Below are positions 1 to 64,000 of a stretch of 64,000 nucleotides of DNA, piece by piece. The notes below the pieces were generated by a model. That model was given only the letters and a program-made list of their open reading frames with translations. It was not told the origin of the DNA and did not search any database. Where the stretch lies: positions 1 to 64,000 of the forward strand of contig CACNWC010000001.1 in NCBI GenBank assembly GCA_902624075.1, read 5' to 3'. The stretch's first letter is position 1, and each line of letters opens with the position of its first letter. Source of the stretch: an uncultured Pelagibacteraceae bacterium (GTDB taxonomy: Bacteria; Pseudomonadota; Alphaproteobacteria; Pelagibacterales; Pelagibacteraceae). The position numbers were made by a program, and so were the translations under genes.

Positions 1-247
1 CAGCCATTGCCATGATATGTGCTGTATCATGCCTAATGACCTCTAGTCCTTCTGGATCTTTTGCAGTAAAAATTTTTACTGAACAATCTTTATCTATTGG
101 GAAATATAAATCCTTTAATTCACCATTAACACTCATTATTAGTGCTTGTTTTACTAATGATTTGCTTATTTTTTCAGCTACTTCTAAACCGGTAACTTTT
201 TTAGGGAAATCTAAAGTGTTTCCATCTGGTAATGTAATAATAGGCAT
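1..247 (-). CDS. thrS: Threonyl-tRNA synthetase, N-terminal TGS domain (partial; runs off the window start)
   Basis: Reverse-strand reading from ATG at 247: MPIITLPDGNTLDFPKKVTGLEVAEKISKSLVKQALIMSVNGELKDL...AKDPEGLEVIRHDTAHIMAMA, a typical ThrS start; the listed + ORF 12..251 is antisense to it. Confidence 0.93.
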   Translation of the reverse strand, partial: MPIITLPDGNTLDFPKKVTGLEVAEKISKSLVKQALIMSVNGELKDLYFPIDKDCSVKIFTAKDPEGLEVIRHDTAHIMAMA

Positions 248-1402
248 TTAATTTAGTAATCTTTTATACTCTGAATAAGTAGAAAAACACATTTTTTCAA
301 CATTAAATTTTTTAATTACGTTTTTTCTGCCTTCTTTACCAATTAATCTTATTGATGTGTCGTCCTTTGTTAATCCCTCTATAATTTTTTTACTAAGTGA
401 TTTGGGATCGCCAGATTCGAATAATAAACCAGTTTTTCTATCAATAATTGTTTCATTTGAACCACCAATATTACTTGCAATAATTAATTTTTCCATAGAT
501 TGAGCTTCTACTGCAACTCTACCAAAGGCCTCTGGTTCAATTGAAGCAGAAACCACTATATTAGAAACTTTATAAGCTAATGCCATATCTTTGCAGTGAT
601 CTATAAATTTGATTTGCTTAGTTAATCGATATTGTTCTGTTAGCCTAATTAATTTTTTTTTATATAAGTCTCTACCTTGTTCAGTTCCAAGAATGACAGC
701 ATGAAAAGCCTCATAACCTAGTTCAATTTTTACTAAATTAATCGCTTCAATAAATAATTGTTGTCCTTTCCAAGATGTCAGTCTACCTGGCATTAAAATT
801 ATTTTTTTTTCTTCATGTATATTCCATTTTTTTAAAAGTTTTTTTTCATCACTCTCTAATTTTGTAGATGCATCAAAATAATCAACGTTTATTCCTCTAA
901 ATATAACTAAAAATTTTTTCGTAGGTTTTAAAAGTTCAGAATAATTTTTTTTTATATGAGAAAAAATAAAATTTGATCCTGCAATAATTAAGTCAGATCT
1001 AACCATGACTGAATTATAAAATTTTTTTAATTTTCCACTAAAATTATAAGTTCCATGAAATGTAGTAACAAATTTTCTCTTTGTTAATTTCGTTGCAATT
1101 AAACATGACCAAGCAGGTGCTCTGCTTCTAGCGTGAACTATCGTAATATTATAAATTAAGATTATTCCAACCAGGATAATACTATTCATTATCATTAGTA
1201 ACGGATTTTTACTTTGAACAGGTAACCTTATAAGTTTTACTTTTTTTCTATCAATAAACTTTGTCAATTCCCCACCACTGGTAACTATAAATGATTTGCA
1301 ATTATTCTCTGGTAGATAATGAGCAATATCATAACAACCTGTCTCTGCTCCTCCATAGCCTAACTTAGGTATCACTTGCAAAACTTTTATATTAGACGAC
1401 AT
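248..1402 (-). CDS. Glycosyltransferase family 4 (GT-B, group 1)
   Basis: N-term VIPKLGYGGAETGCYDIA; C-term SASIEPEAFGRVAVEAQSMEKLIIASNIGGSNETI (EX7E-like motif). Confidence 0.88.
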   Translation of the reverse strand: MSSNIKVLQVIPKLGYGGAETGCYDIAHYLPENNCKSFIVTSGGELTKFIDRKKVKLIRLPVQSKNPLLMIMNSIILVGIILIYNITIVHARSRAPAWSCLIATKLTKRKFVTTFHGTYNFSGKLKKFYNSVMVRSDLIIAGSNFIFSHIKKNYSELLKPTKKFLVIFRGINVDYFDASTKLESDEKKLLKKWNIHEEKKIILMPGRLTSWKGQQLFIEAINLVKIELGYEAFHAVILGTEQGRDLYKKKLIRLTEQYRLTKQIKFIDHCKDMALAYKVSNIVVSASIEPEAFGRVAVEAQSMEKLIIASNIGGSNETIIDRKTGLLFESGDPKSLSKKIIEGLTKDDTSIRLIGKEGRKNVIKKFNVEKMCFSTYSEYKRLLN

Positions 1403-1444
1403 TTAATTAAATTATATAATATAAGATTAAACTAATAAACTTTT

Positions 1445-2191
1445 ATGACCAATTTCAATTACATAAAAATCTCAAAATCCCAAAAGATTAGGTTTTTAAA
1501 ACGTAATCCAAAAAATAGTATCTATATTGTTTTTTTGCATGGATTTATGTCCGATTTAGAAGGAAAAAAACCTAAAACTTTTCTAAATTTTGCAAAAAAA
1601 AATAAGCTAGGATTTCTAGCACTTGAATACTCTGGTCATGGAAAATCATCTGGCAAATTTACGGATGGAAATATTTCTCAATGGACTAAAGAAACAAAAA
1701 TATTAATTAAGAAGATAGTAAAAAAAAAAAGGATAATTTTTATAGGCTCAAGTATGGGCTCATGGATTTCTTTAAATTTGTTTAAATTTTTTAAAAAACA
1801 GGTTGTAGGTTTTTTAGGGATCGGGTCTGCTCCTGAATTTTTAGATAATTTAATGTGGAGAAAATTTTCAAAAGAAATAAAAAAAGAATTAAAAAAAAAT
1901 AAAATAATTAATTTAAAACATGGTGACTATGAATATCCAATTACTTTGCAGTTAATTAAAGACGGCAGAAAAAATAAGATACTCAATACTAAAATATATG
2001 AAAATTGTAAAGTTACTATGGTTCATGGAAGTAAAGATAAATCTGTACCAGTAAGTTATTCAAGAAAAGTTTTAAAAATTTTTAAAAATGCAAAAAAAAA
2101 ATTGGTTATCGTAAAAAATGGTGATCATAGCTTATCATCACCAAAATGGTTAAATATAATCCAAAAAGAATTAAAAATAATGATTAGCTAA
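1445..2191 (+). CDS. Alpha/beta hydrolase
   Basis: FLHGFMSDLEGKK, nucleophile elbow GSSMGSW, C-terminal GDH motif. Confidence 0.85.
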   Translation: MTNFNYIKISKSQKIRFLKRNPKNSIYIVFLHGFMSDLEGKKPKTFLNFAKKNKLGFLALEYSGHGKSSGKFTDGNISQWTKETKILIKKIVKKKRIIFIGSSMGSWISLNLFKFFKKQVVGFLGIGSAPEFLDNLMWRKFSKEIKKELKKNKIINLKHGDYEYPITLQLIKDGRKNKILNTKIYENCKVTMVHGSKDKSVPVSYSRKVLKIFKNAKKKLVIVKNGDHSLSSPKWLNIIQKELKIMIS

Positions 2192-5100
2192 CTTCTTTTA
2201 TATTAGATTTTAATGTAATTGGATTTTTAACTTTACCAATCATTTCTTTCGGACAAATTTGTATAAAATTTTTAATTTCTTGACCAAAATTGGAAATTAT
2301 ATTTTTTGATATTATAGAATTTGTTTCCTTTGCATGCTCTAGCACTAAGTTTTTGAGATAATTTTTCCAATATTCAGTCTCGACATTTTGCCAAATTACT
2401 GATTCAGGATTTACTTTTTTTTCAAATTCTTTTGATTTATCATATACAAAAGCCATACCGCCTGTCATACCAGCTGCAAAGTTATCACCTACGTTTCCGA
2501 GAATTACGACTGCTCCACCAGTCATATATTCACATCCGTTTGAATCACAACCTTCAATAACAGTAAAGGCTCCAGAATTTCTTACCGCAAATCTATCACC
2601 AGCTTGACCTGCTGCAAAAAGTTTTCCAGACGTAGCTCCATAAAGGACTGTATTACCAATAATTGTGTTTTTATTTGAAACTAAATTACTTTCGTCTGAA
2701 AGTTTTATCGAAATTGTAGCTCCCGATAATCCTTTACCAACATAATCATTTGCATCGCCTTTAAGATTTAATTTTAAACCTTTTGACGAAAATGCTCCAA
2801 AAGATTGGCCAGCGGAACCTCTAAAATTTAATGTAAGATAATTTTCACTTAATTTTTCATACCCATACTTTTTATAAAGGTGATGAGAAATTCTTGTACC
2901 AACAGCTCTATTAGTATTTTTAATAATAAACTCTTTTTCAATTTTTTCGTTATTATCTAATAATTTCTCAATTTCGGGCCATATTTCTTGATCCAATGTA
3001 TCAGGTACTTTATTGATCTCCACAGACTCACAGTATCTTTTATTAATTCCTGGGTCAGCTTGAACAAATAGAGGATTTAGATCTAAGTCGTCTAAGTTGG
3101 GTGATGCTTTATTAACCTGCATCAATAGATCTGTTCTTCCAATAATATCATTTAATGATTTAAATCCTAACTCAGCTAAAATTTCTCTCACCTCTTGACC
3201 AATAAAAGTAAATAAATTTACTATTTTATCAGGAGTGCCAACAAATTTTTCTCTTAATTTTTCATCTTGCGTACAAACGCCAACTGGACAAGTGTTTGAG
3301 TGACATTGTCTTACCATTATACAACCCATTGCAACTAAAGCAGTGGTTGCAACTCCATATTCCTCTGCTCCCATCATTGCAGCAACAACAACATCTCTAC
3401 CAGTCTTAATACCACCATCCGTTCTCAAAGTGACTTTGTGCCTTAAATTATTTAATGTAAGAACTTGATTTGCTTCTGTTAAACCCATCTCCCAAGGTAT
3501 TCCCACATATTTTACACTTGTTTGAGGTGTTGCACCTGTTCCTCCATTATGACCTGAAATCAAAATAATATCTGCTTTTGCTTTAGCCACACCTGCAGCA
3601 ATAGTTCCAATACCAGATGAAGCAACTAATTTAACTCCAACTCTTGCTTTGGGATTTATCTGTTTTAAGTCATAAATTAATTGTGCTAGGTCCTCTATTG
3701 AATAAATATCGTGATGTGGTGGTGGTGAAATTAATGTTACCCCGGGGGTAGAATGTCTTAGTCTTGCAATTTCTTTTGTAACTTTAAAACCTGGTAATTG
3801 ACCACCTTCCCCAGGTTTTGCACCTTGTGCCATTTTAATTTCTATTTCATTGCAGTTATTTAAGTAATTCACAGTTACTCCAAATCTTGCGGATGCAATT
3901 TGTTTCACTCTAGAATTTGCACTATCTCCACTATCCATAACTTTAAATCGATCAGCGTCCTCACCACCTTCTCCACTACAAGAGGCTCCTTTAATTCTAT
4001 TCATTCCAATCGCTAATGTTTCATGTGCTTCTTTTGATAAAGCACCATGAGACATACTTCCACTTCCAAATCTTTTTAATATTTTTTCTACAGGCTCAAC
4101 TTGAGAGATATCTATTGATGGACCTAGTTTCTTTTTTCTGAAATTTACTAAGTCTCTTAAATTTATTGGTGGTAAATCATATATGCCTTTTGCATATTTT
4201 TTATAAGCCTCATATGAATTCGAACTTACTGCGCTTTGCAATAAGTGAATAAGCCTCCCTTGATATTGATGTGTTTCTCCGTTTTTTCTATATCTATAAA
4301 TACCTCCTATTGGCAATATAGTTTCTGTACTTTCAAAAGCTTCTTTATGAATTTCTCTTATTTTTTTCTCAATACCAACCAAACCTATTCCTGAAATCTT
4401 TGATATTACTCCTGGAAAGTAATCGTTAACAATTGTTCTGCTTAGTCCAACAGTTTCAAAATTGCATCCACCTCTATATGAACTTAGGACGGAAATGCCC
4501 ATTTTTGACATTATTTTTAACAAACCAGCATTTACAGAACTTATATAACGTTCAACACATTCATCAAAACTATACTGTCCAAAAAGTTTTTTTTCATATC
4601 TTGAATATAAACTATCAAAAGCTAAATAAGGATTTACAGTCGTTGCTCCAACACCTATTAATGTAGCAAAAGAATGTGTATCTAGGGCTTCACCAGATTG
4701 AACATTGATTGAAACATAGCCTCTTAATTTTTTTTTTATTAAAAAAGTATTTATAGCTCCCACACATAACAACATTGGCATTGGTAATCTTTCTGAGGAA
4801 AGTTCTTTGTCACTTAAAATTAGCTGAGTGACACCCTGCCTTACTGCAATTTCCGACTCTTTTTGAATTCTATTAATTGAATTCTCTAAATTTTCATTTT
4901 GCAAAAAAGAACAATCAATAGTTACCGAATTTTTACCAAAAAAATTTATGAACTTATCAAACTGAGTATTTGATAAGACTGGGCTATTTAAAACATAAAT
5001 ATTCTCTTTTGTCAGAGTATCAAAATCAAGAATATTGCCCAAATTTCCAAATCTAGTTTTTAAACTCATTACCTTATTTTCTCTTAATGAGTCAATTGGT

Positions 5101-6689
5101 GGGTTTGTTACTTGACTAAAATTTTGTCTGAAAAAATGATAAAGAGGTCTATATCTATCTGATAAAACAGCTAGAGGTGTATCATCACCCATTGACCCCG
5201 TTGCTTCTTTAGCATCCTCAGCCATTGGATGCAAAATAAGTTCTAAATCCTCTAAACTAATTCCAAAAGTATACTGTCTCCTTCTTAAACTTTCTCCATC
5301 GAAACAATGTTTTTCTTTTGAAATTGACAGCTTATCGTCTAAATCAATAATTTGATTATTGAAATGTTTAAATTCTTTTGCAAGATAATCTTTGATTTGT
5401 TTATTAGAGAAAACTTTACCTTTTTCAATTCTAACACCAATTATTTCACCTGGACCTAATCTACCTTTAGTTAATATTTTTTTTTCATTTAAAGCTATCA
5501 TTCCAGTCTCGGAACCAGCAAAAAGCATTTTATCTTTGGTAATTGCATATCTAAGAGGTCTTAGTCCATTTCTATCGTTTGCAGCAATAACCCATTCATT
5601 ATCAGTAGCGGCGATAGCAGCGGGTCCATCCCATGGTTCCATTGTGCTGTTTAAAAAATTAAATAATTGTTGATGGCTCTTTGGAAGAGTTTTATTTTTT
5701 TTTGACCATGCATCAGGTACTAACATCAATTTAGCTAATGGTGCAGATTGTCCTGACTTGTTTAATAATTCAAAAACATTATCTAGGGCTGCAGAGTCTG
5801 ATACTCCTTTTTGAATTACTGGCTTTAAGTTTTCCACATTATCAAAAAGTGGACTACTCATTTCTTGCTCGTGTACTTTCATCCAGTTTTTATTTCCCTT
5901 ATAAGTATTTATTTCACCATTATGTGCTATGGCTCTAAATGGTTGAGCTAAACTCCAGCTTGGTGCTGTATTAGTTGAAAACCTTTGATGAAAAATTGCA
6001 TATCTAGATACAAATCTTTTGTCTTTCAGGTCTAAGTAAAAATCAGATATGGCTTCTGCTAGGTATAATCCTTTATAAATTATAGACTTTGAACTGATTG
6101 AACAAATATAGAAGTTGTTCAATGATGCTTCAAAAGCTTTATTTTCTATTCTCTTTCTTGTTTCGTAAATTTTTCTTTCTAAATCTTTATCTAATAAATT
6201 TGGATCATTTGATCTAAACAAAACCTGAATAATCTCAGGCATTGTTTGAAGAGCTTTTTCACCAAGAACTTTAGGATTAACTGGTACTTGTCGCCAACCA
6301 TATATACTAAAATTATTTTTGGTCAGTTCGCTTTCAACAATCGTTTTACAATTCTCTTGTGCTGAATAGTCATTTCTTGGTAAAAAAATCATTCCTACAC
6401 AGATTTCGGAATTATCATAATCATGTCCTGTGACTTGTATTTTTTCTATAAAAAAATCTTTTGGGATTTCAACATGAATTCCTGCACCATCCCCTGTTTT
6501 ACCGTCAGCATCAACCGCTCCTCTATGCCAAACTGCTTTTAAAGCTTCAATTCCATATTCAACAATAGCCCTAGATTTTTTTCCTTCTGTTGATGCAATT
6601 AAACCAACTCCACATGCATCGTGTTCCATTTCTTTAGAATAAACATGGTTTCTAGTTAATAATTCAAGATTTTTTTTATATTTTTTCAT
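2184..6689 (-). CDS. gltB: Glutamate synthase large subunit
   Basis: 1501 aa; N-terminal CGVGLIAS glutaminase domain, FMN/3Fe-4S region CRQCHSNTCPVGVCTQD, C-terminal GXGXG repeats. Confidence 0.97.
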   Translation of the reverse strand: MKKYKKNLELLTRNHVYSKEMEHDACGVGLIASTEGKKSRAIVEYGIEALKAVWHRGAVDADGKTGDGAGIHVEIPKDFFIEKIQVTGHDYDNSEICVGMIFLPRNDYSAQENCKTIVESELTKNNFSIYGWRQVPVNPKVLGEKALQTMPEIIQVLFRSNDPNLLDKDLERKIYETRKRIENKAFEASLNNFYICSISSKSIIYKGLYLAEAISDFYLDLKDKRFVSRYAIFHQRFSTNTAPSWSLAQPFRAIAHNGEINTYKGNKNWMKVHEQEMSSPLFDNVENLKPVIQKGVSDSAALDNVFELLNKSGQSAPLAKLMLVPDAWSKKNKTLPKSHQQLFNFLNSTMEPWDGPAAIAATDNEWVIAANDRNGLRPLRYAITKDKMLFAGSETGMIALNEKKILTKGRLGPGEIIGVRIEKGKVFSNKQIKDYLAKEFKHFNNQIIDLDDKLSISKEKHCFDGESLRRRQYTFGISLEDLELILHPMAEDAKEATGSMGDDTPLAVLSDRYRPLYHFFRQNFSQVTNPPIDSLRENKVMSLKTRFGNLGNILDFDTLTKENIYVLNSPVLSNTQFDKFINFFGKNSVTIDCSFLQNENLENSINRIQKESEIAVRQGVTQLILSDKELSSERLPMPMLLCVGAINTFLIKKKLRGYVSINVQSGEALDTHSFATLIGVGATTVNPYLAFDSLYSRYEKKLFGQYSFDECVERYISSVNAGLLKIMSKMGISVLSSYRGGCNFETVGLSRTIVNDYFPGVISKISGIGLVGIEKKIREIHKEAFESTETILPIGGIYRYRKNGETHQYQGRLIHLLQSAVSSNSYEAYKKYAKGIYDLPPINLRDLVNFRKKKLGPSIDISQVEPVEKILKRFGSGSMSHGALSKEAHETLAIGMNRIKGASCSGEGGEDADRFKVMDSGDSANSRVKQIASARFGVTVNYLNNCNEIEIKMAQGAKPGEGGQLPGFKVTKEIARLRHSTPGVTLISPPPHHDIYSIEDLAQLIYDLKQINPKARVGVKLVASSGIGTIAAGVAKAKADIILISGHNGGTGATPQTSVKYVGIPWEMGLTEANQVLTLNNLRHKVTLRTDGGIKTGRDVVVAAMMGAEEYGVATTALVAMGCIMVRQCHSNTCPVGVCTQDEKLREKFVGTPDKIVNLFTFIGQEVREILAELGFKSLNDIIGRTDLLMQVNKASPNLDDLDLNPLFVQADPGINKRYCESVEINKVPDTLDQEIWPEIEKLLDNNEKIEKEFIIKNTNRAVGTRISHHLYKKYGYEKLSENYLTLNFRGSAGQSFGAFSSKGLKLNLKGDANDYVGKGLSGATISIKLSDESNLVSNKNTIIGNTVLYGATSGKLFAAGQAGDRFAVRNSGAFTVIEGCDSNGCEYMTGGAVVILGNVGDNFAAGMTGGMAFVYDKSKEFEKKVNPESVIWQNVETEYWKNYLKNLVLEHAKETNSIISKNIISNFGQEIKNFIQICPKEMIGKVKNPITLKSNIKEVS

Positions 6690-8128
6690 TATGCTACTTC
6701 TGATTTTTTAATTTCAATACTTTCTAAATATTTTTTAATTGCTGTTGCAGCTTCTCTTCCATCTTTAATAGCCCACACTACTAATGAAGCTCCTCTAACA
6801 ATATCCCCTGCAGCAAAAACTCCTTTTAAGTTTGTTTCCATTGTATCAAAATCGGTTTTTATTGTTCCCCATTTTGTAACCTGAAGTTCTTTTGCTTCAA
6901 ATAAATATGGTAAGTTTTCTGGATCAAATCCTAGAGCTTTAATAACCATGTCAGCTTTAATCTCAAACTCTGAACCTTCCTTTATTTGAGGTCTTCTTCT
7001 GCCTGACTCATCAGGTTCACCTAATTGAATTTGGTTAACAATTAAATTCTCAATTTTATTTGTGCCTTTAAATTCTTTTGGACTCGATAGCCATACAAAT
7101 TCAACACCTTCTTCTTCTGCATTGGAAACTTCTCGAGCTGATCCAGGCATGTTTTCCTTATCTCTTCTATAAAGACATTTAACTGATTTTGCTTTTTGTC
7201 TTACTGACGTCCTAACACAATCCATAGCAGTATCGCCACCACCTATAACGACAACATCTTTGCCCTCAGCATTTAATATACCTTCATCAAATAATTCAAC
7301 TTTATCTCCTAAACCTTTTTTATTTGAAGCTGTTAGGAATTCCATGGCTGGAAAAATATTTTCTAAATCATTTCCCGGTAACTCAATTTCTCTTGGCTTA
7401 TAAACTCCTGTAGCTATTAAAATTGCATCATGTTTTTTTCTTAAATGATTCAATGAAGCATCTTTACCAACTTCAAAATTTTGAACAAACTCTATTCCTC
7501 CATCTCTTAAAAGCTTTGTTCTTCTCTCAACAACATGTTTCTCTAATTTAAAATTTGGAATTCCATAAATCAATAATCCACCTGCACGATCATAACGATC
7601 ATAAACTGTAATCTTATATCCATTTTTTCTTAGTTGCTCCGCTGCTGCTAATCCCGCGGGTCCAGCACCAATTATACCAACACTTTGATTTTTTTCGTAT
7701 TTTACGTTAATAGGTTTAACCCAACCCTTTTCCCAAGCATTATCTGTTATAAATTTCTCCATCGATCCAATGGTAACTGTTCCATGACCTGATTGCTCTA
7801 TAACGCAATTACCTTCACAAAGTCGATCCTGCGGACATATCCTTCCACAAACTTCTGGCATATTATTTGTGCTCTGAGACAACTCATATGCTTCTTTAAG
7901 CCTGCCCTCTGCTGTCAACTTAAGCCAATCTGGTATATTGTTACTCAATGGACAATGAACTTGACAAAAAGGAACTCCACACTGAGAACATCTGCTCGAC
8001 TGTTCCTGGGCTTTTTGCTTGATAAAATCATCGTAGATCTCATTGAAATCTTCTTTTCTATTACCAACATTCCTTTTTGGAGGTGTTTGTTGACCTATAT
8101 TCACAAATTTTAACATTTTATCAGTCAT
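6689..8128 (-). CDS. gltD: Glutamate synthase small subunit
   Basis: CSQCGVPFCQVHCPLSNNIPDW, GAGPAGLAAAEQLRKNGYKITVYD, VVIGGGDTAMDCVRTSVRQ. Confidence 0.96.
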   Translation of the reverse strand: MTDKMLKFVNIGQQTPPKRNVGNRKEDFNEIYDDFIKQKAQEQSSRCSQCGVPFCQVHCPLSNNIPDWLKLTAEGRLKEAYELSQSTNNMPEVCGRICPQDRLCEGNCVIEQSGHGTVTIGSMEKFITDNAWEKGWVKPINVKYEKNQSVGIIGAGPAGLAAAEQLRKNGYKITVYDRYDRAGGLLIYGIPNFKLEKHVVERRTKLLRDGGIEFVQNFEVGKDASLNHLRKKHDAILIATGVYKPREIELPGNDLENIFPAMEFLTASNKKGLGDKVELFDEGILNAEGKDVVVIGGGDTAMDCVRTSVRQKAKSVKCLYRRDKENMPGSAREVSNAEEEGVEFVWLSSPKEFKGTNKIENLIVNQIQLGEPDESGRRRPQIKEGSEFEIKADMVIKALGFDPENLPYLFEAKELQVTKWGTIKTDFDTMETNLKGVFAAGDIVRGASLVVWAIKDGREAATAIKKYLESIEIKKSEVA

Positions 8129-8186
8129 AGTATTTTTTAGAATCAGGGCAAAATATACATTGTTTTTATTAGTAAAAGAATTATTT

Positions 8187-8205
8187 AGGTCAATAATTAT
8201 GACCT
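8187..8205. promoter_or_regulatory. Inverted repeat AGGTCA-N7-TGACCT (candidate operator) between gltD and uppP
   Basis: Sequence aggtcaataattatgacct, perfect 6-bp arms, in the divergent intergenic region. Confidence 0.45.
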
Positions 8206-8312
8206 ATAATTTATCATAATTAGCTTAAAATATGAAATTTTTAATATTTGCATATCTATTATGATTAAATGGAATTGTTTTAAATCGATATTTTTTAAGT
8301 TACGACAGTTAT

Positions 8313-9080
8313 ATGATCCAAGAATTTATAGAAATTCTTATTTTATCTGCCGTACAAGGAATATCGGAATTTTTACCAATTAGTTCATCAGCTCATTTAA
8401 TTATAGTATCTAACCTTTATGATCTTAAAGCAAGTTCACTCTTAATAGATATAAGTTTACATTTGGGTTCTTTGTTCGCAATAATATTTTTTTTTAGAAA
8501 AGAGTTATTTGACCTTAAACATAATCAAAAATTATTGAAATTAATCATAATTGGCTCAATACCACTTATCATTTTTGGATACATACTACATTCAACTGAA
8601 TTAATTTATCTTTTAAGAAATTTAAAAGTTATAGCATGGACTACATTATTTTTTGGAGTAATTTTATACTTTGCTGATCAGAGAAAAATTGATCAAAATA
8701 TTTCTTCAAACCTTAATATAAGATCAATTATATTTATCGGATTGTTTCAAATACTTGCATTAATACCTGGTGTAAGCAGAGCGGGTATAACTATTACAGC
8801 TGCAAGATTTTTAAAATTTAATAGAGTAGACTCAGGTAAAATTTCTTTTTTACTCTCTATCCCTGCCTTAGCGGGGGCAAGTTTTCTTGGATTAATGGAT
8901 ATACAAGATGAATCTTTAGAAATAAATATATTAATAATTATTGCTATAATTTTATCTTTTATCTTCTCTTATTTGACAGTAAAGTTTTTTTTAAATTATT
9001 TGAATAAATTTTCATTAAATATTTTTGTAATTTATAGATTGATAATTGCATTAATTTTATTGTTGATAATTTATTTTTAA
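8313..9080 (+). CDS. uppP: Undecaprenyl-diphosphatase (BacA/UppP)
   Basis: AVQGISEFLPISSSAHLI and PGVSRAGITITAAR motifs. Confidence 0.96.
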   Translation: MIQEFIEILILSAVQGISEFLPISSSAHLIIVSNLYDLKASSLLIDISLHLGSLFAIIFFFRKELFDLKHNQKLLKLIIIGSIPLIIFGYILHSTELIYLLRNLKVIAWTTLFFGVILYFADQRKIDQNISSNLNIRSIIFIGLFQILALIPGVSRAGITITAARFLKFNRVDSGKISFLLSIPALAGASFLGLMDIQDESLEINILIIIAIILSFIFSYLTVKFFLNYLNKFSLNIFVIYRLIIALILLLIIYF

Positions 9081-9967
9081 ACTGATCGTTTTATTAAAGG
9101 TAGTAATTGAGATAATAAAACACCACATAATATAAAGAAACATCCTAATAAATTATTAACACCTAATATTTGATTTAATAAAAACCAAGCTGCAATTGTT
9201 GCAAAAACACCTTCTAATGAAAAAATTATTGCTGCTGGGGCAGGAGTAATATTTTTTTGTGCATAAATTTGTAAAACAAAAGCAAATCCTCCTGATAGAA
9301 TTCCTGCATATAAAATTGAATCTATCTCATTTAAAATATTTTCCATTATAAATTCCTCATAAATAAATCCAATCACGAAAGAAAATAACGCTACCAATAA
9401 AGTTTGAATAGCTCCTAAAGTTAGAGGTAAATTATATTTTGTAACTATTATCCCAGTAAAAATTATATGAGTACTCCAAAACAAAGCTCCTAAAACAACG
9501 AGTGTATCACCAAGTCTTACTGTTGCATCTTGAAAATTAGTAAGTAGATAACCGCCAATTAAACATAGAACAACAGAAGGCCACACACTCCAATGTATTG
9601 ATTTTTTTTTAAATAAAAAAATTATTATTGGCACCATAGGAACATAGAAAATTGTAAAAAAAGCTGCATTCGCTACGTCAGTATAAAGAAGAGCAACTTG
9701 TTGTAATGCTGATCCTAAAAAAAGCGACAAGCCTATTAAAAAAGATAAAATAGCAAATGTTTTAAAATCTAATTTTAACTCTGATTTGAATTTTTTTATT
9801 TCAAATAAAAATACAAGAGGAACAATTGCTAAAAAACCTACAAAAAATCTCACAGCATTAAAAGTAAATGGACCTATGTTGTCCATACCTGTATCCTGAG
9901 CAATAAAAGTGGTCCCCCAAATAAATGTGCATAATAATGCACTAAATAATGAGACTGTTTTTGACAT
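9077..9967 (-). CDS. DMT superfamily (EamA) transporter
   Basis: Ten-TM profile, FIWGTTFIAQD, two EamA halves. Confidence 0.88.
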   Translation of the reverse strand: MSKTVSLFSALLCTFIWGTTFIAQDTGMDNIGPFTFNAVRFFVGFLAIVPLVFLFEIKKFKSELKLDFKTFAILSFLIGLSLFLGSALQQVALLYTDVANAAFFTIFYVPMVPIIIFLFKKKSIHWSVWPSVVLCLIGGYLLTNFQDATVRLGDTLVVLGALFWSTHIIFTGIIVTKYNLPLTLGAIQTLLVALFSFVIGFIYEEFIMENILNEIDSILYAGILSGGFAFVLQIYAQKNITPAPAAIIFSLEGVFATIAAWFLLNQILGVNNLLGCFFILCGVLLSQLLPLIKRSV

Positions 9968-9975
9968 AATCTGTT

Positions 9976-11235
9976 TTAGACTGCTAATTTATAAGCAAAG
10001 TTTTTTCCTAAATTTTCTTTTAACTCATTGTTAAAACGAGCAGCTTCTGCTCCATCAATAATTCTATGATCGTAAGACAATGATAAAGGCAACATAGTTC
10101 TTGTAACGAATTTTCCATCTAAGAAAACTTGTTTTTTTTCAGATCTTCCAATTCCCAATATTGCGACTTCAGGAAAATTTATAATAGGTGTAAAAAAAGA
10201 TCCTCCAATTCCACCTAAGCTTGTTATAGTCATAGAACCACCAAATAACTCTTTTTTATCAATTTTAAGATTTCTACATTGATCACTAAGAATTTTAAGT
10301 TCAGAACTTATAAGATTAATATTTTTATTGTCTGCATTTCTTAGTTTAGGAACCATTAAGCCATGGGGAGTATCCACAGCTATTCCAATATGATAATATT
10401 TTTTTACAGTCATTTTTCCACCATCAATTTCATCGATAGAACTATTAAAATTAGGAAATTTTTTCAATGAAGCGGTCAAAGCTTTAACAATAAAAGCTAA
10501 AGGTGTAATTTTTTTTTTCTCTCCAGTATATATATCAGTAAGTGAAGTTCTAAATTCCTCTAGTTCTGTGATATCTGCTTCATCATGATTGGTTACATGA
10601 GGAATATTTGTCCAAGAATTCATCAAGTATTTTGATGATAATTTTTTAACTCTTGGTATATCTTTTATTTCTACTTCTCCAAATTCTGAATGAGAATATT
10701 CTTGTTCTATCTTTTCATTACTTTTATTCTCATTATTAACTAAGTTATTAGATTTCGAAGCAACAAACAATTTTACATCACTCTCTATAACTCTACCTTT
10801 ACGTTCACTTCCTGTAACTTGATTTATATCTACCCCAAGTTCTCTTGCAAATTTTCTAACCTTTGGACTTGCTGATGATAGATTTAAAACTTTGTTTTGA
10901 TTGGTTGAAATTTTTTGAATCTCTGGTTTAATTTTTTGAGTTTTTTTAATTTCTTTTTTAATTGATGGTTTTTTTTCAACTTTTTCTTTTGCTAGATTAG
11001 TATTTTCTAAAATTAAGATTAAGTCACCCTCTGAAACTTTATCTCCCACCTTTGTTTTAAGGGTTTTAATTTTACCATCAAAATTTGAAGGAATTTCAAC
11101 GCTAGATTTATCACTCTCAATAGTTATTAAAGGATCATTTTTTTTTAGAGTTTGACCCTCAGAAACTAAAACCTCAATCACTTCTACATCTTTGAAATCT
11201 CCGATATTGGGTACTTTTATTTCAATTACTGACAT
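9976..11235 (-). CDS. aceF: Pyruvate dehydrogenase E2, dihydrolipoamide acetyltransferase
   Basis: One N-terminal lipoyl domain (IESDKSSVEIPS), peripheral subunit-binding domain (ASPKVRKFARELGVDINQVTGS), C-terminal catalytic DHRIIDG. Confidence 0.95.
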   Translation of the reverse strand: MSVIEIKVPNIGDFKDVEVIEVLVSEGQTLKKNDPLITIESDKSSVEIPSNFDGKIKTLKTKVGDKVSEGDLILILENTNLAKEKVEKKPSIKKEIKKTQKIKPEIQKISTNQNKVLNLSSASPKVRKFARELGVDINQVTGSERKGRVIESDVKLFVASKSNNLVNNENKSNEKIEQEYSHSEFGEVEIKDIPRVKKLSSKYLMNSWTNIPHVTNHDEADITELEEFRTSLTDIYTGEKKKITPLAFIVKALTASLKKFPNFNSSIDEIDGGKMTVKKYYHIGIAVDTPHGLMVPKLRNADNKNINLISSELKILSDQCRNLKIDKKELFGGSMTITSLGGIGGSFFTPIINFPEVAILGIGRSEKKQVFLDGKFVTRTMLPLSLSYDHRIIDGAEAARFNNELKENLGKNFAYKLAV

Positions 11236-14200
11236 TATAACTTTGTTGGCATTGGTTTATTATTATCTATTTTGTATTTTTTGATTGCCTCTTTGGCGTA
11301 CTTGGATGCTATTAGTTGTTCTTTAGCTAATACACTTAATCCATAAGTAACTACATGCTCTTTATCAACTTCAAAAAAATTTCTTAAATTTTTTCTAGTA
11401 TCACTTCGACCAAAACCATCTGTTCCTAGTGAATAAAAACTTTTATTAACGTAGGGTCTAATCTGATCTGAATTCATTCTCATGTAGTCCGAAGCAGCTA
11501 AAATAGGTCCTTCCGTTTTACCTAAACATTTCTCAACATAAGACTTCTTTGGTTCTTTATCTGGATTTAAAAGATTATATCTTTCTACTTCTAGACCATC
11601 TCTTCTTAACTCATTAAAACTTGTTACACTCCAAATCTCACTATCTATTTGATATTCTTTTTGTAATATTTCAGCGCCTGCAATCATTTCTCTTAAAATT
11701 GTGCCAGATCCCAAAAATTGGATTTTAGTTTTTTTATATTTATTAAATTCTTTAATTTTATACATACCTTTTAAAATTCCTTCTTCACAAGATTTATCTT
11801 TAGGCATAGCTGGATGAGGATAATTTTCATTCATAGTTGTTATATAGTAAAAAATATTTTCTTTTTTTTCATGCATCCTTTTTAATCCATCTCTAAAAAT
11901 AACCGCTAACTCATAATGAAATGTTGGATCATATGATACACAGTTAGGAATCGTTGAAGCAATAAGGTGACTATGACCATCTTGATGCTGCAAGCCCTCT
12001 CCTGCTAGAGTTGTTCTTCCAGCTGTAGCTCCAATTAAAAATCCTCTAGACTGACTATCTGCGCCTGCCCATGCAAGATCTCCAATTCTTTGAAATCCAA
12101 ACATCGAGTAAAAAAGATAAATAGGTATCATCTCAATATCATGGTTTGTATATGAAGTTCCTGCTGCAATCCAAGAAGACATCGCTCCAGCTTCCGTAAT
12201 TCCTTCCTCTAAAACTTGTCCACTTTTTTCCTCTCTGTACGAGCTCAATTGAGCTGAATCTTCAGGTTCATATTTTTGTCCCTCATGAGCATAAATTCCC
12301 ACTTTTTGAAAAAAACCTTCCATACCAAATGTTCTAGCCTCATCAGGAATAATAGGGACTAATCGAGGTGCAACATTTTTATCTCTTAGTAGATTCGTGA
12401 GCATTCTGACTAATGCCATTGTAGTAGACATTTCCTTTTTACCAGTTGAAACTTTCATATTGTCAAAAATATCTTTTGGAGGAGCTTTAATTGATTTTGC
12501 ATAGGTAGTTCTCTCTGGAATAAATCCACCTAGTTGAAGTCTTCTTTCTTTAATGTATTTAATCTCTGGAGAATTTTGATCAGGCTTATAATATTCAATA
12601 TTTTTTACCTGTTGATCAGTCAATGGAACGTCAAATCTATCTCTATAATACATTAAGTCATCAACATCTAATTTCTTAGTCTGGTGTGTAGTATTAACAC
12701 TTTCCCCACTTTTACCCATACCATAACCTTTGATAGTTTTAGCAATTACAACTGTAGGGCTTCCAATATTTTTAGATGCTTTATGGTATGCTGCAAAAAC
12801 TTTATGAGGATCATGGCCTCCTCTATTTAATCTCCAGATATCTTTATCTGAAAGGCTTGAAACTAATTCTTCAGTTTCTGGATATTTACCAAAAAATTTT
12901 TTTCTAACATATGCTCCATCTCTTGCTTTCATTGCTTGATATTCACCATCAACTGTTTCATTCATTGTTTTCACTAAATGACCTGTTTTATCATTTGCTA
13001 ATAACTGATCCCAATAAGAGCCCCATATCACCTTAATAACATTCCATCCTGCGCCCCTAAAAATTCCCTCTAATTCTTGTATTATTTTTCCATTACCTCG
13101 TACAGGTCCATCCAATCTCTGAAGATTACAATTTACAACAAATATAAGGTTATCTAATTTTTCCCTCGCAGCCAAACCTATTGCTCCAAGAGATTCCGGT
13201 TCGTCCATTTCTCCATCACCCAAAAATGCCCAAACTTTTCTACCTTCATCTTTAATTAGGCCTCTATTAATTAAATATTTCATATATCTAGCTTGATAAA
13301 TAGCTAGCATTGGTCCTAAACCCATTGAGACAGTTGGAAATTGCCAAAAGTTTGGCATTAACCATGGATGAGGGTAAGAAGACAAACCACCTGGATTAAC
13401 TTCTTGTCTAAAACTATCTAACTGCTTTTCATTCAGTCTTCCCTCAAGAAATGCTCTCGCATACATTCCAGGTGCACTATGTCCTTGAAAATAAACTAAA
13501 TCTCCTCCAAATTTATTATTTTTAGCTCTCCAAAAATGATTCATTCCAACATCATATAAAGTAGCTGCAGAGGCAAAAGTTCCTATATGACCTCCAAGTT
13601 CAGGAAATTTTTTATTTGCTCTAACTACCATCGCAGCAGCATTCCATCTTATCAAAGATCTTATTCTTCTCTCTATGTTTTGATCACCACTTGATTTTTT
13701 TTCCTCACTAACAGGGATTGTATTTATATAAGGAGTATTTTGTGTATATGGAATATTGGCTCCTTCCATGTATGCTTTATTAATTAGTTCCTTGATTAAA
13801 TAGTGAGCTCTTTGATTTCCATCCTTTTCTATGACATCTGAAAGAGATTCTAGCCACTCATTTGTCTCTAATGGATCAATATCCCCCTCATTTATAACCT
13901 GTATTGTTTCTATTTTCTCTTTTTCTGTTTTTCTAATTATTTTTTTTTGCTCTTGAGTTTTTTCTAAAGAACTTTCCGCTTCTTGGATTAAATTCTCAGT
14001 ATTTTTTGGAACATCCTGTGAGGAAGAAAAATTTTGATCAACACTTGATATATATAAAATTAAATCACCCTTTGAAACTTTATCACCAACTTTTACATCT
14101 ATAGACTCAATTTTACCTGAAAAAATAGATGGTATTTCTACACTAGATTTATCACTTTCTATTGTAACAACGGGATCATTCTTTTTTATTTCTTGACCCT

Positions 14201-14273
14201 CTTTAACAAGTAATTCAATTACTTCAACATTTTCAAAGTCACCAATGTCAGGAACTAATAATTTTTCAGTCAT
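11235..14273 (-). CDS. aceE: Pyruvate dehydrogenase E1, homodimeric AceE type, with N-terminal lipoyl domain
   Basis: 1012 aa; residues about 1-78 form a lipoyl domain (IESDKSSVEIPS), followed by the AceE body (AFLGDGEMDEPES ThDP motif, RTFGMEGFFQKVGIYAHEGQKY). Confidence 0.95.
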   Translation of the reverse strand: MTEKLLVPDIGDFENVEVIELLVKEGQEIKKNDPVVTIESDKSSVEIPSIFSGKIESIDVKVGDKVSKGDLILYISSVDQNFSSSQDVPKNTENLIQEAESSLEKTQEQKKIIRKTEKEKIETIQVINEGDIDPLETNEWLESLSDVIEKDGNQRAHYLIKELINKAYMEGANIPYTQNTPYINTIPVSEEKKSSGDQNIERRIRSLIRWNAAAMVVRANKKFPELGGHIGTFASAATLYDVGMNHFWRAKNNKFGGDLVYFQGHSAPGMYARAFLEGRLNEKQLDSFRQEVNPGGLSSYPHPWLMPNFWQFPTVSMGLGPMLAIYQARYMKYLINRGLIKDEGRKVWAFLGDGEMDEPESLGAIGLAAREKLDNLIFVVNCNLQRLDGPVRGNGKIIQELEGIFRGAGWNVIKVIWGSYWDQLLANDKTGHLVKTMNETVDGEYQAMKARDGAYVRKKFFGKYPETEELVSSLSDKDIWRLNRGGHDPHKVFAAYHKASKNIGSPTVVIAKTIKGYGMGKSGESVNTTHQTKKLDVDDLMYYRDRFDVPLTDQQVKNIEYYKPDQNSPEIKYIKERRLQLGGFIPERTTYAKSIKAPPKDIFDNMKVSTGKKEMSTTMALVRMLTNLLRDKNVAPRLVPIIPDEARTFGMEGFFQKVGIYAHEGQKYEPEDSAQLSSYREEKSGQVLEEGITEAGAMSSWIAAGTSYTNHDIEMIPIYLFYSMFGFQRIGDLAWAGADSQSRGFLIGATAGRTTLAGEGLQHQDGHSHLIASTIPNCVSYDPTFHYELAVIFRDGLKRMHEKKENIFYYITTMNENYPHPAMPKDKSCEEGILKGMYKIKEFNKYKKTKIQFLGSGTILREMIAGAEILQKEYQIDSEIWSVTSFNELRRDGLEVERYNLLNPDKEPKKSYVEKCLGKTEGPILAASDYMRMNSDQIRPYVNKSFYSLGTDGFGRSDTRKNLRNFFEVDKEHVVTYGLSVLAKEQLIASKYAKEAIKKYKIDNNKPMPTKL

Positions 14274-14368
14274 TTTTATGTCTTATACACTATAAAAATA
14301 TTGTTAAATTTAAATCTTAACACATTCTGCTCAATTTTTTGACACTCTTTGTATCCATACTGAAGAAA

Positions 14369-14485
14369 ATGATTAAAAGTTTATTAAAAACACTTATTAA
14401 ACCAAAAACTAGTACTTATATCGACGCTAGCGTATGGATTCAAAAAATTTTATTAGAAGAAAAATACGGAAAAATTAATTCCTAA
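14369..14485 (+). CDS. Candidate 38-aa small protein MIKSLLKTLIKPKTSTYIDASVWIQKILLEEKYGKINS
   Basis: ATG..TAA read by eye; not in the ORF track; its stop overlaps the thiolase stop in a CTAA tetranucleotide, as for other convergent pairs here. Confidence 0.4.
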   Translation: MIKSLLKTLIKPKTSTYIDASVWIQKILLEEKYGKINS

Positions 14486-15648
14486 ATTCTCTCCAAACAT
14501 ACAGCTATACCCATCCCACCACCTATACAAAGTGTTGCACAAGCTTTATTTTTATTTTTTCTGTTCATTTCATGAATCAAAGTTACTAAAATTCTTGCTC
14601 CAGATGCACCAATAGGATGACCAAGAGCAATTGCACCTCCATTGACATTTACTTTATTTGGCTCAATTCCCAACTCATTAATTACAGCTATACTTTGAGC
14701 TGCGAAAGCTTCATTGATTTCAAATAAATCAATTTCGCGTAAATTCCATTTAGCTTTTTTAATGGCAGATCGAACTGCTTCTATTGGGCCAACACCCATT
14801 AAGGAAGGTTCTACACCGACAGAGGCCCAAGAAACTATTTTTGCTAATGGTTTCAATGATTTTTTTTTTGCTTCTTTGAAAGAAGTTAATAATAAAGCTG
14901 CAGCTCCATCATTAATACCTGAAGAATTACCTGGGGTAACAGTTCCATTATCTTGGAAAACAGTTTTTAATTTTTCTAAATCAGATAGTTTTAAACCTAA
15001 TCTTGGATGTTCATCTTTTTCAAGATAATTTCCATCAACATCTACTTTAACTATTTCATCTTTAAATCTATTATTTTTTATTGCTTCTTCAGTTTTTTTT
15101 TGAGAATTTAGAGCAAATTTATCTTGATCTTCTCTAGATATATTAAATTTTTTTGCTACATTTTCTGCTGTTACACCCATGTGATAATTATTAAAAGCAT
15201 CCATCAATCCGTCATGAAGCATTGTATCTACTAATTTATCCTCTGATATTTTTTTTTCATCTCGGTAAAAAATTGAGTGCGGAGTTAAAGACATATTTTC
15301 TTGACCACCTGAAATTATACATTTAGCCTCTCCCAATTTTATAGATTGATAAGCTGATATTATGGCTCGGAGTCCAGATCCACATACTTGATTGACTATA
15401 TAAGCAGGTTTTGAAACACTTAAGCCTGCGTTAATAGCAGCTTGTCTTGCAGGATTTTGTCCACCCCCTGTAGTTAATACCTGTCCCAAAATCACTTCGT
15501 CAATATCATTTTTATTAAGTTTAGTTTTTTTTAAAATTTCTTTTATAACTATTGATCCAAGTTGATCAGGTCTAATATTCTTTAATGTCCCTTTGTATGC
15601 TCCTATTGGAGTTCTAACTGCTTCTATAATCACTACTTCTTTTGACAT
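14482..15648 (-). CDS. Acetyl-CoA C-acetyltransferase (thiolase)
   Basis: VNQVCGSGLRA, NVNGGAIALGHPIGASGAR, CIGGGMGIA. Confidence 0.95.
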   Translation of the reverse strand: MSKEVVIIEAVRTPIGAYKGTLKNIRPDQLGSIVIKEILKKTKLNKNDIDEVILGQVLTTGGGQNPARQAAINAGLSVSKPAYIVNQVCGSGLRAIISAYQSIKLGEAKCIISGGQENMSLTPHSIFYRDEKKISEDKLVDTMLHDGLMDAFNNYHMGVTAENVAKKFNISREDQDKFALNSQKKTEEAIKNNRFKDEIVKVDVDGNYLEKDEHPRLGLKLSDLEKLKTVFQDNGTVTPGNSSGINDGAAALLLTSFKEAKKKSLKPLAKIVSWASVGVEPSLMGVGPIEAVRSAIKKAKWNLREIDLFEINEAFAAQSIAVINELGIEPNKVNVNGGAIALGHPIGASGARILVTLIHEMNRKNKNKACATLCIGGGMGIAVCLERI

Positions 15649-15731
15649 ATTAATCCTGAAATTTTAGAATTGTCTTATCATTAAAATACACTAAAATTTA
15701 AAATACTATAATAAAAATAAAAATTAAAAAT

Positions 15732-15808
15732 GCGCCTGTAGCTCAACTGGATAGAGCGCTTGGCTACGGACCAGGAGGTTCTGGGTTCGACTCCTAGCAG
15801 GCGCACCA
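15732..15808 (+). tRNA. tRNA-Arg (anticodon ACG)
   Basis: Cloverleaf: GCGCCTG acceptor, D-arm GCTC..GAGC, anticodon stem CTTGG/CCAGG with loop CTACGGA, T-arm CTGGGTTCGACTCCTAG, encoded CCA. Confidence 0.95.
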
Positions 15809-15823
15809 AAAAAGGAATTAAAA

Positions 15824-15922
15824 TTGTTCAAATGGATATTTAAAACCTCGCTTCAAATGTCAGTAATTTATTTTTTTATTATTATTTTTATAATTTTATT
15901 AATTTTAACTTTTGTATTATAA
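15824..15922 (+). CDS. Candidate 32-aa single-TM small protein (TTG start) or 21-aa from internal ATG at 15857
   Basis: MFKWIFKTSLQMSVIYFFIIIFIILLILTFVL; AAGGAA upstream of the TTG; not in the ORF track. Confidence 0.35.
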   Translation: MFKWIFKTSLQMSVIYFFIIIFIILLILTFVL

Positions 15923-15928
15923 GAAATT

Positions 15929-16354
15929 ATGCCTAATAATTTTGAGCAAATTAGTTTGAAACAAGGCTTCATGAAACATAATGGTGGTCTTTTGTTTAGA
16001 AATATTTCTGATACAGAATATGAATTTAAATCTACAATAAATGAAAACCATTTAAATGCAGCAGGTATTACTCATGGGGGCTATTTAGCAGCTTTAATAG
16101 ATGCTGGTGCCGGCACAGCCGCACATAGATCTGCAGTAAACGCACCTTGTGTAACTATTTCATTAGATTTGAAATTTATTGGTTCATCTAAAAATGGTGA
16201 CGAAATAATTGGAAAGGTAAAAATTTTAAAAAAGACTAAAACACTAATTTTTTTATTTTGTGAACTTAAATGTAGTGATAAAATTATCACTTCAGCATCA
16301 GGTGTTTGGAAGATATTAAAAATTAAACCCTCAAAGTTAGGGCCTGGTGGTTAA
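15929..16354 (+). CDS. PaaI-family hotdog thioesterase
   Basis: AAGITHGGYLAALIDAGAGTAAH and SLDLKFIGSSK motifs. Confidence 0.85.
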   Translation: MPNNFEQISLKQGFMKHNGGLLFRNISDTEYEFKSTINENHLNAAGITHGGYLAALIDAGAGTAAHRSAVNAPCVTISLDLKFIGSSKNGDEIIGKVKILKKTKTLIFLFCELKCSDKIITSASGVWKILKIKPSKLGPGG

Positions 16355-16526
16355 ATTATTTTTTAATTATTATTACAGTTATAATTTTAATTATGTTAAA
16401 CTAAGTTTTTATAATTAGTAAAATGAGAACTTTTTACCATCCGATTCGGTCATGTTTTAGTCTATTTTTGTTCTTTAACACTAACAATATCTGGTAGGTT
16501 AAAAAAAAAATATACTAAAGATAGAA

Positions 16527-19001
16527 ATGATTAAAAATAAAATTACCGCTGTTCTAGGCCCAACCAACACTGGAAAAACTCACCTAGCCATTGAAACAAT
16601 GTTGTCTTTTGATAATGGAATGATTGGTTTTCCTTTAAGACTTTTGGCTCGAGAAGTTTACGATAAAGTAAAAATAAAAACTGGAGTAGAAAAGGTTGCT
16701 TTAATTACTGGCGAAGAAAAGATAATTCCTCCAAATGCAAAATATTTTCTTTGCACTGTAGAATCTATGCCTATTAATAAAGAATTAGACTTTGTTGGTG
16801 TAGATGAAATTCAAATGTGCGCTGATCATGAACGTGGGCATATATTCACCGATAGACTGCTTAATATGAGGGGAACAAAATTAACAATGTTAATGGGTTC
16901 AAACACTATAAAAGAAATTATTTCAAAATTAGACGATGATATTGAATTCATTGATAGGAGTCGGTTATCCAAACTTTCATATTCAGGCCACAAAAAAATT
17001 TCAAGAATTGATAGAAAAACAGCAATTATTGCTTTTTCTACTGAGGAAGTTTATGCAATTGCAGAGTTGATAAGAAGGCAAAAAGGTGGTGCAGCAATTG
17101 TAATGGGATCTTTAAGTCCTAAAACCCGAAATGCACAAGTAGAATTATATCAATCAGGTGATGTTGATTTTTTAGTTGCTACAGATGCAATAGGCATGGG
17201 TATTAATATGGATTTAAATAATGTTTATTTTTCAAATCTAAAAAAATTTGATGGAAAAAAATTAAGACGTTTAAATTTATCAGAAATTGGACAAATCGCA
17301 GGAAGAGCTGGTAGGTATTTAAATGATGGTAACTTTGGTATAACCGGTCAATGTAAAGAAATTAATTCTGATGAGGTTGAATTGCTTGAAAATCATAAAT
17401 TCGAGAATATCCAATCATTATTTTGGAGAAACTCTAATTTAAATTTTAATAATTCTTTAACGTTAATAAAGTCTTTGGATGAAAAACCAAATAATAATTG
17501 GTTAAGAAAAATTAATGAGTGTGAGGACGAAAGAGCACTTAAATTTTTTCTTAAAGAAAAAAATTTTATTAATATCAAATTCGACCATGAAAAATTAAAA
17601 TTATTATGGGAATGTTGTCAAATACCTGATTTTGTTAAAAAAACGTATGGTCATCATTATGAAGTAATTAGAAATGTATTTAAATATTTGAACAGTGAAA
17701 AAGGTAAAATTTCTGACAATTATATGCATTTTCAGTTAATGAAGCTTGATAAATTAGAGGGAAATGTAGATTCTTTATCAAATAGAATTGCAAATGTAAG
17801 AACTTGGTCTTATGTTTCAAATAAAAATAATTGGGTAGAAAATCAAAATTATTGGATAGAAAAAACAAAATTATTAGAAGATAGACTTTCAGATAGACTT
17901 CATGAGGAACTTACTAAAACATTTATTGATAAACGTGCAAGTGTTCTTGCAAGAGGTTTAAAACAAGATATGAAATTTGATACAAAAATTTTAGAAGATA
18001 ATAAAGTGATGATCGATAGTCAATTTATTGGAAAAATTAATGGATTAAAATTAGAGCTTGATTTAAAAAAAGGAGCACTCGAAACAGATATTAAATCTCT
18101 TAAAAAAGCAGCAAGACAAACAGTAGGACCCGAATTAGAAAAAAGGATACAAATTATTATTGAAACAGGATTAATTGAATTACATGACGATTTTAAGATT
18201 TATTGGAATAAGTCTGCTATTGCGAAACTAAGACCTGGTAAAGATTATTTAATTCCAAATATTGAATTAATAGTAGACGATATTATAGAAAAAAATCAAA
18301 AACAAAAATTAATTAATTTTATTGATAGATGGATTAAAAACAAAATTGATAATGTTTTAAACAGTTTAATTAATCTTAAGAATATTAAAGACACGAATTC
18401 ATCAATTAAAGCACTGGCATTTCAATTATATGAAAATAATGGTGTTCTTAAGAGAGATCAAGTACATGAATATATAAAAAGCTTACAACAAAATGAAAGA
18501 AAAGTTTTAAGAGACCTTGGGGTAAAATTTGGTAGATATCACATTTTTTTATACAAATTAATAAAACCCGATGCTGTTTCTTTAAGAACTATGCTTTGGA
18601 AAAATTACCACCAAAAATATTTCAATCTAAAACCTCCTACATTTGGATTGAATTTTATCGATGACAAAAATTATAAAAATAAAAATTTTATGTTACTTTG
18701 TGGTTTTGAAAGTTTTAATAATTTTTTTGTAAGAATTGATATTCTTGAAAGATTATTTGTTCAAATAATCAACTCTAATAACGAAAATGAGATAAAAATG
18801 ATACCTGAGATGTTAAATTTATTAGGTTGTAGTAAAGAAAATTTTAAAAAATTACTTAAAATTATGGGTTACAAAATTTTTGAAAAAAACAACGATACAT
18901 TTTTTAAATATTTACCAATGAAGAGAACTAAAAAAATCTTTAATAAAAAAAGTTCCAAAGAAAGTCCCTTTGGTATTTTAAAGACACTAAATCTATCGTA
19001 A
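16527..19001 (+). CDS. SUV3-like ATP-dependent RNA helicase
   Basis: Walker A GPTNTGKTH, DEIQ box, ATDAIGMGINMDLNNVYF, QIAGRAGR. Confidence 0.88.
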   Translation: MIKNKITAVLGPTNTGKTHLAIETMLSFDNGMIGFPLRLLAREVYDKVKIKTGVEKVALITGEEKIIPPNAKYFLCTVESMPINKELDFVGVDEIQMCADHERGHIFTDRLLNMRGTKLTMLMGSNTIKEIISKLDDDIEFIDRSRLSKLSYSGHKKISRIDRKTAIIAFSTEEVYAIAELIRRQKGGAAIVMGSLSPKTRNAQVELYQSGDVDFLVATDAIGMGINMDLNNVYFSNLKKFDGKKLRRLNLSEIGQIAGRAGRYLNDGNFGITGQCKEINSDEVELLENHKFENIQSLFWRNSNLNFNNSLTLIKSLDEKPNNNWLRKINECEDERALKFFLKEKNFINIKFDHEKLKLLWECCQIPDFVKKTYGHHYEVIRNVFKYLNSEKGKISDNYMHFQLMKLDKLEGNVDSLSNRIANVRTWSYVSNKNNWVENQNYWIEKTKLLEDRLSDRLHEELTKTFIDKRASVLARGLKQDMKFDTKILEDNKVMIDSQFIGKINGLKLELDLKKGALETDIKSLKKAARQTVGPELEKRIQIIIETGLIELHDDFKIYWNKSAIAKLRPGKDYLIPNIELIVDDIIEKNQKQKLINFIDRWIKNKIDNVLNSLINLKNIKDTNSSIKALAFQLYENNGVLKRDQVHEYIKSLQQNERKVLRDLGVKFGRYHIFLYKLIKPDAVSLRTMLWKNYHQKYFNLKPPTFGLNFIDDKNYKNKNFMLLCGFESFNNFFVRIDILERLFVQIINSNNENEIKMIPEMLNLLGCSKENFKKLLKIMGYKIFEKNNDTFFKYLPMKRTKKIFNKKSSKESPFGILKTLNLS

Positions 19002-19005
19002 AAAG

Positions 19006-19422
19006 ATGTTTTTTAAGAAAAATAAAGATGAAAAAGAAAATGAAAATTTAATTAAAATTTCAGCTTTATTAATCCATGCGGCTAAAATTGATCAAGACTT
19101 TTCTCATAAAGAAGTAGAGATCATAAAACAAACTCTCATTAAAATAGGTGCTAAAAATGAAGATTTGGAAAAAATTATAGAAAATGCAAAAAAAGTTGAG
19201 GAAGATTCTAACCAAATTTTAAATTTTACTAAAGAAGTTAAAAACATGGATGAAGAAAATAAAATTAAGATAATTGAAGCCTTGTGGCAAATTATATACT
19301 CAAATAATGAAGCAGATATCTACGAAACTAGTTTAATGAGAAGGCTAGGTGGATTATTGTATATTGACAGTAAAACCATGGGAGATATTAAGAGCAAAAT
19401 CAAAGAAAAAAAACCACAATGA
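19006..19422 (+). CDS. TerB-like (tellurite resistance family) protein
   Basis: Helical TerB pattern: [23 protein letters not shown]...[29 protein letters not shown]. Confidence 0.8.
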
Positions 19423-19745
19423 CATATCTCGTTAATGACAAATGTATTAAATGTAAATACATGGATTGTGTTGAGGTATGCCCTGTTGATTGTTTTTATG
19501 AAGGTAAAAATATGCTTGTAATTAGACCTGATGAGTGTATAGATTGTGGCGTTTGTGAACCAGAATGCCCAGTGGATGCAATTAAAGCAGATACGGAACC
19601 TGGTAGCGAAAAGTGGTTAGAAATAAATACAAAATATTCTGAAATCTGGCCAAATATAAGTGAAAAAAAAGATCCACCTTCGGATCATGAAAAATATAAA
19701 GATGAGCAAAATAAGTTTGAAAAATATTTTAAAGAAAACATTTAA
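19419..19745 (+). CDS. fdxA: Ferredoxin (7Fe/8Fe, FdxA type)
   Basis: [21 protein letters not shown] and [16 protein letters not shown]. Confidence 0.94.
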
Positions 19746-20562
19746 GAAAAAAACTAAAGCTAAAAAAAAAAAAGTAGTAACAAAAAAAAAGCTTACTAAA
19801 ACCAAAACAAATCCTCTTAAAAAAACAAAAAAAATTTCAAAAATCAATAAAAGAAAAATTTCTAAAATAGAGGATAAAAAAAATGAATCCAAAACCGATA
19901 ATTTAAGAATCGCAAGAAACAACGAAGTTAAGCCTGAAATTAAAAAAGTAAAAAAACAAGAAACAGAAAAAAGAGAATATAAAATTAAAGACTATATTGT
20001 TTATCCAAAACATGGCGTGGGGCAAATTACAGAATTTAAAAAAATTAATATAGGTGGAATAGATGTTGAAACCTATATAATTAAATTTGAAAAAGATAAA
20101 GCTAATGGGATGGTGCCAGTAAATAAACAATCTCATTTACGACCATTAGCAACTATAAATCAAGTAAATAAATGTATCTCAATACTTAAGAGTAAACCAA
20201 AAATAAAAAGATCAATGTGGAGCAGAAGAGCACAAGAATATGAAGCAAAGATTTCTTCAGGAAAGATTTATGAATTGGCAGAAGTTGTTAGAGATTTAAA
20301 TAAAGGTGATGATCTTATGGTAGATCAATCATACAGTGAAAGACAACTTTTTGAGAAAGCTTATGATCGTATGTTAACAGAATTTCAAATTATATTAAAT
20401 TTTTCTCTAGAAGATACTCAAAAGAAACTAGATAAAGCACTAAAAAGAAATCAAGATAATCAAAATAAAGCTATTCAAATTCCTCCTAAAAATAAAGAAA
20501 CTGAAACTGATTTACCAGTTCAAGATAATCTTCCTGATAATGAGGAACAGTTAGAAGAATAA
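19687..20562 (+). CDS. CarD family transcriptional regulator with Lys-rich N-terminal extension
   Basis: CarD domain [38 protein letters not shown]...MVPVNK; start uncertain (GTG 19660, ATG 19687 or ATG 19702). Confidence 0.88.
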
Positions 20563-20563
20563 A

Positions 20564-20604
20564 AAAAACGCCTCTCACACATCACGTTATGAGAAGCGTT
20601 TTTA
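20564..20604. terminator. Bidirectional rho-independent terminator
   Basis: AAAAAACGCCTCTCA...TGAGAAGCGTTTTT, one mismatch in the stem, A-run on the left and T-run on the right, between convergent genes. Confidence 0.85.
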
Positions 20605-20623
20605 AATAAAGAATACTAAGTAA

Positions 20624-20695
20624 TTATCTTCTTCTTCTTTTTTTCTTAGCTTTCTTTTTAGCTTTCTTTTTAGCTTTTTTTCTTCTTTTAGCCAT
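20624..20695 (-). CDS. 23-aa ultra-basic peptide MAKRRKKAKKKAKKKAKKKRRRR
   Basis: Read by eye from the reverse strand; SD AAGGGAG eight nt upstream of ATG, candidate promoter upstream, terminator downstream; too short for the ORF track. Confidence 0.75.
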   Translation of the reverse strand: MAKRRKKAKKKAKKKAKKKRRRR

Positions 20696-20716
20696 CTTTA
20701 GCTCCCTTTTGTTAAA

Positions 20717-20733
20717 CGAATCAAATTGATTCG
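20717..20733. promoter_or_regulatory. Perfect 17-bp palindrome CGAATCAA-A-TTGATTCG with two GANTC sites, in the leader of the basic-peptide gene
   Basis: Direct reading of the sequence; GAATC and GATTC in opposite arms. Confidence 0.55.
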
Positions 20734-20744
20734 CGATTACCTTA

Positions 20745-20773
20745 TTTTTATTTTTTTATATACGTTATGTCAA
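20745..20773 (-). promoter_or_regulatory. Candidate sigma70 promoter for the basic-peptide gene: -35 TTGACA, -10 TAAAAA, 17-bp spacer
   Basis: Reverse-strand ttgacataacgtatataaaaaaataaaaa. Confidence 0.45.
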
Positions 20774-20891
20774 TTCTTAAATTAAATTAAAATTTTATAA
20801 AAAAATTATAAAATTATTTTTTTATTTTTTTTATTGAAATGTTTCAAAAAGTTAGTGTTTATGCGTATAATAATCAATTAAATAAACTCTT

Positions 20892-22592
20892 TTAATAAAG
20901 TTTTTCTAAATCTTCTTTGTATTTTTCTAAAATTTTTTTTCTTTTTAGTTTTAAAGTTGGTGTTAACATTCCATTATCAATTGTAAATTCTTCTTTAATT
21001 AATTTAAATTTCTTTACTTTTTCTACTGAAGATAAACTTTTATTTAAATTTTCTAAATAATTTTCAATTGTTTCTCTATTTTGTTCAGTTTCACTCACAA
21101 TTAATGCAACTAAATAATTTTTTTTATCTCCATAAACGAAACTTTGTTTAATTTTTTCCTCTAAACATAACAAATTTTCAATTTTAGATGGAGAAATGTT
21201 ATCTCCACCAAGATTTACTATTATTTCTTTCTTTCTATCTGTTATTTTTAAATTACCATCTTTGGTTATCTCTCCTATATCACCAGTATGTAACCAGCCG
21301 TCCTTAATTATTTCATTTGTTTCTTTTTTCATATTCCAATATCCAAGCATAACATTTTCACCCTTTACCAATATCTCACCATCATTAGCTATCTTTACCT
21401 CATTTGTTTTAAAAGGCGGTCCCACAGTTTCAATTTTTATTTTTTCTGGAATATTACAACTTACAACTGGTGATGTTTCTGTTAAACCATATCCTTGCAA
21501 TGTTTGTAATCCTATAGAGTTCAAAAATTCACCTATTTTTTGATCTAGAGCACCTCCTCCAGAAACAAAAGCTTTTAATTTGCCTCCAAACTGTTTTTTA
21601 ATTTTTTTCCTAACTAATTTTTCACATAAAAAATCTATAATTTTTTCTTTAAAATTAAGCTTTTCTTTATTCAAATTTTTTGTTCCAAGCAATATGGTGC
21701 TGTCAATCATTTTTTTCTTAAAACCTTTTTGTTTTAAAAAGTTTAGAGAAATTTTATTATATAAATTTTGATAAAATCTTGGGACAGCTGTCATTATAGT
21801 TGGTTTCGCTATTAGCATATTAGGTAGTAATTTTTCTAAACTTTCTGCATAGTAAATTTTTGCACCTAATGATATTTGCACAAATTGTACTGTATGTTCG
21901 TATGAATGAGACAAAGGAAGCCATGTTAAAAATACAGGAAGACCATCTATTAAAAGTGTTTCTAAAATTTCATTTGCACCTTCACAATTAGATAATATTC
22001 CTCCATGACTAAGCATCACACCTTTAGGATTACCAGTTGTGCCTGAAGTATAAATAATACACGCAAGATCTTTTCTCATTAATTTATTATTGTAATCATT
22101 AAAAATATTGATTGTCTCATTATTAAAATTTTTTTCTAAAATAGTTTCAATGTTTTCAATTTCTTGGCTAAAATTTTCAATTGATATAACTTTAATTTTA
22201 TTTGAAATAAATTTTTCGATTTTTTTAAATTGAAAATTATTAGAAACTATACATATTTTAGGTTTACAGTCATTTAATATATACTCGTAATCTTTTTCTG
22301 AATACGTTGTAAATAATGGAACTGTAACTCCACCTGCATTCATAATTGCTATATCGGCAATTAACCACTCTGGTCGATTTTCAGATAACAAAACACATCT
22401 ATCACCTTTAGATAAATCTTTTTTTAAATGCTCTGACAATAAGCAAATATTATTTTTAACTTGTGCCCATGTTAAAAAATCACTATTATTTTTTTTTAAC
22501 CATTTTAAAAATGGTTGATTTTTAAATTCTTTTTTTTCTTTATACTTTTCAAAAAAAAGTTCTACTAAGCTATTGACTTTATTTAATTCCAT
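20892..22592 (-). CDS. AMP-dependent synthetase / long-chain fatty acid-CoA ligase
   Basis: YTSGTTGNPKGVMLSHGG, QGYGLTETSPVVS, GWLHTGDIGEI, DRKKEIIVNLGGDNISP. Confidence 0.93.
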   Translation of the reverse strand: MELNKVNSLVELFFEKYKEKKEFKNQPFLKWLKKNNSDFLTWAQVKNNICLLSEHLKKDLSKGDRCVLLSENRPEWLIADIAIMNAGGVTVPLFTTYSEKDYEYILNDCKPKICIVSNNFQFKKIEKFISNKIKVISIENFSQEIENIETILEKNFNNETINIFNDYNNKLMRKDLACIIYTSGTTGNPKGVMLSHGGILSNCEGANEILETLLIDGLPVFLTWLPLSHSYEHTVQFVQISLGAKIYYAESLEKLLPNMLIAKPTIMTAVPRFYQNLYNKISLNFLKQKGFKKKMIDSTILLGTKNLNKEKLNFKEKIIDFLCEKLVRKKIKKQFGGKLKAFVSGGGALDQKIGEFLNSIGLQTLQGYGLTETSPVVSCNIPEKIKIETVGPPFKTNEVKIANDGEILVKGENVMLGYWNMKKETNEIIKDGWLHTGDIGEITKDGNLKITDRKKEIIVNLGGDNISPSKIENLLCLEEKIKQSFVYGDKKNYLVALIVSETEQNRETIENYLENLNKSLSSVEKVKKFKLIKEEFTIDNGMLTPTLKLKRKKILEKYKEDLEKLY

Positions 22593-22596
22593 AATT

Positions 22597-22681
22597 TGGT
22601 GGGCGAAGAGAGAATCGAACTCTCACTTCTTGCGAAACACGATTTTGAGTCGTGCGCGTCTACCAGTTCCGCCATTCGCCC
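22597..22681 (-). tRNA. tRNA-Leu (anticodon CAA)
   Basis: Reverse strand gggcgaatggcggaactggtagacgcgcacgactcaaaatcgtg...gttcgattctctcttcgcccacca; long variable arm, loop CTCAAAA, encoded CCA. Confidence 0.94.
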
Positions 22682-22740
22682 TTAATTGTTTAATAATTAA
22701 TTAAATAGTATAAGAACTAAAATTATATTAAAACCAAAAA

Positions 22741-23346
22741 ATGTTTAATACTCTTTATAAAAAATGTTTATATCTAGCTGCACATAAAAGCTCAAAATAT
22801 TACCTAGCTTTAGTTTCTTTTATAGAAAGTTCATTTTTTCCAATACCACCTGACATTATGGTAATACCAATGGTAATTTCTAAAAAAAATGATTTTATTA
22901 AGGTATTTCTTATTGCAACAATATTTTCAGTTTTGGGTGGTATCTTAGGTTACTTTATTGGAGTATTTTTTTTTGATATAGGAATCCAAATAATGAGTTT
23001 TTACGGTTATGAAACTATGTTAATCAATCTTAAAAATGATTTAATGAATAGCGAAGGTTTTTATGCCTGGTTTGGAATTCTTTTTTTAGCTGGCTTTACA
23101 CCTTTGCCATATAAGGTCTTCACCATTGGTAGTGGTTTAATTGGTTTTAATATTTTAATCTTCATCTTTATTAGTTTTATTTCTAGAGGTTTACGTTTTT
23201 TTATAGTTTCTTTTCTTTCATACAAATTTGGAAGCTTTTTTACAGAATTTATGGAAAAACATGGATCTAAATGGTTTACAATTATTGGACTAATAATTGT
23301 TATAATTGGATGTATAATTTTTTTAATACATAAATTAAATGCTTAA
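22741..23346 (+). CDS. YqaA/DedA family membrane protein
   Basis: VSFIESSFFPIPPDIMVIPM and GFTPLPYKVFTIGSG motifs. Confidence 0.87.
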   Translation: MFNTLYKKCLYLAAHKSSKYYLALVSFIESSFFPIPPDIMVIPMVISKKNDFIKVFLIATIFSVLGGILGYFIGVFFFDIGIQIMSFYGYETMLINLKNDLMNSEGFYAWFGILFLAGFTPLPYKVFTIGSGLIGFNILIFIFISFISRGLRFFIVSFLSYKFGSFFTEFMEKHGSKWFTIIGLIIVIIGCIIFLIHKLNA

Positions 23347-23827
23347 TTACAAAATAGATACCTACTTAAATATAATTTTATTTATTAGTTTATTTTCATT
23401 AATTTCTGCTTTTTTTATAGAATTCATTCTTGGACATCAGCCTTGTAATTTATGCTTGATACAGAGAATTCCTTATGGATTAAGTATAATTTTGATAATT
23501 TTGAATTTTTTTATAAGAAAAAGTACTCAATTTATAATTCTTCTGTTAATCTTAATATTTTCCTTATCATTTATTATATCATTTTATCACTTTGGAATCG
23601 AACAGGGGTTTTTTGAAGAATCGATGGTTTGTGGGCTAAAAAATTCATCAAACATAATCTCAAAAGAAGAAATATTAAACCAACTGCAATATAAAACGGT
23701 AAACTGTAAAGATGTGACATTTAGAATTTTTGGATTTTCCCTAACTACAATTAATATAATCCTAAGTTTAGCTTTAACTATGATGTTATTAAAAATTTAT
23801 AAAAATTATGAAAAGTTCAAAAAATAG
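23339..23827 (+). CDS. dsbB: Disulfide bond formation protein B
   Basis: LGHQPCNLCLIQRIPY, second Cys pair in periplasmic loop, four-TM pattern. Confidence 0.88.
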   Translation: MLNYKIDTYLNIILFISLFSLISAFFIEFILGHQPCNLCLIQRIPYGLSIILIILNFFIRKSTQFIILLLILIFSLSFIISFYHFGIEQGFFEESMVCGLKNSSNIISKEEILNQLQYKTVNCKDVTFRIFGFSLTTINIILSLALTMMLLKIYKNYEKFKK

Positions 23828-24338
23828 AGTTGAAGAATTTATTAGAGTAGATCACGCTGGTGAAAGGGGTGCGGTTAAAATCTATGAAGGTCAATTACTG
23901 GCTCTTAATACCTTAGTTAAAGACGAAAATTTAAAAAAAGTTATAGAAGAAATGAAAGTGCATGAAATAGAACACTGTGAATTTTTTGAAAAAGAAATAA
24001 AAAAAAGAAAAATTAAACCGACAAAGTTTTTGCCCTTGTGGGATATATTAGGTGTAGGATTAGGCTTTGGTTCGACCCTTCTAGGTAAAAAAGCGGCAAT
24101 GTTATGTACTGCTTCTGTTGAGGAAGTTATAGATAAACACTATCAAAATCAAATTGATGAACTGGGTGCTGACGAAAAAGATTTAAAAAAGAAAATTATT
24201 AAGTTTAGAGAAGATGAGTTACATCACAAAAATATAGCGTATGATAAAGGTGCAACAAAAAAAGGTCTTTATTCAGTAATGGACAGAATTATCAAAACAG
24301 GTTCAAAAATTGCAATTAATATCTCTGAAAAAATTTAA
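23808..24338 (+). CDS. coq7: Demethoxyubiquinone hydroxylase (COQ7)
   Basis: RVDHAGERGAVKIYEGQL, HEIEHCEFF, ELHHKN di-iron ligands. Confidence 0.94.
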   Translation: MKSSKNRVEEFIRVDHAGERGAVKIYEGQLLALNTLVKDENLKKVIEEMKVHEIEHCEFFEKEIKKRKIKPTKFLPLWDILGVGLGFGSTLLGKKAAMLCTASVEEVIDKHYQNQIDELGADEKDLKKKIIKFREDELHHKNIAYDKGATKKGLYSVMDRIIKTGSKIAINISEKI

Positions 24339-24341
24339 ATT

Positions 24342-24911
24342 TTAATTTTCTAGTTCTACGTCCCAATATAAATAATCCATCCAACTTTTATGTAAATAAT
24401 TTGGAGGAAAATTTTTTCCATTACGATGTAAATCTTCTGTTGAAGGTTGATAGGGGTACTGATTAAGTCTCATTCCAGATGATTTCAATAATTTTCCACC
24501 TTTTTTAACATTACAAGCTGAACAGGCCGTTACTACATTATCCCAATGCGTTTCACCACCTTTTGATCTTGGTAATAAATGATCAAAAGTTAACTCCTCT
24601 CGACTTCCACAATATTGACAAGAAAATTTGTCTCTTAAAAAAACATTAAATCTAGTGAAACTAGGTTTGGATTGTGGAACTATGTAATCTTTAAGAGCGA
24701 TGACACTTGGCAATTTCATATTAAAAGTAGGACTTCTGACAATTCTATCATAATTACTTACAATTATAACTCTATCTAAAAAAACTGACTTTACAGTATC
24801 TTGCCACGACCATAAAGATAACGGATAATAACTTAATGGTCGATAGTCTGCATTCAAAACTAATGCTGGGCAATTTTCTAATGAAATACTTTGATCAGTG
24901 AAACTATTCAT
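24342..24911 (-). CDS. HNH endonuclease family protein
   Basis: CQYCGSREELTFDHLLPRSKGGETHWDNVVTACSACNVKKGG. Confidence 0.92.
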   Translation of the reverse strand: MNSFTDQSISLENCPALVLNADYRPLSYYPLSLWSWQDTVKSVFLDRVIIVSNYDRIVRSPTFNMKLPSVIALKDYIVPQSKPSFTRFNVFLRDKFSCQYCGSREELTFDHLLPRSKGGETHWDNVVTACSACNVKKGGKLLKSSGMRLNQYPYQPSTEDLHRNGKNFPPNYLHKSWMDYLYWDVELEN

Positions 24912-24956
24912 TAATAAATCTTAACTTAAATAAAAAACTATTTCAATATTAAGTGA

Positions 24957-25610
24957 CTATTTAATTTTTTTTTTAATATAGTTTAATGCAATGCTTGAAG
25001 CTTCAATCGGAATATTATGATCGCAATTCTTTATCAAATGTGTCTCAATTTCAATATTATTTCTAATAAAAAAATCTTTGGCTTCTAACATGTGATTAGG
25101 TGGGACAATCTGATCCATTTCTCCGTGAATTAATAATGTATTTGTAGATACCTTTTTTTTTAAATTTAAATATTCTTGGTTAATAATTTTACCAGAAAAA
25201 CCTATTATACAATTGTACTCTTTTTCAGATATGAGACCTAAGTTTATAGACATCATACAACCTTGGCTAAAACCAGATAAACAAATCTTATTGTTTTCTA
25301 AATTAAATTTATTTTTTACCTCATTAATGAATTTATTTAATTTTTTTTCAGCTTTTATAGATTCCTCTAAAATATATTTGGGGTCATCATTTGTTAAATC
25401 AAACCATTGATAACCTGATGGATTTATTGAGCATGGTTCATGGCCATTTGGACATATAAATATTGTATTTGGTAAATATCTCTTCCAATTTAAAGAAAGC
25501 ATACTTATATCCTTTCCATCACCTCCATAACCATGAAGTAAAATAATAGCACTATTAATTACCGCCTTATCTTCAGGTTTTATAATGATTGAATCTAGAC
25601 AAAATGTCAT
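24957..25610 (-). CDS. Phospholipase/carboxylesterase family alpha/beta hydrolase
   Basis: LLHGYGGDGKDI, GFSQGCMMS, HGEMDQIVP; start may be 25610 or 25640. Confidence 0.87.
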   Translation of the reverse strand: MTFCLDSIIIKPEDKAVINSAIILLHGYGGDGKDISMLSLNWKRYLPNTIFICPNGHEPCSINPSGYQWFDLTNDDPKYILEESIKAEKKLNKFINEVKNKFNLENNKICLSGFSQGCMMSINLGLISEKEYNCIIGFSGKIINQEYLNLKKKVSTNTLLIHGEMDQIVPPNHMLEAKDFFIRNNIEIETHLIKNCDHNIPIEASSIALNYIKKKIK

Positions 25611-25659
25611 ACTAAATATTAAATGTTTTCTTATTTTCAAAACATTCTACAATATAAAT

Positions 25660-25863
25660 ATGATTTCTGGAATAATTCTTAAAATTGTATCTATTATTTT
25701 ATTAATCGCTGTTGGAGTTGTTCTGATTCTTGGAATTGGTACTTTGTTTAAAGGTGGCGATACTAGTAAAAAATATTCAAATAAATTAATGCAGTTAAGA
25801 GTTTTACTTCAGTTCATAGCAATAATTGCTTTAGTAGGTTTCGCATATTTTTTTAAAAACTAA
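25660..25863 (+). CDS. HIG1 domain / twin-TM protein (67 aa)
   Basis: MISGIILKIVSIILLIAVGVVLILGIGTLFKGGDTSKKYSNKLMQLRVLLQFIAIIALVGFAYFFKN; trimmed from longer ORF 25585..25863. Confidence 0.8.
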   Translation: MISGIILKIVSIILLIAVGVVLILGIGTLFKGGDTSKKYSNKLMQLRVLLQFIAIIALVGFAYFFKN

Positions 25864-26369
25864 TTATAATTTGATAACCATTTTAAAAATTTTTTATCTT
25901 GAAAATCTATAGAACCAATAATTCTTGCAAATTCATACCCATCTTTATTAATTAATATTGAAGTTGGAATTCCTCTAAGTCCAAATTTTTTTGCTAAAGT
26001 GTCTGGAGAATCAAAATAAATTTCTAAATTCTTTATATTTAAATTTTGAAAAAAAATTTTAGTTTTTTCATAATTATCACGACCAATATTGATTGGAAAA
26101 ACTTTTAAATTATTTAAATCTTTATTTATTTGCAATAAGTCGAGAGAAGGCATTTCCTTTTTGCAAGGAGCACACCATGTAGCCCAAAAATTTAGTAAAA
26201 TCAGATTTCCTTTATATTCATTTAAATTTATTTGATTATTTTTAGCATCCAAAAACGTTAAAGTATCATACTTTTTTAAATCTTTATTTATTACTAGATT
26301 TTTTATATCTGTAGCTTCACTTACTAAAGAGTAAGTGAATAAAAAAATAAATGTTATTATAAATCTCAT
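25860..26369 (-). CDS. TlpA-like thiol:disulfide thioredoxin
   Basis: Signal peptide, LLNFWATWCAPCKKEMPSL, cis-Pro GIPTS. Confidence 0.93.
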   Translation of the reverse strand: MRFIITFIFLFTYSLVSEATDIKNLVINKDLKKYDTLTFLDAKNNQINLNEYKGNLILLNFWATWCAPCKKEMPSLDLLQINKDLNNLKVFPINIGRDNYEKTKIFFQNLNIKNLEIYFDSPDTLAKKFGLRGIPTSILINKDGYEFARIIGSIDFQDKKFLKWLSNYN

Positions 26370-26392
26370 TTTAAACGATATAATTAATTATC

Positions 26393-27784
26393 ATGACAAA
26401 AAATAAAAACAATAAGACAATCTGGAATACTAGAATTAAAGGAAAATCTTCTAGTCTTTTTCAAAAAATTGGGAGTTCTATTGAAATTGATAAAAGACTT
26501 TATAAGGAAGACATAACTGGTTCTATTGCTCATGTTGAAATGTTATTCAAGCAAAAAATAATTTCTTTTAAAATTAAAAATAAAATTATTTTTGGACTTA
26601 ACAAAATAGAAAAAGAGATATCAAATGGTAAATTTGAATTTAATAAAATATATGAAGATATTCATATGAATATAGAAAAAAGACTTTTTCAAATAATTGG
26701 AGAAGAGGCAGGATATGTTCACACTGGGAGATCTCGTAACGATCAAATAATTACTGATTTTAAAATTTGGATTAAATCATCAATAAAAAAAATTAATTCA
26801 AATATAAATTTAATTATAAAAGATATATTGAAATTAGCAGAAAAAAATATTTACACTATAATGCCTGGTTTTACACATCTTAAAAATGCTCAACCTATTT
26901 CTTTTGCTCATTATTTAATGGCCTATATTGAAATGCTTGATAGAGATAAGAAAAGATTTTTGAACAATTTAGAAAATTTAAATGAAAACCCTCTAGGTGT
27001 TGCAGCGCTTAGCGGAACTTCTTTTAATATTGATAGAAATTTTACAACAAAAAAACTTGGTTTCAAAAAGCCAACAAACAACTCTATTGATACTATTTCC
27101 GATAGAGATTTTGTTTTAGATTTTTTATTCTCAGTTTCTGTTTGTTCAATGCATATATCAAGAATTGCTGAAGAATTAATCATTTGGAATTCAGATGGTT
27201 TTAAACTAATAAATTTATCAGACAAAGTAACGACAGGTTCATCAATAATGCCTCAAAAAAAAAATCCTGATCTTTTAGAATATTTAAGAGGAAAGTCAGG
27301 TTCTGTCTATGGAAATTTATTTTCTATGTTAACTATTTTAAAGGGACTACCTATTTCTTATTTTAAAGATCTTCAAGATGATAAGGATTTGATTTTTAGA
27401 TCTCATGACACACTTATTGATTGTCTGCAAATTTTTAATGAAATCTTAAGAAATTTAACTCCTAATAAAAAGAATATGTCACAACTTGCAAGCTCTGGTC
27501 ACATTACAGCAACCGACCTTGCCGATTACCTTGTTAAGAATCACTCAATGTCTTTTAGGAAAGCATATATAAAAACTGCAGCTATAGTCAATTTAGCTGA
27601 AAAAAAAAGAAAAAAACTTGAGGATTTAACTATTAGTGAATTAAAAAAAATTGAACCTAACTTAACAAATGATGTATTTAAAGTGTTTGATCTTACATAT
27701 TCCGTAAGATCTAAAAAATCTTATGGAGGAACATCTTTTGATAATATTAAAAAAATGATAAAAAAATACAAAAAACAATTATGA
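26393..27784 (+). CDS. argH: Argininosuccinate lyase
   Basis: HTGRSRNDQI, GSSIMPQKKNPD. Confidence 0.96.
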   Translation: MTKNKNNKTIWNTRIKGKSSSLFQKIGSSIEIDKRLYKEDITGSIAHVEMLFKQKIISFKIKNKIIFGLNKIEKEISNGKFEFNKIYEDIHMNIEKRLFQIIGEEAGYVHTGRSRNDQIITDFKIWIKSSIKKINSNINLIIKDILKLAEKNIYTIMPGFTHLKNAQPISFAHYLMAYIEMLDRDKKRFLNNLENLNENPLGVAALSGTSFNIDRNFTTKKLGFKKPTNNSIDTISDRDFVLDFLFSVSVCSMHISRIAEELIIWNSDGFKLINLSDKVTTGSSIMPQKKNPDLLEYLRGKSGSVYGNLFSMLTILKGLPISYFKDLQDDKDLIFRSHDTLIDCLQIFNEILRNLTPNKKNMSQLASSGHITATDLADYLVKNHSMSFRKAYIKTAAIVNLAEKKRKKLEDLTISELKKIEPNLTNDVFKVFDLTYSVRSKKSYGGTSFDNIKKMIKKYKKQL

Positions 27785-27909
27785 TTAAAAGAATATTTAT
27801 ATTTATCACTATAAGTATAATGGTTTTATCGTGTGGTAAAAAAAGTGATCCAACTTATAAAAGTACATATTTAAATTTTTTGAACTCAAAAATTAAAATA
27901 GTTTTATGA
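27781..27909 (+). CDS. Small lipoprotein (42 aa, LptM/YifL-like position)
   Basis: MIKRIFIFITISIMVLSCGKKSDPTYKS...; lipobox LSC|G; ATGA overlaps with argH stop and lysA start; not in the ORF track. Confidence 0.8.
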   Translation: MIKRIFIFITISIMVLSCGKKSDPTYKSTYLNFLNSKIKIVL

Positions 27910-29120
27910 ACTATAAATCAAAAGATTTTTTAATTGATGGAATTAAGGTAAAAGAACTAGCAAAAAGATATAAAACGCCAATATATTGTTATTCATTAAG
28001 AAAGATAAAAGAAAATATTAAAAAATTTAAAAATAGTTTTAATTCAATATCACCTATTATTTGTTTTGCGGTGAAATCAAATTCAAATCAAAATTTATTA
28101 AAAGAAATCGGAAAATTAGGGCTTGGTGCTGATGTCGTATCAGTTGGAGAATTGATGAAAGCTCTCAAATCAGGAATAAAACCTAATAAAATTGTTTTTT
28201 CAGGTGTGGGCAAAACTAGTCAAGAAATAAGTTTTGCTATTAAAAAAAAAATTTTTTTAATTAATACAGAATCTGAGAGTGAAATTTTAGCTATAGAAAA
28301 AATTGCAAAAAAAAATAAGAAAAAAATAAATATAGGTATAAGACTTAACCCTAACACTGATGCAAAGACTTTAAGTCAGATTTCAACTGGTAAAAAAGAG
28401 AATAAGTTTGGTGTATCCGAGAAAGATTTTGTAAATTTAGTTAAATATGTGAACAATTCCAAAAGTTTAAATTTAAAATGCATAAGCACACATATTGGAA
28501 GTCAAATCCTAGATATAAAACCTTATGAGAAAATGCTTAGAGTATTGGATAGAATTATAAAAAAAAATAATTTTCATTTTGAATACATTGATTTAGGAGG
28601 GGGAATGGGAATTGATTATGAAAATAATCAAAAAAACTTGAGTCTTAAGAAATATTGTTCAAGTGTTAAAAAATTTCTCAAAATACATAATTCTAAAATC
28701 ATATTTGAGCCAGGAAGATCTATAATAGGCAATGCGGGAATTTTAATATCAAAAATAATATATATTAAAAAAGGATATAAAAAAGATTTTGTTATAATGG
28801 ATGCAGGAATGAATGATTTAATGAGACCAGCTTTATATAATGCAAAACATCGTATAATTCCTGCATCAAAAAATAATAAAAAAATAAAAAAAATATATGA
28901 ATTTGTAGGTCCAATTTGTGAAAGCACCGATAAATTTTCGTCTATTAAGAATTTTCAGAAATTGGATGAGAATGATTTAATCATAATCTGTGATGTTGGT
29001 GCCTATGGAATGTCATTAAGTTCAAACTATAATTTAAGACCTAAACCTATCGAGATAATGATTAAAAATTCAAAAGCCATAGTTATTAATAAAAGACAAG
29101 ATCTAAAAGAATTAATATAA
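27906..29120 (+). CDS. lysA: Diaminopimelate decarboxylase
   Basis: CFAVKSNSNQNLL PLP-Lys motif, HIGSQI, EPGRSIIGNAG, CESTDKF. Confidence 0.96.
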   Translation: MNYKSKDFLIDGIKVKELAKRYKTPIYCYSLRKIKENIKKFKNSFNSISPIICFAVKSNSNQNLLKEIGKLGLGADVVSVGELMKALKSGIKPNKIVFSGVGKTSQEISFAIKKKIFLINTESESEILAIEKIAKKNKKKINIGIRLNPNTDAKTLSQISTGKKENKFGVSEKDFVNLVKYVNNSKSLNLKCISTHIGSQILDIKPYEKMLRVLDRIIKKNNFHFEYIDLGGGMGIDYENNQKNLSLKKYCSSVKKFLKIHNSKIIFEPGRSIIGNAGILISKIIYIKKGYKKDFVIMDAGMNDLMRPALYNAKHRIIPASKNNKKIKKIYEFVGPICESTDKFSSIKNFQKLDENDLIIICDVGAYGMSLSSNYNLRPKPIEIMIKNSKAIVINKRQDLKELI

Positions 29121-29133
29121 ACAATTTTAATTG

Positions 29134-29835
29134 ATGATAAGAAATTTTTTATTTTCATTATTTTTTTTTACTGGAATTATTTTTATTTCTATAATTTTTA
29201 TTCCCTCACTTCTTTTACCAAAAAAAATTGTTATATTTGGTGGTAGATTAATGGGCTATTGGACCAGTTTTTGTCTAAGATTCTTCTTATCAACGTCTAT
29301 TTTGATTAAAGGTAAAGAAAATATTATCAATGATAAAAAGTTTTTTATTGCTTGCTCTCATCAATCAATGTTTGAAACCTTTTTTTTACAAACCATCTTT
29401 GACTCACCCATTTTTATTCTCAAAAAAGAACTTATGTTAATACCTATTTTTGGTTGGTACTTAAAAAAAATAGGATCAATTTCAATCAAAAGAAGTATAA
29501 CTACTAAAGATAATTTGAATTTTTTTAAAGATATATCTAATACAATTAAAAATTCCGACAGACCATTAATTATATTTCCTCAAGCAACAAGAGTCCTTCC
29601 AACAGAAAGACCACCTTTTAAAAAAGGTGTTGCGCGTATATATGATGAACTAAATATTTGTTGCCAACCTGTTGCAATTAATTCTGGATATGTATGGCCA
29701 AAAAATGGTATTAAAATTTCTAACAAAAAAATCGTGATTTCCATATTAGAGAGAGTTGAACCAGGACTAGAAAAAAAAGATTTTATTAAAATTCTTGAAA
29801 AAAATATTTATTCTGAGCTAGATATAATAAACTAG
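29134..29835 (+). CDS. plsC: 1-acyl-sn-glycerol-3-phosphate acyltransferase
   Basis: CSHQSMFETFF (HX4D-like block with substitution), FPQATRVLPTERPPFKKG; start ATG 29134 or TTG 29131. Confidence 0.85.
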   Translation: MIRNFLFSLFFFTGIIFISIIFIPSLLLPKKIVIFGGRLMGYWTSFCLRFFLSTSILIKGKENIINDKKFFIACSHQSMFETFFLQTIFDSPIFILKKELMLIPIFGWYLKKIGSISIKRSITTKDNLNFFKDISNTIKNSDRPLIIFPQATRVLPTERPPFKKGVARIYDELNICCQPVAINSGYVWPKNGIKISNKKIVISILERVEPGLEKKDFIKILEKNIYSELDIIN

Positions 29836-30944
29836 CCTTTCATAGGCATTACAACGTATATGCTATCGAAATCACTTGGATCTTTGATTAATGCCGGTGA
29901 ACCAGAGTCATTTAAAAAGATTTCAATTTTTTCACCATCTAATTGAGATGCAATATCAATTAGATATTTAGAATTAAAACTAATTTCTAACTCGTGCTCA
30001 AATTTAACATTTATAGCTTCTTTTCCATCACCACTATTTGTATTGTTTACCGATAAATTTAATAAATTATTAGATAAATTAAACTTAACACCATCTTTTT
30101 TATCAAGAGATACAGATGCAACTCTATCAACTGAGTTTAAAAATTGTCTTAAATCGACATCTAATTTTTTTTGATTATTTTTTGGTATTACCTGAATATA
30201 ATTTGGGAATTTACCATCTATTAGCTTTGAAATTAAAATACTATTATCTAACTCAAATTTTATTTTTGATTTAGCATTTGAAATATTAACCTCTCCATCA
30301 TAATTATCTAGCAACGAACAAAGTTGATATATTGTTTTTTTTGGTAATATAATCGGTTCAAAATTAATTTTTTCTTCTAATCTAATTTTAGAAATTGACA
30401 TTCTATGACTGTCTGTTGCCACAGCTGTAAGATAATTTTTTTCATCAACTTCGGTTTGATGAAAATATATTCCACTCAAATAATGTCGTGTTTCATCATT
30501 AGACACTGAAAATTTACATTTATTTAATAATTTTAATAAATTTTTAGACTTTATTTTAAAAACATTTTCATTAAAATTTTCATCTGTTATGGGAAAATCT
30601 GAAGCACTGATACAATTTAAATTAAAATTAGATTTTTCAGACTCTAAATGTAATTTACTTTTATCATTTAGTGTTAAATGAATTTTTTTACCTGATGAAA
30701 TTTTGCGCACAATATCATACATAGTTGAAGATATTGTCGTAGTTTTACCCTCTTCTATTACCTCAATATTATTTAATTGATGAATAAATATTAGATCTAA
30801 ATCAGTAGCTGTAATAACTAATTTAGAATTTTGAGCATCTAATAATATATTTGATAAAATTGGAAGTGTGCTTCTTTTTTCTATAATGCCTTGGCAATAA
30901 TTTAATGCTTGCTGAAGATCTTGTTGATTTATACTAAATTTCAT
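29832..30944 (-). CDS. dnaN: DNA polymerase III beta subunit
   Basis: 370 aa sliding clamp; RSTLPILSN, VATDSHRMS, C-term YVVMPMKG. Confidence 0.96.
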   Translation of the reverse strand: MKFSINQQDLQQALNYCQGIIEKRSTLPILSNILLDAQNSKLVITATDLDLIFIHQLNNIEVIEEGKTTTISSTMYDIVRKISSGKKIHLTLNDKSKLHLESEKSNFNLNCISASDFPITDENFNENVFKIKSKNLLKLLNKCKFSVSNDETRHYLSGIYFHQTEVDEKNYLTAVATDSHRMSISKIRLEEKINFEPIILPKKTIYQLCSLLDNYDGEVNISNAKSKIKFELDNSILISKLIDGKFPNYIQVIPKNNQKKLDVDLRQFLNSVDRVASVSLDKKDGVKFNLSNNLLNLSVNNTNSGDGKEAINVKFEHELEISFNSKYLIDIASQLDGEKIEIFLNDSGSPALIKDPSDFDSIYVVMPMKG

Positions 30945-32382
30945 TTTCCTTATTGTTATATAATATTTGGTTTTTTAATTTATTAATATTATCAACCATA
31001 TTCTGATCTTTTTCTTTTATTTTTTCTATTGTTTTGACAGAGTGAATAATGGTTGTGTGATCTCTATTTGAAAATTCTCTACCAATTTCTGGTAATGATT
31101 TTGATGTTAATATTTTTGTTAAATAAATTGCAGTTTGTCTTGGCCTAACTAAATAACGAGATCTTCTAGATGATAGCATTTCATTTTTACTTATTTTAAA
31201 AAATTTACACACAATCGTTTGTATTAAATCAATTGTAACTTTATTTTCACCCAAATTTAATAGATCTTTTAGAACCACTTTAGTTTCAGAGATATTTGGC
31301 ATTTTATTATAAATTCTTGAAAATGAAATTACCCTGTTAATTGCACCTACCAATTCTCTAATACTAGATGTTATTTCAGAACTAATAAAATCCTGAATTT
31401 CTTTTGAAATTTTAATTTTGTCTGCATATAAATTATTCAATTCATCTGTTTTTTTTTCAACAATTTTTTTTCTTAAGTCCAGATCAGGTGGTTGTATGTC
31501 AACAACCAAACCACCAGAAAATCTTGATTTTATCCTTTCCTGAATTCTTAATAACTTATTTGGAGCTCTGTCTGCTGATAAAATTATTTGAGAGCCTTTA
31601 TCTAACAAAGCATTAAAAGTATGAAAAAACTCCTCTTGCATAGCTTCTTTTCCATTCATAAATTGAATATCATCAATCAATAATACATCTGTATTTCTAA
31701 AATAATCTTTAAACTTGACCATATCATTAGACTTGATTGATTTTACAAACTGATACATAAATCGTTCAGCTGATATAAACATAACTTTATTATCTTTTTT
31801 TAATTCTAGCCCAATAGAATTGAGAAGATGAGTTTTTCCCATGCCAACACCACCATAAATATATAGCGGATTATAATGGGAGATATTATCGGATACTTTT
31901 TTAGAAGCTTCATAAGCTAATTTATTACTTGATCCAGTAATAAAATTATCAAAATTTTTATTAGGGTCTATTCGATTATACTGTAAATATGAGTCTTTAA
32001 TAAAAGATACATTTTCTAATTTGTCTGAATCTTCAAATTTTGTGTTTTCTTCTGTATTTTTAATAACTGTTTCAAGAATTTTAAATTCTATACGAACAAT
32101 TTTTTTATTATAAACTTTTATTACCTGAATAATTTGATCCAAATATCTTGAGGTGATCCAATCTCTTATAAATCTAGTTGGTACTGATAATAATATATAA
32201 TTATTGAATTCTTCTTCAAAACTTATTTTTTTTAACCAACTTTCGTAAATATCGTGACCCAATTTATTTCGCATTTCAGTTTGAATTAAATTCCAATCTA
32301 TTTTTTCAGATTTAAAAGTATTCAAACTTGTATTTTTTATTGAGTTTTTCATAAAACTTGGAGAGTCTTCAGTTAGAACCAT
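30934..32382 (-). CDS. dnaA: Chromosomal replication initiator DnaA
   Basis: PLYIYGGVGMGKTHLLNSIG, DVLLIDDIQFMNGKE, C-term GREFSNRDHTTIIHSVKTIE. Confidence 0.97.
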   Translation of the reverse strand: MVLTEDSPSFMKNSIKNTSLNTFKSEKIDWNLIQTEMRNKLGHDIYESWLKKISFEEEFNNYILLSVPTRFIRDWITSRYLDQIIQVIKVYNKKIVRIEFKILETVIKNTEENTKFEDSDKLENVSFIKDSYLQYNRIDPNKNFDNFITGSSNKLAYEASKKVSDNISHYNPLYIYGGVGMGKTHLLNSIGLELKKDNKVMFISAERFMYQFVKSIKSNDMVKFKDYFRNTDVLLIDDIQFMNGKEAMQEEFFHTFNALLDKGSQIILSADRAPNKLLRIQERIKSRFSGGLVVDIQPPDLDLRKKIVEKKTDELNNLYADKIKISKEIQDFISSEITSSIRELVGAINRVISFSRIYNKMPNISETKVVLKDLLNLGENKVTIDLIQTIVCKFFKISKNEMLSSRRSRYLVRPRQTAIYLTKILTSKSLPEIGREFSNRDHTTIIHSVKTIEKIKEKDQNMVDNINKLKNQILYNNKENEI

Positions 32383-32632
32383 AATAAGATTATTGCAACA
32401 AATAATTTATAAAATACAAAAAAAAATAAAATCTAGGATTGTGCAAAGATTTAAAAAATAAAAATTAATATTTGACAGAATTTTTTTTAAATTTTTTATA
32501 AATAAAATTTATAATTGAATTGAATATATTTATTTATTTACTAAATCTAAATCTTGTGTTTAGAAAAATTTTAATCACAGATTTTGTAGACTTTAAAGTT
32601 GTATGAAATTAACAACCTGAAGTATTATTTAA

Positions 32633-32893
32633 TTATATCGATGCTATTTTTTTTGTTAATCTTGAAACGTTTCTTGAAGCATTTTGTTTTTTAATTATGC
32701 CTGTCTTTGCAATTTTCATCAATTCTGAATTCAACTTAGGTAAGAATTTTAATGCCTCAGACTTCTTTTTACTCTCAATTAAGATATTCATTTTTTTTAG
32801 AGCATTTTTATATCTACTCTTTCTAGCTTTATTTACTACCGTTTGCTTAGCTATTCTTCTAATTCTTTTAATTGCTGATTTTGTATTTGCCAT
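32633..32893 (-). CDS. rpsT: 30S ribosomal protein S20
   Basis: MANTKSAIKRIRRIAKQTVVNKARKSRYKNALKKM. Confidence 0.95.
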   Translation of the reverse strand: MANTKSAIKRIRRIAKQTVVNKARKSRYKNALKKMNILIESKKKSEALKFLPKLNSELMKIAKTGIIKKQNASRNVSRLTKKIASI

Positions 32894-32943
32894 ATGCGCA
32901 GGGGTATAGCCCGAGATTCTAGATTAATCAATGAAATAATTAA

Positions 32944-33804
32944 TCATATTTGACATGTATTACAAAAAAAAGTAGATCTCTTAGATATAATTTTTTTTTG
33001 TATAATTCCATTACATTTAGCTCTTTTACAATTTAATCCATCTCTTTCATAAACTTTGAAATTTTTTTGAAAATTGCCTTTTTTTCCTGAAGTATTTTTA
33101 AAATCTTTTATACTTGAGCCACCTTTTTTTATCGCAATCCTAAGAACTTTTTTTGAATTTAAAATGATTTTTTTACAGTCCTTTTTTTTAAAAAAATTTA
33201 CATTTTTGTTAGGATTTATCCTGCTTAAATACAAGATCTCACTTGCATATATATTTCCGATCCCTGATACAAAATTTTGATCAATTAAAAAATTTTTAAT
33301 ATTTTTTTTCTTTCCTTTAAAAAATGAAAAAACATAATTTAAATTAAATTTAGATTGGAATGGTTCAGGTCCATATTCAGCAAACCTTTTTTTTAATAAT
33401 TGTGAGTTATTTATAATTTGAAAAAAACCAAATCTTCTTGGATCATTATAAACAATTTTAAAATTTTCAAAAATAATTTCAACATGATTATGTTTTTTTG
33501 GTAAAATAGGTGAACTATAAAAACTAGTATTCGTAACTAAATTTTTTTTGTTATTAAGTATATGAATCGTTCCCGACATTCCCAGGTGTAATAAACAATA
33601 ACTATTATCTGAAAAACAAAAAATTATGTATTTGGAAAATCTCTTTACTTCTATAATTGTTTTATTTTTTAAAAATCGTGAAAAATATAACGGTATCTTT
33701 ATTCTTAAATTTCTGTTTCTTACTATTACTTTTTTTACCTTTTTTTCTTTAATCTTTTTACTTAATGATTGCCTTACAATTTCTACTTCTGGTAATTCTG
33801 GCAT
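32944..33804 (-). CDS. mutM: Formamidopyrimidine-DNA glycosylase
   Basis: MPELPEVEIVRQSL, GIGNIYASEILYLSRINP, C-terminal zinc finger CKRAKCNGII...CNTCQ. Confidence 0.96.
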   Translation of the reverse strand: MPELPEVEIVRQSLSKKIKEKKVKKVIVRNRNLRIKIPLYFSRFLKNKTIIEVKRFSKYIIFCFSDNSYCLLHLGMSGTIHILNNKKNLVTNTSFYSSPILPKKHNHVEIIFENFKIVYNDPRRFGFFQIINNSQLLKKRFAEYGPEPFQSKFNLNYVFSFFKGKKKNIKNFLIDQNFVSGIGNIYASEILYLSRINPNKNVNFFKKKDCKKIILNSKKVLRIAIKKGGSSIKDFKNTSGKKGNFQKNFKVYERDGLNCKRAKCNGIIQKKIISKRSTFFCNTCQI

Positions 33805-33835
33805 TTAATACTATATTGATAATATATTTTTTTTT

Positions 33836-34540
33836 ATGCAACAATATCTACAAAATAAAAAAGGGCTAGTACAAAATGTTTTTGATCAAGTTTATGATCA
33901 ATATGATTTAATGAATGATTTCATATCTTTAGGTGTGCACAGAATTTGGAAAAAAAATATGCTTAATATGATGAATCCATCTCATAATCAAAAATTAATT
34001 GATGTAGCATGTGGTACGGGGGATATAGCTAAACTTTTTTTAGACAATGTAAATAAACTATCTCAAATAACTTGTGTTGATCCGAATAAAGGAATGATAA
34101 GTAAGGGAAAAGAAAAATTAAGCAAATATAAAAATTTAAATTGGATAGTTGCATCTGCTGAAAAACTACCTGTTAAAGATAATTCATTTGATTTTTACAC
34201 GATAAGCTTTGGTTTACGAAATACAACAAATTTAAATAAATCTCTTTCTGAAGCTTATAGAGTATTAAAACCTGGTGGTAAATTTTTATGTCTAGAGTTT
34301 TCAAAAATACAAAATTCAAAATTAAATTTTATTTATAAAAATTATTCAAAATTAATACCACTAATAGGAAAAATTATTGTAGGTGAAAAAAAACCTTATG
34401 AATATCTAATTGAAAGTATTGAAAGCTTTGTTAATCAAGATCAATTAATAGATTTAATGATTAAAGAAAATTTCAAAAAATGTAATTATAGAAACTTATC
34501 TGGTGGAATAGTTTCTATACATAGTGGATGGAAATTCTAA
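33836..34540 (+). CDS. ubiE: Ubiquinone/menaquinone methyltransferase UbiE
   Basis: VFDQVYDQYDLMNDFISLGVHRIWK, DVACGTGDIA, FGLRN. Confidence 0.95.
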   Translation: MQQYLQNKKGLVQNVFDQVYDQYDLMNDFISLGVHRIWKKNMLNMMNPSHNQKLIDVACGTGDIAKLFLDNVNKLSQITCVDPNKGMISKGKEKLSKYKNLNWIVASAEKLPVKDNSFDFYTISFGLRNTTNLNKSLSEAYRVLKPGGKFLCLEFSKIQNSKLNFIYKNYSKLIPLIGKIIVGEKKPYEYLIESIESFVNQDQLIDLMIKENFKKCNYRNLSGGIVSIHSGWKF

Positions 34541-36108
34541 TGATAAAAAAATTTATCATATTATTTAAATTAGGAAGAAAAGTTGCTAAATCTGATATAT
34601 TAAAAATAATATCAAAATTTCAAGAACCACCTTTAGTAATTAAAATTTTATTTAAAATATTATCTTTTTCTTTTTCTGAGAAGAAACAAATCGATAAAAA
34701 CTTAAATGAAGGTGAAAGACTATCTAACTCACTGGAGTCAATGGGGACGACTTTTATTAAACTTGGCCAATTTTTAGCTACGAGACCAGATATAATTGGA
34801 GAGGAATTGTCAAAAAAATTAGAAAATCTTCAAGATAGACTTCCTCCATTTTCGTTAATACATGCAAAAGAAATAATTAAAAATGATTTGGGTAATGATA
34901 CATACGACTCAATTATTGATATAAGTGAACCTGTTGCTGCTGCTTCTATAGCTCAAGTGCACAAGGCTAAGATAAATGAAAACGGCACTATTAAAGATGT
35001 GGCAATAAAAATTCTTAGACCAGATATAAAAAGAATATTTAATGAAGAAATAGATGCAATGATGCTTTTTGCTTTTTTAGTCGAGTCCTTCATAAAAAAA
35101 ACTAAAAGACTAAAATTAGTTGAAGTTGTTTTTCTATTAAAAGAAATTACTAATTTAGAAATGGATTTAAGATTTGAAGCTGCTGCTGCAAATGAATATG
35201 CTGAAAATACAAAGAATGATGTGGGATTTAGAGTGCCACAAATTTATTGGAATTATACTAGTGAAAATGTAATGACTTTGGATTGGGTGGATGGAATCTC
35301 TATTAGAGAAACACAAGAGCTAAAAAACAAAAATTTTAATACTCAAAAAATTTCAGAGGATATTATTCAAAATTTTTTAAGACATGCTGTAAGGGATGGT
35401 TTTTTTCATGCTGATATGCATCAAGGAAATATATTTATTGATACTGATGGTCAAATTGTACCTATTGATTTTGGTATAATGGGTAGATTGGATAAAATGA
35501 GCAAAAGGTTTTTAGCTGAAATTTTGTTTGGTTTTATACAAAGAGACTATCGTAAAGTTGCTGAGGTGCATCTTATTGCCGGTCTTGTTCCAAAAGAAGT
35601 TCCTATAGATGATTTGGCCCAAGCATTAAGATCAATCGGAGAGCCAATTTTTGGACAAGCAGTAAAAGATATTTCTGGTGGAAAATTGTTAAAACAATTA
35701 TTTGATGTAACCGAAAAATTTAACATGCAAACTCAACCTCAACTTCTTATGTTACAAAAAACAATGGTAGTCGTTGAAGGAGTAGCAAGAAAACTAAATC
35801 CTGAAACAAATATTTGGACCACATCAAAGCCTGTACTTGAAAGTTGGTTAAAAGAAACTAAAGATCCAATGACAAAAATAAATGAAACCCTTCAAAATAC
35901 TTCAGAAGTAATAAAAAGATTGCCTGAGTTTCCTGAAATAATGGATAAAGCTAACCAAGCTCTTACTTATCTAGCCAGCGGACAAATACCTCAAAACTCT
36001 AACTCATATAATGCTTTAAATACTCAAAAAACAGAAATGACTGCTTTCAGAAATCAATCTATTATTGGTTTATTAGTCCTTGTAATTTTTGGTCTTTTAA
36101 TATTTTAA
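34540..36108 (+). CDS. ubiB: Ubiquinone biosynthesis kinase-like protein UbiB
   Basis: LGQFLATRPDIIGEEL, AAASIAQVHKA, HADMHQGNIFIDTDGQIVPIDFGIMG; ATG at 34540 overlaps ubiE stop. Confidence 0.95.
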   Translation: MIKKFIILFKLGRKVAKSDILKIISKFQEPPLVIKILFKILSFSFSEKKQIDKNLNEGERLSNSLESMGTTFIKLGQFLATRPDIIGEELSKKLENLQDRLPPFSLIHAKEIIKNDLGNDTYDSIIDISEPVAAASIAQVHKAKINENGTIKDVAIKILRPDIKRIFNEEIDAMMLFAFLVESFIKKTKRLKLVEVVFLLKEITNLEMDLRFEAAAANEYAENTKNDVGFRVPQIYWNYTSENVMTLDWVDGISIRETQELKNKNFNTQKISEDIIQNFLRHAVRDGFFHADMHQGNIFIDTDGQIVPIDFGIMGRLDKMSKRFLAEILFGFIQRDYRKVAEVHLIAGLVPKEVPIDDLAQALRSIGEPIFGQAVKDISGGKLLKQLFDVTEKFNMQTQPQLLMLQKTMVVVEGVARKLNPETNIWTTSKPVLESWLKETKDPMTKINETLQNTSEVIKRLPEFPEIMDKANQALTYLASGQIPQNSNSYNALNTQKTEMTAFRNQSIIGLLVLVIFGLLIF

Positions 36109-36116
36109 TTCTAACG

Positions 36117-37322
36117 ATGAATGATTTAACTAACAAAAAAATTCTTTTTATAATATGTGGAGGTGTCTCAGCGTATAAAAGTCTTGAAATATTAAGATTG
36201 TTTAAAAAAAGTAACGCAAAACTGAAAACCATTCTTACAAAAAATGCTAAAGAATTTGTAACTCCCCTTTCAGTTGCTTCTTTGTCTCAAGGAAAGGTTT
36301 ATGATGATTTATTTAATGTAGAAAATGAAGCAGAAATGGACCATATTTCCCTATCAAGATGGGCAGATGTGATTGTAGTTGCTCCAGCTACAGCTAATAC
36401 TATTTCTAAACTTAGCAATGGTTCATCTGAAGATTTAGCATCGACAGTCATTCTTGCATCAAACAAACAAGTTTTTTTAGCTCCAGCTATGAACGTAAGA
36501 ATGTGGAATCATAATTCAAATCAAAATAATTTAAAAACTCTTAAAAATTATGGTTATAAAATAATTGGTCCAATAATTGGTGATATGGCTTGTGGAGAAT
36601 ATGGTGAAGGTAAAATGTCTGAACCTAAAGACATATATGACGAAATATTTAATTTTTTATCAAATAAAATTAAAAATAAGAAAATTAAAGCACTTGTTAC
36701 AGCGGGACCAACAAATGAGTATATTGATCCAGTTAGATATATAACTAATAAATCAAGCGGAAAACAAGGTTATGAGATAGCAAAATCTTTATTTAAAAGA
36801 GGTTTCGATACCACTCTGATATCTGGACCTACTAATTTAGATTTTAATGAAAATATAAATTTTATTAAAGTTGAAACAGCAGAAGAAATGTTTAAAGCAA
36901 CACAAAAAAATTTGCCAGTAGATATAGCTATATTTGCTGCAGCTGTATCTGATTTTAAATTGAGTAAAAAATATGACAAAAAAATTAAAAAACAAGAAAA
37001 TCTTACAATCAATTTAGAAAAAAATACTGATATCCTAAATTATGTTTCAAATCATAATTCTAAAAGACCAAAACTAGTTATTGGTTTTGCTGCAGAGACA
37101 GATAATTTAGATGAAAATGCTTTAGAAAAACTAACAAATAAAAATTGTGATTGGATAATTGCTAATGATGTCTCGAAAAAAGATAAGGGTTTTAACAGTG
37201 AATTTAATGAAGTAGTAATTCATTATAAAAACAATAAAATAAAACGAGAAAAGCTCTCTTTAAAGAAGAAATCAGAAATATCAGAAGAAATTGTAGATCG
37301 AATAGTTTCTCAAATAAATTAA
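36117..37322 (+). CDS. coaBC: Phosphopantothenoylcysteine decarboxylase / phosphopantothenate-cysteine ligase
   Basis: CGGVSAYKSLEILR, APAMNVRMW, TAGPTNEYIDPVRYITNKSSGKQGYEIA. Confidence 0.96.
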   Translation: MNDLTNKKILFIICGGVSAYKSLEILRLFKKSNAKLKTILTKNAKEFVTPLSVASLSQGKVYDDLFNVENEAEMDHISLSRWADVIVVAPATANTISKLSNGSSEDLASTVILASNKQVFLAPAMNVRMWNHNSNQNNLKTLKNYGYKIIGPIIGDMACGEYGEGKMSEPKDIYDEIFNFLSNKIKNKKIKALVTAGPTNEYIDPVRYITNKSSGKQGYEIAKSLFKRGFDTTLISGPTNLDFNENINFIKVETAEEMFKATQKNLPVDIAIFAAAVSDFKLSKKYDKKIKKQENLTINLEKNTDILNYVSNHNSKRPKLVIGFAAETDNLDENALEKLTNKNCDWIIANDVSKKDKGFNSEFNEVVIHYKNNKIKREKLSLKKKSEISEEIVDRIVSQIN

Positions 37323-37759
37323 TGGCTAAAGTCTTAATAAAAAAATTAGATCCAGCTGTAAAATTACCTTTATATAAAACTAATGGTGCTTCTGGCATGG
37401 ACCTTATGGCATTTATTAAAAAAACAATAAATTTAAAACCAAATACTTCATCTATAATACCGACTGGATTATTTGTTGCTTTTTCTGAGGAATATGAAAT
37501 TCAAATTAGACCAAGATCAGGACTGGCTGCCAAAAACAATATTAGTGTCTTAAATACACCAGGGACAATTGATAGTGATTATAGGGGAGAGATTAAAGTT
37601 ATCTTATTTAACCATGGTAATAAAGATTTTTTAATTAACAATGGTGATAGAATTGCACAAATGATTCTAACTCCTGTCATTAAAATAGAATTAGAAGAAA
37701 CAAATGATTTACCTGAATCAATAAGAGGTGAAGGTGGGTTTGGCTCTACAGGTAAATGA
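37322..37759 (+). CDS. dut: dUTP diphosphatase
   Basis: GASGMDLMA, RPRSGLAAKN, PGTIDSDYRGEI, GEGGFGSTGK. Confidence 0.96.
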   Translation: MAKVLIKKLDPAVKLPLYKTNGASGMDLMAFIKKTINLKPNTSSIIPTGLFVAFSEEYEIQIRPRSGLAAKNNISVLNTPGTIDSDYRGEIKVILFNHGNKDFLINNGDRIAQMILTPVIKIELEETNDLPESIRGEGGFGSTGK

Positions 37760-38502
37760 TATTAAAATTTAACAAAAATCAAGTAAAGAGATTTTCAAGA
37801 CAAATTGTCTTAAAGGATATAGGTGTCTTAGGCCAAAAAAAAATTATTCAATCCAAAGTCCTAATAATTGGTATGGGCGGGTTGGGATGTCCTGCAGCAG
37901 AATATCTAACTCGTGCCGGTGTTGGTTGCTTAGGTATAATAGACTCTGACAATATTGATTTATCTAATCTCCATAGACAAAGTCTATATGATATTGACGA
38001 TATAAATAAATCTAAAGTTACAACAGCAAAAAAAAAATTAAAAAAAATTAATTCACAAACAAAAGTTGATTATTACAAAACAAAACTGAATTTCTATAAT
38101 TGTGAAAAAATAATTAAAAAATATGATTATATTATCGACGGTTCTGATAATTTTGAAACCAAATTTTTAATTAATGATTTTTGTAAACATTCAAAAAAAT
38201 TTTTAGTAACAGCGGCAATAAGTAAGTTTGATGGACATATTTTTACTTTCAATTTTAAAAATAAAAAAACACCTTGTATAAGATCTTTTTTTCAAGAAGA
38301 AAAAATTTCTGATGATATGCTTAATTGTGAGAATGAAGGAATTTTAGGAACTGTAGCAGGCATTATGGGTAGCTTTCAAGCAAATGAAGTTTTAAAAAAA
38401 ATTCTATCTATTGGTAATGATTTAAATGGCTATATTTTAATATTAGATTTTTTAAATCTTAATTTTCGAAAGGTTCGATTAAATAAAATAAAAAATGTTT
38501 AA
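37756..38502 (+). CDS. HesA/MoeB/ThiF family adenylyltransferase
   Basis: FSRQIVLKDIGVLGQKKI, GMGGLGCPAAEYLTRAGVG, DNIDLSNLHRQ. Confidence 0.92.
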   Translation: MILKFNKNQVKRFSRQIVLKDIGVLGQKKIIQSKVLIIGMGGLGCPAAEYLTRAGVGCLGIIDSDNIDLSNLHRQSLYDIDDINKSKVTTAKKKLKKINSQTKVDYYKTKLNFYNCEKIIKKYDYIIDGSDNFETKFLINDFCKHSKKFLVTAAISKFDGHIFTFNFKNKKTPCIRSFFQEEKISDDMLNCENEGILGTVAGIMGSFQANEVLKKILSIGNDLNGYILILDFLNLNFRKVRLNKIKNV

Positions 38503-38938
38503 ACAAATTTTAATAATACTCTCTTTTTTGTTTTGTATTCAAATTAGTTATGCTGAAGAAATTTTTTTATCATTAAAAAAAAACAAGGTGAACGTAAGAT
38601 ATGGTCCTAGTTTCGACTCTCCAGTAAAGTTTGTTTACAAAAAAATCAACTTACCCATTAAAAAAATAGACCAAAAAGATAACTGGAGGAGGATTATAGA
38701 TTTAAAAAATAATAGTGGCTGGATTCATCGATCACAACTAAAAAAAAATAATTCAATAATTCCACTTGAAGATAAAGTTTTATTCAAAAAACCATCAAAA
38801 TTTTCAAAACCAATAGCTTTAATAAAAAAAGGAAGAGTTTTAGTGATACAGAAATGTGAAAATAATTGGTGTAAAATAGAAACTGCAAAACTAGATGGAT
38901 GGATAAAAAACAACTATATTTGGGGCCAAATTAATTGA
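38495..38938 (+). CDS. Secreted SH3-domain (SH3_4 type) protein
   Basis: Signal peptide; NVRYGPSFDSPVKFVYKK...GWIHRSQL; WCKIETAKLDGWIKNNYIWG. Confidence 0.82.
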   Translation: MFKQILIILSFLFCIQISYAEEIFLSLKKNKVNVRYGPSFDSPVKFVYKKINLPIKKIDQKDNWRRIIDLKNNSGWIHRSQLKKNNSIIPLEDKVLFKKPSKFSKPIALIKKGRVLVIQKCENNWCKIETAKLDGWIKNNYIWGQIN

Positions 38939-38965
38939 TTTTTTTAACAATCTAAATGAGTTTAA

Positions 38966-39145
38966 TTATTTTTGTTGAACACATATATCTTTAACAACAG
39001 GTATATTAGCACAATCTTCACATTTTGTTTTTTGTGCAATACAACCATCATCAAGAATTTCAACATCAACAACTCTATCACACTTTGAACAGGTTGAAGA
39101 AATAGTTAATCCACATTTTTTACAATTATAATTTACTTCTTGCAT
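38966..39145 (-). CDS. 59-aa Cys-rich (zinc-ribbon-like) small protein
   Basis: MQEVNYNCKKCGLTISSTCSKCDRVVDVEILDDGCIAQKTKCEDCANIPVVKDICVQQK; three CxxC pairs; one residue below the apparent ORF-track cutoff. Confidence 0.75.
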   Translation of the reverse strand: MQEVNYNCKKCGLTISSTCSKCDRVVDVEILDDGCIAQKTKCEDCANIPVVKDICVQQK

Positions 39146-39190
39146 ACAATTAAACTAAACATGAAATATTGGCATTCAAGAAAAATCAGT

Positions 39191-39209
39191 GAGAACAATT
39201 ATCATTAGC
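39191..39209 (-). promoter_or_regulatory. Fur-box-like sequence GCTAATGATAATTGTTCTC
   Basis: 15/19 match to the classical E. coli Fur consensus GATAATGATAATCATTATC; upstream of the 59-aa Cys-rich gene. Confidence 0.45.
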
Positions 39210-39220
39210 ACATTTTTTTT

Positions 39221-39239
39221 GCGAATAGTTATTATTATC
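39221..39239 (-). promoter_or_regulatory. Second Fur-box-like sequence GATAATAATAACTATTCGC
   Basis: 14/19 match to the same consensus, 30 bp from the first. Confidence 0.38.
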
Positions 39240-39288
39240 TCATTTTATTTAGTAAAAAAATTTTGAAGTTTTTATCTTATTCTAATAT

Positions 39289-39528
39289 TTATTTTTTAGA
39301 CTTGCTCGCCCACCATTTATCTAAAACAAAATACCAAATAGAATTAGCTATTGGTTCAACTATAGCATCGGTTAATGCAACGGTAAAAGATACATCTGCA
39401 ACTAACATTAAAACTGAAATTGCAATTATGAAGTGTCCAATTGTATAAATCAAAGTTCTTAATAAAGAACCTTTATTATTCCTGTAAACACTTTGAGTTG
39501 CCTGAAATATGCCGTTTGTAATTTCCAT
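39289..39528 (-). CDS. DUF2061-like membrane protein
   Basis: RTLIYTIGHFIIAISVLMLVADVSFTVALTDAIVEPIANSIWYFVLDKWW. Confidence 0.72.
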   Translation of the reverse strand: MEITNGIFQATQSVYRNNKGSLLRTLIYTIGHFIIAISVLMLVADVSFTVALTDAIVEPIANSIWYFVLDKWWASKSKK

Positions 39529-40124
39529 TAGTTCTTAAAAGGACTTTCAAGAACACATGCAACAAGATGTATTCTAGATTGTTCTCCTCCATTAAAAAAA
39601 TTATGATATTTAGTATTATTTGTTATCCACACTTTACCATCAGCCGGAAGATGTTTTGCAACATTTTCAATGACCATTGAACAACCTTTGTTAGTAATAA
39701 TCGGCACATGAAGTCTACATTCTGGATCTTTGTGCCAACTTAATGTTGATCTAGGTTCTTTTAATAACAGCCTAACTCTTCCTAATTTAAAATTTTTACT
39801 TAAAGTTTCATAAACCTCTTTAAAATATGTGTTTTCAAACTCAGGAATTAACTGAGTGTATTTTGACTCGTCAATATCTATATCTCTTGAAACTTCTTTT
39901 CCACTATCATCCGCAATGGTCCAATATTTTCCCCTTATACTATTTCCTTTAATAGAATTTTCATCATTAGGGATTTGATTAATTGGTATAGCTCCAAAAT
40001 GACTTATACCTGGAGAGTTAAATTTTTTTTTTTCTAAAATTTTATTTAAATCATCCTTTAATTTAGATATATCAAAACTTAATTTAGGAACCTGATAAAA
40101 GTCTTCAAAACTTGTATTTGCCAT
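39528..40124 (-). CDS. Aspartyl/asparaginyl beta-hydroxylase-like 2OG-Fe(II) oxygenase
   Basis: STLSWHKDPECRLHVPIITNKG and HNFFNGGEQSRIHLVACV (HxD...R/H pattern). Confidence 0.78.
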   Translation of the reverse strand: MANTSFEDFYQVPKLSFDISKLKDDLNKILEKKKFNSPGISHFGAIPINQIPNDENSIKGNSIRGKYWTIADDSGKEVSRDIDIDESKYTQLIPEFENTYFKEVYETLSKNFKLGRVRLLLKEPRSTLSWHKDPECRLHVPIITNKGCSMVIENVAKHLPADGKVWITNNTKYHNFFNGGEQSRIHLVACVLESPFKN

Positions 40125-40148
40125 ATAAATATTCTTTTTATTAGTTAA

Positions 40149-42386
40149 TTAATTTAATTTTAAATCAAATCTGTCAGCATTCATAACTTTAACCCATGCT
40201 GCAACAAAATCTTTAACAAATTTATCTTGAGAGTCTTCACATGCATAAACCTCTGCTAAAGCTCTTAATTGTGAGTTTGAGCCAAAAATTAAGTCAACTC
40301 GTGTTCCTTCCCATTTAGCTTTTTTTGTTTTTCTGTCACTACCAACAAATTTTTGTTCAGATTTATCAGTTTCTTTCCATGTTGTGTTCATATCTAATAA
40401 ATTTGTAAAATAATCGTTCGTAAGTGTTTCAGGTTTTTTTGTAAAAACACCAAATTTTGAATTATCAAAGTTAGTATTTAAAACACGCATTCCGCCTATT
40501 AAAACAGTCATTTCAGGGGCTGTAAGACCCATTAACTGTGCTTTATCAATTAATTTTTCTTCTGAAGATACATTCGATACGTCCCCATTTAGATAGTTTC
40601 TAAAACCATCTGCTTGCGGCTCGAGCAATCCAAATGAGTTAATATCTGTTTGATCTTGTCTAGCATCTCCTCTACCAGCAGAAAAAGGTACATTAATTTT
40701 ATAACCCGCTTTTTTAGCGGCCATTTCTATTCCAACACCACCAGCCAAAACAATCAGGTCAGCCATAGAAACATTTTTCTTTTTGCCATCAAAATTATTT
40801 TTTACTTTCTTAAGAGCAGAAATAACTTTTGAGAGCTTTATTGGATTGTTAACTTTCCAGTTTTTTTGTGGTTCTAATAAAATTCTAGCACCATTTGCTC
40901 CACCTCTCTTGTCAGAACCTCTAAAAGTTGAGGCTGAAGCCCAAGCTGTAGAAACCATTTCAGAAATTGATAATTTTGATTTTATAATCATCGATTTTAA
41001 GTCTTTAATATCTTTTGATTTTAGTTTGTATTTTGGTTTATCTATTGGATCTTGCCAAATTAATTCTTCCTTTGGAACATCGCTTCCTAGATAGCAAGCT
41101 TTTGGACCCATATCTCTGTGAGTTAGTTTAAACCAAGCTCTAGCAAATGCATCATGAAACTCTTTTGGATTTTCGTGAAAATGTTTTGTAATAGGACCGT
41201 AACTTGGATCAACTTTTAATGAAATATCTGTAGTTTGCATCATAGGTGGATGAAGCACATTTTTGTCGTGTGCGTCTGGAACCATTTTGATTTCTTGTCC
41301 GTTTTTCTTTGGAGTCCATTGATGAGCACCTGCTGGGCTTTTTGTAAGTTCCCATTCATGACCATATAAACAATCAAGATACCCCATATCCCACTTAATT
41401 GGATTTTGTGTCCATGCGCCCTCTATACCACTGCTTATAGTGTCCACACCTTTTCCAGATTTATAACCACTGTTCCATCCAGTGGCCTGATCTTGAATTT
41501 TTGATGCTTCTGGATCTGGTCCTTTATGAGATTCTGGCGCAGCGCCATGTGATTTACCAAATGTATGACCTCCAGCAACTAATGCTGCCGTTTCATAATC
41601 ATTCATTGCCATTCTTCCAAATGTTTCTCTTATATCGTGTGCTGCGAGCAATGGATCTGGATTTGCATCAGGTCCTTGAGGATTTACATATATTAGTCCC
41701 ATATGAGAAGCTCCCAAAGGCTGTTCTAAGTCTCTTTTGCCACTGTATCTTTTAACATCTAACATTTCTTTCTCTGAGCCCCAATAAATATCATCTTCTG
41801 GCTCCCATATATCTACTCTACCAGCTCCAAAACCAAATGTTTTAAAACCCATCGAGTCCAATGCTACATTACCAACCAAAATAAAAAGATCTGCCCAAGA
41901 TATTTTTTTTCCGTATTTTTGTTTTATAGGCCATAGAAGTAATCTTGCTTTATCTAGATTAACATTATCAGGCCAAGAATTTAATGGAGCAAAACGTTGG
42001 TTCCCTGTTCCAGCTCCACCTCTACCATCGCCTGTTCTATAAGTGCCTGCTGCATGCCATGCAAGTCTAATAAATAATGGTCCATAATGACCATAATCTG
42101 CTGGCCACCAATCCTGAGAATTAGTCATTAATTTTTTTAAATCTTTTTTTAATGCTTTAAAATTAAGTTTTTTAAATTCTTTTGAATACTTAAATTTTTG
42201 ATCCATTGGATTTGATAATGATGAATGTTGGCTTAAAATTTTAAGATTTAAACTATTTGGCCAAAAATCTCTATTGGTTTGACCTCTTCCTGCGGAAAAC
42301 TTCGCAGGTGTACCTGCTCCAGTAAATGGACATTTACTTAGTTCTTTTGCTTTAAAAGATTTACTTTTTAAATTTTCAGTACTCAT
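40149..42386 (-). CDS. katG: Catalase-peroxidase
   Basis: [54 protein letters not shown]-type heme-ligand region, duplicated C-terminal peroxidase domain. Confidence 0.97.
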
Positions 42387-42418
42387 TGATATCTCCTTAA
42401 TTATTCAAAAGAATCTAC

Positions 42419-42435
42419 TTTATAACCATTCTAAA
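42419..42435. promoter_or_regulatory. ICE/Irr-box-like TTTATAA-CCA-TTCTAAA upstream of katG
   Basis: One mismatch to the published rhizobial ICE pattern TTTAGAA-N3-TTCTAAA (recalled); 33 bp upstream of the katG ATG. Confidence 0.55.
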
Positions 42436-42478
42436 TAAGTGTCAATTGTATAAAAATGACGCTAAATTATTTTGAAAA

Positions 42479-42877
42479 TTAATCTTCTAATTTGACTAGA
42501 ACTTCTATGGATTTAATTTTTTTTCCCTCAATTTTTTTTAAAATATTTATCGGTCCAACATCAGAATTTTCTAGGTCAATTAGTTTTTCCTCTTTTAAAT
42601 CATAAAAATGATGATGATCTGAAATGTTTGTGTCAAAATAAGTTTGATTTGAGTTAATTGGAATTTGCTTTAAATATCCTTTTTTTTCAAAAGCATGAAC
42701 CGTGTTATAAACTGTTGCTAATGAAATTTTATTATTTAATTGTTTTTGAATTTTATTTACTAAATCATTGATAGTGAAGTGGAATGTTTTTTCTGTATCA
42801 AATAAAACTTCACATATTTGCAGCCTCTGTTTTGTAGGCCTTAATCCTGATTTTCTCAGTTTTTCAATATATTTCAT
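42479..42877 (-). CDS. irr: Fur-superfamily iron response regulator, Irr-like
   Basis: LRPTKQRLQICEVLFD, ISLATVYNTVHAFEKKGYLKQI, DHHHFYD; divergent from fabA-fabB-fabI as in other alphaproteobacteria. Confidence 0.85.
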   Translation of the reverse strand: MKYIEKLRKSGLRPTKQRLQICEVLFDTEKTFHFTINDLVNKIQKQLNNKISLATVYNTVHAFEKKGYLKQIPINSNQTYFDTNISDHHHFYDLKEEKLIDLENSDVGPINILKKIEGKKIKSIEVLVKLED

Positions 42878-42894
42878 TATTATTTACGATGTTA

Positions 42895-42911
42895 GTTATA
42901 ATTGTTCTAAA
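42895..42911. promoter_or_regulatory. ICE/Irr-box-like GTTATAA-TTG-TTCTAAA between irr and fabA
   Basis: Two mismatches to TTTAGAA-N3-TTCTAAA; shares TTATAA-N3-TTCTAAA exactly with the katG site. Confidence 0.5.
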
Positions 42912-42970
42912 CTAGGATTAAAAGTATATTATATATTGATAAAATCAAGTAAATAAGAGAATTCAATTTT

Positions 42971-43471
42971 ATGAAAAAAAATTCATACTCATATGAAGAA
43001 CTGATAAATTGTGGCAATGGCCAGTTATTTGGTCCTGGTAATGCTAAATTACCTCTTCCACCAATGTTGATGTTTGATAGGATTACAGAAATTAATGATA
43101 ACAATGGAGCATTTAAAAAAGGGATGCTAAAAGCTGAATTGGATATTAAAAAAGATCTCTGGTTTTTTGACTGTCATTTTAACGGGGATCCAGTGATGCC
43201 AGGGTGTCTAGGACTTGATGCTATGTGGCAGTTAGTTGGTTTTTATTTAGGTTGGATTGGAAATCCTGGGAAAGGAAGAGCGCTTGGAGTAGGAACTGTA
43301 AAATTTACTGGTGAAGTTTTACAAAATATTAAATTGGTAAAATATATTATTGAAATGAAAAAAATTATGTCTCCTGGAGGAACAACAGTAGGTCTTGCTA
43401 ATGGAGTTGTTTTAGCAGATGGAAAAAAAATTTATACAGCTGAGAGTTTAAAAGTAGGATTATTTAAATAA
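42971..43471 (+). CDS. fabA: 3-hydroxydecanoyl-ACP dehydratase
   Basis: [31 protein letters not shown]. Confidence 0.96.
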
Positions 43472-44682
43472 TGAGAAGAGTTGTTATAACTGGCTTAGGA
43501 ATAGTTTCTTGCTTAGGAAATAATCAAGAAGAAGTTTACCAGTCACTATTAAATTCAAAATCAGGAATTACATATGCCGAAGAATACAAAGAACACAATC
43601 TTAAAAGTCATGTACATGGTAAACCCAAAATAAAACTTGAGGATTTCATAGACAGAAAAACAATTAGATTTATGGGTTCAGGTTCAGCATACAATTATAT
43701 TGCAATGAAAGAAGCAATTATAGATTCAGGTTTGGAGGAAAAAGAAGTAAGTAATTTTAAAACTGGAATTGTTATGGGTTCAGGAGGACCTTCAATTGAA
43801 AACGTTATCTTGGCAGCTGATAAAACAAGAGCAAAGACACCAAAATTAATGGGACCCTTCGTTGTTCCAAGAACAATGGCGAGCACTGCTTCAGCAACAC
43901 TTGCTGTCCCATTTAAAATCAAAGGAACCAATTATACAATGAGTTCAGCTTGTGCAACAAGTGGACACTGCATTGGAAATTCAATGGAATTAATTCAAAT
44001 GGGAAAACAGGATGTTGTATTTGCTGGTGGAAGTGAAGAAATTCACTGGGCTATGACTGCAATGTTTGATGCCATGACTGCACTGTCGTCAAAATACAAT
44101 GATGCACCAGAAACGGCTTCAAGAGCATATGATAAAACAAGAGACGGTTTTGTAATTGCTGGAGGAGGAGGAGTTTTAGTATTGGAGGAATATGAACATG
44201 CTAAAGCAAGAGGTGCTAAAATATACGCAGAATTGACTGGTTATGGAGCAACATCAGATGGATACGATATGGTAGCACCATCAGGTGAAGGAGCCGTAAG
44301 ATGTATGAAAATGGCGATGGCAACTGCAAAAAATAAAATTGATTATATAAATACCCATGGAACATCTACTCCAGTTGGAGACATTACTGAACTTAATGCG
44401 GTTAAAAGTACATTTGAAAGTAATATTCCAAAAATTAGTTCAACGAAATCTTTATCTGGCCACCCTTTAGGAGCTGCATCAGTGCACGAAGCTATCTACT
44501 GTTTGATAATGATGAAAAATAATTTTATTGCAGGATCAGCAAATATTAATGAGATGGACGATGAAGCTAAAAAATTTCCAATAATTTCTAAAACAGAAAC
44601 TGGAGCAACTTTGAATACAGTTATGTCTAATAGTTTTGGTTTTGGTGGAACCAACGCAGCATTAATTTTTGAAAAGGTTTAG
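43471..44682 (+). CDS. fabB: Beta-ketoacyl-ACP synthase I
   Basis: [44 protein letters not shown]. Confidence 0.95.
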
Positions 44683-44684
44683 TT

Positions 44685-45470
44685 ATGAGTTTAATGAAAG
44701 GTAAAAAAGGTTTAATCATGGGAGTTGCTAATGAAAGATCTATAGCTTGGGGTATTTCACAAAAACTAGCTGAAGCTGGTGCAGAACTTGCGTTTACTTA
44801 TTTAGGAGATGCCTTGAAAAAAAGAGTTATTCCTTTAGCTGATAAATTAAACTCAAAAGTAACATTTAGTTGTGATGTTGAAAAAAAAGAAGAAGTAATA
44901 AAATTATTTGAAGATATTAAATCACAATGGGGTGAAATTGATTTTGTTGTCCACGCAGTTGCTTTTTCAGATAAGTCAGAATTATCAGGTGAATATTTAA
45001 ATACAACCAGAGAAAATTTTTTAAGAAGTATGTTGATTTCATGTTTTTCATTTACCGAGGTAGCAAAAGAAGCATCAAAAGTAATGAAAAATGGTGGTAG
45101 CATGTTAACTTTAACCTACGAGTCTACTAAAGCAATTCCAAACTATAATGTAATGGGTGTTTGTAAGTCAGCTCTTGAAGCAAGTGTAAAATACCTTGCT
45201 AGAGATTTAGGAACTAAAAGCATAAGAGTAAATGCTATTAGTGCTGGACCAATTAAAACATTAGCTGCTTCGGCTATTGGAGATGCAAAATTCTTATATA
45301 AATGGAATGAAGATCATTCTTTCCTTAAAAGAAATGTAGATATTCACGATGTTGGAAATTCCGCATTATATCTACTAAGTAACCTTGCAAATGGTGTTAC
45401 TGGTGAAATTCATTATGTAGATGCTGGGTATAATAAGGTTGGGATGCCAGATCCTAAAAATATTACTTAA
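44685..45470 (+). CDS. fabI: Enoyl-ACP reductase (NADH)
   Basis: MGVANERSIAWGIS, YESTKAIPNYNVMGVCKSALEASVKYLA. Confidence 0.96.
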   Translation: MSLMKGKKGLIMGVANERSIAWGISQKLAEAGAELAFTYLGDALKKRVIPLADKLNSKVTFSCDVEKKEEVIKLFEDIKSQWGEIDFVVHAVAFSDKSELSGEYLNTTRENFLRSMLISCFSFTEVAKEASKVMKNGGSMLTLTYESTKAIPNYNVMGVCKSALEASVKYLARDLGTKSIRVNAISAGPIKTLAASAIGDAKFLYKWNEDHSFLKRNVDIHDVGNSALYLLSNLANGVTGEIHYVDAGYNKVGMPDPKNIT

Positions 45471-45506
45471 AATATAGTTAAATTTAGTAAAACTTTATTT
45501 GACAAA

Positions 45507-45540
45507 AAACCTCTCAAATTTTCATTCAAGGGGTTTAAAA
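45507..45540. terminator. Rho-independent terminator between fabI and pnp
   Basis: AAACCTCT...AGGGGTTT stem with one wobble pair, flanking A and T runs. Confidence 0.6.
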
Positions 45541-45556
45541 TTTTTTATTTAAGCTA

Positions 45557-47629
45557 TTATTTAGCAGCTTGTTTCATAGAAAGTTTAACTTTACCTCTAT
45601 CAAAACCAATTACTTTTACTTTTACTTCGTCGCCTTCTTTGACAACATCAGTCACTTTAGCTACTCTTTTATCTGCAAGTTCTGATATATGAACAAGTCC
45701 ATCTTGTTTTCCTAAGAAATTCACAAATGCTCCAAATTCCATAATTTTCATAACTTTACCTGAATAAATTTTATTTAATTCAGCTTTTGCGGTTATGTCT
45801 TTAATCATTTGCATGGCAATGTTTCTAGACTCTTCATCGGGAGCAGCAACAGTTACTACACCCTCATCATTTACATCAACTTTAGCACCTGATTTTTCAA
45901 CTATCTCTCTGATTGTCGCTCCACCTTTTCCAATAACAGCTGCAATATCTTTTTTATCGACTGAAATTTTTTCCATTTTTGGAGTATGTTTTCCAACATC
46001 TGCTCTTGAGGCTGATAGTGCTTTATTCATTTCACCTAAGATGTGGACTCTACCATCTTTAGCTTGGCTTAAAGCTTGCTCCATGATTTCAAATGTAATA
46101 CCAGTAATTTTAATATCCATTTGAAGTGAAGTAATCCCATCCTTAGTTCCAGCTACTTTAAAGTCCATATCACCTAAATGGTCTTCATCACCTAAAATAT
46201 CTGATAAGACACTAAAATCATCACCTTCTTTAATTAATCCCATTGCAATACCTGCTACAGGCTCCTTAATGGGTACTCCTGCATCCATTAATGCTAAAGA
46301 TGTTCCACAAACTGTGGCCATAGAAGAAGAGCCGTTAGATTCTGTAATTTCAGATACTACTCTGAAAGTATATGGAAATGTTTCTTTTGAAGGTAGAGAA
46401 GAATGAATAGCTCTCCACGCTAATTTACCATGACCTATTTCACGTCTTCCAGTTCCTATTCTTCCTGTCTCTCCAACTGAAAAAGGAGGAAAATTGTAAT
46501 GAAGCATAAATCTTTCTCTTTGCAATCCATCTAAACTCTCAATTCTTTGCTCATCATCAGATGTTCCTAGTGTAGCTGTTACAATTGCTTGAGTTTCTCC
46601 TCTCGTAAATAAAGCAGATCCATGTGTTCTGGGTAAAACACCAACTTCACATGAAATTGGTCTTACATCAGACAAACCTCTACCATCAATTCTATTTTTA
46701 TTTTTAAGGATATCTGTTCTTACTATTGATTTTTCAAGGTTTTTTAACTGACTATTTACATCAAGATCGGTATAATTTTCATTTTCCTCAAAGAGTTTTT
46801 TTGCTTTTTCAGTTATATCTGAAATTTGATTTGATCTATCTTGTTTATCTCTTGTAGCAAAAGCTTTTGTAAGATCTTTAGTAAATGTTGCATCAAGTTT
46901 TTTTCTAATTTCAGACAAGTCTTTTTTCTCAACTGTCCATTCAGGTTTTCTACATTCTTTTGCAAGTTCCTCAATCATTTTAATTACTGGAACAAAACCC
47001 TCATGACCAAATTTAACTGCATTAAGCATTTCTTCTTCAGTTAAACCATTTGCTTCAGACTCAACCATAAGTACAGCATCTTTTGTACCTGCAACAACTA
47101 AGTCTAAACTTGAGTTTTCTAATTCAACTTTAGACGGGTTTAAAACATATTTTCCATTAATAAATCCAACTCTAGAAGCTCCAACGGGTCCCATAAATGG
47201 CATGCCTGAAATAGCTAATGCAGCAGATGATGCTATAATTGATAAAATATCTGCCTCATTTTCTTTATCATAAGAAATTACAGTTGGTAATAACTGTACT
47301 TCATTTTTAAATTCATCAGGAAACAAAGGTCTGATTGGTCTATCAATTAATCTTGAAATTAATGTTTCACTTTCAGTTGGTCTTGCTTCTCTTTTAAAAT
47401 ATCCTCCTGGAATTTTTCCAGCTGCATAATATTTCTCTTGATAATTCACAGATAGTGGAAAGTAGTCCATATCAGGATTTACTTTTTTTGCTCCAACTAC
47501 TGTTGCTAAGACAACTGTCTCACCACATGTAGCTATTATTGCACCATCTGCCTGTCTTGCTACTTTACCTGTTTCTAAACTTATTTTCTTTCCTGCTACT
47601 TCAATTTCCTTCTTATATACTTTAAACAT
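45557..47629 (-). CDS. pnp: Polyribonucleotide nucleotidyltransferase
   Basis: Two RNase PH domains, KH ([15 protein letters not shown]), S1 domain. Confidence 0.97.
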
Positions 47630-47684
47630 TTCATTTCCATTTCGTTTCGTTCATTACTTTTTTCAGTTCCATCTATTTTGATTT

Positions 47685-47933
47685 CTATTTTCTTAAATTC
47701 AATTTCGACAGCACATTTTTATATGAATCAATCTTATTCTTTTTAAGATAGTCCAATAACTTTTTCCTTTTATTTACCGCCTTTAACAATCCAACAGATG
47801 AATGTTTGTCTTTTTTGAATTGTTTTACATGTTTTGATAAATTTTCTATTTTTTCTGTAAGTAATCCGATTTGAATTTCTGACGATCCAGTATCTTTATC
47901 ATGGATCGATAACTCTTTTATTTTTTTATTCAT
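47685..47933 (-). CDS. rpsO: 30S ribosomal protein S15 (short)
   Basis: DTGSSEIQIGLLTEKIENLSKHVKQFKKDKHSSVGLLKAVNKRKKLLDYLKK. Confidence 0.95.
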   Translation of the reverse strand: MNKKIKELSIHDKDTGSSEIQIGLLTEKIENLSKHVKQFKKDKHSSVGLLKAVNKRKKLLDYLKKNKIDSYKNVLSKLNLRK

Positions 47934-47945
47934 TATTATTTTTCC

Positions 47946-48314
47946 TTATTTATTTGTTTGTTTAATTAAATTTTCTATTTTTTCTGCATATTCAAAAGAC
48001 TCATCTTTTCTAAAAAGAATTTTTGGTAAAAATTTAATCATCACTTTTTGTGATAAGATTTTTCTTATTAAAAAAGAATACTCTTTTAGTTTTTCAATTA
48101 CCTGATCTGCGTTTTTGCCTCCCAAAGGTAATACATATGCTTTTGCAATTTTTAAATCTTGACTCATTTTTACTTCTGTCACTGTTATAGTATTTGTTTC
48201 TAAATTTGGCAATTTAGCCTCATTTCTGATAAAAATCATACTCAAAGATTGTTTAATCATTTCTCCGACTCTTAACTGCCTTTGAGATACTGGTTTTCCT
48301 ATTCTATCAGCCAT
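47946..48314 (-). CDS. rbfA: Ribosome-binding factor A
   Basis: SQRQLRVGEMIKQSLSMIF, ITVTEVKMSQDLKIAKAYVLPLG. Confidence 0.92.
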   Translation of the reverse strand: MADRIGKPVSQRQLRVGEMIKQSLSMIFIRNEAKLPNLETNTITVTEVKMSQDLKIAKAYVLPLGGKNADQVIEKLKEYSFLIRKILSQKVMIKFLPKILFRKDESFEYAEKIENLIKQTNK

Positions 48315-50527
48315 TATATTGTTCTTTCTTTTGATATTATATTAAATGCTTCTATTGTATCGTTTTTTTGAAAATCCATATAGTCTTTTAGTGTAATCCC
48401 GCATTCTTGACCATTATTAACTTGTTTTACTTGGTTTTTTTCTCTGAAAATACTCCCAATTTTTCCAGTAAAAATAATTGTTCCATCTCTAATTATTCTT
48501 ACACTTGAACTACTTAGTATCTCACCATCTGTTACTTTAGAACCAGCAACTTTCCCTGCGCCTGAAACTTTAAATATTTCTAAAACTTGAGCAGTACCAG
48601 TTATTTTTTCTTCTATATCAGGAGTTAGTAGACCTGACATTTTTTGTTTAACAAAATCTATTACCTCATAAATTATGTTATATGAAGTAATTTTAATTTT
48701 TTCATTTTCAGCTAATTTTTTTGCTTCTTTGCTAGGTTTTACATTAAATGCTATCAAAACAGCTTTTGAAGCTTTTGCTAAAGTTACATCTGTTTCAGTA
48801 ACCATCCCTATATCTGACAAAATTATCTTGGGTTTGACTTCCTCATGTTTAATTTGACTTATAGCATTTTTAATTGCCTCTGATGAACCATGAACATCTG
48901 ATTTAATTATTAAATTTAGTTCTTCAGACGATTTATCCGAAAATGCAGACTCTTGAGTTGCAAAGGATAGAGGATTTTTACCATCTTTTGATTCCTGAGC
49001 TCTACTTTGGCTTAATGATTTTGCCTCTTTTTCATTGTCTAAAACTATGAAATCATCTCCTGCTTTTGCGGCACCATTTATTCCTAATATCTCTACTGGA
49101 GTTGAGGGCAATGCTTTTTCAATTGCTTCACCTTTATCATTAATGATTGCTCTTACTTTACCCCACCTCAGTCCACTTACAAAAAAATCTCCTTTTTTAA
49201 TAGTTCCAGAAGTTACAATCATTGTTGCAACTGGACCTCTACCTGTATCTATTTTAGATTCTAATACAACTCCAGTCGCTTTAGAGTCAAAATCAGTTTT
49301 TAAATCTAAAATTTCTGCTTGAAGAATGATAGCTTCTATTAGTTTATTGATGTTTAATTTTGTTTTTGCCGAAATTTCTACCATTAAAGTATCACCTGAT
49401 AATTCTTCTGCAATTAATTCATGTTCCAACAATTGATTTTTTATTTTTTGCGGATCTGAGTCAGGTAAATCACATTTATTGATAGCAACTACTATCGGAA
49501 CTTTAGCAGCTTTTGCATGTTTAATTGACTCTACAGTTTGAGGTTTTACTCCATCATCAGCAGCAACTACTAATACAACAATATCAGTCAATTTTGAACC
49601 CCTTGCTCTCATTTCAGTAAAAGCAGCGTGTCCTGGTGTATCGATAAAAGTTAATTTTTTTGATTGATTTTCAATTTGATAAGCTCCAATATGTTGAGTA
49701 ATTCCTCCAAATTCACCTGATACAACATTTGCGCTTCTTAAAACATCTAACACTGACGTCTTTCCATGATCAACATGACCCATAACAGTAATTATTGGAG
49801 GTCTATTTTTTAAATTCTCAGTTCTTGACTCTTTTATTTTTTGAATTATTTCTTCAGCTTTTTTTTCTCTTATCGGATTATGACCAAATTCCTTAACTAA
49901 ATATTCTGCTGTATCAGCGGCTAATGATTGATTTATAGTAACATTTACTCCCATACCAAATAAAAATTTAATTACATTACTTGATTGTTCAGCCATTCTA
50001 TTAGCTAATTCTCTAACGGTTATGGCCTCAGGAATATTTATATCCCTTTTAACTTGTTTTAAACTCTCGCTATTTTCCTCTTTATTAGAATTTTTAAGTT
50101 CTTTTTGTCTCGCTCTTTTCACAGATGCTAAACTTCTCTCTCTTGTTTCAATCTCATCACTCAAAGCTCTAGAAACTGTAAGCTTTACTTCTCTCTTTTT
50201 TGGACCTAATTTAGATTTCTTATCTTTATCAACATCACTTTTTAATCTTTTTGTTGCTCTTTGCTCTGCAAGTTTTCGCCTCTCAAAATCACTTGCTCCA
50301 AATGAAGTTTTTGATGGAAAGTTTGGTTTAAGTTGAAAATTTTTTTTAAAATTACTTGTTGTAGATCTAAAACCTGTAGGCTTACCGTGTATACCCTTTG
50401 CAATAGGTTTATTTTTCTGTTTATCGATTACGACTGTTTTTTTGTTTTGATTTTTTGAGTGATCAAAATTCTTAAATGATTTTTTGGGACTTCCAGAGAT
50501 AGTTAGTTTTGTTTTTTTTTTCTCCAT
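48314..50527 (-). CDS. infB: Translation initiation factor IF-2
   Basis: [35 protein letters not shown]. Confidence 0.97.
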
Positions 50528-50537
50528 TTATCATACC

Positions 50538-52091
50538 TCAATCTTTGTAGACTATATTTCTAGCTGACATTATTAATTCATCAGCCTCTGCTTTTGATAA
50601 AGCAAAATCTTCTAGATAACCTTGGATTTTGATTCTTTCACCTTTAACTATATCAAAACCTCCTGTTAACTCATCTGATGCAAGATCTGCAAAATCTTCC
50701 AAGTTTAATATTTTTTGTTCACCAAGTGTTACCAACATACCCGGTGTTAAACCTTTAAGGCTAATTAAATCATCTGCTAAACCCAAATCTTTAATTCTTT
50801 TTGAAATATCCTCTTGATCTTTTTTATAAAACTCATTAGCTCTTTCAATTAAAGCTTTAGCAGTTTCTTCTTCTATACCCTCAATTTTTATTAAATTTTC
50901 AACTGAACTATCTTTAATATCATCAATTGTAGAAAAACCCTCTGCTACTAAAAGCTGTCCCAAAGTTTCATCTAATTCTAAATTTTTAACAAAATTTTCA
51001 GTTTTTTCTTTAAATTCCAATTGTCTTCGATCTGAATCTTCCTGATCTGTCATTATATTTATTTCATAATTTAGTAACTTCGTTGCAAGTCTTACATTTT
51101 GACCTCTACGACCGATCGCTTTACTAAGATTTTCCTCTGTCAAAATTACATCCAATTTTTTTCTTTCATTATCTACATTAACTCTTTGAACTTCTGCAGG
51201 AGACAAAGCATTTGAGACTAAGATTGCAGGATCTTCTGACCAATTAACAATGTCAATTTTTTCACCCTGTAATTCATTCACTACAGCTTGAACTCTTGAT
51301 CCTCTCATTCCAACACAAGCACCAACAGGGTCAAGAGACGTATCAACAGCTTTTACACATATTTTTGCTCTACTGCCTGGATCTCTTGAAGAAGATTTTA
51401 TTTCAATTAGTCCATCATAAATTTCTGGTACTTCTTGTACAAATAATTTTTCCATAAATTTCGGATGAGCTCGAGATAAAAAAATCTGTTGACCTCTTGT
51501 TTCTCTTCTTACATCATAACAATAAGCTTTTATTCTATCTCCTGCTTTAATATTTTCTCTTGGAATTAACTCATTTTTTTGAATGATTGCTTCAGTTCTT
51601 CCAAGGTCTGTTATAACATTTCCGAATTCTAATCTTTTTACAATTCCACTTAAAATAGTATCTTTTTTATCAATAAAATCATTATATTGTCTCTCTCTCT
51701 CAGCTTCTCTAACATTAAAATTTATTACTTGTTTGGCAGTTTGAGCTGCTATTCTACCAAAATCAAATGAAGGTAAAGGTTGTAAAATTTCATCTCCAAT
51801 TTTTTTTTCCTTATTATTTTGATCTAGATTAATAGCATCTTCTATTTTTATTTCTGTGTTGGAATTCTCTGGATTTTCAGAGATAACTAATTTTCTAAAA
51901 ATTTCGATATCACCGTTATCTCGATTTATTAAGACCTTTATTTCATTATCCTGACCAAATTTTGATTTTGCAGCTTTAGCAATTCCACTCTCCATAGATG
52001 ATATTATTAATTCTTTATCTATAGACTTTTCTAAGGCGACAGCCTCTGCTATTCTTAATAGTTCTAATTTATCTGCTCTTTTATTTAACAT
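50538..52091 (-). CDS. nusA: Transcription termination/antitermination factor NusA
   Basis: S1 and KH domains (VGACVGMRGSRVQAVVNELQGEKIDIVNW; AIGRRGQNVRLATKL), two C-terminal HhH repeats; start trimmed from 52145 to MLNKRADKLELL because a terminator lies in the extension. Confidence 0.95.
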   Translation of the reverse strand: MLNKRADKLELLRIAEAVALEKSIDKELIISSMESGIAKAAKSKFGQDNEIKVLINRDNGDIEIFRKLVISENPENSNTEIKIEDAINLDQNNKEKKIGDEILQPLPSFDFGRIAAQTAKQVINFNVREAERERQYNDFIDKKDTILSGIVKRLEFGNVITDLGRTEAIIQKNELIPRENIKAGDRIKAYCYDVRRETRGQQIFLSRAHPKFMEKLFVQEVPEIYDGLIEIKSSSRDPGSRAKICVKAVDTSLDPVGACVGMRGSRVQAVVNELQGEKIDIVNWSEDPAILVSNALSPAEVQRVNVDNERKKLDVILTEENLSKAIGRRGQNVRLATKLLNYEINIMTDQEDSDRRQLEFKEKTENFVKNLELDETLGQLLVAEGFSTIDDIKDSSVENLIKIEGIEEETAKALIERANEFYKKDQEDISKRIKDLGLADDLISLKGLTPGMLVTLGEQKILNLEDFADLASDELTGGFDIVKGERIKIQGYLEDFALSKAEADELIMSARNIVYKD

Positions 52092-52105
52092 TTTTTGTTT
52101 CTTCC

Positions 52106-52132
52106 AAAAAAAAATGGGCTTAAGCCCATTTT
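52106..52132 (-). terminator. Rho-independent terminator of metK
   Basis: Perfect palindrome AAAATGGGCTTAAGCCCATTTT followed (minus strand) by a T-run. Confidence 0.85.
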
Positions 52133-52191
52133 GATAATTCAACAATGTACGTTGGTATATATATTAAAGTTTTTTAATTATTCAATACAAA

Positions 52192-53361
52192 CTATTTAGA
52201 AAATAAGCCTGATTTATCTGTTTTTTCCCAAGAAAATGACCCATCTTGTTCTGGCTCTCTACCAAAATGGCCATACGCTGATGTTTTTTCATATATTGGT
52301 TTATTTAACCCAAGCATCTCTCTTATTCCTCGAGGACTTAAATCAAAATTTTCTTTAATTTTTTCTTCTACAAATTTATTCTTATCCAAATCATTATCAA
52401 AAAGACTTACATAAATAGAAAGTGGTTTTGAAACTCCTATAGCGTAAGCTAATTGTATTAAACACTTATCTGCAATTTTTGAGGCAACAATATTTTTTGC
52501 AATATATCTGGCTGCATAAGCTGCAGATCTATCAACCTTGGTTGGATCTTTACCAGAAAAAGCACCGCCACCATGTGGTGCAGCTCCGCCATATGTATCT
52601 ACAATAATTTTTCTTCCTGTTAAGCCACAATCTCCATCAGGACCTCCTATTACAAAATTTCCAGTTGGATTTACGTAAAACTCTTTATTTTCAAAACCTT
52701 CCATAAATTCTTTGGGAATTGAGTCAATCATATATGGTCTTAATAATTCTCTAACTTGATCTTGATTTATATCGGCTGAATGTTGTGAAGATATTACAAC
52801 AGATTTTACTTTTGATGGTTTACCATTAATATATTCAAAAGTTACTTGGCTTTTAGAGTCAGGTTCAATATTTTTTAATTTTCCAGATTTTCTATCTTGT
52901 GCCATTAATCTTAAAATTTTGTGTGAATAATGAATTGGAGCTGGCATTAAAACATCAGTTTCGTTACAAGCATAACCAAACATAATTCCTTGATCACCAG
53001 CACCCTCATCCTTATTGCCAGCCGAATCTACTCCCATTGCAATATCTTCTGATTGTGAGTGTAAATGACTTTCTATTTTAGTTGCTTCCTTCCACGTAAA
53101 ACCATCTTGGTCATAACCAATATCTTTTATACAATCTCTTACTTTATTAATTAAATCATCTTTTTTTATCTCGGGTCCTCTAACTTCGCCTGCTAGAACA
53201 ACTTTATTTGTTGTAGTGAGTGTTTCACAAGCAACTCTTGAATGAGGATCACTTGATAAATAAGTATCAACGACCATATCAGAAATTCTATCTGATACTT
53301 TGTCTGGATGACCCTCTGAAACTGACTCACTTGTAAAAAGAAAATTTTTTAAATTATTCAT
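52192..53361 (-). CDS. metK: S-adenosylmethionine synthetase
   Basis: [49 protein letters not shown]. Confidence 0.97.
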
Positions 53362-54895
53362 TTTTGAACCTATTAAATGAAAAAATTAAAAAAATATACA
53401 ACAAAATTAATATTAAAAATATTTTGTTTCCATATATAGAAAAAACTGTCGGCTCTATATCTCTTCTATGAGTAAAATCAATATAACCATCTTTTCCATA
53501 TTCTACTTTTTTTTCAATCTGTCCTAATGGGTTAATTATAACTCCCATTCCATTATTAGCAGATCTAACGACATATTTACCGCTCTCTATCGCTCTAAAA
53601 ATACTATGCACTAAATGTTGTTGGGGTCCGGCAGAATTTCCAAACCATCCATCCTCAGAAATGTTCAAGATATAATCAAAATCAAAATTATTTGAGAGCT
53701 TACCAGTATAAATTATCTCGTAACAAATAAGAGGTAAAAAATTTAAACCTTCAAAATCATTTTCAAATTCAATAATTTTTCTTTGTTCGCCACTAGTAAA
53801 TGATCCAAAATTATTTGTAATTGTTTCTAAACCAATCTTGTTTAAAAAATCTTCAAAAGGTAAAAATTCACCAAAAGGAACTAAATTAACCTTATTATAA
53901 TCCTTTATTAAATTCAGATTATTATCAAATACTGAAAATGAATTAAAAAATTTATATTGCTCTTTATTTATTGACCTATTTGTTATTCCAAGACCAATCA
54001 AATGATTTTTAGTAAAATTACTTTTAAATAAATCACTATATAAAATTAATTGATTTTGATATGTGTCGGGAATTATTCCTTCTGGCCATAAAAAAAAAGT
54101 TTTTTTTTGGGGATCAGGAGAGCTTATATTTATTAATTCGTTTAAAACATTTTCTGTATCTATGTTTTTATAAAATCTATCTAAACTTATATTCAAACTT
54201 ATAATTCTTACTGTGTATGGGTTTTCTTTTAATTCGTTGCTAACAAAGGATTTTTTATATGAAGCACTATAAATTAACAAAAAAATAGGAAATAATAATA
54301 AAATTATTGATACTACAATTTCTTTTTTTGATTTTCTCAAAATATAAATCGCCGGTGTTATAAAAATACTAATTACTAAAAGATTCAATGAATAAGTTCC
54401 TATAACTGAGAGGAAGCTTAAGAATTCTATATTATCTGAAAAACTATAGACTATTAAATTCCATGGGAAACCAGTTAAAATGTTTCCTCTTATGAATTCA
54501 ACTAATCCAAATAAAAGAGAAAAAAGAAAAAATGCACTTGTTACATTTTTAAAATTCAAAATATAAAAAATAAATGTAACTATTCCATAAAATAGAGCTA
54601 AAAAAGCAGGGATTAAAACAAGAGCTATAGGTACTAAGAAATTAAAATCTTGATCAAATGTAAGAGAAATAGTTATCCAATATATGTTTGTTATAAAATA
54701 ACCAAAACCAAACAACCACCCATATAAAAAGGAAATTTTTTTATTAGAATAATTTAAATTTTTAAACAAAAAAATAAAGAAAATACTAAATGTAAAAAAA
54801 TTTATCAAAAAGAAATTAAATGGTGGAAGACTCAAGGAGCTAAGTGCGCCTATAGTTAATAAAAAAAAAGTATCTAATATAATTTTTCTTTTCAA
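53354..54895 (-). CDS. lnt: Apolipoprotein N-acyltransferase
   Basis: [42 protein letters not shown]. Confidence 0.95.
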
Positions 54896-54896
54896 T

Positions 54897-55352
54897 TTAA
54901 TTTATAAATTTCTGAACAGATCTAAAAATTTTTTGTTCTTCATTAAGCATTTTTATATAATCTTTTTTTTTAATATGATCAAAATCTAATAAATGTAAAA
55001 AACCATGAATAAAGATTTTAGCTACTTTCTCCTTAAAATTAGATGTGCTTAAGTTTTTAGATTTATTCATATAATTAAAGCTAATAATAATGTCTCCTAA
55101 ATAATTTTCTCTCAATTTTCTCGATTTTTGATGAAATGGAAATGATAAAATATCTGTATGTTTATTTTTATTTCTAAATTTTTTATTTAGTCTCTTTATA
55201 TTTTTATTATTTGAAAGCAATAAAGTCAGATAAATTTTCTTATTAGCAAATTGAAATCTTTTGGGAAAAAACTTACATAAATTATTAAAAAAAATTTCTT
55301 TTTTTTTTATTTTTTTTGCCCAAGATTTATCCTCGGAGAGTACATTAACTTT
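54897..55352 (-). CDS. ybeY: Endoribonuclease YbeY
   Basis: HTDILSFPF, HGFLHLLDFDH; start trimmed to MIKVNVLSEDKSW. Confidence 0.92.
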   Translation of the reverse strand, partial: KVNVLSEDKSWAKKIKKKEIFFNNLCKFFPKRFQFANKKIYLTLLLSNNKNIKRLNKKFRNKNKHTDILSFPFHQKSRKLRENYLGDIIISFNYMNKSKNLSTSNFKEKVAKIFIHGFLHLLDFDHIKKKDYIKMLNEEQKIFRSVQKFIN

Positions 55353-56349
55353 GATCATTGCTGTTAGAATATGCTTTAACAATTTTAGATACTAAAGGGT
55401 GTCTAACTACATCTGAATGATCAAAGTCTACAACGGAAATTTCATTTAAATGTGATAATAATTTTTTTGCTCTATCTAAACCAGAGGCTTGTTTATGAGG
55501 CAAATCAATTTGGGAGGGATCACCATTGACTACAATTTTAGAATTTTCACCAATCCTTGTTAGGAACATTTTTATTTGAGTATCTGTAGCATTTTGAGCT
55601 TCATCTAAAATCGCAAAAGAATTCTTTAAAGTTCTTCCTCTCATAAAGGCTAAAGGAGCTATTTCTATATCTCCAATTTCAATCATCCTCTGTATTTTTT
55701 CAAAATGAAATAAATCATATAAGGAATCGTATAACGGTCTTAAATATGGATCAACTTTTTCCTTCATATCACCTGGTAAAAAACCTAATCGCTCCCCTGC
55801 TTCTACTGCGGGCCGAGATAAAATTATTCTCTCAATTTTTTTTTCTAATAACATTGTTAAACCAATTGCTACAGCCAAAAATGTTTTACCCGTACCGGCT
55901 GGGCCTGCTGAAATAATTATCTCACTTTCTCTCAAAGCTCTCACATATTCCTTCTGTTTTTCTGACCGTGGAATAATTGATTTTTTTGGTGTTTTAATTA
56001 TATCTGTTACGTTTGTATTTTTAACTTTTTCATTAATCATAAATTTATCAACTGAGGATAAAATATCTTTATTTTCAATACTACCATTATTTGAGAATTG
56101 ATTTGCTAAAAATTGGATTGCATTTTTAATTATTTCGTTTTTTTCTAAAGATGACTTAATTAAAATCGAATTACCTCTTGAATATATGCTTGCTCCAGTT
56201 AATTTTTCTAATTCTTTTAGATTTTTATTAAATTCTCCAACTACACCCATAAGAATATTATTATCGTGAATTATTACACTTAAAGTATTATTTTCTGAGT
56301 AAACAAACTTAAATAGACTTTGAGTTTTTTTTTTTATAGGATTGCTCAA
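55345..56349 (-). CDS. phoH: PhoH-like ATPase
   Basis: SAGPAGTGKTFLAVAIG, RPAVEAGERLGFLPGDMKEKVDPYLRPLYD. Confidence 0.95.
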   Translation of the reverse strand: MSNPIKKKTQSLFKFVYSENNTLSVIIHDNNILMGVVGEFNKNLKELEKLTGASIYSRGNSILIKSSLEKNEIIKNAIQFLANQFSNNGSIENKDILSSVDKFMINEKVKNTNVTDIIKTPKKSIIPRSEKQKEYVRALRESEIIISAGPAGTGKTFLAVAIGLTMLLEKKIERIILSRPAVEAGERLGFLPGDMKEKVDPYLRPLYDSLYDLFHFEKIQRMIEIGDIEIAPLAFMRGRTLKNSFAILDEAQNATDTQIKMFLTRIGENSKIVVNGDPSQIDLPHKQASGLDRAKKLLSHLNEISVVDFDHSDVVRHPLVSKIVKAYSNSNDQS

Positions 56350-56351
56350 AT

Positions 56352-57680
56352 TTATGCCACTTTTAATTTTGATTTATAAATTTTTTCACCAAAAAGAGTG
56401 CTACGATTACTATTTTTAATTTTTACTTTCACAATTTTACCTATATCTTCTTCATTAGCATCAAATATTACAGAAGTCATGTATTCTGATCTACCAAAGA
56501 ATTTTGAGCTCTCTTTACTTTTGTTTTCTACCAAAACATCAATAACCATATTTTCTAAAGATTTATTCATCCTAATTTGATGATTAAATAATTCGCGTTG
56601 AACTATCTCGAGTCTTTTCAAAGAAATTTTTCTATCGATTAAATTTAGTTTTGAAGCTGCAGTTCCAGGTCTTGGACTAAATATAAAAGAAAAAGAATTT
56701 ATAAAATCAATTTTTTTGATTAAGTTTAAAGTGTCTTGAAAATCATCCTCTTGTTCCTCTGGATATCCAATAATAAAATCACTAGAAAATTTTATTTTGG
56801 GGTTAATATTTTTCAGTTTATTATAAATTTCAATATATTCATTTATTGTATGCTTTCTATTCATTAATTTTAAAATTTTGTTTGATCCACTTTGAACAGG
56901 TAAATGTACTTGAGGCATTAATTTTTTTGAAACTCTATAAATATTAATTAAATCATCTGTCATATCTCTTGGATGTGATGTGTAATATCTAATTCTATAA
57001 ACTTCTGGAATCTTCTCGATTGCAATTATTAAATCTGATAATTTATAATCTTTGTATTTATAAGCATTTACATTTTGTCCTAATAAAATAATTTCCCGGG
57101 CTCCATTTTTAACAAGCGTTTTTGTTTCATCAATAATTTCTATTAATGGGCGGGAATATTCTGGTCCTCTAGTAAATGGTACCACACAAAAATGACAAAA
57201 CTTATCACAACCCTCTTGAATCGTTAAAAAAGATGAGACATTACTTGAAGAGTTCTTAATTTTTTTAAGATAATCAAATTTTAAATTTGCATCAAAATCA
57301 GTTATGTCTAATTTTCTTTGTTTATCTAAAAATTCTTCAATTTTATAATTAATCTCATGATAGGCTTGTGGTCCAATAACCATATCTATATACGGTTCTC
57401 TTTTTAACATTTCCTCGTTTTCAGCTTGTGCTACGCAGCCTGCTACAATTACTAAAGGTTTTTTTTTTGAACTAAAAACCTGTCTCACTCTTCCTATTTC
57501 GTGATAAACTTTTTCTTTTGCTTTATCTCTAATATGACATGTGTTTAAAAGATAACAATTTGCTTCATCAATATTTTTAGTTTTTAAAAAGCCTATTTTT
57601 TTTACAATATCAAATATACGATTTGAATCATATTCATTCATTTGACAACCAAAAGTTTTAATAAAAATTTTTTTATTCAT
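56352..57680 (-). CDS. miaB: tRNA-2-methylthio-N6-dimethylallyladenosine synthase
   Basis: KTFGCQMNEYDS, QEGCDKFCHFCVVPFTRGPEYSRP radical SAM motif, TRAM domain. Confidence 0.96.
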   Translation of the reverse strand: MNKKIFIKTFGCQMNEYDSNRIFDIVKKIGFLKTKNIDEANCYLLNTCHIRDKAKEKVYHEIGRVRQVFSSKKKPLVIVAGCVAQAENEEMLKREPYIDMVIGPQAYHEINYKIEEFLDKQRKLDITDFDANLKFDYLKKIKNSSSNVSSFLTIQEGCDKFCHFCVVPFTRGPEYSRPLIEIIDETKTLVKNGAREIILLGQNVNAYKYKDYKLSDLIIAIEKIPEVYRIRYYTSHPRDMTDDLINIYRVSKKLMPQVHLPVQSGSNKILKLMNRKHTINEYIEIYNKLKNINPKIKFSSDFIIGYPEEQEDDFQDTLNLIKKIDFINSFSFIFSPRPGTAASKLNLIDRKISLKRLEIVQRELFNHQIRMNKSLENMVIDVLVENKSKESSKFFGRSEYMTSVIFDANEEDIGKIVKVKIKNSNRSTLFGEKIYKSKLKVA

Positions 57681-58110
57681 TTTTTGGTTTTACTTTAACA
57701 CCATATAACTCTAATTTATGATCTACTAACTTATATCCGTGTTTTTCAGCAATTTTTTTTTGTAGTTTTTCAATTTCTTCATCAAAAAATTCTATTATTT
57801 CTCCAGATTTTATATCAATCAAATGATCATGGTGACTCTCTATCATTGCTTCGTATCTAGCTTTACCACCCTTAAAATCATGTTTAGTTAAAATTCCAGC
57901 TTCCTCAAAAAGTTTGACCGTTCTGTAAACTGTAGCAATGCTTATTTTAGGATCAATCTTTGATACTCTACTATACAATTCATCGACATCAGGATGGTCT
58001 GACTCTCCATATACCTCTTTTGACTCCGAAATAACTTTGGCGATAATTCGTCTTTGATCAGTTAGCTTAACGCCCTTAGACAAACATTTTTGTTCAATAG
58101 TTTCTGGCAT
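57673..58110 (-). CDS. Fur family regulator (Fur/Mur-like)
   Basis: KLTDQRRIIAKVI, ISIATVYRTVKLFEEAGIL, ESHHDHLIDIKSGEIIEF; synteny with miaB. Confidence 0.9.
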   Translation of the reverse strand: MPETIEQKCLSKGVKLTDQRRIIAKVISESKEVYGESDHPDVDELYSRVSKIDPKISIATVYRTVKLFEEAGILTKHDFKGGKARYEAMIESHHDHLIDIKSGEIIEFFDEEIEKLQKKIAEKHGYKLVDHKLELYGVKVKPKNE

Positions 58111-58118
58111 AATTGATT

Positions 58119-58505
58119 TTAACTCAAATAATTAGGATTAATCAAATTTTTTTCAACTTTAAATTTTTCACAAAGTTTTGGGATATTTTCGTATTTTACA
58201 TCCATTTTTTCACCAAAATCATCAAAACTGAAACAAAAATAATCAATTTTGCACACTAAATGAAAGGCTTTAACAATTGATAAGGAATTTCTTATACCTG
58301 CAAAACTTCCCGGACCTCTATTTACATAAATCTGTGAAATCTTTTTAAAATTAAGTTTTTTTTGATTTAAGAAATCATTGATTAATACTGTTAATTTTTC
58401 ATAATTTATTTTAGTATTTTCATGTGTAATGCTATATTTAAAATCATCACAAATGATCATTAAAAAAATCTTATCTTTAACAGCATCTATTATCAGTTTA
58501 CTCAT
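58119..58505 (-). CDS. tsaB: TsaB-like tRNA threonylcarbamoyladenosine protein, shortened (about 128 aa)
   Basis: KLIIDAVKDKIFLMIICDD and YVNRGPGSFAGIRNSLSIVKAF; located next to fur as in other alphaproteobacteria. Confidence 0.75.
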   Translation of the reverse strand: MSKLIIDAVKDKIFLMIICDDFKYSITHENTKINYEKLTVLINDFLNQKKLNFKKISQIYVNRGPGSFAGIRNSLSIVKAFHLVCKIDYFCFSFDDFGEKMDVKYENIPKLCEKFKVEKNLINPNYLS

Positions 58506-59514
58506 TTTGCAATTTTTGTTCTTAATCAATTCTAATTCACAAGAAAATAATAGCAAATATTTTTCTAATGATAGAGGTGTATTGTCATTAATGTACCATC
58601 GTTTTAATGAAAATAAATATCCTTCAACAAATATAAGAATGCCAATATTTATTGAACAAATGGATATGATTAGTAATTTGGGTTATGAGTTTTATGATCC
58701 AAAGTTATTTCTTAACGAAATTGATAAACCAAAGAATAAAAAAAAAATATTAATTACAATTGATGATGGATTTAAATCATTTTATAATGAAGCTTGGCCA
58801 TACTTAAAAAAAAATAAAATTCCATTTATATTGTTTGTGTCCACCGAGCCTGTAGGCAAAAATGGGTATATGACTTGGGATGAAATCAAAGAGATAGATG
58901 CTTCTGACATAGGATATATTGGACATCATTCACACACACATGAATATTTAATTGATATGACTGAAAAAGAATTCATCAATGATATTGAAACTGCAACAAA
59001 AATCTTTAATGAAAAATTGGGTTATTTACCTCCAATCTTTTCATATCCCTTTGGAGAATATTCTTCTTATATGAAAAATTATACTTCAAAAAATTTTAAA
59101 ATTGCTTTTGGACAACATTCTGGAGTAATTGATATAAATAAAGATAAATTTGAACTACCAAGATTCCCTATAAATGAAAAGTATGGAGAATTAAAAAGAT
59201 TTAAATCACTAATTAATTATAGCCCCCTAGAATATAAATCACTTAAACCAGAAGAAAAAAAAGTGACAGATAAAAACAACCCGCCACAATTAATTATTGA
59301 TTTTTTTAATGAACAAAAAAATATTAATAATATTAGTTGTTATTCAAATGATGGTGGAAATTGGAAAAAATCTACCTTAAAATTTCAAAAACAAAAACTT
59401 ATAATTAATTTCGAAGAAAAGTTCATTCCTAGAAGAGGAAGGATAAATTGTTCTTTAAATGATAATGGAAAATGGCGTTGGTTTGGAACTCAGTTTACAA
59501 TAGTAGAAAATTAA
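58453..59514 (+). CDS. Polysaccharide deacetylase family protein, secreted
   Basis: Signal peptide [64 protein letters not shown]. Confidence 0.87.
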   Translation: MIIKKILSLTASIISLLILQFLFLINSNSQENNSKYFSNDRGVLSLMYHRFNENKYPSTNIRMPIFIEQMDMISNLGYEFYDPKLFLNEIDKPKNKKKILITIDDGFKSFYNEAWPYLKKNKIPFILFVSTEPVGKNGYMTWDEIKEIDASDIGYIGHHSHTHEYLIDMTEKEFINDIETATKIFNEKLGYLPPIFSYPFGEYSSYMKNYTSKNFKIAFGQHSGVIDINKDKFELPRFPINEKYGELKRFKSLINYSPLEYKSLKPEEKKVTDKNNPPQLIIDFFNEQKNINNISCYSNDGGNWKKSTLKFQKQKLIINFEEKFIPRRGRINCSLNDNGKWRWFGTQFTIVEN

Positions 59515-60590
59515 ATTAAACTATCAAGTTCAACGCTTGATGGTAATAATTTGGCATCATCGAAATCTTTTAAATTATTTTGCTGAATAATTTTTTTTAA
59601 AACTTCGACATATTTTTCACCTGTTTCTGCATATTCATTTAAATACTTCACAAGAATGAGACTATCTAGAGGTACTCCTCTATCTCTTAATTCAGCTCTA
59701 GCTTTTCTTAAATTTTTATATGATGAATGTGTATTTAAATTACGTTGATAAGCTCTAACCGATGCTTGCAAAACGTTAAACTTCATTACTTTATGACCTT
59801 CATTTTTGTCTGCATCTTTAGGTTTAAGACCTTCTCCTGACCAAGTCCATTGGCCGAACAGAGCATTACCTTCTTGTGCAAATCTTGATGTTCCCCATCC
59901 AGTTTCTTTAGCTGCTTGAGCTATTGCTAGAGATACAGGAATCTCGTCCATTCTTATCTTCAGAACTGATAAATCTTTTGAAGGAATACCATATTGTTTG
60001 TATTTTTTTTCAAGCCACTTTTTTTCAATTTCTGAATTATTACTTTTATTTATAATATTAAATAATCTTCTTCTATCTTTTTTAATATTACTATTTTCAT
60101 CTAAAATTAAAGGCAAAATAATTTGAATAAAAAATTCTTTTCTTTTTTTTGTATTTTCTATCATCTTTATTTCTGCGGGAAGCAATGTCAAAGCAACTGG
60201 TTTCACAAGTTTTTTCTCTCTTACATCTTCAAGAGTGTAATTTGTATCTTCAAATAATTGTTTAATTGTTGAGGCATTCAATCTTACAGTGTCAGTTTCT
60301 AAATCATTTAAACTAAAAATATCTACTAATAAATCATTTTCATTAAGTGTTTCAATGCCATCTTCAATACTTTTTCCATTATTGTTTAATGTATAAGCTA
60401 AGACAGCTTTTGAATTATTTTTAAACTCAAAAGATTTATTTTTTGCAAAATATAATGTTGCTGGAGCAAAATAAAAAAATGAAATTATTAAAATCGAACT
60501 TAAAAAAATTCTTGGTAAAGAGCCTAGACCTCTTTGGTCAAAAAATTTAAAAAATTTTAAATTTAGTTTACTTGATCCTCTTTTAAACAT
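59511..60590 (-). CDS. Bax-like glucosaminidase
   Basis: SLAIAQAAKETGWGTSRFAQEGNALFGQWTW. Confidence 0.86.
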   Translation of the reverse strand: MFKRGSSKLNLKFFKFFDQRGLGSLPRIFLSSILIISFFYFAPATLYFAKNKSFEFKNNSKAVLAYTLNNNGKSIEDGIETLNENDLLVDIFSLNDLETDTVRLNASTIKQLFEDTNYTLEDVREKKLVKPVALTLLPAEIKMIENTKKRKEFFIQIILPLILDENSNIKKDRRRLFNIINKSNNSEIEKKWLEKKYKQYGIPSKDLSVLKIRMDEIPVSLAIAQAAKETGWGTSRFAQEGNALFGQWTWSGEGLKPKDADKNEGHKVMKFNVLQASVRAYQRNLNTHSSYKNLRKARAELRDRGVPLDSLILVKYLNEYAETGEKYVEVLKKIIQQNNLKDFDDAKLLPSSVELDSLI

Positions 60591-60591
60591 A

Positions 60592-61131
60592 TTAGATTGA
60601 CTCCACTTGTTTTACTTCAGGAATATAATGACATAGAAGATTTTGAACTCCTTGTTTTAAAGTCATCGTTGAGCTTGGGCAACCTGAGCAACTTCCTTGT
60701 AATTCCACTTTTACTACCCCATCTTTGAACTCTTTAAATTTTATATCTCCACCATCTTTTGCTACCGCAGGCCTTATTTTCTCATTTAATAATTTAACAA
60801 TTTTTTTTTCTATCTCTTCTAAATTTTCTAAACTTTCATCCAAACTTTTTTCAATAACACATTCTTTTCCTGATGAATAAAAATCGTTTATTAATGAAAT
60901 AATAATGTGTTTAATTTCATCCCAATCAACATCTTCGTATTTATTAATTGAAATAAAATCCTGCCCCAAAAATATTCCCTCAACACCATTAACAGAAAGA
61001 AGATTTCTAATTAATTCATTGCTTGTTTCATCTTTACTTGTTATTTCAAAGGAACCATGATTGGATACAGTTTTTCCTGGTAAAAATTTTAGGGAATTAG
61101 GATTTGGAGTTATTTCTGTTTGCACAAACAT
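60592..61131 (-). CDS. nfuA: NfuA/NifU-like Fe-S scaffold protein
   Basis: N-terminal Nfu_N (TPNPNSLKFLPG), C-terminal GSCSGCPSSTMTLKQGV. Confidence 0.94.
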   Translation of the reverse strand: MFVQTEITPNPNSLKFLPGKTVSNHGSFEITSKDETSNELIRNLLSVNGVEGIFLGQDFISINKYEDVDWDEIKHIIISLINDFYSSGKECVIEKSLDESLENLEEIEKKIVKLLNEKIRPAVAKDGGDIKFKEFKDGVVKVELQGSCSGCPSSTMTLKQGVQNLLCHYIPEVKQVESI

Positions 61132-61183
61132 ATTTCTTATATAGTCAATTATTTTTAAATTTAAACTTGTTATTATAAATAAC

Positions 61184-62185
61184 TTAAAATCCCATTATTT
61201 CATGAATTTTTTTCATTTTATTAGATGCAATTTTATCTGCTTTTTCGCATCCTTCTTTAAGAATTTTATCCAAAAAACTTTTCTCGGATAGTAGTTTTTT
61301 AATCTCCTTTGATATTGGTTGTATTTTATCAACTAAAACTTGGGATAAACTCTCTTTAAATTTTGAAAAATTTTTCCCAGAAAATTCAATTACAGATTTT
61401 TCTAAAGTTAAACCACTTAAACTAGAATAAATTTCAATTAAATTTTTTGCCTCTGGTCTATTTTCCAACTCGTCTTTACTTGTTGGCATTGGTAGTGGAT
61501 CAGTTTTTGCTTTTTTAATTTTATTTATTATCTGATCTGCATTATCAGTTAAATTAATTCGACTTAAATCAGATAATTCTGATTTACTCATTTTTTTGGT
61601 ACCATCTTTAAGGCTCATAATTCTAGAAAATTCTTTCTGTATCAGTGGCTCTGGTACTTTAAAAAAATCTTCAACTTTAAAGTCATTATTAAATTTTTGA
61701 GCAATATCCCTACATAATTCTAAATGTTGTTTTTGGTCATCACCAACAGGTACATGAGTTGTATCGTATAATAATATATCAGCCGCCATCAAAACTGGAT
61801 AAGAATATAAACCAACACTTGCTTTCTCCTTATCTTTTCCAGCCTTCTCTTTAAATTGTGTCATTCTACTTAACCAACCTGTCCTGGCAGTACAACTTAA
61901 AATCCATGCTGCTTCTGAGTGAGCTTTTACTTTCGATTGATTAAAGATAATACTTTTTTTCGGATCAATTCCACTTGCTATGAAAGTAGCAACTGTTTCA
62001 CGAGTATTATTTTTTAATATGTTTGGATCTTGTTTTACGGTAATTGCATGCAGGTCAACAACACAAAAGATGCAGTCATTTTTTATATCATTATTTAACT
62101 CTACAAAATTTTTTATTGCACCTAAATAATTGCCCAAATGAAGATTACCAGTAGGCTGAACACCTGAAAATATTTTTTTTTCCAT
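61184..62185 (-). CDS. trpS: Tryptophanyl-tRNA synthetase
   Basis: [27 protein letters not shown]. Confidence 0.96.
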
Positions 62186-62187
62186 AT

Positions 62188-63717
62188 TTAATACTTTAAT
62201 TTAAGATCTTTAGAATTAAAAGCTTTGATAAAAAAGCTTAAAACCAAATAGAACATTAATCCTAATACCACAGATAATATCAAATAAAATAATTTTAAAT
62301 TGTGGTCATAAACTAATTTATCACCAAAAATAGTTATAAAATAATTAAAAACAAATCCCATCGAAATTGATGCAAAAATTATTTTAAAAAGTTTTAAAAA
62401 AAATACATTATTAAAACTAAATAATTTTCGTTTTTTTAAAAGTAAAAATAATACTATAGAATTAAACCAGGATGATATTGATGTTGCTATAGGAATTATT
62501 ATAAAACCAATATCTTTAAAATAATAAAGACTAATAGATATGTTTAAAAAAACAGAAATTAAAGAAATATAAAAAGGAGTTTTTGTATTTTGGTTTGCAA
62601 AGAAAAAACTTGAAAATACTTTTATTAGTGCAAATGCAGGCAGCCCAAGAGCAAAAAAATAAAGAGCTTTAGCAGAATTATTTACAGAGTCCTCTGTAAA
62701 AGAACCATAACCAAATAATGCTGAGACAATTTCTGCAGAACCAATCATCAAAGCTAAAGTAGCAGGTAAACTTAAAAACATACTTAATTCTAAAGCTTTA
62801 TTCTGAATAAGTTGAATTTGATTTTTTTTCCTTGTATGAACATATTTAGAAAGCTGTGGCAAAACAACAACACCAATTGCTATTCCTGCAATAGCTAAAT
62901 TTATTTGATAAATTCTATCTGCATAATAAAGATACGACACTGCACTTGCTTGAAAAGAGGCAATAATTGTTCCTATCAGAATATTTATTTGAGTTACACC
63001 AGACGAAAAAATACTAGGTAAAAGTTTTTTAAAAAATATTTTTACTGGTTTTGTTAATTTTATATTGAAATCAAATTTTAGTGAGTAAAATTTTTTTACA
63101 TAGTGATATAAAAAAATAATCTGCAAAAAGCCTGCTATGGAGACACCATAGGAAAGATAATAAACAATATGATCATCCAATAATTTTCCAAAAAGTAAAA
63201 TCCCAATCAAAATTAAATTCAGTATAATTGGTGCAGCAGAAGCAGCAGCAAATTTATTATGAGAATTAAGAATTGCTGAGAAAAAGGATGCTATGCAAAC
63301 AAACATTAAAAATGGAAAAGTAATTCTTGTCAAAGAAATAGCTAAGTCAATTTTTTTTGTATCTTCAATAAACCCAGGTGCAATTAAACTTACAAATAAT
63401 GGCATCAAAACTTCTATAACTAGAACTAAAACTAATAAACTTAAAAATAATAAATTAAAAATTTGATCTGCAAAATTTTTAGATTTAGTTTTTCCCTTTA
63501 TCAATTCGGAAGTATAACTTGGAACAAAAGCTGCATTAAAAGTTCCCTCTGCAAAAAGTCTTCTAAAAGTATTTGGAATTCTAAAGGCTACAAAAAAAGC
63601 ATCAGCTATTAAACTTGTGCCTAAAAAAATTGCGATTAGGATATCTCTTAAATAACCAAGTATTCTGCTGATTATTGTATAAAATCCAAAAGTCCCTGTT
63701 GACTTAATTAAGTTCAT
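62188..63717 (-). CDS. murJ: Lipid II flippase MurJ
   Basis: [44 protein letters not shown]. Confidence 0.95.
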
Positions 63718-63767
63718 AAATCATATTAGTCTTAATTTTACCCCATTTGTACACCTAATTAAGAAAA

Positions 63768-64000
63768 ATGAAAAAAACAAAAGTTGATCATTACACGGAT
63801 AAAGAAGCCTTAGAGTTTCATAGCCATAAAAAGCCTGGCAAGATTGAAATTGTAGCATCCAAAAATATGATTACTAAAAGAGATCTGGCTCTTGCATATT
63901 CTCCGGGAGTTGCAGTCCCAGTAAAAAAGATCAGTGAAAATCCTGAAGCAGCTTATGATTATACTAGTAAAGGAAATTTAGTTGCTGTTATTAGTAATGG
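63768..64000 (+). CDS. Malic enzyme, N-terminal fragment (continues past the window)
   Basis: MKKTKVDHYTDKEALEFHSHKKPGKIEIVASKNMITKRDLALAYSPGVAVPVKKISENPEAAYDYTSKGNLVAVISN. Confidence 0.92.
   Translation, partial: MKKTKVDHYTDKEALEFHSHKKPGKIEIVASKNMITKRDLALAYSPGVAVPVKKISENPEAAYDYTSKGNLVAVISN

What the first reader, a model, noticed from the sequence alone, without database searches (positions are those of the whole stretch)
20624..20773. Unlisted 23-aa ultra-basic peptide gene (MAKRRKKAKKKAKKKAKKKRRRR) with full expression signals
The reverse strand encodes a peptide of only M, A, K and R with a repeating KKA/KKKA pattern like histone H1 tails. Expression signals are in place: TTGACA -35 with a plausible -10, an AAGGGAG Shine-Dalgarno at correct spacing, and a rho-independent terminator shared with carD. 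About 200 bp is devoted to it in a genome with almost no spare intergenic DNA. A nucleic-acid-binding or nucleoid role is an inference from composition only.
Basis: partly seen in the sequence, partly recalled or inferred. Interest (0 to 1): 0.68.

Follow-up and report, generated by a model that had tools for sequence, protein, structure and literature searches.

The report
Tiny conserved histone-H1-like SAR11 peptide gene
SAR11, the commonest ocean bacterium, carries next to carD an unnoticed gene for a 21-35 residue peptide made almost only of lysine, arginine and alanine; its sister family has a 40-99 residue histone-H1-like protein at the same spot, so the peptide is probably a miniature DNA- or RNA-binding protein.

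Summary
The promoter, ribosome-binding site, 23-codon frame and terminator are all at the stated places. A strict pattern for the unit matches 230 of 297 Pelagibacteraceae species genomes, with no control hits. Of 61 genomes with an assembled carD, 60 have it; in the exception carD sits at a contig end. In the family members read in full, crown-genus peptides are 21-35 aa, only K/R/A plus rare P/T/G, charge +16 to +24, with whole-codon repeat changes and mostly silent third-position changes.

The sister family AG-422-B15 (SAR11 clade II) has at the same locus, behind the same promoter-hairpin arrangement, a 40-99 aa protein of KKAAPKKK repeats, plainly histone-H1-like. Early-branching genera have 31-50 aa intermediates. 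The 23-mer is therefore most likely a streamlined H1-like polycationic nucleic-acid-binding protein, made from its own short mRNA that starts with a conserved hairpin found nowhere else in the genomes scanned.

Binding, target (DNA, rRNA or both) and expression are not shown. Standard proteomics would miss it, because trypsin cuts it to fragments. An RNA-only gene, a leader peptide and a chance frame are disfavoured. A ribosomal role stays open.

The parts
20624..20695 (-). 23-codon gene, MAKRRKKAKKKAKKKAKKKRRRR, net charge about +18
   Evidence: conserved frame; pN/pS 0.19 for close pairs
20768..20773 (-). -35 box TTGACA
   Evidence: kept in all units with a readable upstream region
20744..20750 (-). 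-10-like TAAAAAT (weak; assigned by spacing)
20717..20733 (-). hairpin CGAATCA-ATT-TGATTCG at about +4 of the inferred transcript; only such site in the genome
20702..20706 (-). Shine-Dalgarno GGGAG, 6 nt before ATG
   Evidence: [A/G]GGAG present in 88 of 89 units
20564..20603 (-). intrinsic terminator, probably shared with convergent carD
   Evidence: stem sequence differs between genera but pairing is kept
19660..20562 (+). carD/cdnL, convergent neighbour, with a lysine-rich N-terminal extension (true start probably near 19690)
20892..22592 (-). long-chain acyl-CoA ligase (AMP-binding), gene upstream on the same strand

Best explanation
This is a real, separately transcribed gene for a miniature histone-H1-like protein. 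Shown by sequence: its own promoter arrangement, a conserved 5' hairpin, Shine-Dalgarno, frame and terminator, in nearly all Pelagibacteraceae and, as a 40-99 aa form, in the sister family. Inferred: the short leader hairpin stabilises or tunes the mRNA; the peptide (+16 to +24 in 21-35 residues, no acidic or bulky hydrophobic residue) is disordered or an alanine-striped helix that binds nucleic acid by charge, most likely as an auxiliary nucleoid factor beside HU/IHF, and it shrank from the longer KKAAPKKK-repeat ancestor during genome streamlining.
For: Frame: 69 Pelagibacteraceae peptides hold only M,K,R,A,P,T,G; the other two frames give stops or acidic residues; lengths change by whole codons or KKA units; close pairs show pN/pS 0.19. 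Ubiquity: 230 of 297 genomes, 112 of 127 near-complete ones, 0 controls; 60 of 61 genomes with carD. Synteny between fadD and carD in every family locus long enough to test. Sister family: 11 of 11 loci with MEELKVIFAKARKKAKKKAAPKKK-type proteins, promoter and hairpin alike, again in 5 named records. Intermediates of 31-50 aa in early genera. H1-like repeat domains of this kind bind DNA in Pseudomonas AlgP/PhaF (PMC9239181), and one is fused to CarD in Anaeromyxobacter (PMC9304148).
Against: No expression or binding data. The orthology of the short and long forms rests on locus, promoter, hairpin and composition, since low complexity defeats alignment statistics, and the fadD-side neighbour differs in the sister family. 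Three HU/IHF proteins are already present. My arithmetic: neutralising even half of about 2 million phosphates at +18 per peptide would need over 50,000 copies, so it cannot be the main compacting agent.
Confidence: 0.68

Rival explanations
1. A small ribosomal or rRNA-binding protein, working like bTHX, bL37, bS22 or archaeal/eukaryotic eL41: the peptide threads into rRNA grooves.
For: Size and charge fit such proteins (own knowledge); near-universal and single-copy in the family.
Against: Repeat number and length vary freely (21-35 aa within one genus, 40-99 aa in the sister family); no family match in Pfam or NCBIfam, though these tools are weak on low complexity. The one PDB hit of the long form, a ribosomal L29 chain, has E 0.52 and is not significant.
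Confidence: 0.15
2. The functional product is the RNA (a small RNA with 5' hairpin and terminator, or an antisense regulator of carD) and the frame is incidental.
For: Hairpin and terminator are strongly conserved; the 3' end faces carD.
Against: Shine-Dalgarno kept in 88 of 89 and start codon in all; whole-codon length changes from 66 nt to 300 nt including the stop; frame-specific composition and mainly silent change. No Rfam family above its threshold.
Confidence: 0.06
3. A binder of other polyanions such as polyphosphate granules, as reported for AlgP.
For: AlgP, H1-like, spaces polyphosphate granules (PMC9239181).
Against: The gene is present in complete genomes with neither PPK1 nor PPK2 (G003, G005, G009, G022).
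Confidence: 0.05
4. A leader peptide or regulatory upstream ORF that senses lysine/arginine supply.
For: Very short and very rich in two amino acids.
Against: A terminator follows at once and the next gene (carD) is convergent, so there is nothing downstream to control, in every locus tested.
Confidence: 0.02

Closest known systems
Bacterial histone-H1-like lysine-rich proteins (Chlamydia Hc1/Hc2, Pseudomonas AlgP and PhaF C-terminal domains)
   Same: K/A(/P)-rich short repeats; length varying by repeat number as in Hc2 (PMC2848022, abstract)
   Different: 21-35 aa in most Pelagibacteraceae instead of over 100; more arginine, almost no proline; stand-alone with no other domain
H1-like/HMGA-like tail of myxobacterial CarD (PMC9304148)
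   Same: K/A/P-rich DNA-binding tail linked to a CarD-family protein
   Different: here a separate gene beside carD; SAR11 CarD has its own lysine-rich extension at the N-terminus
Ultra-basic ribosomal mini-proteins (bTHX, bL37, bS22, eL41; from own knowledge)
   Same: about 25-35 aa, very rich in K/R
   Different: repeat-based, variable length, no aromatic or hydrophobic anchor residues
sORFs reported in SAR11 strain HIMB5 intergenic screens (PMC6429828)
   Same: short conserved frames in SAR11 intergenic DNA; this locus might be one of the three sORFs counted there
   Different: the main text names none of them and gives no function; the table is in a supplement I could not read

Membership tests
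Bacterial histone-H1-like proteins (H1 C-terminal-tail type) | Lysine- and alanine-rich composition with short basic repeats, no acidic residues in the repeat region | tested here: met
Bacterial histone-H1-like proteins (H1 C-terminal-tail type) | Proline in the repeats (KPAA, KKAAPKKK type) | tested here: inconclusive
   Met in the sister family and partly in early genera (g5, g12); the 23-mer itself has none, and its crown relatives only a P at position 2
Bacterial histone-H1-like proteins (H1 C-terminal-tail type) | Length change by repeat gain and loss | tested here: met
Bacterial histone-H1-like proteins (H1 C-terminal-tail type) | Match to a curated family model | tested here: not met
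   No Pfam or NCBIfam match for the short or long forms; such models are poor at low complexity, so I say it works like an H1-like protein but do not file it in any curated family
Bacterial histone-H1-like proteins (H1 C-terminal-tail type) | DNA binding and nucleoid location | not testable with these tools
   needs EMSA and microscopy
HU/IHF nucleoid proteins | PF00216 fold | tested here: not met
   No Pfam match; the genome has three true HU/IHF genes elsewhere
Structured RNA family | Match to a known Rfam family at threshold | tested here: not met
Leader peptide / uORF | Regulated gene downstream on the same strand | tested here: not met
Small ribosomal protein | Presence in the ribosome | not testable with these tools
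   needs ribosome structure or mass spectrometry

The most novel reading that the evidence does not exclude
SAR11 uses the smallest known gene-encoded histone-H1-like (protamine-like) nucleoid peptide, cut down from a 40-99 aa ancestor by genome streamlining, regulated through its 5' hairpin and working together with CarD, whose own tail is lysine-rich.
Probability: 0.25. Interest if true: 0.8.

Novelty: new variant of a known kind. Interest (0 to 1): 0.6.

Why it matters
A near-universal gene of one of the most abundant organisms on Earth appears to have been overlooked: it is below the usual size limit of gene callers and trypsin destroys it, so annotation and proteomics would both miss it. 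The size series (99 to 21 residues at one locus) shows how far a polycationic chromatin-type protein can be reduced, and it makes the minimal DNA-binding requirement and nucleoid control in streamlined cells directly testable.

Tried and rejected
A search of the long form against 144 alphaproteobacterial genomes gave nothing, not even in the window's own genome, so it is uninformative; probably low complexity is filtered out. A codon-pattern search worked instead and found KKAAPKKK proteins in two further small-genome alphaproteobacteria, both within 4-7 kb of carD. No adjacent H1-like ORF was found beside carD in 75 named and 40 unnamed other alphaproteobacterial loci (the few hits are short frames of other composition). 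The second and third matches in the window's own genome are not copies: one lies in a low-complexity repeat tract, the other is a 28-base start-site resemblance. A regulon operator was rejected: the palindrome occurs only at this locus in the genomes scanned. Polyphosphate binding was weakened by the absence of PPK1/PPK2. Papers on SAR11 transcripts and intergenic regions gave no statement on this locus; supplements could not be opened. Anti-Shine-Dalgarno pairing in the leader is strong in two early genera (g9, g12) but not in the window's lineage, so it is not claimed as the mechanism.

Full report
What was claimed and what is there. All are in the sequence: frame 20695..20624, TTGACA 20773-20768, GGGAG 20706-20702, terminator 20603-20564. 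The intergenic stretch between carD and the fadD gene is 329 bases, 22% GC; the unit itself is 28%. By single-sequence scan the promoter is not above chance. A lysine/arginine frame in A-rich DNA is only moderately surprising: about 0.1% of Markov sequences of the same composition read only K, R, A, T. So the case had to be decided by comparison.

Conservation. A DNA search found the unit in 283 of 297 genomes of the family, but this count includes weak matches. A stricter pattern (hairpin arm, Shine-Dalgarno, start and first codons) matches 230 of 297 genomes, 112 of 127 near-complete ones and 11 of 14 genera, with no hit for the reversed control. Absences look like assembly gaps, as far as tested. 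Of the 61 family genomes in which carD was found, 60 match; in the other (G152) the carD match ends 183 bases from the contig end; and the three without carD (G146, G190, G018) lack both.

Coding or RNA. In 69 of 70 family loci read in the first round, the frame runs from ATG to a stop with 21-35 codons; the other, L034, has a one-base homopolymer change in a MAG. The peptides hold only K (most), R, A and rare P, T, G, with charges of +16 to +24. The two other frames give about 18% stops or 15-20% glutamate, so the composition is frame-specific; close pairs have pS 0.192 and pN 0.036. Length changes are whole codons, often KKA units. This is protein-level selection, not just purine-rich DNA.

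Locus and leader. The order fadD > peptide > terminator < carD holds in every family locus long enough to test. In 88 of 88 readable units CGAATC lies 38-42 bases after the first base of TTGAC, which places the hairpin at about +4 of the transcript (inferred). In most lineages its loop varies from 3 to 5 bases and its 3' arm varies (GATTCG, GATTTG with a G-U pair, TGATTC); in the early genera the pairing shifts to neighbouring bases, with a stem kept. The first 34 leader bases fold at -8.0 kcal/mol on average against -1.6 for shuffles. The palindrome was found at this locus and nowhere else in the seven genomes scanned, so it is a leader feature of this gene and not a regulon operator. The invariant CGAATC arm is unexplained. 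In genera g9 and g12 a second helix pairs CTCC with the Shine-Dalgarno (unpaired probability 0.01-0.03), but not in the window's lineage (about 0.5).

Origin. The sister family, identified as AG-422-B15 (SAR11 clade II; clade name from own knowledge) by record titles, has at the same place and strand beside carD, behind TTGACA and the CGAATC hairpin, a 40-99 aa protein such as MEELKVIFAKARKKAKKKAAPKKKRKAAKRKPAKKKAAPKKKK...AARRKKRR. Early genera of Pelagibacteraceae have 31-50 aa forms such as MAKKRKKAAKKKAPAKKRKAAKKTTKKKAKKRKR. This is a graded series at one locus. In the sister family the fadD side differs. Two other alphaproteobacteria carry KKAAPKKK proteins close to carD but on the other side of the helicase-fdxA-carD group: G374 (about 144 aa; its single 1,410,127-base contig suggests strain HIMB59, from memory) and G483 (about 58 aa). 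Because such repeats arise easily, homology of these two is a lead and not shown.

How it probably works. Shown: gene, frame, leader, terminator, composition. From the literature: K/A/P-rich H1-like repeats bind DNA in AlgP, and the like domain of PhaF is thought to (PMC9239181); an H1-like tail is part of CarD in Anaeromyxobacter (PMC9304148). Inferred: the peptide binds DNA and possibly rRNA by charge. HU/IHF are present in three copies. By my arithmetic it cannot neutralise the genome, so an auxiliary or local role is likelier than bulk compaction. Polyphosphate as the main target is disfavoured. A ribosomal role is open.

Prior knowledge. No match in Pfam or NCBIfam. Literature searches found no SAR11 H1-like protein. 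A screen of strain HIMB5 intergenic regions mentions at least three unnamed sORFs with peptides of unknown function (PMC6429828), and an earlier screen of Pelagibacter ubique excluded unannotated coding stretches listed in a supplement (PMC2704228); either could include this frame. The function assignment, the size series and the link to H1-like proteins were not found anywhere I could search.

Noticed in passing
window 19660-20000 (+): CarD/CdnL here has a lysine-rich N-terminal extension of about 100 residues; similar tails occur across SAR11 (about 60-119 aa), very H1-like in G374 (L226), and K/A-rich ones in some other alphaproteobacteria (L142, L148).
   Followed up: partly
L003:1521-1562 (own genome C4, near 46239): A possible 13-aa short ORF MAKKDYPSQYNRS with the same GGGAGCTAAAGATGGCTAA start context, inside an inverted repeat (GATAGTCCTT ... 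AAGGACTATC) upstream of another small gene.
   Followed up: no
L082-L085, L088 leaders: In genera g9 and g12 the leader pairs CTCC with the Shine-Dalgarno, which would allow translational (possibly autogenous) control; absent in the crown genus.
   Followed up: partly
L226:5301-5735 and L227:2386-2610: H1-like KKAAPKKK proteins in two other small-genome alphaproteobacteria, beside a ccmA-like ABC gene and near the helicase-fdxA-carD group.
   Followed up: partly
L034: One MAG carries a one-base homopolymer change that extends the frame to 47 aa; probably an assembly error.
   Followed up: no
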